Of a stretch of DNA of 64,000 nt, positions 1 through 64,000 are shown in pieces. This DNA comes from Ulota crispa (Eukaryota > Streptophyta > Bryopsida > Orthotrichales > Orthotrichaceae): positions 17,208,471-17,272,470 of the forward strand of contig OY987247.1 in assembly GCA_963920765.1 (NCBI GenBank), in the 5' to 3' direction. The position numbers were made by a program, and so were the translations under genes. A model generated the notes under the pieces. That model searched no databases. It was not told the origin of the DNA and saw only the letters and a list, made by a program, of their open reading frames with translations. The stretch's first letter is position 1. Each line of letters starts with the position of its first letter.

Positions 1-156
1 CCTTTGCATGGGCATGAAGAAAGAGAAACGGGTGCTGGTATATGAAAGGCCATGCTCGCAATGCTCGCAATGCTCTTCCATGGCTAAAGCAAAGCGAGTT
101 TTAGAGATGTCGGAGATGTCGGAGATGTCGGAGACGACGAAGACGAGCGTTTCGAA
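1..156 (+). other. 5' flank / probable 5' UTR of the CNNM gene
   Basis: No gene of its own is visible. The last 60 bases before the ATG at 157 hold a short imperfect tandem repeat of a 9-base unit (GGAGATGTC, about four copies at 105-135). The stretch probably contains the promoter edge and 5' UTR of the following gene. No TATA box is convincing. Confidence 0.4.
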
Positions 157-3100
157 ATGCGTGTAGATGACGATGAGGTCGCGGCGTTGACGGGGGAGAC
201 GGACGGAGTGACTGACGTCGGACGTCGGACGTCGGACATGGTGGCAGAGCTGTCGTGCTGCGGGACGCTGTTCTGGGTCTATGTCGTGGTCTGCGTCGGG
301 CTGGTCATCTTCGCGGGCATGATGTCGGGGCTGACGTTGGGGCTCATGTCGCTGGGCATCATGGACCTCGAAGTTCTCATCAAATCTGGAAACCCCAAAG
401 ACAAGCACCATGCAGGTGCACAAAATCCAGCCATCCCATCCAAACCCTAAAACCTTGACAAACTCACCACAACGATTCCCGAGCGCAACGATTCCCGAGT
501 GTAATGGTTCTCGAGCGCAACGATTCTCGAGTGCAGCGATTCTTGAGTGCAAGGGTTCGCGAGCGTAACGATTTTCGAGAGCAATGATTCACGAGTGCAA
601 CGATTCTCGAGCACTCTTCTTTGTCTTCTCCGAAAGAGCAAAGTAAAGCCAAGCAAAAGAAAACCCTGAATGCACATTCCCTCGCAGATTTATAACCCTA
701 AAACCCCCTTCGAAGCTTTCCAACGAGACAGTCACGTGATTTCTTCGCGAGAGTTTTGTCTGTCTGGAAACTGTTGTTGAGAGAATTCCTTTTGCTTAAC
801 CCTTTTAATCATTCATACTCTTGCATGTACGAATGGCAACATTTTTAGCTTGCCATTTTCAGCTTGCCATTTTGCCATTATGCCATTTTTAGCTTCTTTT
901 TTGATGGACAACTTTTTCAAGGCTGTGTCAAGCAAATTTTAGTTTTAGAACAGTGTTTTGCGCATCTAAATTTTGAGACTGATCTGTCGTCTGCTTTTGG
1001 AGATTTTGCTAAGCGAACTTTCTGTAGTTAAGCTGTGGGGTATATGAACCGTTGAAAGGGTTAACGAGCAGTCGTTTTTCACAAAAACTTAATACGAAAA
1101 CAGGGCTCTCAGCTGGAACAGCATAACATTTTAGCAAACCCTTATTATCAGAAAAAAATGGAATTCACCCCCTTTTTCAAATATTCTTACACTTGGAGTG
1201 TTTTTCGCCAATATTTTCTACCTTTGAAAGTGTACTTACAGTTTAAGAACGGATTCTTTGAAAAAGAAATGATCGAAAATAATGCAAATCATTTGAAAAT
1301 TAGGGTTTCTGGTAGCCCAGATTTGTTGAACAGCCTTCTAACTCCTGGATGGAGAGTCAGTGGCTTTTCACATGTCAGAGCTTTACTTTTTTTCCTTCAT
1401 TTGCTGCGATTCTGTTTTTAAATGATTTCTAAACTGGTACTGTTTTTCAGAAGGTGTGTCATGTCGTGCCATTACATAAGCTTTATATTTTGTTTGTTTT
1501 TTCATGTGAATTTTTGCATGTCGTGGTGTGCAGAAAAGATACTGCCGGTGGTGAAGAACCAGCACTTGCTGCTCTGCACGTTACTGATCGGCAACTCAAT
1601 GGCTATGGAGGTATGTGTCCAAACATTTGGTTTTTTTGTCGTTTTGTGGAAGGTCAAGTGTAAAATTTTCTTTTGTCTAGTTTTTTTGTGTATGTTTTGA
1701 CAAAGACTTGCAATGGTTTTAATTGATTCTAGTAATATAAAATTTGAACTCATCGAAGCTTTCCTCCCAAGAATGTGATGAATGCAAATGGCGTCAAATG
1801 TTTTTTACAACCTTTGTGGTCAAATTTTTTGGACTAGAAGCTTGAGTTTGTGAGTGTAGCTTCTAATTTTTGGTTATGGATATTATCTAATGGTGAACCT
1901 GGAAATGGATTTTTGATCCATTTTGGGTGTTGTGATGTGCAGGCACTGCCTATTTTCCTGGATTCCATGGTGTCCGCATGGGGTGCAATCCTGATTTCCG
2001 TGACCTTGATTCTGCTGTTTGGAGAGGTGAGCTCATTTTTCAACCCTTTTTTTTCTCTATAAAAACGTTGGTGTCAGTGCTTCTGTTATTTCTTTTACCA
2101 TTTTTACACTTGCACTTTTGAACTTCGTGCACTTTGAGCAAACTTTTTACAAGAACACTAAATGGATAATACTTTGAATATGTGTCACTTAAGAGAAAAT
2201 GAACTAAAAAATTTAAACCAAAATGACAGTGATGGAAATAACAGCGACCTATTCTACTGATATTTAAAATTGCTCAAGTTTGAGTTACCACAGTCACAAC
2301 CTGCTTGCTTTTGTGATACAGCTTCACCCTGTTTCCAAATTCCCAAAAGGAACATTGGTTCTTGAACCAAAACCCAAAAAATCTAATCCTACCCCCTAGT
2401 AATGCACATTCTTTTCTTCCTTTCCTTAGTAATAGGAAAAGTAGGAAAAGTAGGTCTTCTCCCCCATCCAATTTTCTTTGACTGCCATGAGAATTGTTTC
2501 ACTAAAATTACGTAGTTGGTCAATCCGATCCTAGTCACAGCTCTTCTCCCTTTCTCTCTTGTGATTAAACTTGCTAGTTCTATATGTTAGGTTTCTACCA
2601 CGGAGTTTCTACCGACAAGTTTTGGAATCTGCAAACTTGTATATTGCATACTTGGGGTTATTTTCTATATTTTCAGTAACAAGGAGCATTTTTATTAATG
2701 GTTTTTGCTTGACTAAAACGAGGTGAATGTAAGATGATTATTTAGGTGAAGAAATCCCCCAAAAGTAGAGTGCAGCTTACATTCGATGGACTAATTTTAC
2801 AGTCTTCTGAATTTGTTACTGATTTTTTTTTAAGGAAAGCAAAAAAAGAAAAGAAGGCTTTGTTTTTCACTGGATGAGTTATGAGTTGTGACAGATAATT
2901 CCGCAGGCAATCTGCACGCAGCATGGACTGGCAATCGGAGCAGCCATGGCGCCGGTAGTGCGAGTGCTTGTGATCGTCTTCTTCCCAATCACTTACCCCA
3001 TTAGTAAGGCATGATCTACTCTGCTTTTCTCCCACCTGCTAGGCTCTTTTAGTATCTCATTTTAACTGACTAAAAGCCAACGTGAAATGGTGTTTTCAGC

Positions 3101-4417
3101 AAGCTTTTTGTAAGATGCAGGGAATGTCAGGGATCTGAATTTTTCAAGGGTGGCCGTTTCTCATGCTACATGAAAGTTGCCCTAATTCTCAACAATTTAA
3201 AGGTCGAAACTGAAACACCATGTCATAGTGCAAAGCAAAGCACAAACTGGAAGTTTTTGCTGATCTTGGCCTTGAAACAATTGCATTGGAATATCTCTCA
3301 ATATGGACCAATCCATGTTTGGTTTAGTTTGGTTTAGTTTAGTTTAGTTTTAGCAAATGTGCATGACGTTAGGATTTTTTCATCACTATGGCTCTTTACA
3401 GTCTCGATTTGCCTTTTCATAGTCTGGAATTAGTTGTTTTATTTACATCTCTGTATTAGTGCGGCAATTGCAAAACCTTTTTTAGTCCTTTTGAGCTTTG
3501 CACCTTTTTCTATGGGCCTCTTTGAAAAAGTGCTTTGTGGTTCTGACATGAAGATATAAGTTAGTCAATAGACTCTTTTGTGTAACTATAACATGCTTCT
3601 TGAGGTCATGAATTTACTCTTATTGAGGAATTTTTTTCTGTTGTTGGTGCAGCTCTTGGATGTTATACTTGGACATGGAGAAACTGCTTTGTTCCGGCGT
3701 GCAGAACTCAAGACTTATGTTGCGTTCCATGGAAACGAGGCAAGCAAAAAAATATCCAGGAACAAAGAAGTTTGCTTATTCTTGAAAGACCACTCAAAAT
3801 TCTTACTTCAAGAAATGTCATATTCAACTAAATTTTGGACTCTGAAAGGCAAATCTAGATTGAATAGTGCCATGGCAGTGGCAAAATTCTGATGTCATTT
3901 ACATCCTCTAAAAACTTAGGTCTCCAAGTATGAATCGGTCCTCTATCAAAAGATTCTCTTAAAAACTTTTTTAGATGCCAAACCTCAGCAACAACTATCA
4001 ATTTTTGTTCACTTCTTTGTATTTTTGGATTATAGATTGTCTCGAATTCGTTAAATATGACATTCATGGATTAAAATGTTGTTCTTGCATGCAATATAGT
4101 GACTTAATTTGGTGTTTCTTGAGCTTCTTCTTTTGTAGTATTGAAAAGTTGGGATTGTGGCTTCTTAAGTGCAAAGGCTAAAATGGCTTCTGAAGTATGT
4201 TTTTGGTTTTATATTTCCAGGCTGGTAAAGGTGGGGAGTTAACGCACGACGAGACAACAATAATTGCTGGAGCTCTTGAAATGTCCGCAAAGACTGCAGT
4301 TCAAGCAATGACTCCCATTAGTGCGGTGTTTTCCTTGGATGTGAATGCAAAGCTTGATCTGTAAGTAATCTTAAGTAACACTATGGAATATTTTCCTGCT
4401 TGTTTTTCAACACAGTA

Positions 4418-4490
<73 letters not shown>

Positions 4491-7400
4491 TATTCATTTA
4501 TTTATATTTATATACTCAAAATCTTGTAATAAAGTAATGTCTGGCCATGATGATAATGTGCAATTTTCTAAGGGTGCTATTTGTCATGTTTTTTCAGAGA
4601 AACCATGAATCTCATAATGGCGAGAGGGCATAGTCGCATACCAGTGTACTCCGAAAACCCCAGCCATGTCATTGGCCTTGTTCTGGTACTCTCCACTCTT
4701 TTCAGAACATAATGGAATTCTATCATGAGCTGCTCTTTTTGAAACAGCCTCTCAGGCATGTTTTTTATTGCTACCACTGCCAAGTAGAAAGAAAGATAAT
4801 CTTGATTCTAGGCAAGACAGTAGTCTTAAAACTTGCTGGCTAAGTACAACTGGTCATGTTTATTTGTGCTTTTTTATTTTAGTTTTAGACTTTGGTATAT
4901 GTCTTTAACTTTGGTATTTTGTCTTTGACTCTGGTATTTTGCTTTAGACTCTGGTGTTTTGGTTTAGATTCTGGTGTTTGCTCAGTTTCTGGGGCCTGGT
5001 TTAGAGACGCATTGATGTTCCCAAGTTTCAACTGCAGAAGGGCAGATGTTGTGAGTGTAAAGCTCCTTGAGGCTGACAGCAGAGTCGCCATGTCTCTTCT
5101 CAGGTGAAGAATCTGCTGGCTATCAGGCCGCAAGACGAGACACCTGTCAGAAACTGCACCATCCGAAAACTTCCGAGGTATTCACATATGAGTGCTTGTA
5201 AACTAAACGAGGAGAACTCATAAATAAGGGCATGAAACTGTAAAGTGATTACAAATACGGGCTCATCCACAAAAATATTTAATGTTCTTTGTTCATTAAT
5301 TTTATAGTTGGCTGCCAATTGCTTGCTCTGCTCATTGCTCAACCTTTGGTACAACCTATAGAGACAAGCTTTTTTCTGGTTGTTGACTTGCTAAGAGAAA
5401 GTGCAGTAATAGTAATGTGGTTGAGCCCCTATTTTGTAATTATTTTGTGATTCTGTGGAGCAATGCCCTTGTACATTCAATCGAAGTCAAGCTCACATTC
5501 AACTTGCTAAATGAAAGCCCACCAAGTGAATTGGAAGAGATGAATTGCTGTTTGTAGCAGGGATCAGTTAAACAGGAGACAATGTTTAAGGTTTGGTGTT
5601 TAGTATCATATCCTTAGAAGCAACCTTCCATATTGGCTTTGGATTCATAAAACCAAGAAACCACAAACAATTTCACATTGCAAATCTGTTTGTTGTTTCT
5701 GAGTTTTACTATTCTGGGGCAACATGGAAGTTTGCTCTTAATGTGAGAGCCAAAGTCATCATCCTCAAATGAGGAAACAAACTCCACTGAACAGGGTAAG
5801 TGAAGAAATGCCCCTGTATGACATTTTAAACGAGTTTCAAAAGGGCCATAGCCACATGGCCGTTGTTGTGAAGTACAACATGGAAAAGTCGCAGTACCTG
5901 CAACACGACCGAGAACTGAAGCTCGATCGAAGGAAGTCCAACAAGAAACCAACCTCCCCTCAGGATCGAAAGAGTACAAGATGTAAGCACTTCCACCTGG
6001 AAGCCCTCCTTCACAAACCTCTCTCAATCTAGATCACAAGAATCACACTCAAAGTAAGACATTTTCATGCTTTATTACATGGTTTTCCTACAGTTTTTGG
6101 AATTCCTTGCTTTACTCATACATCCAGAATCTGAAGAAAATTCTGCTTTTATTACATTTTTATCTTTACATTTCAGTGATCCTTGGTTTACCCATACTTC
6201 TAGAATTAGGACATTAATCTGCTTTTATTACATGTTTTTTCTTACGGTTTCAGTGGTCTTTGCTTTACCCATACTAGGACATTAATCTGGTTTTGTTGCA
6301 AGTTTATCTTACGGTTTTAGCGATCCTTGCTTTTCTGATACTTCTAAAATTTGAACATTTTCCTGGTTTTATTACTTTTTAATCAATTCCGGTGATCCTT
6401 GCTTTGCCCCTACTTCTAGAATTAGGACATTAGTCTGTTTTTGCTACATGTTTATCTTACGGTTTCAATGATCCTTGCTTTCTGATACTTCTGGAGTTTG
6501 GACATTTTTCTGGTTTTGTTGCAAGTTTATCTTAGATTTTTTCAGTGATCCTGGTTTACCCATACTTCTAGAATTAGGACATTAATCTGCTTTTGTTACA
6601 CATTTATCTTTCGGTTTCAGTGATCCTTGCTATACCCATACTTCTAGATTAGGACGTTTATGTGATTTTGTCACGTGGTTATCTTACGGTTTCAGTGATC
6701 CTTGCTTTCTGATACTCCTAGAATTTCAACATATTCCTGCTTCTATTACATTTCTATCTTAAAACTTCAGTGATCCTTGGTTTTATTATACTTCTAGAAA
6801 TAGGACATTAATCTGCTTTGTTGCATGTTTATCTTAAAATTTCAGTGATCCTTGCTTTGCCCATACTTCTAGAATTAAGGCATTAATATGCTTTTATTAT
6901 GTGTTTATCTTACGGTTTCAGTGGTCCTTGCTTTTCTGATACTTTCCTCGTATGCTGGGCATGGGAAGCACGGCGCTTCCAGCGTACAAGTATTTGGCGC
7001 TGGACATGCCGGCTGAGAAAATAGAGTTCAGTCCGGAGGTGGCAGCAGGTGTGGAGACGGAGCAGGAGGGATCAGTGGTGGCGGCCACGGTGGTGAGGCC
7101 TCCAGCAACAACAGCAGCAGCAGCAGCAGGCTTCGAGGGGCTGCATCCCCAGCGGAGCAAGAAATGGGAGCGGTCCCCGGTCGACGATGTGTTGGACGTG
7201 GAGGCGAAGTTGGCTGCACTGCCGAGTTTTTCTTCGGACGAGGAGGTCACGGGCCTCATCACCATGGAAGATGTCATTGAAGAGCTTCTGCAGGTCTGGT
7301 TTTTCATCCAACCACCAAAAAATTCTTCTTCATAGATATTACCAGAAAAAAACTGTTGAAATGTGCTTAAAAATCAACTTTGAAACGGTGGTTTTCACAT

Positions 7401-8598
7401 CTTTGATCGCTATAACAACCTCCTCATAGGAACTTTACTAAACTTTGCTTCAGAGAATATATCATACTGTTAAGAACACTGCTGAGATGTGCAGAAAAAA
7501 CTAAATTTAAAGAAATAGATTTCTCAGTTTTGTTTTGCTGTTACAATTTCTGGTAGGAACTTGCTGGATTTTGGTTTTTTTCACTAGTAGCATAAAGTTC
7601 TAAGAACATTGCCGAACGTGCAAAAACTTTCAACATTCATAGTAGGTTTCAATTGTTTGTTCGCAACATCAAACTTTCTGGAAGGAACTTTGCTAGTTTG
7701 TCATCTGCCAAGTGACTATTTGGGTGATGCGAAAAACTAATCATTTTGTTCGTGAAGGGTCCATCTTCTCTGTTTTTGTAGGAGGTCAAGCTACTCCTGT
7801 AAATTGTTTATAATGCTACGGTATTAGCTTTCTGAAAGGGTTAAACATTCTCACTTGTAAATTTCCCACCTCAGGAGGAAATTCTGGACGAGACCGACGA
7901 ATACATTGACCTCCATGCCAGGTAAACAAACTTGTTTCCAATTCCTCTGTATGTTCTTTCTGCCGACCATGACTGGATTTCTTGTATGTGTAAGCATTTT
8001 CACTACTTTTCATGGACATGGCCACAGTTCACAAATGTGGCTAAACTCTGTAAAATTTCTACCAAAATTTCGAAGAATAAACATCATATAACAAGGTAGT
8101 ATGAACAACCACCAAGCACATTTTGTTGACAATCGTGATCATCTCCTAATGAATTCTCACGGATTTTTGGTCACACATAAGCAAATTGTAACATAACGTA
8201 CGTAAAGTTTATGACTTGTATTTATTCAAAAGTCCTTGTGAGTGTTCATAGCTCTAATGATAGATTTTCCAAATCCAAACCCTAATTTCAGTATCCCCGC
8301 ATTGAAAACCTTGTAGTGAAGAGAGGTCTCAAGTGTGATTTTTGCAATTAGCTCGAGTTGCTAAGAAAAGGAAAATATACTCACTTTCAAAGTTCAAAAA
8401 GACTAGTAAGAAAACTTAATATAAATTTTGCTAACTTTAGCCACATTGTGAATCATGGCAATGAGTATCTATTTTTTGTTTAGATTGGCTTTACGACATG
8501 CTTTTTAGTACACTTGGAATTAGCTAATCCTACATTTGTTTTTTGATATGTCAATGTTCAGGATTAAGGTGAACTTGTTGCCGCCTGAAGGACGATAA
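157..8598 (+). CDS. CNNM-type DUF21 plus CBS-domain membrane protein (12 exons, complete)
   Basis: Exons: 157-415, 1534-1610, 1943-2026, 2895-3008, 3653-3739, 4221-4360, 4598-4685, 5104-5177, 5795-5982, 6983-7293, 7875-7921, 8562-8598; 1506 nt, 501 aa, all phases consistent. The N-terminal half is a DUF21 membrane domain: TM1 with [15 protein letters not shown], then the [19 protein letters not shown] segment, TM3 ending in GEIIPQAIC, and TM4 around [24 protein letters not shown] pair follows, with [27 protein letters not shown] and [13 protein letters not shown]. The C-terminus has [25 protein letters not shown]. Relatives (plant CBSDUF proteins, animal CNNM, bacterial CorC) are membrane proteins linked to Mg2+ or other divalent metal homeostasis; the exact substrate here is unknown. 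Introns 4 and 5 need GC donors. An Ala-rich low-complexity stretch lies in exon 10, inside the second CBS region. ATG 157 is the first in-frame start; ATG 238 is a possible alternative. Confidence 0.93.
4414..4482. repeat. (TA)n microsatellite in intron 6 of the CNNM gene
   Basis: About 65 bases of almost uninterrupted TA dinucleotides, lying between exon 6 (ends 4360) and exon 7 (starts 4598). Probably length-variable. Confidence 0.95.
6085..6955 (+). repeat. 75-bp intronic minisatellite, about 12 units
   Basis: Fills most of intron 9 of the CNNM gene. Each unit carries a core close to TTACGGTTTCAGTGATCCTT followed by a CATACTTCTAGAATTAGGAC-like part. Cores recur near 6088, 6174, 6247, 6314, 6387, 6463, 6538, 6615, 6690, 6765, 6838 and 6914, a mean spacing of 75 bp. 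Some units alternate between a TTTACCCATAC and a TTTCTGATAC version, which hints at a dimeric higher order. The last unit ends about 30 bp before the exon 10 acceptor. Confidence 0.93.
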
Positions 8599-9109
8599 CC
8601 TGTGCGTTCTTCACTGCTGCTTGGGATTCCAACCACACCTCTGATACCGGCATCAAAAAAGACGCCCTGCTGTGAATATGGGCGAAGAAACTGGTTTTTG
8701 TGTAAATTTTTTGCTGAACTGTTACTGTAAGTGGCTGCCAGATTCGGACACCCAGGTGACAAAAGATTTTTTTTTTCTTCTTGTTATTCAAGATGCCACG
8801 TAGGATTTAACGTAATTGAAATAGTAGCCATTTGGCAACTAGTCGCATGATATTTACGAGTTTCAAAATTATTGGTTTTGAAGTAGTTGTCTCTAGAATT
8901 AACAACTATGTATGGGATGAATACTTTTCTTTGTAAAAAACAGAAAAGTGAATCTAAAAATTGGTGAATCTTGAGTTTCAAATCATGTTGAATTTGCTTT
9001 AGATTAGAGACGATTAATCTGATAGAGTGGACACTGGCATAGATGCAAGATGGATATTAACAACTCGGTTTGGGTATTCCAACTCAATTATGCATCTCTC
9101 AATCATATA

Positions 9110-9690
9110 CTCCCTGTGTCCCAATATAAAGCTCCAAATTAGGCATAGTTCTTGTCCCAATAAAAAGCTCCCTTTGCCAATTTCAATTGTTGTGAAAGCG
9201 TTTTTCATGTCCAATGATCTCATGGGGGCAAGTTAAGCAATTGAAGAGCATTCCTCTCCTAACAAGCTTGGCCTTGCCCATATGAGGTACCATTGTTGCA
9301 ACTAATCTTTAGATCATAATAATGAGGAGCTAGCAACATGTACAAATATGGTATTTTTTGCATGGAATTTGGGTGCCCAAATGGCAACATCATAGTTGAA
9401 GATTTTGCACACATTTGGTAGATGGTATATTGATTCTAGAACGCATGTGTCATCAATATAAAGATTAAAATAATGAGGAGCCAACAACCTTCACAAACTG
9501 TGCACAAATACGGTACTTTTTGCATGGAATTTGGGTGTCTAAATGGTCCCATAAAAACTTGAGATTTTGCAAATATTTGGTAGGTGGTATGTTGATTCTA
9601 GAATGCATTTGTCACTAGCATAATGACTAAAAAAATAGTTAATCCCTCATGGAGAAGTTTTTTTGGAGCGTTATAATGGGACTGAGAGAG
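9110..9690. mobile_element. Stowaway-like (mariner-type) non-autonomous element
   Basis: The left end reads TA-CTCCCTGTGTCCCAATATAA and the right end, reverse-complemented, reads TA-CTCTCTCAGTCCCATTATAA. Both match the well-known Stowaway terminus CTCCCTCCGTCCC, and a TA dinucleotide flanks each end as expected for the TA target duplication of this superfamily. Size is 581 bp. No transposase frame is present. The inside contains a 150-bp direct duplication. Confidence 0.75.
9316..9622 (+). repeat. Direct duplication of about 150 bp inside the Stowaway-like element
   Basis: Two diverged copies (about 9316-9465 and 9467-9622) share blocks such as ATAATGAGGAGC, TTTTTGCATGGAATTTGGGT, the GATTTTGCA/ATTTGGTAG region and TGTTGATTCTAGAA-like sequence. 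Confidence 0.8.
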
Positions 9691-10844
9691 TAGAATATTA
9701 ATTCTATTTGTGTGATTTTATGCATTTAAACTAACATGTATACAGAATTGTGAAGAGATCACTTTTAAGTGTAACAGCCAAATTCATTGAGATCAAATTT
9801 TTATTGATGTGTTTGACTTTTTAATATAATTTCATGGTGGGGGTTGTAAATCACCCCGGGTAACAGTAAATAACCCCATTTCCATTTCAAGATTAGTAAC
9901 CATAGACATTCATCCAAACCAAGCTTGCTGTCATCTTGTTAATTCAAGTCCAACCAAATATCTGAATAGATGACTTGTTGGTAACAAGGAGTTCGTATTG
10001 GAGATTGGGACCCTGACTGTTTTGATATCCACTAATAGGATCCAAAAAACCATTTTCAAAGTTAAAAACATCCCTGGCTCCAAAATATTATAAACCTTAA
10101 AGGAAAACAAAGCAACAAGATGTACACGAAGCCCTACAGCGATAGCAACAAACTTGATTTCATAGAGCACGTAAGGGTGATACAACAACACCCTTGCCAC
10201 TTTTCTTTTCTCTTTTCAAGCAAGTTTAAAACATCCTTCAACAAAAAAGTCATAACATTCCTCATGAGGGTCAAATTCCATGCTGCATTAAAATTGAGGA
10301 ACTCCGAAAACAACAAAGGAGTTACAGAGTCATGCATGGAAGAGTGTTGGAAAACAACATAACAAAAAGTTAGAAATGGTGTTCCAGCAAGTTTCTACCC
10401 AGAAGCACATAAATTTTGGGGAGGTGGGTTGTTTCTCAAGTTGGAAAACGCATATCACCATGGTCAGTTCTAATGCAACATGAAAGCCTGCCCTAAGAAA
10501 TGCCTTTAGAAAAGACTAAGCAAATTATTCCTCGTTGAATCTTACAGAGACCTCAAACATAGATACTCCAAAAGCGACATTTCTCTCTTCTACAAAATTC
10601 ACCAAAAACATTCCATCCGTGCATGACTGGATCTTGTATTAACAAATGAGTAATTTACAGCTTGTTTGCAACGGACCTCAATCACAAGTCCTGTAGAACT
10701 ACAACAGGTCCCACCCAAAAAAAGTTTCGGCATAATCTACCCCAGGCCATACCAAGTACCAAAAAAGCTGCTTGCTAACACACTTGCTACAATTCGTGGT
10801 ATCAAGCAATCGCTCATACCTTACAACCAATTCAAAACCATGAA

Positions 10845-10908
10845 AACCCTTAAACCCTAAACCCTAACCCTAACCCTAGCCCTAACCCTAAATCCTTAAA
10901 CCCTAACC
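10845..10908. repeat. Interstitial telomere-like repeat block
   Basis: About 64 bases of degenerate telomere units, mixing the plant type CCCTAAA with CCCTAA and a CCCTAG variant. It lies 170 bp downstream of the STP stop codon, possibly in its 3' UTR. Confidence 0.85.
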
Positions 10909-11075
10909 GCTACCCATCACAACTGGGAGCAGATACATACAAACGAGCTCGTATAAGAAATGTTGGCATTTTTTTTTTAGTTTTATTTGACAGGGGTTTA
11001 TGGCAACACGGTGTCAGCAACGTCATCAATTGCTAGGGTTTAAGGATTGGTGGTTTAGGGTTTGAGTGTTTTTGT

Positions 11076-14000
11076 CTATACGAGGGGTTTGGGCTTTTCG
11101 GCGTCGTAAGCGGGGAACTCATCATCATCACCAGCAGGGACGATGCGTTTCCAGAACCAGTGCTGGCGCCAGACGCAGATCATCTCCTCGATGGGGACGC
11201 CTTTGGTCTCCGGCAAAAACAGCGCCACAAACACCGTCATAATCACCACCCATCCAGCGAAAAACAGAAAGATCCCGTACCGGAAGTGACACAAAATGGT
11301 CAGAAAAGCTTGCGCAACCACGAACGTGAACGTCAAGTTCACCCCGACGGTGATGGCTTGCCCTGCGGAGCGCGTCTCCAGAGGGAAAATCTCGCTGGGA
11401 ACGAGCCATCCGAGCGGTCCCCACGACCACGCGAACGCCGACACGTACAAACACACCAGCACCACGATCCCCGTCGCCTCGCCCTTGCTCAACTCGTGCG
11501 TGCCTTCGAACCGGAGTGCTAGAATTATAGCGATGATGACCTGGCACAGGGTTTAATATTTGCTTTTGTCAACAAGGTAGAGCGACCCGAAGCCCAAAGT
11601 GCAGGCAGGTAAGGAAAATTTGGCTAAAATTGGAATGAATGAATGATATACGGAAGTTCATCCAAAAAATTGCTAATATAAGCTATTTAGAGAACTGGGA
11701 TTTTGCTCTATGAAGAATCTGACTATTTCATCCAATTTTTCACACGGATTTCTTAATACAAGGTAGCCACATCCATAACCATCATTCTACCCATAACCAT
11801 CACTTTTGACGAAAGTCTTTGGAAGTGAATAGATGTAACTACAAGGACATACAACATGTGAACCGAAAACTTTAGTGTTGGTATTAGATGCAATTGCAAT
11901 CGAATCTATAAAAAATCACAACTTAGTCTCAGAGTATCCAAATACTACATTCAAAAGTGCAAATTATCATTTTTCTCTTGCTTATAAGATCCTATAATTT
12001 ACTAGATGTTTGTTAATAATCATCATGTCGATTATGGATATTGCTACCTGGCCAAAAGACTTTTGAGGAAAGATTTAGGCGAAAATTTGCCAAGAAATGA
12101 AACGCTGACCTGGCAGACGAACATCTGCACCCCGCCCTCGAGGAACAGCACTCGTCGACCCCACTTGTCCACCGTGGCGAGGGAGACGAGCGTGGCGACG
12201 ACGTTCACGGCGCCCACGATCACGGCGGAGTAGAGCGACGCGTCCTGCCCGAACCCGATGGTGTTGAACAGCACGGGCACGTAGAACATGATGGCGTTGA
12301 TGCCCGTGAACTGCTGGAAGAACGGGATGAGGATTGCCATCACCAGTTGTGGCCTGTTGCGCCTTTGTAAAATGTTCCGGAAGGGGTGCTTGATGCGCTG
12401 GGAGATCTCGCTCGCGTCGATCATGTCGTCGTACTCTGCTGTCACGTTCTGCGTGCCTCGGATCCTCGTCAGAACGTGGCGACCTGGAACACACACAAAA
12501 TGCATTGCAAAATATGTAAGCTACCACTCGCACAAAGCAACAGTGCGTGGTTTGGGGTTAGGAAAACATACCCCCGCACTTGGATCGATGTGGTACCGAC
12601 ACAACAGCTGAGATAATCTTCGAGTTACACTTTTCTCTACACAACAAATGCTTCTGTGGACATTCGAACGACTGACTTTTGAACTAAACTAGGGGATAAT
12701 TTCATGGATACCCCTGAAGTTTGCATTCATGGATACCTCCTGAAGATTGCATTCATGGATACCCCGTAGCTCGCAATATTTACATACATTCCCCTGAAGT
12801 TTGCTAGGTACCCCTGCTTTTTCAGAAAATACACAAATACCCTTGACTATAATTTTCAGGTGTTTGTTTTATTGTGCTCCTACTTTGATGACCAATGTTG
12901 ACGAAAGGGCTATATAATGAAACTTAAAAAGAAGCAACGTGCTCACAAAGGAAGAAGGGAAGTGGCATGCATAACATAACAAACGCCTGAAAATCTAGGT
13001 CTTTAAGGGTGTTTGTGTAATTTCTGAAAAAGCAGGGGAATATATGTGGAAATATTGCAAAACTTCAGGGGTATCCATGAAACTCTCCCATAAAACTAAG
13101 AGAAACAAACCCAAAAATGAAAGGAAATGCAAAACACCAGAATCTTTTGAGGAAACCAGAATAGCTTAGAAAACGGGGAGAGACGACGCTAAAACACAAA
13201 TCTTGGAAAGGGAAACAAAAGCATTGACATGTGCGTTTTGCGAGAATTGTATGGGGGAACAATATGCACACGTTAATTACCTCGCTCTCGTTTGTTGCGC
13301 TCGATCAAGCTATTGGGAGTCTCCGGACAAAAAATGCCACCGAGGATCAGCAGAACCGCAGGCACAGCCGCCAATCCAAGAGACAAGCGCCATCCATTGG
13401 GATGCATCTTGTCGGTACCGAAGTTAACAAGATTCGCAGCCAAGATGCCGATCGTGGTAGCCAGCTGGAACATGATGTTCAACCCGCCACGGAGACGAGC
13501 AGGCGCCATCTCAGAGAGGTACAGCGGCACCGACTGATTGGCGAACCCGACTCCGAATCCGAGCAGGATGCGACCAATGATGAGCATGGCGAGATTAGCT
13601 GCTGCCGCGTTGATTATGGAGCCGATCAGAAACGAGATTCCCGCGAGGAGCATGCTGGCCTTGCGCCCTGAAACCAGTCATCCCAAATATGAGTTTCACT
13701 TTTACCTCAAGGGGCTACCAAAAGCACTGCTAAAAAGTTAAAAAATTCAAACATATCAATGTAAAGCTCACAAGTTTATAGCTGCATAATTTTTTTGGGA
13801 CCGACTAGGTGGACATCCCCATAGCCAAATCTATTAAATTTGAGATTATTATTACTATGAAATTAAATACACAACAAATTTGCCTCATTTGTGACATGAT
13901 TAGGAGTTAAATCAATTACTCTCTTCATTTATTGGTACTCTTGATCATGTCATTGATCATGTCACAAATAAAGAAAATTTATTGTATATTTGGAGTGCTT

Positions 14001-14857
14001 GTAAACACAGGTGTATGTTAAACTATTGCTTTGATTTTATTTCATAATAATCTCAAATTTAATAGATTTGGCTATGGGGTGTCCGCGTAGCAATTCGGGG
14101 GTGTCCAACTAGTCGGTCTTTTTTTATTTTTTTTATTTTAGCAATCCTGCCAAATTTAGCCAGTTTAAAGATCGTTGCCTGACACTCGCGTCGTGAAGGA
14201 CGCAACAAAACTGGCCACGAGGCCCGCGAGGTACAGCGAGGACGTGAAAAGCTGCAGGCCTTGGTCGTCGTACTTGCAGTAGTGGCTCTCGTGCAAATCC
14301 CCCGAGTGCTTCTTGTTGTACACGTGCGGGAAAAACTTCACCAAGAAATCGTCCATAGCCGTCACTCCCCCTGCAACAACAACCTCTCATGTCAAGCTCC
14401 CAAACACAAAAAAACTCCAGCCAAGAAGCGGAGATTATCAGTGCCTCTAAACTACACACTTGCGAGGCCAATGTCGTAGCCGAAAAAACAAGAGTGCGCT
14501 TTCTAGTGAAGTCTCAGTGATTACCTCCATGAATTTTTCAAATAATTACAACCTTTAAGCTATAGCTGCTATGCCTACATTATATGTTGTAGATTAAGGT
14601 AGAGTACAAAAGGGTCCCTCTGTTTTTCCCGATTTATTTTCCTAATATGGTTGGACCAATTGCTACGAACGAGCAAAAAGCAGAGATTATTGGTCCTCCT
14701 AAACTGCATACGTACCGGAGATACCAATGTCGTAGCCGAAAAGCAGACCTCCGCTCGCTGCAACGACGCACGCGAACACCACGAACATCGTGACTTTGCC
14801 TTCATACTGCGCCGCTTTCTTTCCTCCTCCGCCGTGTGATACTCCACCGCCCGCCAT
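11076..14857 (-). CDS. STP-type sugar transport protein (H+/monosaccharide symporter, 5 exons, complete)
   Basis: Coding exons in gene order: 14857-14716, 14370-14179, 13667-13281, 12483-12110, 11540-11076; 1560 nt, 519 aa, normal STP length. It is an MFS sugar porter of the plasma membrane that couples hexose uptake to the proton gradient. Hallmarks in order: [14 protein letters not shown] in TM1, the extracellular lid with [107 protein letters not shown] and [13 protein letters not shown]. The cytosolic C-terminus ends in KPKPLV. Intron 2 has a GC donor (CAG then GCAACG). Introns 2, 3 and 4 each contain a different MITE. Exons are far GC-richer than the introns. The exact sugar specificity cannot be read from sequence. 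Confidence 0.95.
11760..12049. mobile_element. MITE in STP intron 4 (AAGGTAG-terminus family, diverged)
   Basis: Terminal inverted repeats AAGGTAGCCACATCCATAA and, at the right end, a sequence whose complement is CAGGTAGCAATATCCATAAT. The interior (TTTGGAAGTGAATAGATGTA, ACAAGGACATACAACATGTG, AGTATCCAAATACTACATTC) is homologous to the element at 26144-26511. 290 bp, no coding capacity. Confidence 0.82.
12692..13089. mobile_element. MITE in STP intron 3 (GGATACCCCTGAAG family)
   Basis: Inverted ends of about 30 bp: left TTTCATGGATACCCCTGAAG, right complement TTTCATGGATACCCCTGAAG. Next to the left end the terminal part (GATACCYCTGAAG) is repeated. The interior resembles 28696-29015, with shared blocks ATGACCAATGTTGA and CACAAAGGAAGAAGGG. 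No coding capacity. Confidence 0.85.
13799..14118. mobile_element. MITE in STP intron 2 (GACCGACTAG family)
   Basis: Starts GACCGACTAG and ends CTAGTCGGTC. Long inverted arms follow, including CCATAGCCAAATCTATTAAA and its complement near the right end. 320 bp. T-rich sequence flanks both sides, so a target duplication cannot be fixed. Confidence 0.88.
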
Positions 14858-15058
14858 CTCCACTCAATTCCAATGCTTCTCACCTCTGCAACTTTGCTGT
14901 GTTGAACTAAGCTGTGAATCCAACCAACAATCTCTCAAACTAGAAAAAGCTGCGAGAGACAAAGCAGGAAAGCTCTGAGAGCAGACAACTAATTAACAAC
15001 AGACTGAGCACACAAACGCAAACAAAAAATAAGACGCATGCTTGGTGTTGACGTGAGT

Positions 15059-15066
15059 CTTATATA
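15059..15066 (-). promoter_or_regulatory. TATA box of the STP gene
   Basis: TATATAAG on the minus strand, 202 bp upstream of the ATG at 14857. This would leave a 5' UTR of about 170 nt. The purine- and A-rich leader between them carries no upstream in-frame start of note. Confidence 0.6.
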
Positions 15067-15705
15067 GTAAGGCCAGATCTCGGTAGGAGATTTAAATCAG
15101 GCAATGATTCTATATATGTGAGCAACTCTCGAGGGTAGTTAGAGATAGCCTCGGTGGGGGTGGAAATCCTATCAATCTACCGAACTTGGCTGCCCGTGCG
15201 CTTGCTGCGAACTCATCACTCAAGCTTACACGGTCCCGAGATATGGCGCAGGAGAAACGAGGCTATACTACAGCTTGACAACGAAAAAGTGCCAAAAAGT
15301 TTGCACTGGCAGGGGAGATATGGACGAAATAACTGCAGTTGCGTCATGAAAACGGCGTACTTTACTTTACCAGTGAGTGTCAGTGTTTTTCATTCACGGT
15401 CTGAGGTCTCAAGCTCCACCAACTGTAGTACTGATACTCGATTCCAGCCGTGACGAAAAGCGACACTCCAGCTATGAAGTCAACACTAGGAATGAAGAGT
15501 TGTACAAGTGGTAGGGATTGTTAAGAACATCAAGGAGGTTTTGCAAAAGGGTTAAGTTGGTGTGAGTGTTTGTGTGTGGAGAGCATACCTGCAGGAACGT
15601 GAAAGGCGAAGAGCGGGGAGGCGAGGGAGCCGTTCGGCAGGGACATTAAGTTAAGTTAGTGCCGGCAGAGCTGTCTATCTGTGCTCTTGGATCCCCAAGG
15701 TTTTA

Positions 15706-16310
15706 GTAATTTAAAAAGTAGCAACTGGAGTGGTAGTGTTGAATTTAGAAAGAGATAAAATTGTGTCAGGCTGAACTGGACTTTGGGGGTGATCACTGAT
15801 GTCACTCCAGTTCAGTGCAGGGTTTTTTTTGTTTTTTTTTGGTTTTGGTCACGGTCAGCCTTTTAAAAATCTGGTTTTTAGTTGGTTGCGCGACGGGCAC
15901 CCATCAATGTAAGCAGGTAAGAAAAATTTAGTTAGAAGTGGATAGACTGAATGAAGTGTGAACGTTCACCTAATTATGTTACTAATATTAGTATCTTTCA
16001 TCCAAAGTAATTTTAAATAGTAGCAATTGGAGTAGTGGTGTTGAATTTAGAAAAAGATAAAACTGTGTCAGGCTGAACTGGACTTTGGGGGTGATCACTG
16101 ATATCACTTCAGTTCAGTGCAGGGTTTTTTTTTGTTTTTTTTGTTTTTTTTTGTTTTTTTTTGTTTTGGTCAGGGTCAGCCTTTTAAAAATAGATTTTTT
16201 CGTTAGTTGCGCGACTGGCACCCATCAACGCAAGCAGGTAAGAAAAAGTTGGAGAGAAGTGGATAAACTCAATGAAGTATGAACGTTCATCCACAAAGTC
16301 TACGAGTGTT
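15706..16310 (+). repeat. Tandem duplication of about 300 bp upstream of the STP gene
   Basis: Two similar units, 15706-16005 and 16006-16310. Each has TTGAATTTAGAAAGAGATAA, GTGTCAGGCTGAACTGGACT, a poly-T tract, GCACCCATCAAYG and AAGCAGGTAAGAAAAA. A third, more diverged piece lies at about 16470-16620. Each unit holds a local hairpin formed by CTGAACTGGA and TCCAGTTCAG (second unit TTCAGTTCAG). Related pieces occur at 11575-11690 (STP intron 4) and, reversed, at 32575-32710 (RLK intron), so this is a dispersed TIR-type family that duplicated here. Confidence 0.82.
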
Positions 16311-19300
16311 AGTAATCGTCATCCGTATTCAGGCGGACCTGATGTTAGCTTGGGGATGGATTTGGCAAATTTTCATCCATTTTTGATCCAATTAGTCTAG
16401 TGTAACGAGAGCCAATCACAAATTGAGGTAAGATTTTGCCAAGAATTTGCTAGGATTTTGAAGGCTGGTCAGGGTAGAGCAACCTGCACTTAAGAATGCA
16501 AGCAGGTAAGGAAAACCTTGATAATTTTGAATGGAATGAATTATGTGTGCACGTTCATCCAATGTATTTTACTAATATTAGTTAGTTTCATCCAAGATTA
16601 GGTGATCCTGGTGTTTGCCTGCTTGAGGAGGGATTTGGTGATTTCATCCACATTTTTACTCGATTTTCTTAGGGTAATGATAGTCAGTGTCAAAGTGTCA
16701 CATTGAGATTTAGATAAGATGTAGGGAAATAATTTAATTTAAAAATTAAATATAAATTTACAAAAATAAAAATTGCCAAGAAAAAGTACTTTGATTCTAG
16801 TGATCCCTATTGATTAATTTTAGGAATAAGCTCAAGTGGCTAAAAACAATTTTTAGGTCGTGCTGAACTTCCAAACTTAAGATTTTGTTAATAAAATTTC
16901 TGATAGATGTTTTGGTAAAGTTAATCTCCTTCATTTGTGATCACTGAGGGTCAGTATAAGTCTCACGTCTTGTTAGTTCTAGTTCTTGGTTGAGAAATAG
17001 AAAATCTGGTGTTTGTACAATGTTTAAAATCTCAAGTCTTCATTTACTTATCAACGCTTATATGGTAGCATCTTAATTTAAATTTTGGAGTTAAAAAAGT
17101 GGGCCTTAGTTCTAAGTTGGATTGAATAAAAAAAAAACATATTGGAAACTCAACTTGGAACTCTAGGCAAAGAATCCTTAATGAAAATCTTGCATAAAAT
17201 TTTCAAATTCTCTGTCGTTATTTATTATTTGTCCCTTTACAATTGAACAACAAAGCTGAGATCAAGTGTTAAGCTGGAATTGGGACATGATATACAATGT
17301 GAATGACCTCTATATTAGTTTCTTAAAAAGCCAAGCATTTTCTTACTTTCGGAATCAACTCAGTGCCTTAGACCCTAAAATCACCATATTCTCTTTGCGC
17401 CTCCAGCCCTGCACAGACCAATTTTTTGGCACGTCTAGCAACTCTATCAAATACCATTGTGTCTTCTACACTCATAAAGAGACACCAACATAAACAACAA
17501 TTCGTCTCTTATTTTATTTTTCTCTTTTGTTCCTTGTGCAAACTATGAAGACTTTCAATAATCAGATTTGTTGAAAGTTCATGTAACGATTGTTACAAGT
17601 AAAGCAAACGAGTGACCCAGCATTTAAATCTCCACGCCAACATGTTTCATTGGTGGGTATGAACATTATTCACAAGCTTTGCTAGATTTTAACAAAAATC
17701 CAACCAGAATTCTTTGCTGAACTTGTAATTATAAAGCTAAAAATAAAATCTAAAGTTCATAATCTTAAACTTGAGTTTCTAGCATATTGAGCATAATTTT
17801 TTAATTTAGCCTCTAGGGCTAACAACGAAAATCACATTTGAGATCAGTAGTTATGACGTGTTCTTGCAGTAGTTAAACTCAGAGATGAGCTTGTTCTGAA
17901 CAATGTTTAGAGAGAACTGGCACTTAGTGCATAGTCAACCGGTTGAAATGGTAAAAAAATTCGTTGAACTTGACATTATTGTCCCAATAATCTAGCCAGT
18001 TTTTTCAAAAAAAAATCAAACATAGAATATCATAGTGTAAATTTACAAATTATCCGGTGTAAATCCAGTGAAAAACCCCCCGGTTGAAAATGAGAAATGC
18101 CAAAATTTAGCTGGTGAAGCTATATAACTCTTCTCCCTAAAGGGTGGCTCTGCCCTTCAGCAGTAACTTACTGCAGTAACTTAGTTGTTACGAACTTATG
18201 ACCAACTGCAGTGTCAGGCAGGCTGCTGGGTATCTTAGAGACTTCGAATATAAGAAATAAAGAGAGCGTGGGAGCGTGGGAACTTGGGGAACGTGTAAAC
18301 GTCCTTGCTGCACTTGCTTTGCTTTGGTGATTGGCTCATTGGCTTGCTTGCGTTTGGGGGGCTATGGTTTTTTGGTGGCAGTAGGTGGTGGACTTTGGCG
18401 TGGGATCCCAGATTCATAGATTTAGAGACGTGCATGTGACTATATAATAATATGCCCCTGGGGGGTTTTGGTCAAGGCATGCATCAGTCAGAAGACTCAG
18501 AACTGTACAGCCTTTTCTTTCTTTTTACACAAGTGAAAGAAGATAAGTCCTAGCCAACACAGCCTTAGGGCCGCTTCACACTATGGCAAAGGTCGAGAGT
18601 ATTGTTTTTTTTTTTCACCTACGACATGTCACATGCCCTCCCAGGAATGGAGAATTTTGCAAGGGAGAGAGGAGCATTGGTCCAATTTCTCATAGGGTGG
18701 TCTCATGAGGCCCAAAAAAAAACTCTGGTAGAGAGGTAGTCAATTTCCACTAATTAGATTGCAAGAAATCAAGAGTTTTGGCCTCTCAACCCTTCACATT
18801 AGAGGCCAAAGTTCAAAGTACAAAATCCATCATTCACCAAAAAATTACATTGTAGCATTTTATCATCCAAAGCAACGGTTTCTCAAAGGAAACTTTGGCT
18901 CTTGGAAAAACAGGACCCAAACTGTGGTCAAGAGGCTGTCAGTTTCAACATTTATTGCTTATATTTAGTGCATTTTCTTGGCCTTCAATTTTATGGCCTC
19001 TTGACTTGATCAACCATAATGTGAAGTGGTTCCTAAGAACTAGGATAAGAGATATGATTAAACACAATTAAAAACAAGGAAAATTTTGGAAAACATTTTG
19101 ATATTTTATTTTTTCCTAAAAAATATCCTTAAATTTTTCAAAACTGTAAAAATACCTCCGAAACGGTTCCATGAAGTACCTACATTGCAATGATATATTG
19201 AGTCGCGTGCACGCTCGAGACAATGCCAAGATTTAACAAGCAATGAGGGTATTCATAAATGTGGCTATAATTAGCAAAACTTCTAACCAGTTTTTTTTGA

Positions 19301-21526
19301 GCTAATCATGAAAATATCACCGTTGGAAAGCGAGTGCCATTTTACAAATTCAAATTTGGTTCTGATTGGTTTTAGGTTGCAATGTCTTTTGAGTGTGAGT
19401 GAATCATTAGGGTTTAGGCATTTAAAAAGAAACGTCTGATTGGCATGGCAAGGACAATGGCCATGCTCCTAGAAGCCCGTGAATTATGGAAAGTATAGCT
19501 GGAAAGATTTTCCATAGACTTTGTCCAATGTATGAATGTATGAGGAAAATCAGCATTTAGTGTATTGTCAGCGAGTTGATTGCAAAAATTACCCATTGAA
19601 AGTTTGAAGCTCGAAAGTTCTGGACAAATAACTGACCGAATGTTTCGAAAATTCTAATTGTGATTTGTCATAGTATAAAAAATAAAAAAATCTGGTTCGT
19701 GTCGTGACAAACTAGTTGAAAATGGGAAGGCTATTTTGATTTCCAAACCAGTCAAGGGTGTGCCTTAGAGTCAATAAGGAGGTGAGTTTTGTTACTAAAA
19801 ATGGAGGGCGTACCTTCATCTTTTCTCAAATCCAGTCTTTTTCCCTTGAAATGAACCTTTAGTAAAAAAATGTATATTTTTATTTTAGAGAAATCACTAG
19901 AATTTAGAAATATACCATGGCAAGCCAAGTTTGAAATTTTTGAAATATTTTTGAATTTACATTTTTTATTAGCCTTTGGTGACTCAAAGCAAGTAATATT
20001 GAACAACTACAAATCAAGGAAGGTTATTATTGATTTTCATCTTAATGTTATCATAGTGTTTTATCAACTTGGATCCACATAAAGGAAAAGAGGGGATTTG
20101 AAAAAGATAGAGGTCACACTTGTGTTCAATAAAAAATTTGCTTCTTGGTTGACCCAAGTGCACAACACTAGTCAAGTGGATTAGGAGTTTTTTGCATTCA
20201 ACCCCTATAAAAGCTAGCGTCCACACTATGGACAATGGATGATTTCAAATGCTTATTGTGGGAGCTTGCATGAAATGAGTGAAGTACATCCAAGATTGTT
20301 TAGAAAACAGTTTTTTTTGTCAATGTTTATTACCGTATGTCACTAATTTTATTTGTTGGATGCTCCATTATTCTTGTGTAAGTTCATTTAGAGATGGAAG
20401 AGGAAAAAAAGCTTGCAAAAATGTAGGTTTTTATTTGGAATGTTTTTAGGGCAAACTTAATTTTGCTTTGAAAGCTCTAGATCTACCTGCTATTCACATT
20501 TAAACTTGTAGGATGCATTCACATCTAAAGGAAAAATATAAAATTCACTAGGTTAAGATTTCAAACTCTCATTAAATGTTTGTACCAAAATATTTATTTC
20601 AAATGCTATCAAATGTGGCATGGGATACGGCAAGTACATTATACCATAAACTTGTGAGTATATTAACTTACTCATATGAGATTATAATCTTTATAATATT
20701 AGATATTGGAAGGAAATAAAGAGGCTGTTTAAAGCCCAAAAAGAAGGTGGGGTCTTTTTGTGCCATGATCGCCCCTTGCAGTTTATTTCTCTCCCTTTAG
20801 TGTACATGTGCTCTCAACTGAAAGAGGGTGTCTTTATTGTCACATAAATTATATTTCAAATTCTTCTAATTCCACAAGGTCATGATTTATACCTCACATT
20901 TTCATTCACCCTTGGTGTGATTGTGCCCGTAGGAGTTAAAACTCATTGGTATGAAACACCTTACCATTTTTGCATACAAGAAAACTAGGAAACTTGAATA
21001 TTTTTTTTATTGAAATATACATTAAAAACTGGTCTCATATTTTCTTTCAAAACTTGGCAAAACACCAAAATACATCAGCTTTGAAGTCACACATTGGAAA
21101 TCATTTTTGGTGTTAGGTTTTTTTGATAAAAATAGAATCCGCCTTCATCAATTGCAAAATCCTTTCTATAGGTGTAAACTCCTTTTTTAGGTACAAACTT
21201 GTTTCTTTAGGTGCAAAATCCTTTCATTAGGTGCAAAATCCTATCTTAGGGTGGACCCCAAGTTGAAGAACTTTAAAAAATTTACCCAAGAAAAAATGGT
21301 GAAATCTAGAAATTTGTCTTGGGAGGCCAACTTCCAAAATTAGAGTTTGTGTTTGGCTTCAAAAACCTTGAAGTAGTCTATCATGATCAATGTAGGTCAA
21401 ATTTAAGAAATTGCAAAAAAGAGGCAAAGATTACTTTCTTTTCTTGTTTGTAAAAAAGTTGAGACTTTTCTACCATGGACCTACATGAAAAAAAAGAGGG
21501 AATTCGGGGAAAGATGGAGGCAAGCC

Positions 21527-21527
<1 letters not shown>

Positions 21528-21563
<36 letters not shown>
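21528..21563. repeat. (TA)n microsatellite
   Basis: About 17 uninterrupted TA units in intergenic DNA. Confidence 0.95.
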
Positions 21564-21564
<1 letters not shown>

Positions 21565-23879
21565 CTCACTTTGGGTTGGGTTCTAGTGAGTGGAACAACT
21601 AATGGATGCAAGCAAAGCATATGCATTGAGATTTTCATCCATCTAAGTGATACTAGATTTGGTGTCTTAGCTTCCTTTGGTATGGATCTCCAAATTATTA
21701 TTATTACTTTTTCTATGATTCTAAAAGTATAGGCCTCTTTCATTTTAAAAACGCAATATTTTAATTCAAAAACGACCCTTAAAAAAGCACTCGTGATGAA
21801 GTATTCTGTATAATCAGCATAAATTGAATTTAATATCTTAAATGTAAATACACATTTTTTGAACTGTAAATCAGAAGTTCTCATTCTAGAATTTAGAAGA
21901 AGTTTATTTATTTTTTGTTTCATAACTTATTGATAAATATCGGTAAAAGCAATTATATAATTTTAATTGTATGAAATGAGATCTATGGATCGTAAGTCTA
22001 TGACTCTCATTAGGAAGTCATCATTAAGATTTTTTCGTATACGTTGCGCCTTCTAATACATCTTAGCATTTTGATAAATTTGGTATGTGTCCTAGTTTTT
22101 ATGGAACCAATCATCCTCTTGAAGTTAGATGTTTGTGTTACATACGATACCTCTGGCTTTAGATCTAAGATAAAAACACCCAATACTTACAGTGTACTTA
22201 ATAGGGTGGTCATTCTAAAACTCAAATTTAGGTAAATCATAGAGAGCTTAATGTTGTTAACCAAAATGATAAGCTATCTATGGCTAACCTAAATTTAAAT
22301 TTTAGAATGACTACTATGTGTAGAGAGTAACAACATTAGGTACATTGTTAGTATTGGGTGCTTCTACATTATAGCTAATAAACTATTAACCTTTTAAAAA
22401 CCATGCTTTCATATTTTGGTCGCTGGGAGTAGTTTTTGGCCTATATATTGAAATTGCTCAACAATTAGGAAATTGGTCTTGAAGAACGCTTGTGCTCACA
22501 AGAATTCTGCATCCATCTTAAAAATAACAATGCAATCAGGTATGTGAGTTGACAAACAATAGTGTTTATACGACATGGCCTCAAAATATGTATCTAGTTT
22601 TTGTCAAAGATGGATCAAAGCAACAACACAATACTTCAAATATACACAAAGAATGTCAAATTTAAATTGCACAATCCTAAAAAATTTCAAATTGCTTAAG
22701 AAATACGCTTGTATTGTTTTCCTATAGGGTAGCAATATAATTGTAGTGTTTAAAGATCTATTGAAATAATGTTGTTATTTCATTTTAAAAAATTGACATT
22801 GCACATTTAAGGCCAATTCTTGATTGTTTTCACCAATCAGATTTTCCATAATAGTTGTCAAATCTCTTGTAGAACATTTTAAGGGTAGCCAAGAAAGTGG
22901 GATTTTTGACCTTTTTTGTCCACTTAGCTACACTTTGTGATTGCTATTTTTGTCTATTTTGAGTGAAACTAGTATTGTTGGAAAGGTGGGAACCTTGGTT
23001 TTTTAGAAATGTAAGGCTCTTTTCAATCAAAGTTTGCATGAAGCATTAACATCCAAAACCACACAAGCATGAAAAACTAGAGATTCTCCACATACGACTC
23101 AGTGAATCATTAATTTATTTCACCTTCAACAATTGATCTAGCTGAAATTTTGATATGTGACAACAAACAAAATATCATCCACATTTGTATAGTTGGATTG
23201 TTCAAATTGGGTCCATATTTGATTCAACTGCACATCCAAATTTTTTATCCTTGTTTTTAAGTCGGTTTCTTAAAATGGGTGTGGTCCTTCAAGGGTTAAC
23301 TTTACCATACCGATTCACTCTTTTATATGATAATTTCACTTGACATAGGTGCAATTTGCAACATGTACTTAACACTGCTTAACTCTTCTAAATCTTGATC
23401 AACTGAAAGATCAAAAAGTGGGATATGTATTTTCACACTAAGTCTCGAGTTCTAGGTCCTTGTTATCTTAGAAATGTCTACATGGCAACACTTATTGGAA
23501 GTCTCTTTACCAAGAAAGTGGAACTCCACTCGGTCAAGAGTTGAGTTTATGAAAAATAGAAATCCAATATAGAAACCAAGCGTCAATGTATCTTTTGCAT
23601 ATAACATTCAAAGGATATTTTATGTGTTTTTTGGCTTTGGGGTTCAACTTAAGATTTTGTAGGGTTGGGACTTGAGACCCTTAGGAGGGCACATGTTTTC
23701 TTTTTGTATTTTGTATTTTTTCTTCATTATCTTTTTCCGTTAAAAACACTACGCCAGTTTAAAGCCAATACATGATTCATTGAAGTACGGCCTTGGGAAA
23801 AGTGCAACAACAAGGCCAAAGAAGTCGGTATTTGCCCTCATCTAGGTTTGAAAAACCTGCCAACCCATCATTTTAAAAT

Positions 23880-24440
23880 TACAGTACGGTAATGCACTTT
23901 GAAAGTTGCTGGGACCGACAAGAAAATCAAAGTGCATGATTGGATACAAGGTTTTGAAACATGACAATTTTTGGGGAAAGAAAAAGAAAAAAGAACAACA
24001 ATACCATACCAAAATATTCTTCAGTTTTTGAATAATGGAAATCGTCAAAGATTACTCGAAAGAATTCTATAGAAATGCTATCGCCACATTTGGATGAATG
24101 CCTACACAACTGGATGATTGATCATGCATTTAGATGAATATATATGCATTTGGATGAATATCTACATAGTCGGATGAATATCTACATAGTTGGATGAATA
24201 AACGATTTTTTTACCATAATCTACATAAAAAAAGGAGAGATGTATGCACGGATGTATGTAGCGACGTTGTTCCAATACCTTGGAGCATTAAAAATGAGAT
24301 TTGCGAGTGGATATGATTGGGTACAAGGCGTTCAATTATGGTAATTTTGTGGGAACAAACAGATAAAGCATAATACTTCGCAGTTTTTTTTTGCATTATG
24401 GTTTGTGTGAAATTTTCAAAAATTGCTTGAGAAAGTAAAA
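23880..24440 (+). repeat. Diverged direct repeat pair with a short tandem array between
   Basis: Copies at about 23900-24060 and 24270-24440 share GATTGGATACAAGG / GATTGGGTACAAGG, a TCTTCAGTTTTTGAATAATGG / CTTCGCAGTTTTTTTTTGCA region and AATCGTCAAAGATT / AATTTTCAAAAATT. Between them are four or five 20-25 bp units around GGATGAATATCTACATAG. Confidence 0.55.
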
Positions 24441-24800
24441 ATATTTGGATAAAGAACTAATATTTTCTCAATAATCTACATATAATGTGGACGGGTGTAA
24501 ATAACTTCATTCCCTTGAATAAATTAATCTCTTTATCCGGACATGGCCCAATGTCTCAACATCATCCCATCTTTTAAATTTGACCAAAAAGTTTTTGGAA
24601 TTAAGTCTTGGTAGAATTACAAATAGTGTAGTTTAGGCCTTGACCTTTGCAAATGCAAACAGGGACTCGAAACAGACTGGATTATAGATCATAAGCTTAC
24701 AGGTCTCTGCTGGTCATTTCAATGCAGTGACAATTGAGCAAACATATCAGGGCAAGGACGATGGTACTCTCTGCCATTCTAGACGTCCATTCTGGTCTAT

Positions 24801-25229
24801 TGGTGTGCGTTTGGTATAATGGTGTGGGTTTGGTATAATGGTGTGGGTTTGGTATAATGGTGTGGGTTTGGTATAATGGTGTGGGTTTGGTATAATGGTG
24901 TGGGTTTGGTATAATGGTGTGGGTTTGGTATAATGGTGTGGGTTTGGTATAATGGTGTGGGTTTGGTATAATGGTGTGGGTTTGGTATAATGGTGTGGGT
25001 TTGGTATAATGGTGTGGGTTTGGTATAATGGTGTGGGTTTGGTATAATGGTGTGGGTTTGGTATAATGGTGTGGGTTTGGTATAATGGTGTGGGTTTGGT
25101 ATAATGGTGTGGGTTTGGTATAATGGTGTGGGTTTGGTATAATGGTGTGGGTTTGGTATAATGGTGTGGGTTTGGTATAATGGTGTGGGTTTGGTATAAT
25201 GGTGTGGGTTTGGTATAATGGTGTGGGTT
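24801..25229. repeat. 19-bp minisatellite, 22 units plus a partial one
   Basis: Unit TGGTGTGGGTTTGGTATAA, virtually identical in every copy apart from one base in the first unit. Because 19 is not a multiple of 3 and the unit has no stop on the minus strand, the array is open in all three minus frames and mimics a coding region with a 19-residue period. It is not a gene. Confidence 0.97.
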
Positions 25230-25403
25230 GAGAGCTGCCTCAATGAATGCGCCATATCGGCGTGTAAGATGAAGGTGGACATGGTAACAAGGGATTTAAT
25301 AGGAATTGTAACTAGAACTTATGATTGAGGTGCCCGCCAACCAAGAGCATGGAAGCAGTATTTTACAACTTGTTACTACTCACGCTTACCGAAGCAAGAA
25401 CTT

Positions 25404-25521
25404 ACTATTAGAAAATGGGCATTTTATGATTTTGATTTATGACTGTCGTGAGTTATTTAGAATTATGAATGACTCACAATAGCCATAAATCAGAATCATA
25501 AAATGCCCATTTTCTAATAGT
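25404..25521. repeat. Near-perfect 118-bp inverted repeat (foldback MITE or hairpin RNA locus)
   Basis: Starts ACTATTAGAAAATGGGCATT and ends with its exact complement. Arms of about 59 bases pair almost end to end, with only a few mismatches and hardly any loop. No coding capacity. Confidence 0.85.
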
Positions 25522-26143
25522 GACTGTAGTCAACAACATTGTAGTAACATGTGGGTCTAAATCTTAGTACTTTCAAAGATATTGCATAAATAATTGCCTA
25601 AGCTGGCAACACAATTTTTTTGTTTAGCAAGTTTACCATTGGGTCCCTCCTCAAATCTTCTACTTTAAATACATGAGCCTAGAATTCCAACACTATCTTT
25701 CTTTAATGAGCACTCACATATAGCGCAGCCATTGAAGTTATTCTAAGTGGCAAAATTGTGACACTCACAAGAGCGATGTTTTAGGAGATTTTGGTCTTTC
25801 TAGGTAGAAATCCTACCTTTCTCATTTTAAACTAATATTTCTAGAGCATGTATCAGATATTGCTTATTAAATTCTTCCCGAAAAGCAGCCATTTTTTATC
25901 CGGTTGATTCAAATTTCAATTGAGTTTTGCAACTAGTGTTTTTCAAATCTCCCCGCTCATTGCACATGAGCACAGCTCTAAAACTACGACAAATATTTAT
26001 TTTCATCTCCAAGCAGGTCCAAGCACCTGCTTGAGATTTCTGCTTATGCAACCAGAGTGATATTTCTGCAAACGGACAGTCGCCTTAAGTAGAAGGCCAT
26101 GCTGGCAAACTTCCTGAAGGTTTTAGTAATTTAGGTTTAAATC

Positions 26144-26511
26144 TAAGGTAGGAGCACCCATAAGCAACATTGTCTCTATAATTGTCAGCTTTGAAATCTT
26201 GGAGCACCCATAAGCAACATTGTCTCCATAATTGTCAGTTTTGAAATCTTGAAAAATCTTTGGAAGTAAATAGATATAATTACAAGGATGTACAACATGT
26301 GTACACAAAATCTTAGTGTTGGTTATGGGTGTAATGGTAGTTTGCTCTTTAAAAATTAACAACTTATTCTCATAGTATCCAAATAATACATTCAAAATTG
26401 CAAACTCATTAATTTTCTGTTCCTAATAGGATCTTATAATTTGCTAGTTATTTATTGATATTCATCATGTTCAAAACCCTTAGATTGACGCTTATGGGTG
26501 CTCTTACCTTA
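26144..26511. mobile_element. MITE, TAAGGTAGGAGCACCCATAA family
   Basis: Left end TAAGGTAGGAGCACCCATAA; right end, complemented, TAAGGTAAGAGCACCCATAA. 368 bp. The first 50 bases after the tip are present twice in tandem (about 26150-26200 and 26201-26250). Homologous to the element in STP intron 4. Confidence 0.88.
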
Positions 26512-26533
26512 TTTGAAATGTCTCACAAGTTCC

Positions 26534-26897
26534 TTAACCCCTAAATGCCTAGCTGGTCATTGTGACTACCCCTCTATAGTAAATACAGTACTTTATAATG
26601 GTGTGGCAAGTGCCCATCCATTATAATATGTTTTCAAAAGACACAAAAGTCAATAGTGTATGGTGCCCTCATGAAAATTATAAGAATAACATGGGACCTA
26701 ACATGGTGTTTGAGAATCTTCTCACAATTCAAGTCACCTAAAAATATGGGTGCATTTTGGTGAGATTATTCTTTGCCTTCCATGATGGACCATGTGCTTA
26801 TGATCACTTTTGAAAAAAATCAGATGAAAAATAACTTTTCTCCATCCTACAGAGAACTTTGTTGTTATCCAAAAACGTTCTCTCCTACGTTTAAGGG
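26534..26897. mobile_element. TIR element, TTAACCCCTAAATGCC family (copy 1)
   Basis: Begins TTAACCCCTAAATGCC; the right end near ACGTTTAAGGG is a diverged complement. The interior (TTTGCCTTCCATGATGGACC, ATGTGCTTATGATCACTT, TCATGAAAATT) recurs at 50690-51054, 51169-51517 and 54822-54930. No transposase seen. Confidence 0.65.
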
Positions 26898-27449
26898 CTC
26901 CAATTCTCTACTCAAACATCAAAAAAACTCAATCAAACTCAGTAGGTCTACCAGTCCACCACATCAGTTACTCCACCATATTCCCATGATAGTCTCTAAA
27001 CTGCAGGTTAAGGTATCTTCATTCATCACAATAACATTACACGACAGACGACAGATGATTTCCAAGGCAGGGATTAGAAACCGCAGAACATCTTTGACAC
27101 CTTATCTTTGTACCCACTCTGACAAGTTCATCTGAGACTCATGACAAAGCTTGTGACTTTTGTAAGCATACTACAATGAATGTCAAATTCATTGAATTGG
27201 TGAAGATTCACAACTTTGACACTTTCCAAGATAAGCGTCTTGAAAAGGAAATAAGCAGTCCAAAGTTTAGGAGCTTTGTGTTCTGAACTCATAGGAGTTG
27301 TACCAATAAAGCAAAATTACTGCATGGTTACTGCAACCTTGGTTGTCACGAGCAAGCAAAAAAAACTACCAAGTCCACTCTTGTGCTACCAAGAAATCAA
27401 ACAGCTATGCTACAATAGACTCCGTCTATGGCTTGCTTTTTGAGTAAAG

Positions 27450-27856
27450 TAAGGTAGTATGCTCAAATTGCGATGGCTATCAAGTAAACCATCCCATAGG
27501 GTGTCAAGAATGGTTATGTAGTGGTCATTGAATGAATCTCTATAAAGACATAACAAAAAATGTGTATTTTATCACAGGAGTCAATCATATTCCTTGATTT
27601 CACCTCATTTTTTTGTAAGTTGCAAGGGAACGGTTTATGCAAGACCTAGAGTCACAAATAGGTGTCTACCACACAAAATTTTGAAAATTCATCAACAATT
27701 AAATAATACTTCAAAAAAATATGAAAAAAAATTGCGGTACTTTTGACATCTATTTCTCTTTAACTAAAAATTAGACAAAAATAAATTCATGTCTTTAAAA
27801 GCCCATAAAAAATCAAACCAACTCTTACGGGGACAGTTCTAGTGCATACTACCTTA
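27450..27856. mobile_element. MITE, TAAGGTAGTATGC family (copy 1)
   Basis: Left end TAAGGTAGTATGCTC, right end GCATACTACCTTA. 407 bp. Similar throughout to 63491-63883, sharing AGACCTAGAGTCACAAATAG and AATGTGTATT. Confidence 0.9.
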
Positions 27857-28186
27857 ACTTACCTATTCAAACTTCCTTAGAATAACTTCTTATAATGCAC
27901 AGCCTCCTCTCCTAAGATCTAGAGCCAAAAAAGATCAAAAATTTTTGTACTATGCACTAGCGGATTAGTTTTCTAGCAAGCAAGAGCCAGACAAGCAAAA
28001 AAACTAACAGATTCACACAAGTCCATGTCAATCCCTCCACTTATCAACAAATGCCCTCTCAACATCTGGAAACTAGCAAACAAAAAAAATGCCATGCTAA
28101 GCACAATCATGAAACCCTAAAAAATTAGGGGTTTGACAAAATCATCATCTACTCTCAGGATTTGTAGCAAACTGCGATCCATCAAT

Positions 28187-31100
28187 CTAGATCTCCAAAA
28201 ACGGTGAGCTCTGTGTTGTTGTGGAAGTAAAGCCATGGAATTTCATGTTCTTCTTTGACTTGGTTTCTAGGAGCGCTGAGCTTTCATTGCCACCTTTGCT
28301 CATCAAGGACGTCATTTCAAATTCGGAACCGGAGTCAGCCTGGCTGAGAATGAGTGGTCCTCTGGTGGAGACAAGTCTACCCTGCTCGTGCTCTTGCACA
28401 AGACGTGCCACCTCGGCGTCCATGCCACCGTGCAACATGGCTACCACAGCCTTCATGTCGGGGCGGCTCTCGCCCGACCGGTGCACGCACAACAACGCTA
28501 TGCTGATGACTCGCAGTGCTTCGGCCTCTTCTCTGGGCTGCAGCTCCAGCTTTGGATCAATGAGCTCCTTGATCCTCCCTTTGCTTTGTAGACTCCATGC
28601 CTGGTCACACATCCCTCACCTTTTAACTCTCTAATAGTCCAAACTCTTTTATTCATATTTGAAGGCTTTTAGCGTTCTTACTTGCTGTTTTTTATGAGAA
28701 AATTTGATGGGTACTCATGAAGTTTGCACTATTTACATGGAAACCCCTATATTTTCAGAAATTACACAAATACCCTTGGATCAAGAATTTTAGGCATTTC
28801 TTTGTTGTGTTTGTACTTCCTTCATGACCAATGTTGAAGAAGAGAATGTAATGAAACAAAACAAAGCAACGTGTGCACAAAGGAAGAAGGGCAGTGACAT
28901 GCACAACAAATAAATGCATAAAATTCTTGATCCAAGAGTATTTGTGTAATTTCTGAAAAAGCAAGGGTATTTATGTAAATTTTGCAAACTTTGAGGGTAC
29001 CCATGAAATCTTCCCTTTTTTTTATTGAGTCTCTTAAATAGCATAAGTAGTTCACATAATCCCTTTTATCCACTTTTGATTTGTCCACAATGGAAGGCAA
29101 TGTGGGAATAACATTCCTTTTCACTTGTAACATGATCCTTAGAGCTAAAATGACATTAAATGGTATAGGGCTTAAGTGATGCATAAACCTCACAAAAATT
29201 GCCATCTCTTTTATTTGAACCAATGCTGTGACAACTCATATTGATTGCGCAAAATCATGATTTGAAGGGTTCAACTAGGACCAAGGGAGTATTTTATATG
29301 AGTGTCTTCAATTGCTTGCTCCCATTCTAGTAGATGTTTCAAACTGTTACAAGTTCCTAGTTGACATTCCTTTTGAAGAAAGTACCAATACTTTGAAACT
29401 ACAAAAATGCAACAAAGGCACCTATGGCAGGTAACCAGCAATTTGTGCACGGAATGGAAGTTTGGTTGAAGGGAGAAGGGACTCACCCAATCTGGAAGAT
29501 AGAAGTAGTCATCTGTAGATCTGACGAGCAGGTTTTTTCTTCTGCTCACAATCTCAAGCAGCAGAACGCCAAAGCTAAAAACATCCACTTTCTCACTCAG
29601 TTGTCCTAAATGGGCATACTCCGGCGCCAAGTAACCCCTGCAAGAATGAAGAAGAAGAAGTTATGTTGGTGAAGTTAGGTATGATATTATTATAGTCAAG
29701 CCCTACTATGGAAAAACCACCCCTTGTATGTGGACTTGCATATTATTATTACAACAAGGCATTACTTTCATACTACCCATTTCGATGTCTCAACTTTCAA
29801 CTTCTCAACATAATCATAATTGTAAAATGACATTTTTTCAAAGCATCAAACTTTGTCACATTCTAATGCACAATGCTCTACAAACTACTAGAACTTTTAA
29901 AAAAACTAAGCATGCAACACAATGCTCTATAAACCAAGACTAATACAAATTTGAACTTCCATGTGGGAGTTTAGAAATGTGCCAATTTCTTGGAATTTCT
30001 TTGCCATTTCAACAAAATAGGATCAAAGTAAGAAACATACAATGACATGTATTTTATGATGTGAAAGAGAAATAAAGAAGGAAGAAGAGAGGTGGTATCC
30101 ACCTGGTGCCTGCAACATGGATTGTCACAATGTGGCTCTCTTCCTTTGGATACAACAAAGCCAAACCAAAATCTGCAATTTTGGGCTCAAGATTTCTATC
30201 AAGTAGAATGTTACATGCTTTGATGTCTCGATGGATGATCTTTGGCTGGGATGCAAAATGCAAGTAATGGATGCCCTCAGCCACTCCATAGCATATGTTT
30301 TTACGTACAATCCAATCCTTCTTTCCACTGTCTTGTCCTGCACAAACCATCTCAACAAGGTTGAAACATGCTTCATGAACAAACATGACTATAGATGTCA
30401 AAATGCCAAAGTGGTGCACTTTGTAACAAAAACGTAGGCCAAGTCATTGCGTGGAGAACAATTGCACAAAAGGACCTACCAACCTTGTCAATGGCAAGGG
30501 AGGTACTAATGTCAAGTTGTTCTTCACAACCTAGCCCTATTTTACATTACTTGATATAATCTCATCAAAAGATTCACACAAGAAACAACAAAATTGTAAC
30601 TCTATCAATACATCTGTATGTTGCTCTATGCTACTTTGTGCACCTACTTAAAGCCCATTGTTGTAACTCTAGCATAACCAACTCTAACTTGGCTCTTATA
30701 TGCCAATCACAACCAACTTGCAATAGTGATAAATCTTGTTAACGTTGACATTTCAACGCTCAAAGTGCATATACCTCAAAAAAGACCTAGCATAGATTTT
30801 AGATTCTAGATGTGTGTATGGAAAAGTGTTAATTTCTTACCAATTTAAAGAGTATGATAGCAAGCCTAAACAATGGGGTTGCAGTACTAGCAAGAGAAGC
30901 AAGGAATTACCAAACAAAAACTGGTCCAAGTCACCATTTTCCACGTACTCATACACCAACAAGCGTTGATTTTTCCGAATGCAACACCCTTTTAGTTTCA
31001 CTAGGTTTCTGTGCTTCACAGCAGCAACGAGGACAATCTCATTCAAAAAATCGTCCAAGCTTTGTTGGGATTTTGTGTACAGTTGCTTCACAGCCACTTC

Positions 31101-34100
31101 AGTCCCATTTGGTAAAGTTCCCTAAACAATCACAAAATAGGTGTCACTCAATGTGTTTAGCACATTAATAATCATACACCATACCTTGATAGAAGAGTCT
31201 AGATTATGAAAGTATAATTGAATTATACATGGGTTTGGTGGCTGTGATATTCTAATGTCATGCATATCTTCTAGAATTAAACTCTCCAAACAAACTCTCC
31301 AAGCATGGAGAAGCCCCTACTAAGGAATCTCCCCATGCAATTTGCACAAGTTACAAATTGACAAAACCTTTCAATTTCTCGTTGCTTCATATCATATCGT
31401 TAATTTCTAGATCTTAAATTGCATAGAATTGATTGAATATGACATTTATTATTATTTTCTCTGAAATTTGCCATCATTTCTTTAACTAAAGCCAGCATTA
31501 AAGTAGATGTGAAATTTGGTATTGAGAAAGAAGAGTGCTTTATCAACTCAATATAATTCCATAGTTAGTCCAAAATTTTCATTAGGGTTTAAACAATTCC
31601 TCAATGCTATGAGTCTAAATAACAACAATGTTGACATAAGTTGTTGAACAAACCTTGTAAACAGCACCAAATGCACCGTGCCCAAGTTTCATGCTAAAAA
31701 CCCTCGTCATGACTTGCACCTCAGTGTAAGTGAAAATAGTGGGCTTCACCTCATATTCTGCAAATTCTACACTCAAAAATAAATTCAAAAAGTAAAAAAC
31801 GTGGTGATTAAGCGCACCATGGAAATTTTAACCTCATTGGGAGCTCATTTCTATGCAAGGAACAAACAATCATTGGATCTAGAGAGCATGGTAGTATCTC
31901 ACGATCTTGTTTCTTTTAAATGATAATAAAGTATCAATCCCTTGGTTGAGAGCATGGTTAAACAAGCAAATACAAATTTGTTATGATAAAAAAATATCCC
32001 TCATTACTCCCATATTTGAAAATTTTCTTTTTTCTTAAAAAAGGTTCTACTTTCACATTATTCTTATCAATAAGATACTTTACAATAAGAAACTGAGATT
32101 TTTAAAAACAATGGTGTGTTTTGGATTTCCTTACTTTGCTCAGCTCCAAGAATAAGTTTGTATCTCTCTTGTCTACTTTGCCAGAAGAGAAAACTAAAGA
32201 GTGAGATAACTAGTGCCATCACAGATGCGCTGACTACAGTTGTAATGATGACCACCTTCTTGTTACTTGAAGCACTTGCTGCCATTGATCAAACAACAAA
32301 AGAAGCAAATGACAAAGAACAGAAACAACATCAGTATTACATAAAACTTTGTATTAATCCTTTAGAAATAATTCCATATTGATTAGGAACTATGTCTTCC
32401 TCTAGTCAAGAAGTTCAATTAACTTAGATAAAATTGGTCATTTGACCAAGGAAATTTTCTTGACAAAAATTTGTCTAAACCTTATCTCAAACTATGACTT
32501 GCAATTGTAACATCAAAAGATTTTAGTGAAAAAATGGATGACATAGCCAAATTCTTCACCAGTTAAGCACCAAAGTTTGCCATTTTGGATGAAGTTTACT
32601 AATATAAGTAGACTTTATGGATGAACTTGCACACGGCATAAATTTTGTTGAGTTCTATCCAAATTTTCCTTACCTGCTTAAATCCTTGGGTGCGTGTCAC
32701 TCTACCATCAAAAATACAAAAATAAACCATGATTCTGACATTGACGAGAACATGATAGAGGATGGTTGTTCTATATGCACGTTTTCAATATCCCTACAAG
32801 ATCCATGATATAAAGCCTGCCCTCTATTTTGGAGATGTAAGACCGTTCCTATTCCCAAGGTCAATAGTAAAACCTACAAACCTATGGGCATGTAGAAGAT
32901 ACACGTGTACTAAGGACTGTCTAAAACAACAAGATTTCCACAGAAATGTTTCAAACGCCAAAGCACAGTATGACAAAATGAAAATTAGTTCACAACATTA
33001 TCTGCATATTCTAAGTGTCTGGTTTACTTTTTTTTTTATGAGTTTCAGCCATGGGTTTGCTTACAAGTATCTGCACACTGTTGCAGGCAAACACAGCGTG
33101 TCAAGTCATTGTTTGCAGATGTGGAATTGTCACAATAAGGATTTCCTTGTAGACTGTCATGTCAAGCACCCACTTTGGATTAGTCCTAAGAAAATTGCAC
33201 AAGAGAAAACAATTACTACATATAAGCAAGAAAGAGGTGAATTATTAAAGAGCTTGTGGGTGTTCATAAACTCACTTAAACTTGATGGTAAGATTGACAA
33301 TGTGGCCTGAATAGGCCACGTGTCCAATTTGGTTGTTTGTGAGGGTGACTAGTTGCAAGCTCTGGCTTCGATTGGGCATAGCAAGCATGCTATTTAGGTC
33401 TAGAGTTCCTGTGAGGTGGTTGTCGTCTAGAGCTCTGTCAAAAGGTTTGCATTGTAAGGTGGGAATCCCAAAAACAAGAGCAAGCAGGTCTTATAGAATC
33501 CAAATGATACATTGACATTATATGAAGGAATGTTCAACATTCCTATCTCAATATTCAATATTAAGGCAAAAGTTGGAACCAACGTCTTTTAAACTAGTTA
33601 AATTGTGGAGAATTGCTAACAAACTATTCATGCAGCTAAAAAAATATAAACTTTCCAGTGTTAAATTTAAAAATTTAGATTTTAGTAATGTTTTTAATCA
33701 CTTGTACACTCAAATGTTGTTTCTAGTCTTCCCCTAAATTTATAGAATATAATAGTGAAAGGTTTGGATCTCTTGCAACTTTAGCATAGAGTATTTGAAC
33801 GTCATTTCTAGCTTCACCTATGCAAAGAGTTTTATCTTTGTATAGTATGACTACGAAATGAGAATTCAATGACCAAAGTATCATGATATTAAAAGCAAGT
33901 TTAATTTGTTACATAGTAAACCACCTAATAGAGCAATTGATTATCAAGTGTAAGGAGGCGGTCCACAATTTGCACTATGTCCTGGCCATGTTCCACGTCT
34001 CATCAAAATCTGAAAATCTGATTGATGCAGAGCCAAAATTTGAGACTTGGCATTTTGCACTCAATCCCAAGTCCTGTAGTTGCTTACATGGCAACATTTT

Positions 34101-37100
34101 TTGGAAGTTTTGGCCCCAAAGAAAGTGGGACTTCACTCAAGGTTTGGGTCAACCATTTTGTTAAACCCAATCTTTAAACAAAGTCCCACCAATAAAAAAT
34201 ATTCACGACTTTCTTTAGTATTCTTTTTTACCCTCAATAACTCAACAATGCTAAGATCTCACATTGAGATAAGACATGAGACAGTGCAAACTGCCCCTAA
34301 ATATACTTACAACTCACATGTATTTATTGAAGGAAAAGTTTCAACAATTTTTTTTTGTAAGCCTATTTAGAACCTCAGTGTATGTACAAATCCTAATTCT
34401 CATGTGTAGTCAATGTCATGAATTTTATGCTTTGAAACATACTATTTTGACAAAAATGATCACTGATGCATGATGCTCCAACATTGGGTACAACTTTCTT
34501 AGAGTTCTTATAGAAGGAAAGAGTCAAAAAAACACTTACAACGTCTTCAAGCTCTTGAAGCCAACCAAGACAAATGAAGGGACTTCTCCACTTAGTGAGA
34601 CTCCTCGCAATATTCTGCACAAATGATGAAGAAGCATATGAGGGTGATAACTCTAAGAAGAAACAAATCCAAGAAGGAAAAAATTAATAATAAAGTTCAT
34701 GATGGATGCTAACTCATAATTTGCATACAAGGTGTATAGTTTTACTTTTTTTTGCAAAATTCCATAGTTTTGGAACCATATAGCCCAAAAACAAGAAGAT
34801 AACATTCTCCATAGTTCATGAGAAGGTCTTGTAGTCATACTAATAATCATAAAAGTCATCTAATAATGCATATAGACCTTGGTAAGATCAATAAGTCATC
34901 TATAGCTCTCCTTCTAAGTCACAATTCAAAAGTTCTTTTTGAAGCTATCAAGAAGTTCTTGAAACTTGCTATTTAAGAATGTATGTTGAACTTACAAGGT
35001 CTCTAGATTGTTGAGATCCGTAGCCCAGTTAGGAAGTGGCCCCAAATTGAAATTGTTGTAGCTCAAATCTCTGCACACAAGAAGTTCTGATCAACTTTCA
35101 TGTAAGCACTCCAAACCCTAAATCCCAAAACCCAAAACCCTACACTCTAAGCATCTAAAACCTAAAACCTACAACCCAAGTACATAAGAATTCTCAACAA
35201 ACAAACAATGGTTTCAATACTTCACAAAGAAATGAAAAAATCTACTAGACAAGAGATGTGCATATCAACTTACAAATACTGCAAATTTGACAAGGAAGCC
35301 AAGTTGGGAATGGATCCAAAGAAAAGGTTTCGTGATAGATCCATTGTTGTTAATGTTGAAATGTTGGAGAGCAATGTTGAATCAAGGCTACCTGTGAGCA
35401 AGTTATTACTCACATTGCTACAAAGCAAATGAAACAATATTGGCATTAAATTATGTAATGTCTCATGAAAAACTAAAGCATAATTCAAACAAGGATTCAA
35501 AAAAAAATGCAAAAAATTTGTAAGCAAAAGATTTTACACAATTTACAATATGTACTGTTCCTTTGAGTTGGTAGAATGCACTAACAAGTGTTGCAAGGTT
35601 TTGTGTGCCGTAATATTTGGAAGAGTTTCATTGAATTTGTTACTTGAAAGATCCCTGCACATCATAATACACACCATGCTTGAGTTGTAGTAGCATGGCA
35701 CTTTTTGAGTCTTTTTCTAATTAAGAGTTTCTTTCAAAGCAAAAGCCATACCAAATCATAGCATATCAAGCAAATTAGAGGGCTCAAACACACTCTCTCA
35801 CATGTGGAGACAATGGCTCATTGACTTGAGAAACTTTCTCTTTGTCAAATTAAATATAACTTTGCAAACAAGGAATCAAGGATTCTTTTTCTTTTCATGC
35901 CAATTTAGAAGGTGCTCATTAATATTGCTCAAGAATGCTTTGAACTTGTCACATCATAGTCTTAGGGCAAACTTCCATGTTGGCTCCAAGTATAAAATTG
36001 TCTATTTTTTCTTAATTTTACTATTCTAGGTTAATGTAAAAGCTTTCTCTTATACAACCAAATACAAAATGCCAAACCAATAAGATATAGGGTTACTTAC
36101 AAGTAAGTTAGAGGTCCTATTACTTCCACTAAGGTCCCAAGCTCAGTAAAATTGAGTAAGAAGGGCATCCTTCCGCTAAACTCATTGTTAGACAAATCCC
36201 TGCATGTTTAGAAACTAAGATAGTCAACAACTTGCTTAGAAACCAACCTCCATAAAATTCTCTTGAACAAAGTCACTACACATAAAAGGCAAGCTTTGCT
36301 AATTCTCTTTCTTAGGTAAGATTCTATTCAAAACAAAATAATGCTATTTTGGACAAGGCAAATCTAGATTGCATAGGGTCATGTTGATTGGGAGACATTC
36401 CATGCATTGTCATTCACATTTTTTAAAACTATTAAACTCTCCGAGCATAAACTAACCTCTATCCAAGAATCTCCCCATGTAGCTAATTAGGGTCATTGAT
36501 TAACAAAAAAACTTACAATTTCTATTTGCCTTATGCCATGGTGTATGATACTACACTTTGGGTTATCAAGGATTAGTTAAAGATAACATTTCCATATTGC
36601 TATAGTAAATACAAAGCCTTGCCTCTTCTCCCTTGGTGCTAAGCCAATATAAGGGCCTAATACCAACATTCAAAAGTGGGTAGAGTTAAGTTGGGTTTCT
36701 TACACAGACACCACTTTATGCATATAGCTAAAGATATCCACCACCAAAAAATTCCCAAAAAATGAATTATAGGAAAGGTTGAATGTTTGCACAGCACGAA
36801 ACGAGTTGGAAAGGTGGAGTGGAAGCGATCCGGTCATCTTGTTGTCCGCAAGGTTTCTGCAACCAAAAGGCAAACCACGAGGCAAACGTTGTTTCAATAC
36901 ATTGGTCCGCACAATGTTTAGAATTTTGATCTTTGACAATTGTTGGTGACATGGAAATTAAAGGACATGGTAATGAGAAAGTAAAGCCTTGTGTGAAAGA
37001 CAAGGTACGATCAAACATATAGTGTTGTTATGAGACAAAAGATGCCAAGTCATAGGAGTGGCAATGAGGAGGGAGGTCCAAAAAAACAATATAAAGTTAG

Positions 37101-40100
37101 CCAAATGAAAGGGCAAAAGAATAATTGAAACTTGAATATATTTTATATAAATTGGTCAATTTTTTTTTAAATGTTTAATTATAGTATAAATATACATGCA
37201 ATATCCAATGCATGCACTTGAAAAATTGGATCAACATAATATAAAATCTAAAGAACCTTGGCACATCAACATTGACTAGCCAAATGAGTGTTGTGATAGC
37301 TATTGGTAATAAACCTAATCATTATGCACAATCTTCATACAAAACTCATTTTCATTAAAAGTTTGTTCAATGATAAGTTTTTCCACAAACTAGGGTTGTC
37401 CCATTATGCAAGCAATTGCAACAAAAACCAAGTTCTTAATATCATCAGTTTAGAAGGACAATCGTCATAATTTGACACTCAAATTCAAAGATCTAAACAT
37501 TTAAAGTTATCTATATATTTCACAAAAGTTGAATACACAACACTAAGACATTTGTTTGTATACAAAATAAATTTTGTAACTTTCAAAAATTTACCTTATA
37601 AGAAATTGAAAGAAATGAACCAAAACTCCAACTCTAGAAAGAATTTGATATGTGTATTATTCAACTTACAAATTCTGAAGAAAGACAAACGCTTCATCAT
37701 TCCACCTAGGTATTGCCCCTGTAACATTATTCCCATGTACATCCCTAGAAAATAACAAATGCCAACAAAATTAAAAACTCTAGGACTACCATAGATCTAA
37801 TATTTAGCAAATTTCACTAAAATATATGGCATTATTAACAAATACAACGACATTGTTAAGTAGATTAAACAAATCAGCTAACATACTGTAACCTAAAAAA
37901 GCAGCTGTTATGTGGCTATATTAGGATGGACCAGTGCATGAAAATTGGGATCAAGTTCAAGTACAAAAACTATTACATTATACTCACAAATCAAATAAGC
38001 TGTTCAAGTTTTCCAACGCTTTAGGGAGCGGGCCAGTCAAGCCAGGATTGTTTGTTACAGATCTGCAAAAATTAGGCGAGCATAATTAGTACCCCTCATT
38101 TATGTGCAATTTCCCAATTTAAACATTCAACTCACATGAACTCATTCATGGGGTAAGTGTTTTAGATTTTGCAATTAGGTTTTAATTGGAGAAATCTACC
38201 AAAATAAATAAACATCCTAGTCTTAGAAAATGGCCACTAGTTTAAACTCACAAGGTTACTAGATTGCTGAGATTCCCAATGCCTTCTGGAATAATGCCAG
38301 AGAGGGAAGCGTTTGATAACACCCTGTCATCACCACCCCCATTCAGAAATAATCAATTCCTTCACAAATTCCAAAACAAAAAGTAAAAAAATACTGTATA
38401 TTTGAATTAAGGAGAATCTACATAATACTCTATATTCTTTGTAAGAGTATCCACAACCTTACATGCAATCACTAACACAAGTGTTTACATCTACTTCTAA
38501 ACAACTCTCAAAATTCTTGTCCTTTACCCTTGCTCTTCAAACCTACCCCACAAATAGTCAATTGACCAATCATCAAATGGAGTATAAGGTAGAGCTCACT
38601 AAACTTAAGATGAACAATGGTTTCAAGGGCCATTACTTGACACACTTAGTTTGAGTGTTAACAGTACATTTTGAGGGGCTTTGAGCATACATCATCCAAA
38701 TATTGTGCATGTTTAACCTTGAGCATGTAAAGATGCAAATGCTCTAAGTATGTGCTTTAAAAATCTAGAATCCACAATTGCATTCTAACATGACCAACCT
38801 AAGATTGGCTCTCCTTTCTTGTACTTGTAATTCTACTAAGCAATCTTCTGCGCCCATTCAATTCCTATTGATTTATTCAATGTTATGAATGGCATGATAG
38901 CAAAACAACATACAAAGTTTACATACACATTTTACAAAATAAAAATGATGGGTTCAATACTTTCAACGTAACAATAAAGGATAAGGCTTGCAAACATAGA
39001 AAAAGTACAATTCCCACCCAAAAAAAAGTCAATTAGTTGAATTGGCAATACGCCATTACTTTGGCACGGTTCAAGCTGCACAAGCTAAACACAAATTCTG
39101 CATTAAATGTCATATTCATTAAAAAGGAACAACTCTTACAAATTGGGACTTTTGGCTTTTTTTTCCAAGGACGCCATATTCATTGAATTGGGAATCTATT
39201 GACTGTTTCTTAATGAAATGAGATATATATCATCCAAAAATACGCTCTTTTTAGATAGAAAATTTGGAATTTTGGACAAAAATTCATTAAATAGGTTTCA
39301 AGTGACCTCCTTAATTGAATTAAGGGGGACTTTTTGGATTCAGGTGAAAAATTATTGGGACCCATGTTTTTCCCCTTTTAACAAATATGATGTTATTAGC
39401 CCTAGTTTGTAAACTAAAATTACACCTTTATGATTTCACAACTTTTGAAACATGCCTATGTCACCAATTTTCACCAAATTCACATTATGGTCTTAAATAC
39501 GTATCGAATATTGATAGAGAGGATAGAACCCACCTTATAAACATGTGTTATAAAATGTCAATATTGACGTTTCATAACCTTGGCATATGGTATCCAAATA
39601 ACACATTTTTTGGTGTACAACGATGCTCATACAAGTAGTGTCCCTACCTTACACAATTCCATGTTAGCTTCAAGAGAGAGGTGAGGTGGCAGAGAGTCTT
39701 ACAAGCCGGTGATTTCGAGATCCCACACAGTCGTGTTCGACTGAGCGCTGAGAGTGGCGTTGGATTTGGCGTTGCAGAAGACGCCTCGCCATGGACTGTC
39801 CGGGACGCACGGCGTCATCTGCGTCTCATTCACAAGAGCGTTCCAGCCTGCGAGGTTGGTCTGCACCTCCGGAGTACTGTTCCAAGCATTCCATAGCTGC
39901 TTCAATGCATACACTGAGAGAACCAAAACAAAACAAAACCACACCCAGCTTGATCAAAACCAACTCCTTACAAAAGCTTTGTAAAAATCCTACAAAACCG
40001 TAGAACCCTACATCTCATTCCCTTCTTTGTTTTGGCCACAGCTAGCACCGAGGGAGACACCAACTCACACTTCTCAAAAAGCCAAAAAGGATGAAAGCAC

Positions 40101-40615
40101 AAGAGCGAAATCGTTAATAGCAAAATGTGCTCCAGCTCAGTTGTTGTTGACTGAGACTTGCCAAGGGTACAGTGTATGCTATGGTTGTCACATAGGGCAA
40201 GATTTGGCTATGAGAAAAGATAGGTGGACGGGACGGACAGATTGGACCAAGGCAGGGTGGTTGTTCCGCGAACGTCAAGGCGCAATTGCAGGGTTGTTTC
40301 CGTATCCATATTATAAAAAAGAAAAGAAGAAAAAAAGTTGAATGTTTGTGTTTGCTTTGGACAAACGGGCAGTTTAGGATTGATCCAATGTGACAACCAT
40401 GACGTATGCAGGTGCAATTGCAATTCCTAAGAATGCTCTAAAAACTTCGGAAGGAGTAAGAAAAAGGGGAGGGTCTTACAGTCCGAGGGAGCGGATCGAA
40501 ACGTCCCTTGATACGCGGGATCAGGCGTATAATTCTGAGCCTCAGCCGAGTGGCTACAAAACAGAATCAGAAACAGAAACAGCAACTGTTCCTGGAGTAT
40601 GAATCTCATCACCAT
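28187..40615 (-). CDS. Leucine-rich repeat receptor-like kinase (19 exons, complete)
   Basis: Exons in gene order: 40615-40480, 39913-39703, 38323-38252, 38062-37988, 37744-37670, 36856-36704, 36199-36101, 35654-35586, 35417-35274, 35070-34996, 34614-34540, 33434-33276, 33153-33065, 32278-32135, 31766-31654, 31121-30911, 30337-30103, 29637-29487, 28600-28187; 2700 nt, 899 aa, all phases fit. A signal peptide ([19 protein letters not shown]...) is followed by an N-terminal cap with [12 protein letters not shown] and SPWRGVFC, then about a dozen LRRs encoded mostly by phase-2 exons of 69-75 nt or multiples. A Cys-rich juxtamembrane segment (LQGNPYC, CVCLQQC) and one TM helix ([20 protein letters not shown]) follow. 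The kinase has [26 protein letters not shown] (RD type), ADFG and [10 protein letters not shown]. The LQGNPYC/LTNNQ region resembles subfamily VIII LRR kinases; no malectin domain is seen. Ligand unknown. Confidence 0.93.
28696..29015. mobile_element. MITE in the last RLK intron (same family as 12692-13089)
   Basis: Inverted ends TTGATGGGTACTCATGAAGT and (complement of right end) TTTCATGGGTACCCTCAAAG. The interior contains ATGACCAATGTTGA and CACAAAGGAAGAAGGG as in the STP copy. T-rich TTTTTTAT sequence occurs on both flanks and may be a target duplication. 320 bp. Confidence 0.83.
32575..32710 (-). repeat. Copy of the GCAGGTAAGGAAAA repeat family in an RLK intron
   Basis: Reverse-oriented match to 11575-11690 and 15890-16010: complement of TTTTCCTTACCTGCTTAA, GGATGAACTTGCACAC and GGATGAAGTTTACTAATATA. 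It lies between the Cys-rich exon (33065-33153) and the TM exon (32135-32278). Confidence 0.6.
33990..34160 (+). repeat. Dispersed repeat shared with 23400-23570
   Basis: Both places have CATGGCAACA followed by a TTGGAAGT motif and CAAGAAAGTGG/CAAAGAAAGTGG with ACTCAAG/ACTCGGTCAAG. Element type not recognised. Located in an RLK intron. Confidence 0.5.
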
Positions 40616-41738
40616 CACTGCAGCATGCTTCCAACACAGGATTGACAGCAATTGAGTACTTACTAGTACACCATAGTGAAACTCAGCTAGCTAGCTACAA
40701 ACGACTTTGCTCCTCTATTCTCGCAGAGTTTGTGCTCAGGATGGAAAAGGGGACTCTGGAATAGTGGAATATGGCGTAGTAAAAATTGGTCTAGCCCACA
40801 CAAGTGCTAGAGAGTAGCGATAAAACACCGTGCAAGGTTCTTGAAACCTCACAAAGTCATAAGATTATTCCGGATGGCTGTCAAGACAAGTGGACGTCGA
40901 CTTGGAAACACTCAGCTTCACGAGAATCTAACAAACAAGCATATCTAGCTACTAGCTCTTTACTACAAAGTACGACTCATCTGGCCGAGGGTGTCCCTCT
41001 CTGAAGTGTGTCGATTCCTCGGAGGAAAGGAGAAGCTGAGAATCGGAAGAGGATCAAGGTAGTCGAGTTCCGTTAGATACCGAGAGTGACAGGGGAGTCG
41101 ACTGTGCAGGGGAGCTTTCCTTTGGAGCCCTGAAAGTCTTGCACTCTTGCCGGCGATGGTTGTCAGCAGGAAAGTTCGGTGCTGCAGCTCTCAGCCTGAA
41201 GAAGGGCCGTCTCTTTCGGAGGCCGGAGAAAATCTAGCATAGTCAGCACCGAAGACTCTAACTTGCAGCAGGGTTGTCCAGAGACTAGGAGTTTCTCCTA
41301 CTTTCGATCGCGTTGCTTAGATAGTGGCCTTGGGAAATTTGGTTGAATTAACATTATTCCCCAAATTTGTTTGTATTTGTGGCATTCTTGAGTTGAATTT
41401 CTTACAAAATCTGGTTGAAGGATGTTGCCTGCCAAAAGTGTTGGCTGTATTCATACAAGGTCCATTTAGTGCTTGGAAAAATGGCTTTCTGACAAATGTC
41501 AAAAATTCCTCAATAAATCCTAAGTGCCTAGTAGTATATTTGTGATTTGGCTTAAGATTTACAGCTCCAATAGGATTTATATGTTATTCAAGTATCCCAT
41601 TTGTATACATCATAAGAGAGTGTATACAATACAACAACATCCTTTAGGAATTAAGGTCCAAAAGCCAATTGAATGAGAGAACTTATTCCTTGGATGCCAT
41701 TAAAAGTGACTTTTGTTATAAAGGACAATAGGGCATGA

Positions 41739-41858
41739 AACACCATATTCATTAAATTGGGAAAACCAGATTCCCAAGTTGTACCCTAATGGTCGGTTTA
41801 AGTTGGTCAACTTAATCCCAAAATGTTACAAAATTCCCAATTTAATGAATATGGTGTT
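41739..41858. repeat. Small foldback element (inverted repeat)
   Basis: Arms AACACCATATTCATTAAATT and complement, about 25 bp each, near a loop with a second short inverted pair (AAGTTGGTCAACTTAA). Related single-arm pieces occur at 39105-39195 in an RLK intron. Confidence 0.75.
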
Positions 41859-44094
41859 ATGACATTTCTAAACAACTATTGCAATGATAGGAAATATTAA
41901 AGCTCAGCACATATACCCATTAGCTCAAAAACAATTTCATGAGCAAGAAGAACTAAACTCATGTTTCATCTTGGTGGTTTTAGATTTTTGATAACTTTTT
42001 TTTTGATTGAGCAGTGGATTGGTTGCTCAAATTTGGGAGTTGTTGGTTATGAAGTGTTATGTACAATATAACATGAAAGCATTCTAAATTTGAAGGAATC
42101 TTTTGCTAAATCTAGATATGCGTCCTTTTGTCCAAAGTAATGCATTTTTTCTGGTTCTTATAAAATTCTCATTTCATTTTTTGATTTTTTTGATTTTTTT
42201 GCCAAATTCTTAATATTTTCTTCAATATTCTAGTGGGTAGTTCCAAGAAACACTTCATGGTTTTATCTCAACCACCGTGAAAATTGGTAATACTAGGTAG
42301 CTCTATGAGCTTTTGAATTTTTTTATAAATAAAATAAAATATGGACATTTTGTAAAGCACTTAAAATAACATATTTGTGAAAATTCAGACTTAGAAATTT
42401 TTTAATGTAAAAGTTATGCACAAAAATACGGAGAAACGGAAATTACCAACAAAAAGACAATTTCCTTTTTGCTTTTTAGAAAATAGTAAAATATTCAAAA
42501 AAAATAAAACAAAAAATGTTCATTTTTTATCTCTTTGAGTAGCTTCACATGATGCAAGTGGTTTTTGGAGGATTTTGTTTTATTTCACCAATGCAGGGAG
42601 AATGGATGCCCACTTTGAGAGCATGTGGAAGGCAGAGAATTCACAGTTTCCTAGAACCCTTTTGCACATCCATGTAATGTCCTATGATGAGCAACTTCCT
42701 TGATTTGTGGCATGAGATTTTCTTTTTTGGACCCAAAATAGTATTAAAAACCCCCAAAACAGCCAAGGTAGACACCTAGTCGGTGGCTAAATAAAAATAG
42801 TAAAGTAACTTAAAAAACAAAAAAAACCATGGAACGTCTATAACTTTGAAGTGAACATTACTCTTAAATTCCAAGTCAAAAAGACTTGGTATGCAAAAAA
42901 TAGGAGCCAAAAACCACGTGCAGGAGGTGAAGGGGACATAAAATAGTACAAGTGTTTCTTGGAATCACCCTAGTACTCTTATGTTGTCTTATTGATAAAG
43001 GTGCAAAATCTTGCAATTATTACAAAAAAAATAGTTTGTGAAAACTACACTAGCCATATTTCATTTATTGCATATTACATTTGTATTAATAACACTACCT
43101 TATACTAATTTAAGAAATATGTGAAATTACGGGGCGCTCTAATATAGTAGTTTGTAGTGATTTTTAAAAATTCGATGTATTTTGGGATGCAACATCTCAA
43201 TATTTTCCCAAAAATATTTTGATTCAAGTGGTCAAAACCTAAAGACATTTTGAGAGCATGCACCTCAACTAGTGAGTGCACAAAGGATGCCATATCCCAA
43301 AGTTGGCCTACCAAGTTGCTTCCAAAGCAGCAACAAAAAAATTGCAATCAAGACTCTACTAGCTAGACAAGAGTGAGAGTCATGCCACACCTTCACACTA
43401 ATCAAACAAAAGTAACTTGAAATTCATCTAAATTAGTACATAAACAGGTCTTACAATGTACAAACCTCTTGCACAAGTGAGAATAGCTTGTATATAGTGG
43501 TGCTTGGATAAGATCAGTTTTTGTAAAAAAACTTTTGAATAGCGTCAAGGTCCCTATTTTCTTTTTTACATTTTAAGTCAGTTGAATGAAGTGTTTCATT
43601 AAAATCAATGCTTGGATATGATCAACAATTTTTTTTCTCCAAAAGCATTGACCTTATCCAGGCACCAATGTAGTATAGTGCATGAATATTCCAACTTGCA
43701 CTCATTTATAATTGATGTCAATAGTGACTTTGATAAATTGATATCACATGCATAGGTAATATAAGCTAGTCACTTTTCAGAAAAGCGGACGGTCTTCCTA
43801 TTGACACAGGAATGCTCACTTTGTGCATTGGGCACTGGCCTCAGAAGCCGTGTGAGTCTTTTCCTGCTACTGTTGGAAAATATCTGAGCTAGGTCTTCAT
43901 TGAAATCATTTGCTTTTCATTGTTTACTTAGTGATCATATTTGAAAAAGCCACCAGAAGTTGAAGGTACAAGGTATTGCTATGGCCACCTCAGTTTCTGC
44001 AACTACCACTTCCAACTAGCAATTTTTGTTAATGCCATCACACCCCCTTGGCTATTATGACCATGTCACCCCCTCAACCCAACACATGTTGCTT

Positions 44095-44570
44095 ATATCC
44101 TTTAACCCTTAAACCACCAAAAGCCCTTTGCGACCAGTACAATACGGGGTATTTTTTTTGTATTTGGAATGGATCCACACCTTTACTATTTTTGAGATCA
44201 ACAAAGAAGTTGGAGAATAGATCAATGCGGTTCTAGTAAGTTACTTGAGATCCCAAATTAAAATTTCTTATTGGTAGCAAATGACAATTATATGTCAGTG
44301 TATATACGGTTATCTATGGTCGTTTAAGGATTAACCCTTAAATGTCTAAGCGTGCGGCCGTGACCAATACAATACGAGGTATTTTTCTTGTATTTGGAAT
44401 GCATTCACACCTTTATTACATCTGAGATCAACAAAGAAGTTGAAATATAGATCAATGCAATCCTAGTGAGCTATTTGAGATCCCAAGATAAAATTTCTTG
44501 ACAAAAGTAAATGTCAATTATATGGCAATGTCTCTACCATACCCTAGGGAAGATTAAGGGTTAAATTGGT
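44095..44570 (+). repeat. Tandem duplication of about 240 bp
   Basis: Copies at about 44095-44335 and 44336-44570 share TATTTGGAATG, GAGATCAACAAAGAAGTTG, ATAGATCAATGC and TTGAGATCCCAA. The junction carries TTAACCCTTAAATGTC, the terminus of the TTAACCCCTAAATG family, so these may be two adjacent or fused TIR elements. Confidence 0.75.
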
Positions 44571-46599
44571 ATTGCCAATACGACTTGCAATCAAATTTTG
44601 TAAAATAAATGTCATTGTAAGATTTTTTTTTCACTTGTTCACTATGATTAGGTTTGTAACTTTGAGCATGATGATAAGTTTATTATGCCAAAATCTAATT
44701 AAAAACATATATATCTATTTTACTAAAGTTGGTCATGATCACCCCAATATTAAAATTCCTATAGAAGGAACTTTTTGGAGATGAGTACTCAAAGGAAAGA
44801 TGTGTATGGATGTTTCTTAGAGACTCATGCATTCAAATCTCAAAAATTCATCACCAATATTTTTTTATCAATTATCATGTAAAATTGTGAATTTTATGGA
44901 AAATAGTTCTCCAAAAGTGGGTTTTTAATTTTTAGGAGTTGAGATTTGGTATGCTTGATTGAGATTGCATAAAAATTAAACACCAATGTTGACAGACAAT
45001 AAAATGTCAATCATACTCAATGCTATGCAAAGTTCTTTGAATGATGTAATAGGGTGTTCTCAATCTTTTTGTCCCCCCCTTGTACACTCTTCATATGCTT
45101 CTTGGCAAAACGTTTTGCAAAGCACTTATGCACATAAGCATGTGGTTCTCTTCTTGTGTACAAAAGTACACTTGGAGGCTGGAGTTTGATGACACACTAT
45201 TCTATTGTTATCTGTAGCATGTGCAAGTTCTATCAAGAGAATAAGGAATTTAAAAGCATCTTGTGTATTGCAATTGATGGGGGGTCATCTTGGTCATAAG
45301 AAGTAAAGTTACAAAAAACCAATTTGATTTGAAAATAAATAAACATGCAAAATGTTTTGGCTACTATGGTTGTAAGGCCTAATTTTAATATTTGATAAGA
45401 CCTACTTCTCATATTTTGTAAATGTCAAACCTATTTTCAATGTACAATTATGGACTATGAAGAATTTGAGCTCAACAAGAGCCCCCTAATGTTTGACAAA
45501 CCAAGCTATTATTTGGCTAGCTTGAGTATAAGAAAAATCACTCATATTTATTGCTATATCAAATGAAGGACCTTAGCCACATGCACAATCCAAAATAATA
45601 CAAAAGACATTGTATTCATAAAATATGTAAATGTTCTCACTAATCATTATCCAAGTATTTCACTCATCTGTTCAAATAGAGTAAAATAGAAATTATGGTC
45701 CTATTGTACATTGATACCCAATTTTTTTTGTCCAATTGAGATAACTTTATAACATGACTTTCATGAGTGCATTGAATTCAAAGTGTGAGCAAAAATAGGG
45801 ATTAGTGATTTGTTTGTTATAGTATAAGTACATATCTTAAGACCCTTTTAGAGATGTTGGAGGGGGCTCTTGGAGGGCTCACATTTTTTGTGTAAAGTTT
45901 GCCAGGCCTTTTTTTAATATTTTCCCAAAATTTATACCATCATGTTAAAGTAGAAATACCATAACGGTTAAAATAAGCCACATTTTAACCTGTAAGATAT
46001 GGGGAATTTTTTGAGAAATTAAGCTCAATCTATGGAGAAACAAGGATAAGAAAGAGTGAAAAAAAATTTACTCAAGAACAAATATTTTATGTAATATAAA
46101 TGTGGATTTAGGGTTTGGACCAATTATAGTTTCATAGATGCACCTTAAACGGCTACCTCTAGAACCTTGTTCCAAAACAAGTTTGAACCAATCAAATGCG
46201 AGGAAATATCATTTTTTCAAAATCTTTTTCAAATTCAACTCTTGTTGGTTTTAGAATAGTTTAGGTTGCCATTATTGGAGGAGTAATCATAACATTGTTA
46301 ACCTTCATTGGGGGTCCCTCTTACTCCTCAAATATGAGAATCCCCTAATGAATGCCATTTGCTAGCTCTGGCCTCCTCTGACCGAGGACCAGTCAACATT
46401 GAGAATTTATAACTAAATCCTCCCGTAGGTATATAGGAAGGAATATTCCTCCACGCCGGGAGATATAAACCCTCGTGAACAATGTTATGAATCGTTTATG
46501 GTATTTCTACCTTATGAACGAAAACTCAGGAGCTGAAGGAAATCTTTCAGGCAGAGTCCAAGCAACGATACATGAGTTCAAACAAGGGACATGCGGGCC

Positions 46600-46745
46600 C
46601 AGATACATGGTAACAACTACGGTCAATACAAAGGGTATCCACCATGGTCAACAAAAGGGCATCAATATGGTTTTAAAAAGGTATCAATATGGTCCACAAG
46701 AGGGTATCAAGCTTGGTCAGCACAAAGGGTATCAGCCAAGGTCAG
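46600..46745 (+). repeat. Imperfect tandem array upstream of TIPIN
   Basis: Five diverged units of about 25-30 bp around GGTCAACAAAAGGGYATCAA. Two plus frames run open through it, giving Gly/Gln/Lys/Tyr-rich or Trp/Ser-rich readings. No known domain is recognised, so coding is not claimed. Confidence 0.7.
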
Positions 46746-46783
46746 CGGCGTCAGCCGACTCAGCCCAAAGAGACGTTATATGG

Positions 46784-46839
46784 TTGGCGGGTCCGCTCAT
46801 CCAGCCACACTGGCTCCCGCACTAACAAAAGGCGGGAAA
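46784..46839 (+). promoter_or_regulatory. Pair of E2F-like sites upstream of the TIPIN gene
   Basis: GGCGGGAAA at 46831-46839 is the exact complement of TTTCCCGCC and fits the E2F consensus TTTSSCGS. A weaker TTGGCGGG lies at 46784-46791. They are about 305-360 bp upstream of the TIPIN ATG. E2F control would fit an S-phase replication-fork gene; this is inference from motif and position. Confidence 0.6.
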
Positions 46840-47144
46840 CACAGTATGAACCTCCGTTTGTCGTTCCGGTGGCGCTCGCATTCTTCAAAGAGATTGCTAC
46901 ACTGCTGTTGTTAACTCTCTACTCTAAAGTTCCCATCCCAATTTCTCCGCCACAGATTCAATAGAGTGGTGGTAGACGTTACCGCAATCGAGCGGCATTT
47001 CGTGCAGTTCATTGAAACAAGATGTGGCTTACTCTCGGAGTTTGAAATTTACCCTGTTTCCATGTCTCGCAGCGTTCTCCTTTGATCTTGATTCTGAACA
47101 AGACCGTCAGAGTGTGAAGAATTTGTAGCTTTGTTTTGAAAAGA

Positions 47145-48790
47145 ATGGCGTCTACTGCCAATCCGACTGGGTGTTACAAATGTGGGAAGACAGATCACTG
47201 GTCGCGGGACTGTCCGTCGCATCCCGCATCCGAGACTCCAGCTCTGGGAGCTTCAACACCGGGGTTTCCAAAGGGGGTGGCAACAGCAGGGGCACAGGCA
47301 GGGCAGAGGTGGCAAGGGAGCACGCAGGGATTGTACAAAAGAAAGGAGCCGTGGGGCGGAGGAGGGTCGTCGAAGCCTTTCGTTGCGAAGGAGAAACCCG
47401 TGAAGGCGCCGGTGGCGCCCCGGCGCATGCCGAAGCTCACCCCGGATTTGCTGCTGGGCGCCGATGGGTTGGGGTATGTGCTCGAGAACATCCCTCGCCA
47501 AGTCTCAATCAAAGGACGTGGCCACGAGGTCGAGGACCTCAAGAGCCTGCTGGAAGCTTATCTTCGTTGGCACCAAACTCTGCTCCCATATTTCTCGTAT
47601 TCTCAGTTCGTGGAGAAGGTCGAGAAAGTGGGCTCCAGCAAACGTGTTCGGGTACTTTCAATCATTGGCTACAACAATTGCCTTCTCGCTCATTCCTTAA
47701 TTGCTCTCTGAAGTCTTGAAATCTAAGAAAGATGGTGCTGTTTGCTTCATTTAATACAATTCCAACACTTGTAGGAATTTTTAGACGATCAGTATAGAAG
47801 TATGGAGAGATCACTTGCAATAGAAGAGCCAAATTAGTGGAGATCAGAGTTTCATCACTCTGTATGAATTCTCTTGCATTAAACTATTGTTGTATGTGTG
47901 GCAGCTTTGCGTCCGAGAATTGCGTCAGAAAATCGAGAAAGGGGAGAAACTGACCATTGACACGACCGCAGTTGTTGAAAATGAGGGTCAGTTACTTCTC
48001 ACATGGCACCACTTCAAAGCAACTTTTTCCATTTAGTTCAATGAATATTCCAGCAATTCTTGGCAGTATGGATGCCTCTACAGCTTATGGAAATTGCATG
48101 AATCAAGGATATTGTCATCCAAAATGGTTTGTAAGCTACTACCCATGCAGACAAATTAGGTCGGCAAAATATTTTTGCTAATTGTGCCCAACATTTGTCA
48201 GCACTTGACATGCTTAAAATATAACTAGGATTTTAGACTTACAACCCAAATCCGATCCTTCCAAAACGCATATTTGGTACCTAACGTGCAAATAGCACCT
48301 CGAAGATAGTAACTTTTGTATTTGTTACATAACAATATATGCTAAATGATCATTGCAGTCAAGGTTTTGGATGGCACGGCTCACGGAGGTTGAGTTTGTG
48401 CGATGCTAGATAAAGAAGTTGATTCACATTCAGCTAACGTTGATCCTGCGTTGACATGATGATGGCGGTTTCTTATTTTGTGCAGAGGAGCCAGTGAGGA
48501 GACATGAAGCAAACAGCGACGAAGAGGAGAATCATGCAGACCCGCCAGTGGACGTGGTGGAGGAGCATCTCCGTGAGGAAACGTCAGTCCAAGTCCCAGA
48601 AGCAGAAGCTGGACATTCACACACTTCGAGGCCTATGCTTGTGATCGGGCAAGCGCCAATTGCAGCGACCCAGCAGGAAATCAAGGAAGAGCAGCGTGCG
48701 CGAATGGAGGCCAACAAGCAGAAAGCTCTCGAGCGAGCCCTTGCTCGCAAGCTCGAATTGGATAAGGCCAACTCTAGTGCACCACCGTAA
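47145..48790 (+). CDS. TIPIN/Swi3/Csm3 replication-fork protection protein with N-terminal CCHC zinc knuckle (3 exons, complete)
   Basis: Exons 47145-47651, 47905-47986 and 48486-48790; 894 nt, 297 aa. An N-terminal zinc knuckle (CYKCGKTDHWSRDC, about residues 9-22) is followed by a Gly/Lys-rich linker. The Swi3/TIPIN domain spans about residues 90-190, with LTPDLLLGADGLGYVLENIP, FKGKGHE-like SIKGRGHEVEDLKSLLEAYL, FVEKVEKVGSSKRVR and LCVRELRQKIEKGE. The tail is acidic then Lys/Arg/Glu-helical. In fungi and animals the family pairs with Tof1/Timeless to stabilise stalled forks and pass checkpoint signals; plant members carry the extra zinc knuckle. The ATG at 47145 starts just before the knuckle. 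Same strand as the U2 gene 290 bp downstream. Confidence 0.92.
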
Positions 48791-49009
48791 CACCAGACCA
48801 CTTTTACAGGCTGCTGCTTTCACAAGGCTTACCCTCGACATCGTACATTTGCTCATGCCGGCTGATCTCAGGTGTGAAGTGTAGTTTTCTAGGGTTTTAG
48901 AGGGTTTTGTAGGTTTATCATATCATTTTTGGACGTGCCACTTGTCAAGGGGTTAGTTAAAGCAATTTTCTCTCAGTGAACTCAAAGTAAAAACAGGACT
49001 GAGGGGTTT

Positions 49010-49054
49010 GTCCCATACTGTTTGGCATAGGGGGAGAATACTTGTGAATATAAG
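49010..49054 (+). promoter_or_regulatory. Plant snRNA promoter: upstream sequence element plus TATA
   Basis: GTCCCATACTG at 49010-49020 matches the plant USE consensus RTCCCACATCG at 8 of 11 positions. TATAAG at 49049-49054 follows after a 28-bp gap and stands about 26 bp before the mature U2 5' end. This is the arrangement of plant Pol II snRNA genes. Confidence 0.75.
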
Positions 49055-49079
49055 TAGGCCTGGTTAAGACGTGAGAAGT

Positions 49080-49270
49080 ATACCTTTCTCGGCCTTTTGG
49101 CTAAGATCAAGTGTAGTATCTGTTCTTATCAGTTTAATATCTGATACGGGGGTCATCGACCTCCATGATATTAATCTAATTATTCTCGGGTGCGAGGCCA
49201 CCCGGCAGCTTGCTGCCCGGCTCCGTGCGCGTCGCCTTGGTCTTGCACTACCTCCTTGGCTGGCGCAGCC
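49080..49270 (+). ncRNA. U2: U2 spliceosomal snRNA
   Basis: The 5' 65 nt match the near-invariant U2 sequence: ATACCTTTCTCGGCCTTTTG start, the branch-site recognition segment GTGTAGTATC and stem-loop IIa (CAGTTTAATATCTGATA). Stem IIb is GGGGTC-ATC-GACCTC, fully paired. GGCAGC-TT-GCTGCC forms stem III. The GGTCTTGCACTACC block is stem-loop IV, the U2A'/U2B'' site. Length of about 191 nt is normal. The single-stranded Sm region reads AATTATTCTCGG (about 49178-49189) rather than the usual uninterrupted U run, which is odd for a functional copy. The exact 3' end was set by the closing stem and is uncertain by a few bases. Confidence 0.95.
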
Positions 49271-49272
49271 CT

Positions 49273-49290
49273 CATTCCCTCGGAGGGAAA
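49273..49290 (+). terminator. Plant snRNA 3' box (candidate)
   Basis: CA, nine bases, then AGGGAAA: one mismatch to the plant 3'-end-formation consensus CA(N3-10)AGTNNAA. It sits immediately after the U2 coding region. Confidence 0.5.
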
Positions 49291-49299
49291 CCCAATCTC

Positions 49300-50689
49300 A
49301 ATCCCAAACAGGAAAATATATATTTTTTGCAGCAAATCGATGAAAGAACACACACTGGTTTCTGATAGGTTCTACGTATTGTGAAGAGAAACGAGGTGAT
49401 ATCCATGTGTGTCGTAGAGACAGAGAGTGAGAGTACACGTGGTACAGTCTTAATAAACGGAAACACCTACTATCATAAACGGTTGTTTGTCCAAACATCC
49501 GAATTGCAATTTTTGATTCATATTTCGGAACAATATGAAAGTTTCAAATTGGGATGAGTTTTTGAGTAGAAAATTTTAAATTTTTAAACGGGATTAGAAA
49601 TCAGACTTACTACTAAATTCTGTTTTATTAATTGGGCTCAAACATTGAGAGACAAGTTGTCAAGTTCAGCAGAATGTTTTTTGCTGTTTGTAGATTTGGC
49701 AACTCTTTGCAGATTGAGCAACTCCTTGTATAGGGAACTTTACAGGTCTTCAATTATGTACTTTCCATCGTAACAAGATGCACATACACTGAAGTAATGC
49801 TTCCCATAAGTGAATTGGATGAGAATAACATGTCTACTTATATTCTGTAGGTCAAGCTGTGTAATCTACGTGGCAAAGCAAGTAACCTCAACCTCATTAT
49901 GCATTTGGTTTAGCATAAACCTCAACCTCATTATTACGTATGTTTGTTTTACCTCAAGCGTATGTAAATTGTAAAACCATCGCTGCCAAGGTGCTCTTCA
50001 CATCCTCATCATGACCAGTCGCTCCCACATCTTCTTTGTTGCACAAACTTAGGGTTCACAGTCAATTCAATGGTTCGACTCTTCGGGTTATGTTTTGTTC
50101 TCTCTTCAATTCTCAACTGTGCAACTCTTAACGCAAGAAAGCAGACTATTTCTCGACTAGAGAACCCAACAATGCACGAGCAAGTAACTCTTACTTTCAT
50201 ATCGACTTTTTTTTCTTGAGACCTTGAGTATCTGCACACCTGGTGTAACTGAATAAGAACTATCCACTGAGATTTAAACCGTTGTAGCAACAGCCGTCCA
50301 AGAAGTAACAAATTGATCTCATCCAAAATCTAGATTCTTGCCTACTTTTTGCAAATTCAAAGGCGCCCGTGCAATGGCACAAAATTCACGCGGCACTTCG
50401 TGAAAACAGACAAAAATTCCATCTCACACGCTAATCTTGCTCTTGACTCTAGCTCTCCGCATATTCTGGACTTTTCTGGTATACTGTACCAGTCGCTCCC
50501 ACTTCTTTGTTGCACAAGCTTAGGGTTCGCGGCACATGCACATGCGGAACACGAGGCAATTGTGAAGATCCTTTGCAAAATTTGCCACATTTTTGCTTCG
50601 AGGAGGGTGTTTATCAAATGCTCGCCCTCGAATGAGTACGAGAACCGCACGGTGTTGGAGAAGTACTGAGTTATATCTTGTTGTTTATG
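49300..50689. other. Intergenic DNA downstream of U2
   Basis: No gene recognised. A diverged direct repeat of about 45 bp (ACCAGTCGCTCCCAC, TTCTTTGTTGCACAA, CTTAGGGTTC) occurs at about 50016-50058 and 50488-50530. Confidence 0.5.
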
Positions 50690-51054
50690 TTAACCCTTAA
50701 GCGTCAGGTGGGTCACCGTGGCCTGCCCTCACTTTGGCTTCTACTTTGGCTTCTACAGTATTTTGCAGCTATGCACCAATAATATTGTCTCAAAAAGTTG
50801 TAAAAGGCAACAATACATATTGATTCCATGAAAATTGCAATAAGGGCAGCATGAGACCTAACCGAGTGATTCTAAACTTGGGGTACCTAAAATTATGAGT
50901 GTATTTGATGAATTTTATTTTTGCCTTCCATGGTGCACTACGCATTTGTGATCACTTCTAGATAAAAATCAAATCAAAATCAATTTTTTTGGGCTACAGA
51001 GGTTTTTTTGGAGGCAATGGACGTTTTTCATTTGCGCCAACTTTTAGGGGTTAA
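50690..51054. mobile_element. TIR element, TTAACCCCTAAATGCC family (copy 2)
   Basis: Left end TTAACCCTTAAGCGTC, right end TTTTAGGGGTTAA. The interior shares CCTTCCATGGTGCACTACGC and TGATCACTT with copy 1. No transposase frame. Confidence 0.7.
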
Positions 51055-51168
51055 GGTTGCAACGCCTTAAATGATTAATGGATGTATAAAAAGAGCTTAG
51101 TGTTTGTAAACTTAGAAAAAACAAAATTGTGATTGATTTGGTGATAGAAATGGTACAAAAATGTTTGT

Positions 51169-51517
51169 TTAACCCCTAAACGTCGAGCAGGACAAAAAAT
51201 GTCCTCCGGCTCTAAAAAAAGATTCCGTGATTCCAAAAAAAGTTGTTTTTCATTTGATTTTTTTTTAGAAGTGACCATAAACATATTGTCCATCATGGAA
51301 GACAAAAAATTACCTCTTGAGATGCATTTTTTTTTTTGTAACCCAAATTGTGATAAGATCCATAAACATGGTGTTAGCTCCCATGCTGCCATTCTTGCAA
51401 TTTTCATGAGGGCACCAGACATTGCTGACTTTTCCAAAAATTGCCCATGTGCAAAACACTGTAGATTGCTACAGGCAGGGCAAGCCACGGTGATCCATCT
51501 GTCCTTTAAAAGTTAAA
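51169..51517. mobile_element. TIR element, TTAACCCCTAAATGCC family (copy 3)
   Basis: Left end TTTAACCCCTAAACGTCGAG; right end complement TTTAACTTTTAAAGGACAGA. The interior is in opposite orientation to copy 1 (GTCCATCATGGAAGACAAAA). It abuts the CACTA element exactly. Confidence 0.68.
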
Positions 51518-51659
51518 CACTAGTAGAAAACTCCTTCCAAAACAACAGAAAACCAACAGTTCCTTGTTGATTTGGGCACTTGCCCACGCTAATTGACTAA
51601 TTTAACAAAATTTTGTAAAAAACTAAATACGTTCTATTGATTTGGACACCATTATCTAA

Positions 51660-52610
51660 ATCAACAGAAATTTTGGAATCTTTTGAGGATCTTTTGGGAA
51701 TTTTTGTGAATCTTTAAGAATCTTCAAGAATCTTTTGGAAATCATTGAGAATCTCTTCAAGATTTTAAAAAATATTTAAGAATCTTTTTGAGATTTTAGA
51801 ATCTTTGAGAATCTTTTTGAAATCTTCATGAATCTTTGGAAATCTTTTGAAATCTTTTCAAGTTTTTTGGAATCTTTGAGAATGTTTGAGAACAATTGAG
51901 AATCTTTGAGAATGTTTGAGAACAATTGAGAATCTTTGAGAATCTTTTAGAAATCTTCAATAATCTTTGGAAATCTTTGGAAATCTTTTTAAGTTTTTTT
52001 GGAATCTTCGAGAATGTTTGAGAACAATTGAGAATCTTTGAGAATCTTTGAGAATCTTTTCAAAATCTTCATGAATCTTTGGAAATCTTTTGAAATCTTT
52101 TCAAGTTTTTTGGAATCTTTGAGAATGTTTGAGAACAATTGAGAATCTTTGAGAATCTTTGAGAATCTTTTAGGAATCTTCAATAATCTTTGGAAATCTT
52201 TGGGAATCTTTTCAAGTTTTTTTGGAATCTTTGAGAGTATTTGAGAACAATTGAAAATCTTTGAAAATCTTTGAGAATCTTTTAGGAATCTTTGAGAATC
52301 TTTTAGGAAGATTTGAGAATTCTTGAGAATCTTTAAGAATAGTTTGGAATATTTGAGAATCTTTGGAAATGTTCTAGGAATTTTGAATTTTTTTAAGAAT
52401 TTTTGAAAATCTTTATGAATAATCTTGGAATCTTCCTGGAAGCTTTGAGAAGCTTTGAGAATCTTTAAGAATCTTTGGAAATCTTTGGGAATCTTTTGAA
52501 AATCTATTTTGAAATTCAAAAAATCTTTGAAAATCTCTAAGAATTTTCAAGAACCTTTTTGGAATCTTTGAGAATCTTTTTAAAATCTTTATGAAATTTG
52601 TTAAAGTACT
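51660..52610. repeat. GAATCTTTGA short-period repeat array with a 110-130 bp higher order
   Basis: About 950 bp of 10-12 base units (GAATCTTTGA, GAAATCTTTG). A longer unit containing AAGTTTTTTGGAATCTTTGA and GAGAACAATTGAGAATCTTT recurs near 51859, 51992, 52102 and 52215. It leaves a 176-codon minus-strand frame open by periodicity only. Confidence 0.9.
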
Positions 52611-53454
52611 TCAAAATACTTATAGAAATAGAATCTCTTAAACTGAATTAGAGTCCTTTAGGAATCTTTTTGTAATTCATCAAAATACTTTAAAATGTTT
52701 TTAACAAAAAAACTATCACAATAGTTTAGGTTTGTTTTTGAAATCTTTCTAGAATCTTTTTGGACCCCATTAAATTTTTTTGAAGTTTTAAAAAATAAAA
52801 GAAGTTTTTAAAAAAAAAGAATCTTTTAAAAGTTTGAGTGTACATTGACTGGTTTTATTTTCTTTACTTTTCACAATTTGGTAAGATTTAAAATTAGCAG
52901 CCTTTAAAGTCAAGTAAAAACATGACCATAACAACAAAAAAATTAATAGTTTTCTGTTGATCTGGACACTTTCGGACACAACTTCACTAATTCAACAAAG
53001 TTTTATATAAAAAGTACAACATTTTGTTGTTTTAAATACCAAAATTTCTTTACAAACAAATATAAAAGATGCTCCTCAATTCTTTGGAGAAATCATATAT
53101 GTCCCTTAAGGATTAAAAGTACCAAAAATATCTTTGTGTTACATGATAACCAAGTGTATAGTTTAATGCAAATTCATACAAGAAACCAAAGGTGATTTTT
53201 ACATTTCAAATAACACAAGGATATATTTAACATTTCAAAATAGAAGAGCTTTTTTATTATTTTTCCAAAATAATAGGAGTATAATTGATATTCCTACAAA
53301 AAATAAGGACTATTTTTTATGTTTCACATATTTTTGGTGTAAACTTGATATCTTGAAAGATTTAAAGGGTAATTTTAGTATTTTTCCTTCTATTACTAAG
53401 CAAATGAATAAAAAAAAAACAATCTTATAAAATATTTTATAAGCTTTAAAAGAT

Positions 53455-53866
53455 GGGAATTGATATGTGTACCACACCCTTCCAATTATTATACCACACC
53501 ACGAGGTAAATTTTAGATTTCTACCATCAAAAAGTTGAATTTAAAAATTTTGAATTCAAATTTAGACTTAGAAACCATGGTATTGTCTAGAACCATAAAA
53601 AATGTTGCAATTCAACAACACCCAATGAAAAAGTTTAGTTAGGGAGAAAATTGTTAATTTTACTTTTGTTTGTAAAAAAAGATAAGCGTTTTCATTGGGT
53701 GTTGTTGAATTGCAACTTTTTTTATGGTCTTAGACAATACCATGGTCTCTAACTCCAAATTTGAATTCAAAATTCTCAAACTCAAATTTTTGATGGTAGA
53801 AATCTAAAACTTACCCCAAGGGTGTGGTACAGTAGTTCAAAGGGTGTGGTTCACATATTAATGCCC
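53455..53866. mobile_element. Long-TIR MITE (Mutator-like) nested in the CACTA element
   Basis: Inverted arms of about 180 bp: left GGGAATTGATATGTGTACCA, right complement GGGCATTAATATGTGAACCA. Arms include ATTTCTACCATCAAAAA and GCAATTCAACAACACCCAAT in both copies. TTAAAA abuts both ends (possible remnant of a 9-bp duplication). 412 bp. Confidence 0.82.
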
Positions 53867-54384
53867 TTAAAAATATCCAAAGCTATTCAAAAGTCTATAG
53901 AATTTTGATTTTATAATTGCAAGGTTTTAATTCCGTAACTTTTCACGACTTCATGTTATTTGAAGCTATCAAACTATGGAGGCTATTTTAACAAAATAAG
54001 GTTCTTTTTACAAAAAAACTAGCACTAAATAATAATTATTAATGAATCCAACCTTTGCCTGCAACAATCCTTATGAGATTTGTAAATTCCAAAAAAAATT
54101 TATAAACAAAATCAAAAGGATGGAAATAAACAATTTATTTAAAATTTCTAAACACCTTCTTTGATATTAGCTCATAACTTTTGATAAAAAGATTGAAATC
54201 CAAAAAAAAATTGTTGGAGGTGAAAGTAAAATACATTTACCAACTTTTCTTAGTTCTAAGTTTTTTGAAAAAAAATCCTTGAATGGGCAGAAATAGCCTC
54301 TAAAGTCTATTGGATTACTACAGACATGAACATTTAATGTACAAATAGAATCAAGATACCCATGCGTGCATATGTATTTGCACA

Positions 54385-54580
54385 TTCTCTAGTGGTTTTT
54401 GAGAATGCGCTAAAATTGTGGAGTGTGAGAGGAGAAGTGGAGGGTTCAAACCCCACTATCAGTAGTTGCCTGGGGGCTTGGGCAGCTGCTCGGCGGTTTG
54501 GGCAGTTGCCCGGGGGTTCGAGCAGCTGCCTGGGGGTTCGGGCAGCTGCTCGGGGGCTCAGGTAGCTGCCTGTCCCCTAA
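54385..54580 (+). repeat. tRNA-like (SINE-like?) segment plus 20-bp GC-rich array
   Basis: CTCTAGTGGTTTTTGAG resembles a Pol III A box region, and GTGGAGGGTTCAAACCCCAC (54434-54453) is a self-pairing B-box/T-arm-like hairpin. Five 20-bp units around GGGGGTTCGGGCAGCTGCCT follow (about 54470-54572), strikingly GC-rich in AT-rich surroundings. A full tRNA fold is not present, so this is at most a SINE head. Confidence 0.45.
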
Positions 54581-54928
54581 AAAGTCATTTTTTTGTAAAA
54601 TAAAAACAAATTCTATGAAAAAAAAAATTTTAATTGAAAAGAAATAGAATTGAACAACATAAAATACGTAATAGAAATCAACAACAAATTAATAGAAAAT
54701 TGTAAATAATCAACAGAAAATCAACAGAAAAATATCCAAATCAACTTGACCAAATTCACAAAAAAAATCAACAATTTTTGGTTGAAATTCTGTTGATTTT
54801 GTGTTGAATTTTCTACTAGTGAAGTGATCCTAAACACATGGTCCATCATGGACGCCAAAATATTACCTCATTAGATGCATTCATATTTTTAGGTAACCCA
54901 AAGTGTGAGAAGATTTAGAAACACAATG

Positions 54929-55243
54929 TTAAAATAGGAGGTTGTAAAACGGATCACTTTCTCAAATGTATTGTTTTTGTACATCTTGTTTTTCATAGGC
55001 TTCAACAATGTACAAACAATTGACACTTGAGGAGGTGATCCATTTTAGAGCCCTATGCCATTTCCACTTCAAAATTTCATAACTGATTCCACAAAGCTCC
55101 AAAAAATATGAAACAACTTGGGTCAAATGCCAATTCCTCTCATCTTTGAAGAAAAATTTACTGAAAAATATTTCAAGAAGTTTCACCTCCCCAAAATTTA
55201 GTTTTAGCCTTAAATGATCCATTCATGAGCCTCCTACCTTAAC
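54929..55243. mobile_element. MITE with AGGTAGGAGG-type ends
   Basis: Left end GTTAAAATAGGAGG, right end complement GTTAAGGTAGGAGGCTCATG; GGATCA occurs inside both ends. 315 bp. The terminus resembles TAAGGTAGGAG at 26144. Confidence 0.65.
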
Positions 55244-55885
55244 CCTTAAATGCCCGAGTGACCACATTTGGGTCTCTACAAAACTTTGAAGATGAATAAA
55301 ATATTATCAAATTACTATTTTCAATAAAAAAATTCAATATAAGTTTTTTTGAAGTCTGTTTTCAACATCAAAAATATGATTTTGAAAATAAGTGTTGATA
55401 ATTTTGCTACTCAAGCTTTTGTACAAGGGTGTCCATTGCAATCTTGAGTTTTTTGTGTTGGAAGATCTTGAAAATGAGCCTCAAATACACTTAACCTTGG
55501 AGAAAATCCACATTAGAAACCCTTTAGAAAATATACGAGAGTAGAGTTTTATAGCCATATTTTGATTACAATTAGAAGTGTAATGACCTTAAACCTCATA
55601 TTTTTTTGGTGACCAACTTTTTAGTTTTGACATGTGAAATGAGGATTAGAAGACTTTAAGTCACTTTTATAGTTTTAACATCTTCATGTTCAAACATTAT
55701 AATCTTTCAAACTATAAGTGAAATTGTTGTGTTTTATATTTCCATGTAATTTCTAACATGTTTAATTTAACTTTGTATGTTACAATTGAAAAGAACTTGA
55801 TGAAATTTATGAAAAGTTTAGTTGATTGTTCACTTTCATGAAAATTCCAAGAAACTTAGATGGACCTTGGGCATTTAGGGGTTAA
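55239..55885 (+). mobile_element. 650-bp TIR element, TTAACCCCTAAATGCCC ends (copy a)
   Basis: Ends TTAACCCTTAAATGCCC and GGGCATTTAGGGGTTAA. The interior is homologous, in reverse orientation, to 55955-56607 (GAAAGATTATAATGTTTGA and ACATGTCAAA in both). No transposase. Confidence 0.85.
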
Positions 55886-55954
55886 GTCCCATGTTGCCCT
55901 TCTTGCAATTTTCATGAGAGCACAAGGCACCATGCACTATTGACTTTTGCAACT

Positions 55955-56607
55955 TTAACCCCTAAATGCCCAAGGCCTTTTTTGAGCTTCTAGGAATCTG
56001 CTCTAAACTAAACAAAAAGCCAACATTTTGATAAGTTTTATCAATTTTTTCAAATTGGAACCATACAAATTCAAACTAGATATGTTAGACATCATATAGG
56101 AAAACAAAACACAACTACATCATATATGGATTGAAAGATTATAATGTTTGATCAAGAGGGTGTTAAAACTGCAAAACTGATTTCAAGTTTTTCAATTCTC
56201 TTTTCACATGTCAAATCTAAAATGCTGCTCACCAAAAAAATGTGAGGTTGAAGGACATAACATAAACAACTCTAGTCCATTTATGGCTTTTCAAAGTCTC
56301 TTTTACAAAATTTTAAAATGAATTTCTAGTGTGAATTTTTCTCCAAGATCTAGTGTACTTGAGGCTCATTTTCATGAGCTCTCAACACTAAAAAAGTCAA
56401 GATTGCAATGGACACCCTTGCACAAAACCTTGAATAGAAAGTTCACAATCAATAATTTTCAAAATCAAGTTTTTGATGCTAAAACTAAACTTCAAAAAGA
56501 ATAATTTTAAAATACTAAATACTAAAAGTAACAGCTTAGTTAGATTTGATTGAACTTAAAAATATTGTTGGCACCAAAATGTGGTGCCTTGGGCATTTAG
56601 GGGTTAA
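55955..56607 (-). mobile_element. 650-bp TIR element, TTAACCCCTAAATGCCC ends (copy b, inverted)
   Basis: Starts TTAACCCCTAAATGCCCAAG, ends CTTGGGCATTTAGGGGTTAA, a perfect 20-bp terminal inverted repeat. With copy a, 69 bp away, it forms a 1.37-kb imperfect palindrome. The 69-bp spacer (CTTGCAATTTTCATGAGAGC) matches the interior of the 364-bp members of the family. Confidence 0.87.
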
Positions 56608-57305
56608 AAACAATATTATAAAGGGTGGAGACCACTCCACTATAGAGACTACTTCAAAACACTATAGAGTATGCACGGTCACCCATCCATCGTTCAAGGG
56701 TTAAAACTATCAACCTCAAAAGACACCCAAAACATGTCAACTAAATATGCCAAAAAATATATATATACAAAATACACTACTTTATATAATGAGAGCATAA
56801 GAATATTTTCTATGGTCGTACCAAACCTCACACACTCTTCAAAAACGTCACTTGCTCAAACCCCTAGAGAGAGTCCAGGGTGTGTGGAGCTCCACCGTGG
56901 GTACGTCGTATAGAGTTCGGTCGTTTTTCACGTTTTTCACGCCGCTGGTGAAAGACGGTGCTGCATTCTGACGTGGCCATCGCTGCCCATCGTCTGCTCA
57001 TCTTCAGCTCCTCAAACCCCGAACCTCTGCATTTCTGCATTCTCAGGTTTTTGCAGAGGTTCTGCTCCGGAGCATCTCCGCGCGGCTCCATACTCACAAG
57101 TGCGTGTGACTTGTATCTCTTTCTCTCATCTCATGTGGAGTTTCTATTTGCCGAGGCAGGGTTTTAGGGGTTGCGGAGACGGTGGTGTGAGGAGTTTGCA
57201 GGGTTTGGAGAGTTGAGGTGTTGTAGATCTAGGGTTTTGATTGGTCGTGTTGTGGAATGTGTGAAAGCCAGATCTAAGTTAGCAGGTGAAGAAGAGAGAG
57301 CCACC
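56608..57305 (+). other. Upstream region and 5' UTR of MTHFR
   Basis: AT-rich to about 56850, including a TATATATATA tract near 56757, then GC-richer to the ATG. No further gene is seen. Confidence 0.5.
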
Positions 57306-60300
57306 ATGAAGGTCATCGACAAGATCAACAATGGCCTGGCGAACGGCAATGTCGTCTTCTCCTTCGAGTTCTTCCCGCCCAAGACGGAGGAGGGCGTGGA
57401 GAATCTGTACGACCGGATGGATCGCATGGTGATGCACCAGCCGGCGTTCTGCGACATCACGTGGGGCGCTGGCGGGTCCACGTCCGCCGTTACCCTCGAC
57501 ATCGCCAACAATATGCAGAACATGGTACGCACGCCGAGGAATGTGGACTTGCACTTGCGTCCCTTGTTGCTATGCTGGTGTTCCTTTCCTCATGGCTATG
57601 GAGTCGAGCTTTTTGGACTGTTCACTAGATTTGCGTTTGCAGCATCCTGTGTTGTTGAGTTAAAACCCTCTCTTGTTTGAAATCCTCAAATTGATACTGA
57701 GCTAGAGAGCAAGAACGTGCTGGACTGGGCTGGACTGGTGATCTTGGAGAGATTGTACCAGAGATCCTCACTTCACGGGACGGTGGAATCCGAGCGCACT
57801 TTTATTGGGATATTCTCTGTCGTGGGGCTGAGAAATGGATATTTTTTGTGTGCAGATTTGTGTTGAGACCATGATGCATCTGACCTGCACCAACATGCCG
57901 GAGGAGAAGCTGGATGAGGCTCTGGACAATGTGAAGGCTAATGGCATCCACAACATCCTTGCTCTGCGGGGCGATCCTCCTCATGGACAGGACAAGTTTG
58001 TGACTATTGAGGGAGGGTTTTCTTGTGCGTTGGATTTGGTAAGCACTGCAACCATTTTGTTTAATCCTATGAATGAGAGTGCAAATTTAGCGTCACTACA
58101 CAGCTTTGTGGAAACTAAGTACACGACAGAATTGTTTTAACTTGCACTTACTGAATTTCACTTCGAATAATCACTCTAGAGAATATGTGTCACGTATTAA
58201 AAGGACGTATCAGTGTAGTACATGGTGCATTCACACGTATGACATTGGAAGATAAGTAGAATCGAGAGTGAACACTTGAACATTAGATCATAGTTATTAT
58301 TAGGGTTGCTTTCTGGCAGTTGATTGATGGTTCCAATGCATCATAGCATCTATTTTCTTGACACCAAATAATTAGTCTGTGAACATTTAATGGATTAGGT
58401 GTCGGTGCACCTGAAATTAACCTTGAGCTCTGATGTTCAGATCATGTACATTTAGGCATTAATCTAGAGGACACCCTTGTGGTATGGTTGGAGGTAGAAT
58501 TTCTTACGTGCTGATGTTTAAAAGAGTATATTGAATTGAAATTTTGCAAGGTTTCATTTGTCGTGAGATGAAATGGTTATGAATGATACGGTGCAGGTTA
58601 GGCACATCAAAGCCAAATATGGCGATTACTTTGGAATCACTGTCGCTGGATATCCGGGTATGTTGCAAGCTTCTACTCTTTCCATCCCGCAGTTTTGGTC
58701 TTAGTTTTGGAACTGTTATTCAAGTAGAGACACGTGCATTATACAGTGACTTCAAAAAATGAGTCTATGTGGGTATTTGGGTCAGAAAAGTGACATTGTA
58801 GAGAGTGTGAAAAATCAAACCAAAAAAATTTAAACACAAAAGTTTGAAAGCATGAGGTAACACATCATGCAAAAAAAATGAAAAAATATTGCTACTAAAT
58901 TTAAAAAATATATAATGTTAAAGTTGACTATGTACATAGACTCATGTTTTGAGGCCGGTATTCTTACAACTTCAAATGGGTGTAGAATTTAGAGAATTTG
59001 TGTTTTTTGGTGAATTTTTTTGTGGTTTCTCTTCTTGCCTCTTTGTAGAACATATTGTATTGTGTAGAAAGTGAAATTGGCATGATGAAGCCAATTTCAA
59101 GATAGAAAACAAGAGATATTGATGCTCTTTTTATGAAAGATAAGAGTGTAAGAGAGATTGCGAAATTTCTTGGTTTCTCACAAAGTACATTGAATAGAGT
59201 GAGGAGGAAAGTTTGTAGTAGCTTAGAATTGCCAAAACAAGATGCCACTGCATCATAAAAGCGGCATGTAGTATGTTTGGTCATGGTTGGAGGGCTAGAA
59301 ATGACATCACAAGTAGTAGAAGTATTGAAAGAGGGTAGAGAGGTAGGGTTTTGTGACAATACACTATAGTAGGCTTTGAGAGATGCCAAATTGAGTGCTT
59401 GTGAGAAGGTGTCAAAGTTTTATTTGTCACAGAAACATGCACTTGCTTTGCAACAATTCACAAAAATTAGATTGTAGAGGATTGGAAGAGATTTTTTTTA
59501 GTAATGAGAGGAAAATAAATTGTTTAAATGCAAATGGGACTATGGGAGGGCCTGGTGTTGGGTCAATGACAATGAAAGTTTGCTTGATTGTGGAGTGAAG
59601 CATGCAAAGAAGCATGGTAGAGGTCTTTGATGCTATAGAGTTGCATGACATCAAGAGGTCTAGGTGATTTATAGAATGTGGATGATCGTTTAAATGCATA
59701 AGACTATATTTCAATCTTACATGAAGATTTGTACTTGGGTTTGGGAAGATTAACATTTTTCAACATTGATGGAGTTATTTTTGAGCATGAGAATGCTCCT
59801 ATTTATAAAACAAAGATTGTTCAAAAATGATTTTAAGAGCATCTATTTACTATTTTAGAGTGACTAACTCAATCTTTGGACCCAAATCCGATAGAACATG
59901 ATTGGGAAATTTTCAAACATTGTTTAAATTCCTACCCAACTCCTCAAGCGGATCTTTTACAATTATGGGAATATGTGCAGGACACTTTTAGAGCCATTAC
60001 TATAAAACAATATGAGAAATTACATACTAGCATGCCAAGTCAAATTTCAGTTGTTTTGGTTGCCTGTGACAAGTAGATAAAATTTTGATCACTTTGTATA
60101 TACCACCTCAAAAAATGAGTCTATGTACATAGTCAACTTTAGCATTATGTATTTCTTAATTTAGTAGCAATGTTTTTTCAAATTTTTAGAGATGATGTGT
60201 TACCTCATGCTCTCAAAATTTTGTGTTTAAATTTTTTTGATTTGATTTTTCATACTCTCTACAATATCACTTTTCTGACCCAAATACTCACATAGACTCA

Positions 60301-63300
60301 TTTTTTGAAGTCACTGTATATTTAAAATTAGATTTATCACGGTTTCCAATAATCTGAATTAATACTATATCATGGTGATATAGGCTTCTCCTACTTAGTT
60401 TTCATCCCCCATTATGTGAGCTCCTAGCAGTTTGACGTTTCCAGGGTCATGTAATAGAGAGGTCATCATTAAAGCAGATCTTTAAGAATTGTTCGAGTCC
60501 ATGAGAGATTTGTGTCGGAAGATGACAATAACAATGGCCCTGTGTGCTATATGGAGGCATTCGCATTTGTGATTGAGCTTCAGTACATTTATCCTACATA
60601 TTTGACACTTCTCTTCAGAAATTCGTGGGAGAGGACATTGTAGATGTCAGTAATCTCTAAAGATCTATCAAAGCAGAGTGTATCAGATATTTCTGGTATA
60701 TGATTTCTTTTTGACAATATTAAGCATATAGTCTCAAATAATAATTAGTATTGTGTTTGTCACCATTGTTGCCACTGTTTGTCTCAGAAATATATTTTCT
60801 GGCACGGTTTAAGTATGCTGGGATTTATTGCAGAGGCTCACCCTGAGGTCATTGATGATTCTGGAACCGCCACCGAAGAGGTTTACCAGAAGGATCTAGC
60901 GTACCTGAAGGAGAAGGTGTGTATTGTTGGTTTCGGTTGTTCTCTAGGGCAAAGAGTATCAGATTTACTTGTAATATGAGCTCGTTTTGTATATACTGGG
61001 ATTGTGTTTAATATGTTGGAGTTTCTGCATTTCACAGCACATCAGTAACTCTGGAATCTTGGTGGATTCATTGAAGCGTTTTTTCTTGCGCTTTTGCAGT
61101 GTGATGCAGGCGCAGAAGTCATTGTCACCCAACTTTTCTATGACACTGATGTGTACCTCAAGTTCGTGAATGACTGCCGTCAAATTGGAATCAAGGTGCC
61201 AGTGGTTCCTGGCATTATGCCCATTCAGAACTACAAGGGCTTTCTCCGCATGACTAGCTTGTGCAAAACGAAGGTACGGACTTTGCTTCATGTCCTCACC
61301 ACTGGAATTTGCATAGCCAAGCGTCACACGCAGGTCATTATGACGTTTTTTATACTTGTAAAATTGAAACAGTAGTCATGGTGAACCAAGTCATTAAAAA
61401 CCGGTTAAAAACAACAACAACAATAGCTACCTGTTTATTGTGAAAGTTTTTGATTTGATTAACTTTCAGGTGCCTGCTGAAATTATTGCTGCGCTAGAGC
61501 CCATCAAAGATAACGACGAAGCAGTAAGGGCGTACGGCATCCACTTGGGAACAGAAATGTGCAAAAAGATTTTGGCCCATGACATCAAAACATTGCACTT
61601 GTACTCTCTCAATCTGGAGAAGTCCGTTCTTGCCATTCTACAGGTATTTCATGATACCAGGATCTTTTTTTTTTGAAGTATTCTGTGTGAAATCTCGATA
61701 TTGTGTTCATGGGAACCCGAGTTCTTATGCTGGTCGTTATTTCTTTCAGAATCTGGGTTTAATCGATTTCAGCCGGGTCAACCGTTCCTTGCCATGGAGA
61801 CCTCCTGCCAACAGCAAGCGAACAAAGGAGGACGTGCGTCCGATCTTCTGGTGCGCCTCTTTAACTCATATTTGACCTTCCTTCTGTTTTCTACATTTTC
61901 TATGTACAGATTTTATTTGAAACTTTACTGGATACCGTGATCGCCTTAAAGATCTATTCGCTTTGTTATATCTACATCTTTCCATTGTCGATTTAAGCTG
62001 AAGTAGGTTATAACCTACATACAATGTATCTACCTTTCGTGTTTGGGTTGTGCGGTTTTTATCCCTGATTAGGCCTTCACTTACATTAGTACTCACAGGG
62101 TGGAATTTAAAATAACACCTAATCAAATTTCACTTTACCGTTATTTAGGAACGAGATATCGTAATTCTAAGTCAATGTTTTTCTTGTCATTTCAGGGCTA
62201 ATAGACCTAGAAGCTATCTCTCGCGAACCACTGGCTGGGACGAGTTTCCTCGTGGCAGATGGGGAGATACCGGAAACCCTGCTTATGGCAGTCTGAGTGA
62301 TCACCAGGTCAATTTCTAATGGCCTCGTCTTTTAGCATGTGAACTAATGTTTTTCTAGCGTATTTGAGCAGGTTTTGTGGAGCCTTGTTTTTGTCGAGCT
62401 CGTTATATTTAGCGGCATTCACAAGCAAATTTCTAAAGTAATTAAAATCCAGCCCCATTTGAATTGTATTTTTTCACAACATGATCAGTCAAGTGCTTCG
62501 TTTCAAAACCACGATTCCTTGTTCCTTTAGCGGTTTCAACTTTGTCCAGTATACAATGCACCTCTTATACTGGGTATATTGATGTAAAATTGGTGGAGCA
62601 ACCAGTTGCTGAGACGTTGTAGTTGACTTGCAGTTCTTGAGGAAGAAGACACGCGGCAAGAAACTGCAGAAAGAGTGGGCAGTGCCATTGACCTCAGCTC
62701 AAGACGTGAACGGGGTACGAAAGAAACACAATATCCCCCGAACACCCTCTCGTGCTTCTTCTATTGTGACAGCATAAAATTTTAACTCATTCTTAGTGGT
62801 GACTAGGACTAATTTTTTGGCACCATGTTCATTACAGATTTTTGCGAAGTACTGCCAAGGAGGTCTAAGCACGCACCCGTGGTCGGAGCTAGAAGGCATG
62901 CAGCCTGAGACCGTGCAGATCAACGAGAAACTGGTCGCACTAAACAACCAAGGCTTCTTGACGATTAACAGCCAGCCTGCTGTCAATGGCGAGAAGTCAG
63001 ACTCCGCGAGTGTCGGTATGCCTCACATCCCATTCGCAAAAATTGTACTCAGGCGTGGATACCGATGTAGAAATCTCTGAGTTTGTGTTTATTGCTAACA
63101 TTCAGTTTTTGTACTTCAAAACGTATGTTTGTACAGGATGGGGAGGTCCAGGTGGCTTTGTCTACCAGAAGGCATATGTCGAGTTCTTCTGTTCACCTGA
63201 GAAGCTCCAAGCTGTGGTTGAGAAAGCGAAGGCCAACTCGTCCCTGACTTACATTGCAGTGAATGCCAAGGGTGAGACACAGTCCAACGTTGGACCGACC

Positions 63301-63471
63301 AGTGTCAATGCTGTTACGTGGGGCGTTTTCCCTGCCAAGGAGGTCATCCAGCCAACAGTAGTTGACCCCGTGAGCTTCATGGTCTGGAAGGACGAGGCTT
63401 TTCAGGCTTGGGATCAGGAATGGGCGTCTCTTTACAAAGAAGACGATGCCTCTCGCAAGATCCTATCTGAG
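57306..63471 (+). CDS. MTHFR: Methylenetetrahydrofolate reductase (11 exons in window, 3' end missing)
   Basis: Exons: 57306-57524, 57856-58038, 58597-58657, 60834-60916, 61100-61273, 61470-61643, 61750-61850, 62196-62307, 62634-62714, 62838-63015, 63137-63471; 567 codons in phase, about 95% of the usual plant length of near 590-600. Cytosolic enzyme reducing 5,10-methylene-THF to 5-methyl-THF for methionine synthesis. The FAD-binding TIM barrel comes first: [13 protein letters not shown] with the catalytic Glu, [63 protein letters not shown] and LHLYSLN. The C-terminal domain has [43 protein letters not shown] and [12 protein letters not shown], ending in the window at SRKILSE. The remaining 25-30 residues must lie past 64000. 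The start context GCCACCATG is ideal. Intron 3 holds a Tc1-type transposon, intron 11 a MITE. Confidence 0.96.
58744..60316 (+). mobile_element. Decayed Tc1-type (DD34E) transposon in MTHFR intron 3
   Basis: 1573 bp bounded by TATA-CAGTGACTTCAAAA and its complement, with TA at each end as the target duplication. Terminal inverted repeats are 211 bp (58744-58954 and 60106-60316). Each is bounded internally by an inverted copy of its own tip (CATAGACTCATGTTTTGAGG at 58935-58954; CCTCAAAAAATGAGTCTATG at 60106-60125). A broken transposase lies between. The structure and residue spacing place it in the Tc1 branch of Tc1/mariner; ordinary plant mariner elements are DD39D. Confidence 0.87.
59095..60076 (+). 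pseudogene. Tc1-type transposase pseudogene
   Basis: Frames in sequence show an N-terminal helix-turn-helix ([20 protein letters not shown], near 59120), a [20 protein letters not shown] segment (near 59370-59440), the first catalytic region as FSNERKIN (59497-59520), the second as HENAP (about 59786-59800) and the third as [13 protein letters not shown] (about 59879-59917). A typical C-terminus follows ([21 protein letters not shown]). Stops and frame changes break it in many places. The first two catalytic Asp are replaced (Asn at 59503, Glu at 59789); the third acidic residue, Glu at 59894, remains. Exactly 34 codons separate the second and third catalytic positions. Confidence 0.85.
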
Positions 63472-63490
63472 GTATGTCCATATTTTGCAG

Positions 63491-63883
63491 TAAGGTAGTA
63501 TGCTTGAATTGCGACTCCTGTCACGTAAAGCCTCCCATAGGTTGTAACGTATAGGTCTTCGAATGGATCTCATTAAATCATAAAAGAAAATGTGTATTCT
63601 TTTGCAAGAGCCAATCATACTCCTTGGTTTCACCTCATCTCTTCATAAGTTGCAGGGAGACGGTTTTTGGGAGACCTAGAGTCACAAATAGGTGTGTACT
63701 ACAGAAAACTTTGAAAATTCATCGACAATTCAATAATGCTTTAAAAAACATGAAAAAAAAAGTGTTACATTTAGCATCTATTTCTCTTTATCTGAAAATT
63801 AGATAAAAAATCTTCCAGTCTTGAAAAGCCCATGAAAAATCAGACCAGCTCTTAAAGTGACGATTTTAGAGCATACTACGTTA
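63491..63883. mobile_element. MITE in the last visible MTHFR intron, TAAGGTAGTATGC family (copy 2)
   Basis: Begins TAAGGTAGTATGCTTG, ends GCATACTACGTTA; 393 bp, alignable along its whole length with 27450-27856. It starts only 19 bp after the exon 11 donor. Confidence 0.88.
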
Positions 63884-64000
63884 GCTCACATATTTGCTTT
63901 ATGGCCTGGACCGAGTTATTTAACTACTCGGATTGAGTTTACACAGATATCATTATAGTGGTATTAAGTTGTGTTTGCTGTTTGTTTTAATTCTGTGCTT
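63884..64000 (+). other. Remainder of the MTHFR terminal intron
   Basis: No exon for the final MTHFR residues is found before the window ends. Confidence 0.5.

Follow-up and report, generated by a model that had tools for sequence, protein, structure and literature searches.

A non-autonomous DD34E Tc1-type transposon family of Ulota crispa, probably carrying two right ends and mobilised in trans

Transposons of the Tc1 type are cut-and-paste elements of worms and fungi. One of them, with a broken transposase gene, lies in an intron of the MTHFR gene of Ulota crispa, within the window analysed here (i.e., the whole stretch of 64,000 nucleotides). The question raised by this locus is how such an element reached a plant gene: by a separate entry, or by multiplication inside the genome and, in that case, with which transposase. 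It is likely that the family to which it belongs (A1) is a dead non-autonomous DD34E transposon with two right ends, mobilised in trans by a related transposase.

The element, its host intron and its transposase remnant

The borders of the element and the TA on both sides, as given in the initial annotation, are exact (Table 1). The host site is indeed a plant gene intron: the exons on either side of the insertion are those of MTHFR (Pfam PF02219, 1.7e-66). The element is presumably removed by splicing together with this intron. No paralogous empty site was seen when the joined flanks were searched (the two real flanks and one 62-nt match elsewhere were found).

Table 1. Positions in the window of the element, its ends, its catalytic codons and the host intron.
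Feature	Position	Strand	Remark
MTHFR intron holding the A1 element	58658..60833	+	GT...AG, 2176 nt; borders read by eye, exons by Pfam
TA target-site duplication, left	58742..58743	.	
Tc1-type (DD34E) element, non-autonomous family A1, window copy	58744..60316	+	1573 nt
Left end	58744..58954	+	inter-box arm duplicates the right end in inverted orientation
Outer terminal box, left	58749..58770	+	putative transposase binding site
Inner box, left	58934..58954	-	inverted vs. outer left box
Transposase gene remnant	59082..60088	+	stops and frame changes, mostly family-wide
Helix-turn-helix part of remnant	59106..59258	+	HTH_38 4.1e-06, 26.9 bits, just below the curated cut-off of 27
First catalytic position	59503..59505	+	AAT (N) in window copy; D in sisters L051 and L052
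Second catalytic position	59789..59791	+	GAG (E) in window copy; D in 21/30 copies
Third catalytic position	59894..59896	+	GAA (E) in window copy, with 34 residues between it and the second; E in 24/30 copies
Inner box, right	60105..60126	+	inverted vs. outer right box
Right end, the original one	60106..60316	-	inter-box arm 81% identical to L052 right arm (consensus)
Outer terminal box, right	60290..60311	-	
TA target-site duplication, right	60317..60318	.	

The transposase gene had been described as broken, and its stops and frame changes are mostly common to the whole family. The second and third catalytic codons are 105 nt apart, i.e., with 34 residues between, in the window copy as annotated and also in the consensus. 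The class DD34E, on the contrary, holds for the family and for its sister elements but not for the window copy itself, whose own triad letters are N, E and E; the assignment thus rests on the family and the sisters. In the sisters L051 and L052, FSDET and QHDN are followed by E 34 residues on. Among the 30 aligned A1 copies, the first position is N in 28, the second D in 21 (20 GAT and 1 GAC) and the third E in 24.

Membership of the Tc1 branch, also put forward in the initial annotation, is borne out by: (i) the D34E spacing; (ii) CAGTG ends flanked by TA, the left consensus terminus being CAGTGACTTC and the right one CAGCGAC (CAGTGAC in many copies); (iii) the DDE_3 profile in sister L051; (iv) the catalytic domain of Sleeping Beauty (5cr4, 4.4e-35), which is the only solved chain obtained, up to E = 1, with a second DD34E family of the genome, family B. 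The transposase profiles DDE_3 (2.4e-10) and HTH_23 (2e-05) are both above their cut-offs in L051, and HTH_Tnp_Tc3_2 (2.6e-07) is just below its own. The read-through translation of A1 itself reaches DDE_3 at 8.2e-06, below the cut-off.

Copies in the genome and their shared lesions

The window copy is no lone fossil. Among 118 genome matches listed (40 of 97 candidates scored), at least 31 are longer than 1,400 nt; they show 86-100% identity and are spread over eight contigs (C1-C8). The 30 other than the window copy are 86-94% identical to it, and a ninth contig (C9) holds an A1 copy in pieces. TA is present at the left in 27 of the 30 aligned copies and at the right in all 28 that are readable. 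Contamination as the source of the element is very unlikely, since eight chromosome-scale contigs carry copies and the insertion interrupts a gene intron in such a contig.

The copies have a mean K2P distance of 0.057 to their consensus and of 0.100 to each other, and 89% of the length of their tree is terminal. The tree also contains supported sub-clades, which suggest more than one source copy. With the 211-nt left end as query, 40 matches were obtained (40 of 91 candidates scored). This end was rejected as a solo mobile unit, because 38 of the 40 coincide with the ends of listed element matches; the two others are located at C1:27584840, where the match adjoins a transposase match, and at C5:10268371.

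The lesions of the gene are shared to a very large extent. Of the 30 aligned copies, 30, 29 and 30 have a stop codon at stop positions 1, 2 and 3, respectively; all 30 show a 10-nt gap with reference to L051 and L052, and 29 an 8-nt insertion. Beyond these three stops there is less uniformity (e.g., TGA at the tenth in 21/30). None of the 30 copies has a forward stop-free frame of more than 122 codons. No intact transposase of this type was seen either, the longest listed open frame being of 287 codons (150 of 155 candidates scored); in a second scan (150 of 548 candidates scored), the listed frames reach 369 codons, with 1-4 stops inside the match, so that a working copy may exist elsewhere in the genome.

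Since 28-30 of the 30 copies have in common stops 1-3, N at the first catalytic position and both the 10-nt gap and the 8-nt insertion, these lesions are older than the spread, and the founder that was amplified was dead beforehand. An autonomous burst, in which a working transposase was carried during the spread and each copy was broken afterwards, would agree with the state of the 29 full-ended copies (1560-1596 nt, i.e., near full length, with a gene-sized remnant), but the age of the shared lesions makes it very improbable. The founder's lesions also link the window copy to the others, so that it arose by multiplication within the lineage and not by a separate entry. On the other hand, the A1-specific changes fall on codon positions 1, 2 and 3 in 41, 32 and 52 cases; this slight excess at the third position indicates that selection still acted along part of the A1 branch.

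The first part of the consensus is a single frame broken by TAG only, as would be expected if the in-frame TAG, TAA and TGA were read as residues in a ciliate-like code, the gene being then intact and foreign. The chance of this is practically negligible. The sisters have TGG, GAG, TTT, TAT, CAA and AAG at such stop positions, so that the stops have no constant meaning, and the 10-nt gap and the 8-nt insertion shift the frame under any code. The specific code in which TAG and TAA are Q and TGA is W was ruled out by the same sister codons.

Two right ends and inverted inner boxes

The terminal repeat is 211 nt long; its inverted blocks, one of 147 nt and one of 57 nt, are both 91% complementary in the window copy, i.e., far above chance. 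Over 169 nt, the two consensus arms of A1 show 100% identity to each other. Compared with L052, the A1 right arm reaches 81% identity to its counterpart (z 19), whereas the A1 left arm against the L052 left arm is at background (z 1.3) and thus non-homologous; the left arm of L052 compared with its own right arm is also at background (z 1.8). The L052-type left arm is found in 7 of 8 further relatives and the A1-type in none of the 8 (L057 left out). To judge from these alignments, the long terminal repeat of A1 is secondary, the right arm having replaced the left one. Within the 29 full-ended copies, the two arms differ by 7.6% on average for a core distance to the consensus of 5.1%, and were thus near-identical at insertion. 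As the arms have thus diverged 1.49 times as far as the core has from the consensus, and not twice as far, some arm-to-arm conversion is needed, or insertions younger than the founder.

That long repeats are instead ancestral in the A1 family and were lost by the sisters is improbable. Tc1 elements with long ends do exist, e.g., Bari2 and Bari3 according to their published description (PMC4120734), but a single homologous left arm is common to seven relatives and, in L052, bears no relation to the right arm, and the sisters' ancestor would have had to acquire this same left arm as a replacement. The identity of the A1 arms with each other (100%), set against 81% between the right arms of A1 and L052, also argues against it.

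Two Tc1 families of the genome have, some 185-190 nt inward from each terminus, a second copy of the terminal box. This inner box has the opposite orientation to the outer one in A1, in its sister L052 and in 6/6 copies of family B. In ends of the IR/DR group (Sleeping Beauty, Minos, Bari), the transposase site is repeated directly, two or three times per end; with their inverted inner box, the present ends are not of this type. In the open-licence literature searched, no description was found of Tc1 ends with an inner box in inverted orientation.

The following course of events is proposed for A1 as a dead element moved in trans: (i) the founder lost its transposase, with N in place of D at the first catalytic position, early stops, the 10-nt deletion and the 8-nt insertion; (ii) before or after this loss, its left end was overwritten between the terminal and inner boxes by the right end, copied in inverted orientation; (iii) a related transposase, then active in the same genome, would have acted on both matching ends by cut-and-paste, leaving TA duplications; (iv) the element would have spread to about 30 copies over at least eight chromosome-scale contigs, one of them in the MTHFR intron; (v) the source of transposase seemingly died later, and the copies would have been drifting since. 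The shared lesions, the replacement of the end, the TA sites, the number of copies and the presence of related broken elements are shown by the sequences, whereas the helper transposase, its action in trans and its death are presumed.

Two mariner transposases, and reportedly that of Sleeping Beauty too, perform best with two preferred ends, according to the available text of the study (PMC4505599), and two such ends may have aided the spread of A1. A1 would then be a natural case matching the in vitro prediction that replacement of one Tc1/mariner end by the other, if preferred, could let a dead element spread. We propose only tentatively, as somewhat doubtful, that the inverted inner-box architecture, conserved between two DD34E families whose proteins are 39% identical and for which no literature match was found, is a distinct one, and that two right ends made the dead copy of A1 a better substrate than its helper, hence the spread. 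The conserved inverted inner box offers a testable contrast with the direct-repeat ends of Sleeping Beauty.

Relatives, origin and comparison with known systems

The sisters of A1 have 72-83% DNA identity to its consensus, and L066 and L051, taken as representatives of families B and A, have 39% protein identity. In a protein tree of 9 rows that includes animal Tc1 elements, families A and B are each supported and Mos1 is a very long branch. At least two Tc1 families lived and then decayed in this genome.

The initial annotation took DD34E in a plant, where known Tc1/mariner elements are mostly DD39D, as raising the possibility of horizontal entry or of an under-described plant Tc1 lineage. 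As a novelty, this is not supported: PpTc1 (1,584 bp) and PpTc2 (1,709 bp), both DD34E, have been in print from a moss since 2014 (PMC4054914, as far as its available text goes). Entry of the A1 family from a fungus or an arthropod is compatible with mobilisation in trans, which concerns later events, but we consider it rather unlikely. For PpTc1 and PpTc2, a fungal origin was proposed in 2020 on the evidence of trees (PMC7466625, available text). On the other hand, the older and diverged relatives present in the genome (the sisters and family B) mean that any such entry was not recent, and searches of viral contigs, bacterial and archaeal genomes and phages, i.e., of collections without fungi or animals, gave no external relative (two of these scans used a single short pattern each). 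A1 enlarges the set of Tc1 elements published from plants; the general understanding of plant transposons is unchanged by it.

From their published descriptions, the known systems compare with A1 as follows. PlantMar elements also have plant hosts and belong to the Tc1/mariner superfamily, but they are DD39D and A1 is DD34E, with 34 residues then E in place of 39 then D; the available text of the PlantMar study reports none in bryophytes (PMC7325037). DrTRT of zebrafish is Tc1-like, as A1 is, and has short end repeats and a 23-bp subterminal inverted repeat; its triad is DD37E, with a spacing of 37 instead of 34 (PMC5630946). Sleeping Beauty is of Tc1 type, with additional transposase sites inside its ends like A1; for Sleeping Beauty, Paris, S, Minos and Bari, published work gives the inner sites as direct repeats (PMC3828361), whereas here they are inverted. 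Bari2 of Drosophila is, like A1, non-autonomous and of Tc1 type; its transposase is mutated and its long end repeats are identical (PMC4120734, PMC4877112). A1 is in the same state (dead transposase, matching long ends, shared lesions), which is a likeness of state and not a family membership: Bari ends, known from Drosophila, have three direct repeats and A1 an inverted inner box. PpTc1 and PpTc2 of Physcomitrium patens (transposase of 338 aa, length of 1.58-1.71 kb) share with A1 the DD34E triad, CAGT ends, TA duplications and several copies in a plant; compared by description, they have 33-bp end repeats and some intact genes, A1 has 211-nt end repeats and every translated copy is broken (PMC4054914).

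The window copy and its family

The copy of the window belongs to A1, a non-autonomous Tc1-type (DD34E) family. The initial annotation is confirmed in its main points, i.e., an element with TA on either side, lying in an intron of the gene for methylenetetrahydrofolate reductase (MTHFR; flanking exons PF02219, 1.7e-66), with 105 nt between the second and third catalytic codons and a broken transposase. The gene is disrupted even in the A1 consensus. The codons of this copy (see table) thus give it a triad of its own, N, E, E. Over the 30 aligned copies, the first catalytic residue is N in 28/30, the second D in 21/30 and the third E in 24/30. The sister elements L051 and L052 have the triad D, D, E, with 34 residues separating the last two.

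Coordinates of the features in the window
Feature	Position	Characteristics
75-nt unit array	6104-6934	eleven copies, 72% match
Interstitial telomere-like repeat	10844-10908	AAACCCT
19-nt unit array	24793-25229	23 copies, 99% match, unusually uniform; GC skew of the 2-kb stretch holding it 0.267
U2 spliceosomal RNA	49080-49273	full-length model match, 166 bits
Long decayed array	51667-52590	GAATCTTTGA-like units, higher-order period 112 nt; overlaps the next feature
Most A+T-rich 2-kb stretch	52001-54000	
MTHFR intron	58658-60833	GT to AG, read by eye
A1 copy	58744-60316	inverted ends in two blocks, 147 + 57 nt, each 91% complementary
First catalytic codon	59503	AAT
Second catalytic codon	59789	GAG
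Third catalytic codon	59894	GAA

The window sits on contig C6 of an assembly of 274.8 Mb in 157 contigs; C10 measures 15.8 Mb, C11 6.3 Mb and C12 only 19 kb. Among four sampled ends of large contigs, two carry TTTAGGG, the plant-type telomere repeat, and two carry N. Genome size and the elements present suggest a bryophyte host.

The search for other copies in the same genome, suggested from the start, was successful. With 40 of the 97 candidates scored, the window element gives at least 118 matches; among those listed, 31 of 118 exceed 1,400 nt, with 86-100% identity, on contigs C1 to C8. One further copy, in pieces, is found on C9. The alignment comprises 30 copies, 29 with both ends and one truncated, the 31st copy and the partial matches being left out. 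Copies are on average 0.057 (K2P) away from the consensus, the extremes being 0.030 and 0.077, and their mean pairwise distance is 0.100. In the copy tree, terminal branches make up 89% of the total length and some sub-clades are supported. The mean distance to the consensus would correspond to roughly 5 to 6 million years at 1% per million years, i.e., the rate used by Liu and Yang (PMC4054914), uncalibrated for this plant.

The broken gene and the source of transposase

A stop codon occupies stop position 1 in 30/30 copies, position 2 in 29/30 and position 3 in 30/30; later stops are less uniformly common to the copies, the tenth being TGA in 21/30. With reference to both sisters, a 10-nt gap is found in 30/30 copies and an 8-nt insertion in 29/30 (the remaining copy being of the shorter length); a T run also differs in length and varies among copies. 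No forward stop-free frame above 122 codons exists in the 30 aligned copies. The A1-specific changes number 41, 32 and 52 at codon positions 1, 2 and 3 (of 337 each), a near-neutral distribution that leans slightly towards the third position. Lesions common to nearly all copies indicate that the founder was already broken before the burst. From this it would follow that the transposase for the spread came from another source.

No intact transposase of this type was seen among the scored candidates (150/155 for N-terminal and 150/548 for C-terminal matches). Among the matches listed, the longest open frame is 287 codons for the N-terminal search; the C-terminal search gives frames of up to 369 codons, in matches that contain 1 to 4 stops. 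The same genome has another DD34E Tc1 family, family B; loci of it are among the N-terminal matches, and those translated have stops further downstream. A working copy is possible among the unscored candidates.

Inner boxes and the origin of the long ends

In the A1 consensus, an inverted copy of the terminal box lies 185 nt inward of it at both ends. The inverted inner box is likewise found in L052 (at 184-185 nt) and L051; the relative L059 has no clear box. Family B has the same layout, but with its own box sequence. In 6/6 copies, 14 to 16 of the 20 box positions are matched in inverted orientation at 186-190 nt from the left end, as against a mean best match of about 11 and a maximum of 13 to 15 in shuffles, which covered the left ends only. 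At the right ends the inverted match lies at 184-190 nt and scores 13 to 15 of 20, that of L070 being irregular in position and letters. The near-equal distance and same orientation in twelve ends are a stronger argument than the match scores.

L052 (1595 nt) has the same four boxes as A1. Its left and right arms, i.e., the stretches between outer and inner boxes, are unrelated (63%, z 1.8); those of the A1 consensus are identical (169/169). Between A1 and L052, the right arms share 81% identity (z 19) and the left arms are at background level (60%, z 1.3). Eight more relatives were compared (L057 left out): 7/8 have the L052-type left arm and 0/8 the A1-type; L059 matches neither. These comparisons show that the A1 left end was replaced by an inverted copy of the element's own right end. 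The inner box would be the natural switching point.

Over the 29 copies that keep both ends, left and right arm differ by a mean of 7.6% (2.5 to 13.5%) and the core differs from the consensus by 5.1%, a ratio of 1.49. This fits arms that would have been identical or nearly so at insertion; the shortfall from a ratio of 2 points to a degree of subsequent arm-to-arm conversion, or to insertions younger than the founder.

Placement and comparison with known elements

L051 matches DDE_3 in Pfam (2.4e-10) and, slightly below cut-off, HTH_Tnp_Tc3_2 (2.6e-07); the A1 read-through matches DDE_3 below cut-off (8.2e-06). Many other C-terminal matches to family A (A1 and its sisters) are scattered over the genome (150 of 548 candidates scored). 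Decayed members of family B, with inner inverted boxes, are found at L065-L070, e.g., L066:1096-2684. The L066 protein is 39% identical to L051 and 33% to the A1 read-through; Sleeping Beauty is the sole match of family B to solved chains (E up to 1). In a nine-row transposase tree, three rows of which are provisional sequences, families A and B are supported, but no particular place for them among Sleeping Beauty, Tc1, Tc3 and Minos is. No relatives were found in viral, prokaryote and phage collections; two of the scans used one short pattern each.

Liu and Yang (PMC4054914) reported moss DD34E elements, as well as segments in nine angiosperm species, so A1 adds to a known kind of element, here with a fairly complete account of its spread. 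In PMC7466625, a fungal origin is proposed for the moss elements, and no related sequences were retrieved from Marchantia, Arabidopsis or rice; the rice result is hard to square with the element that Liu and Yang reported from rice. The DD39D elements of plants form a separate family, for which PMC7325037 gives no bryophyte members.

For Sleeping Beauty, Paris, S, Minos and Bari, the repeats in the ends are given as direct (PMC3828361), whereas the inner box of A1 and family B is inverted; searches of open-licence papers turned up no account of Tc1 ends with inner boxes of inverted orientation. The double right end may have caused the spread of A1, the right end presumably being the preferred one. 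Two mariner elements transpose best in vitro with the preferred end on both sides, and the same authors state a similar result for Sleeping Beauty (PMC4505599). Drosophila Bari2, termed non-autonomous (PMC4877112), is reported to combine a mutated transposase with long ends that are identical (PMC4120734). A1, with long ends identical in its consensus and a dead transposase, looks as if it had arrived at this state independently.
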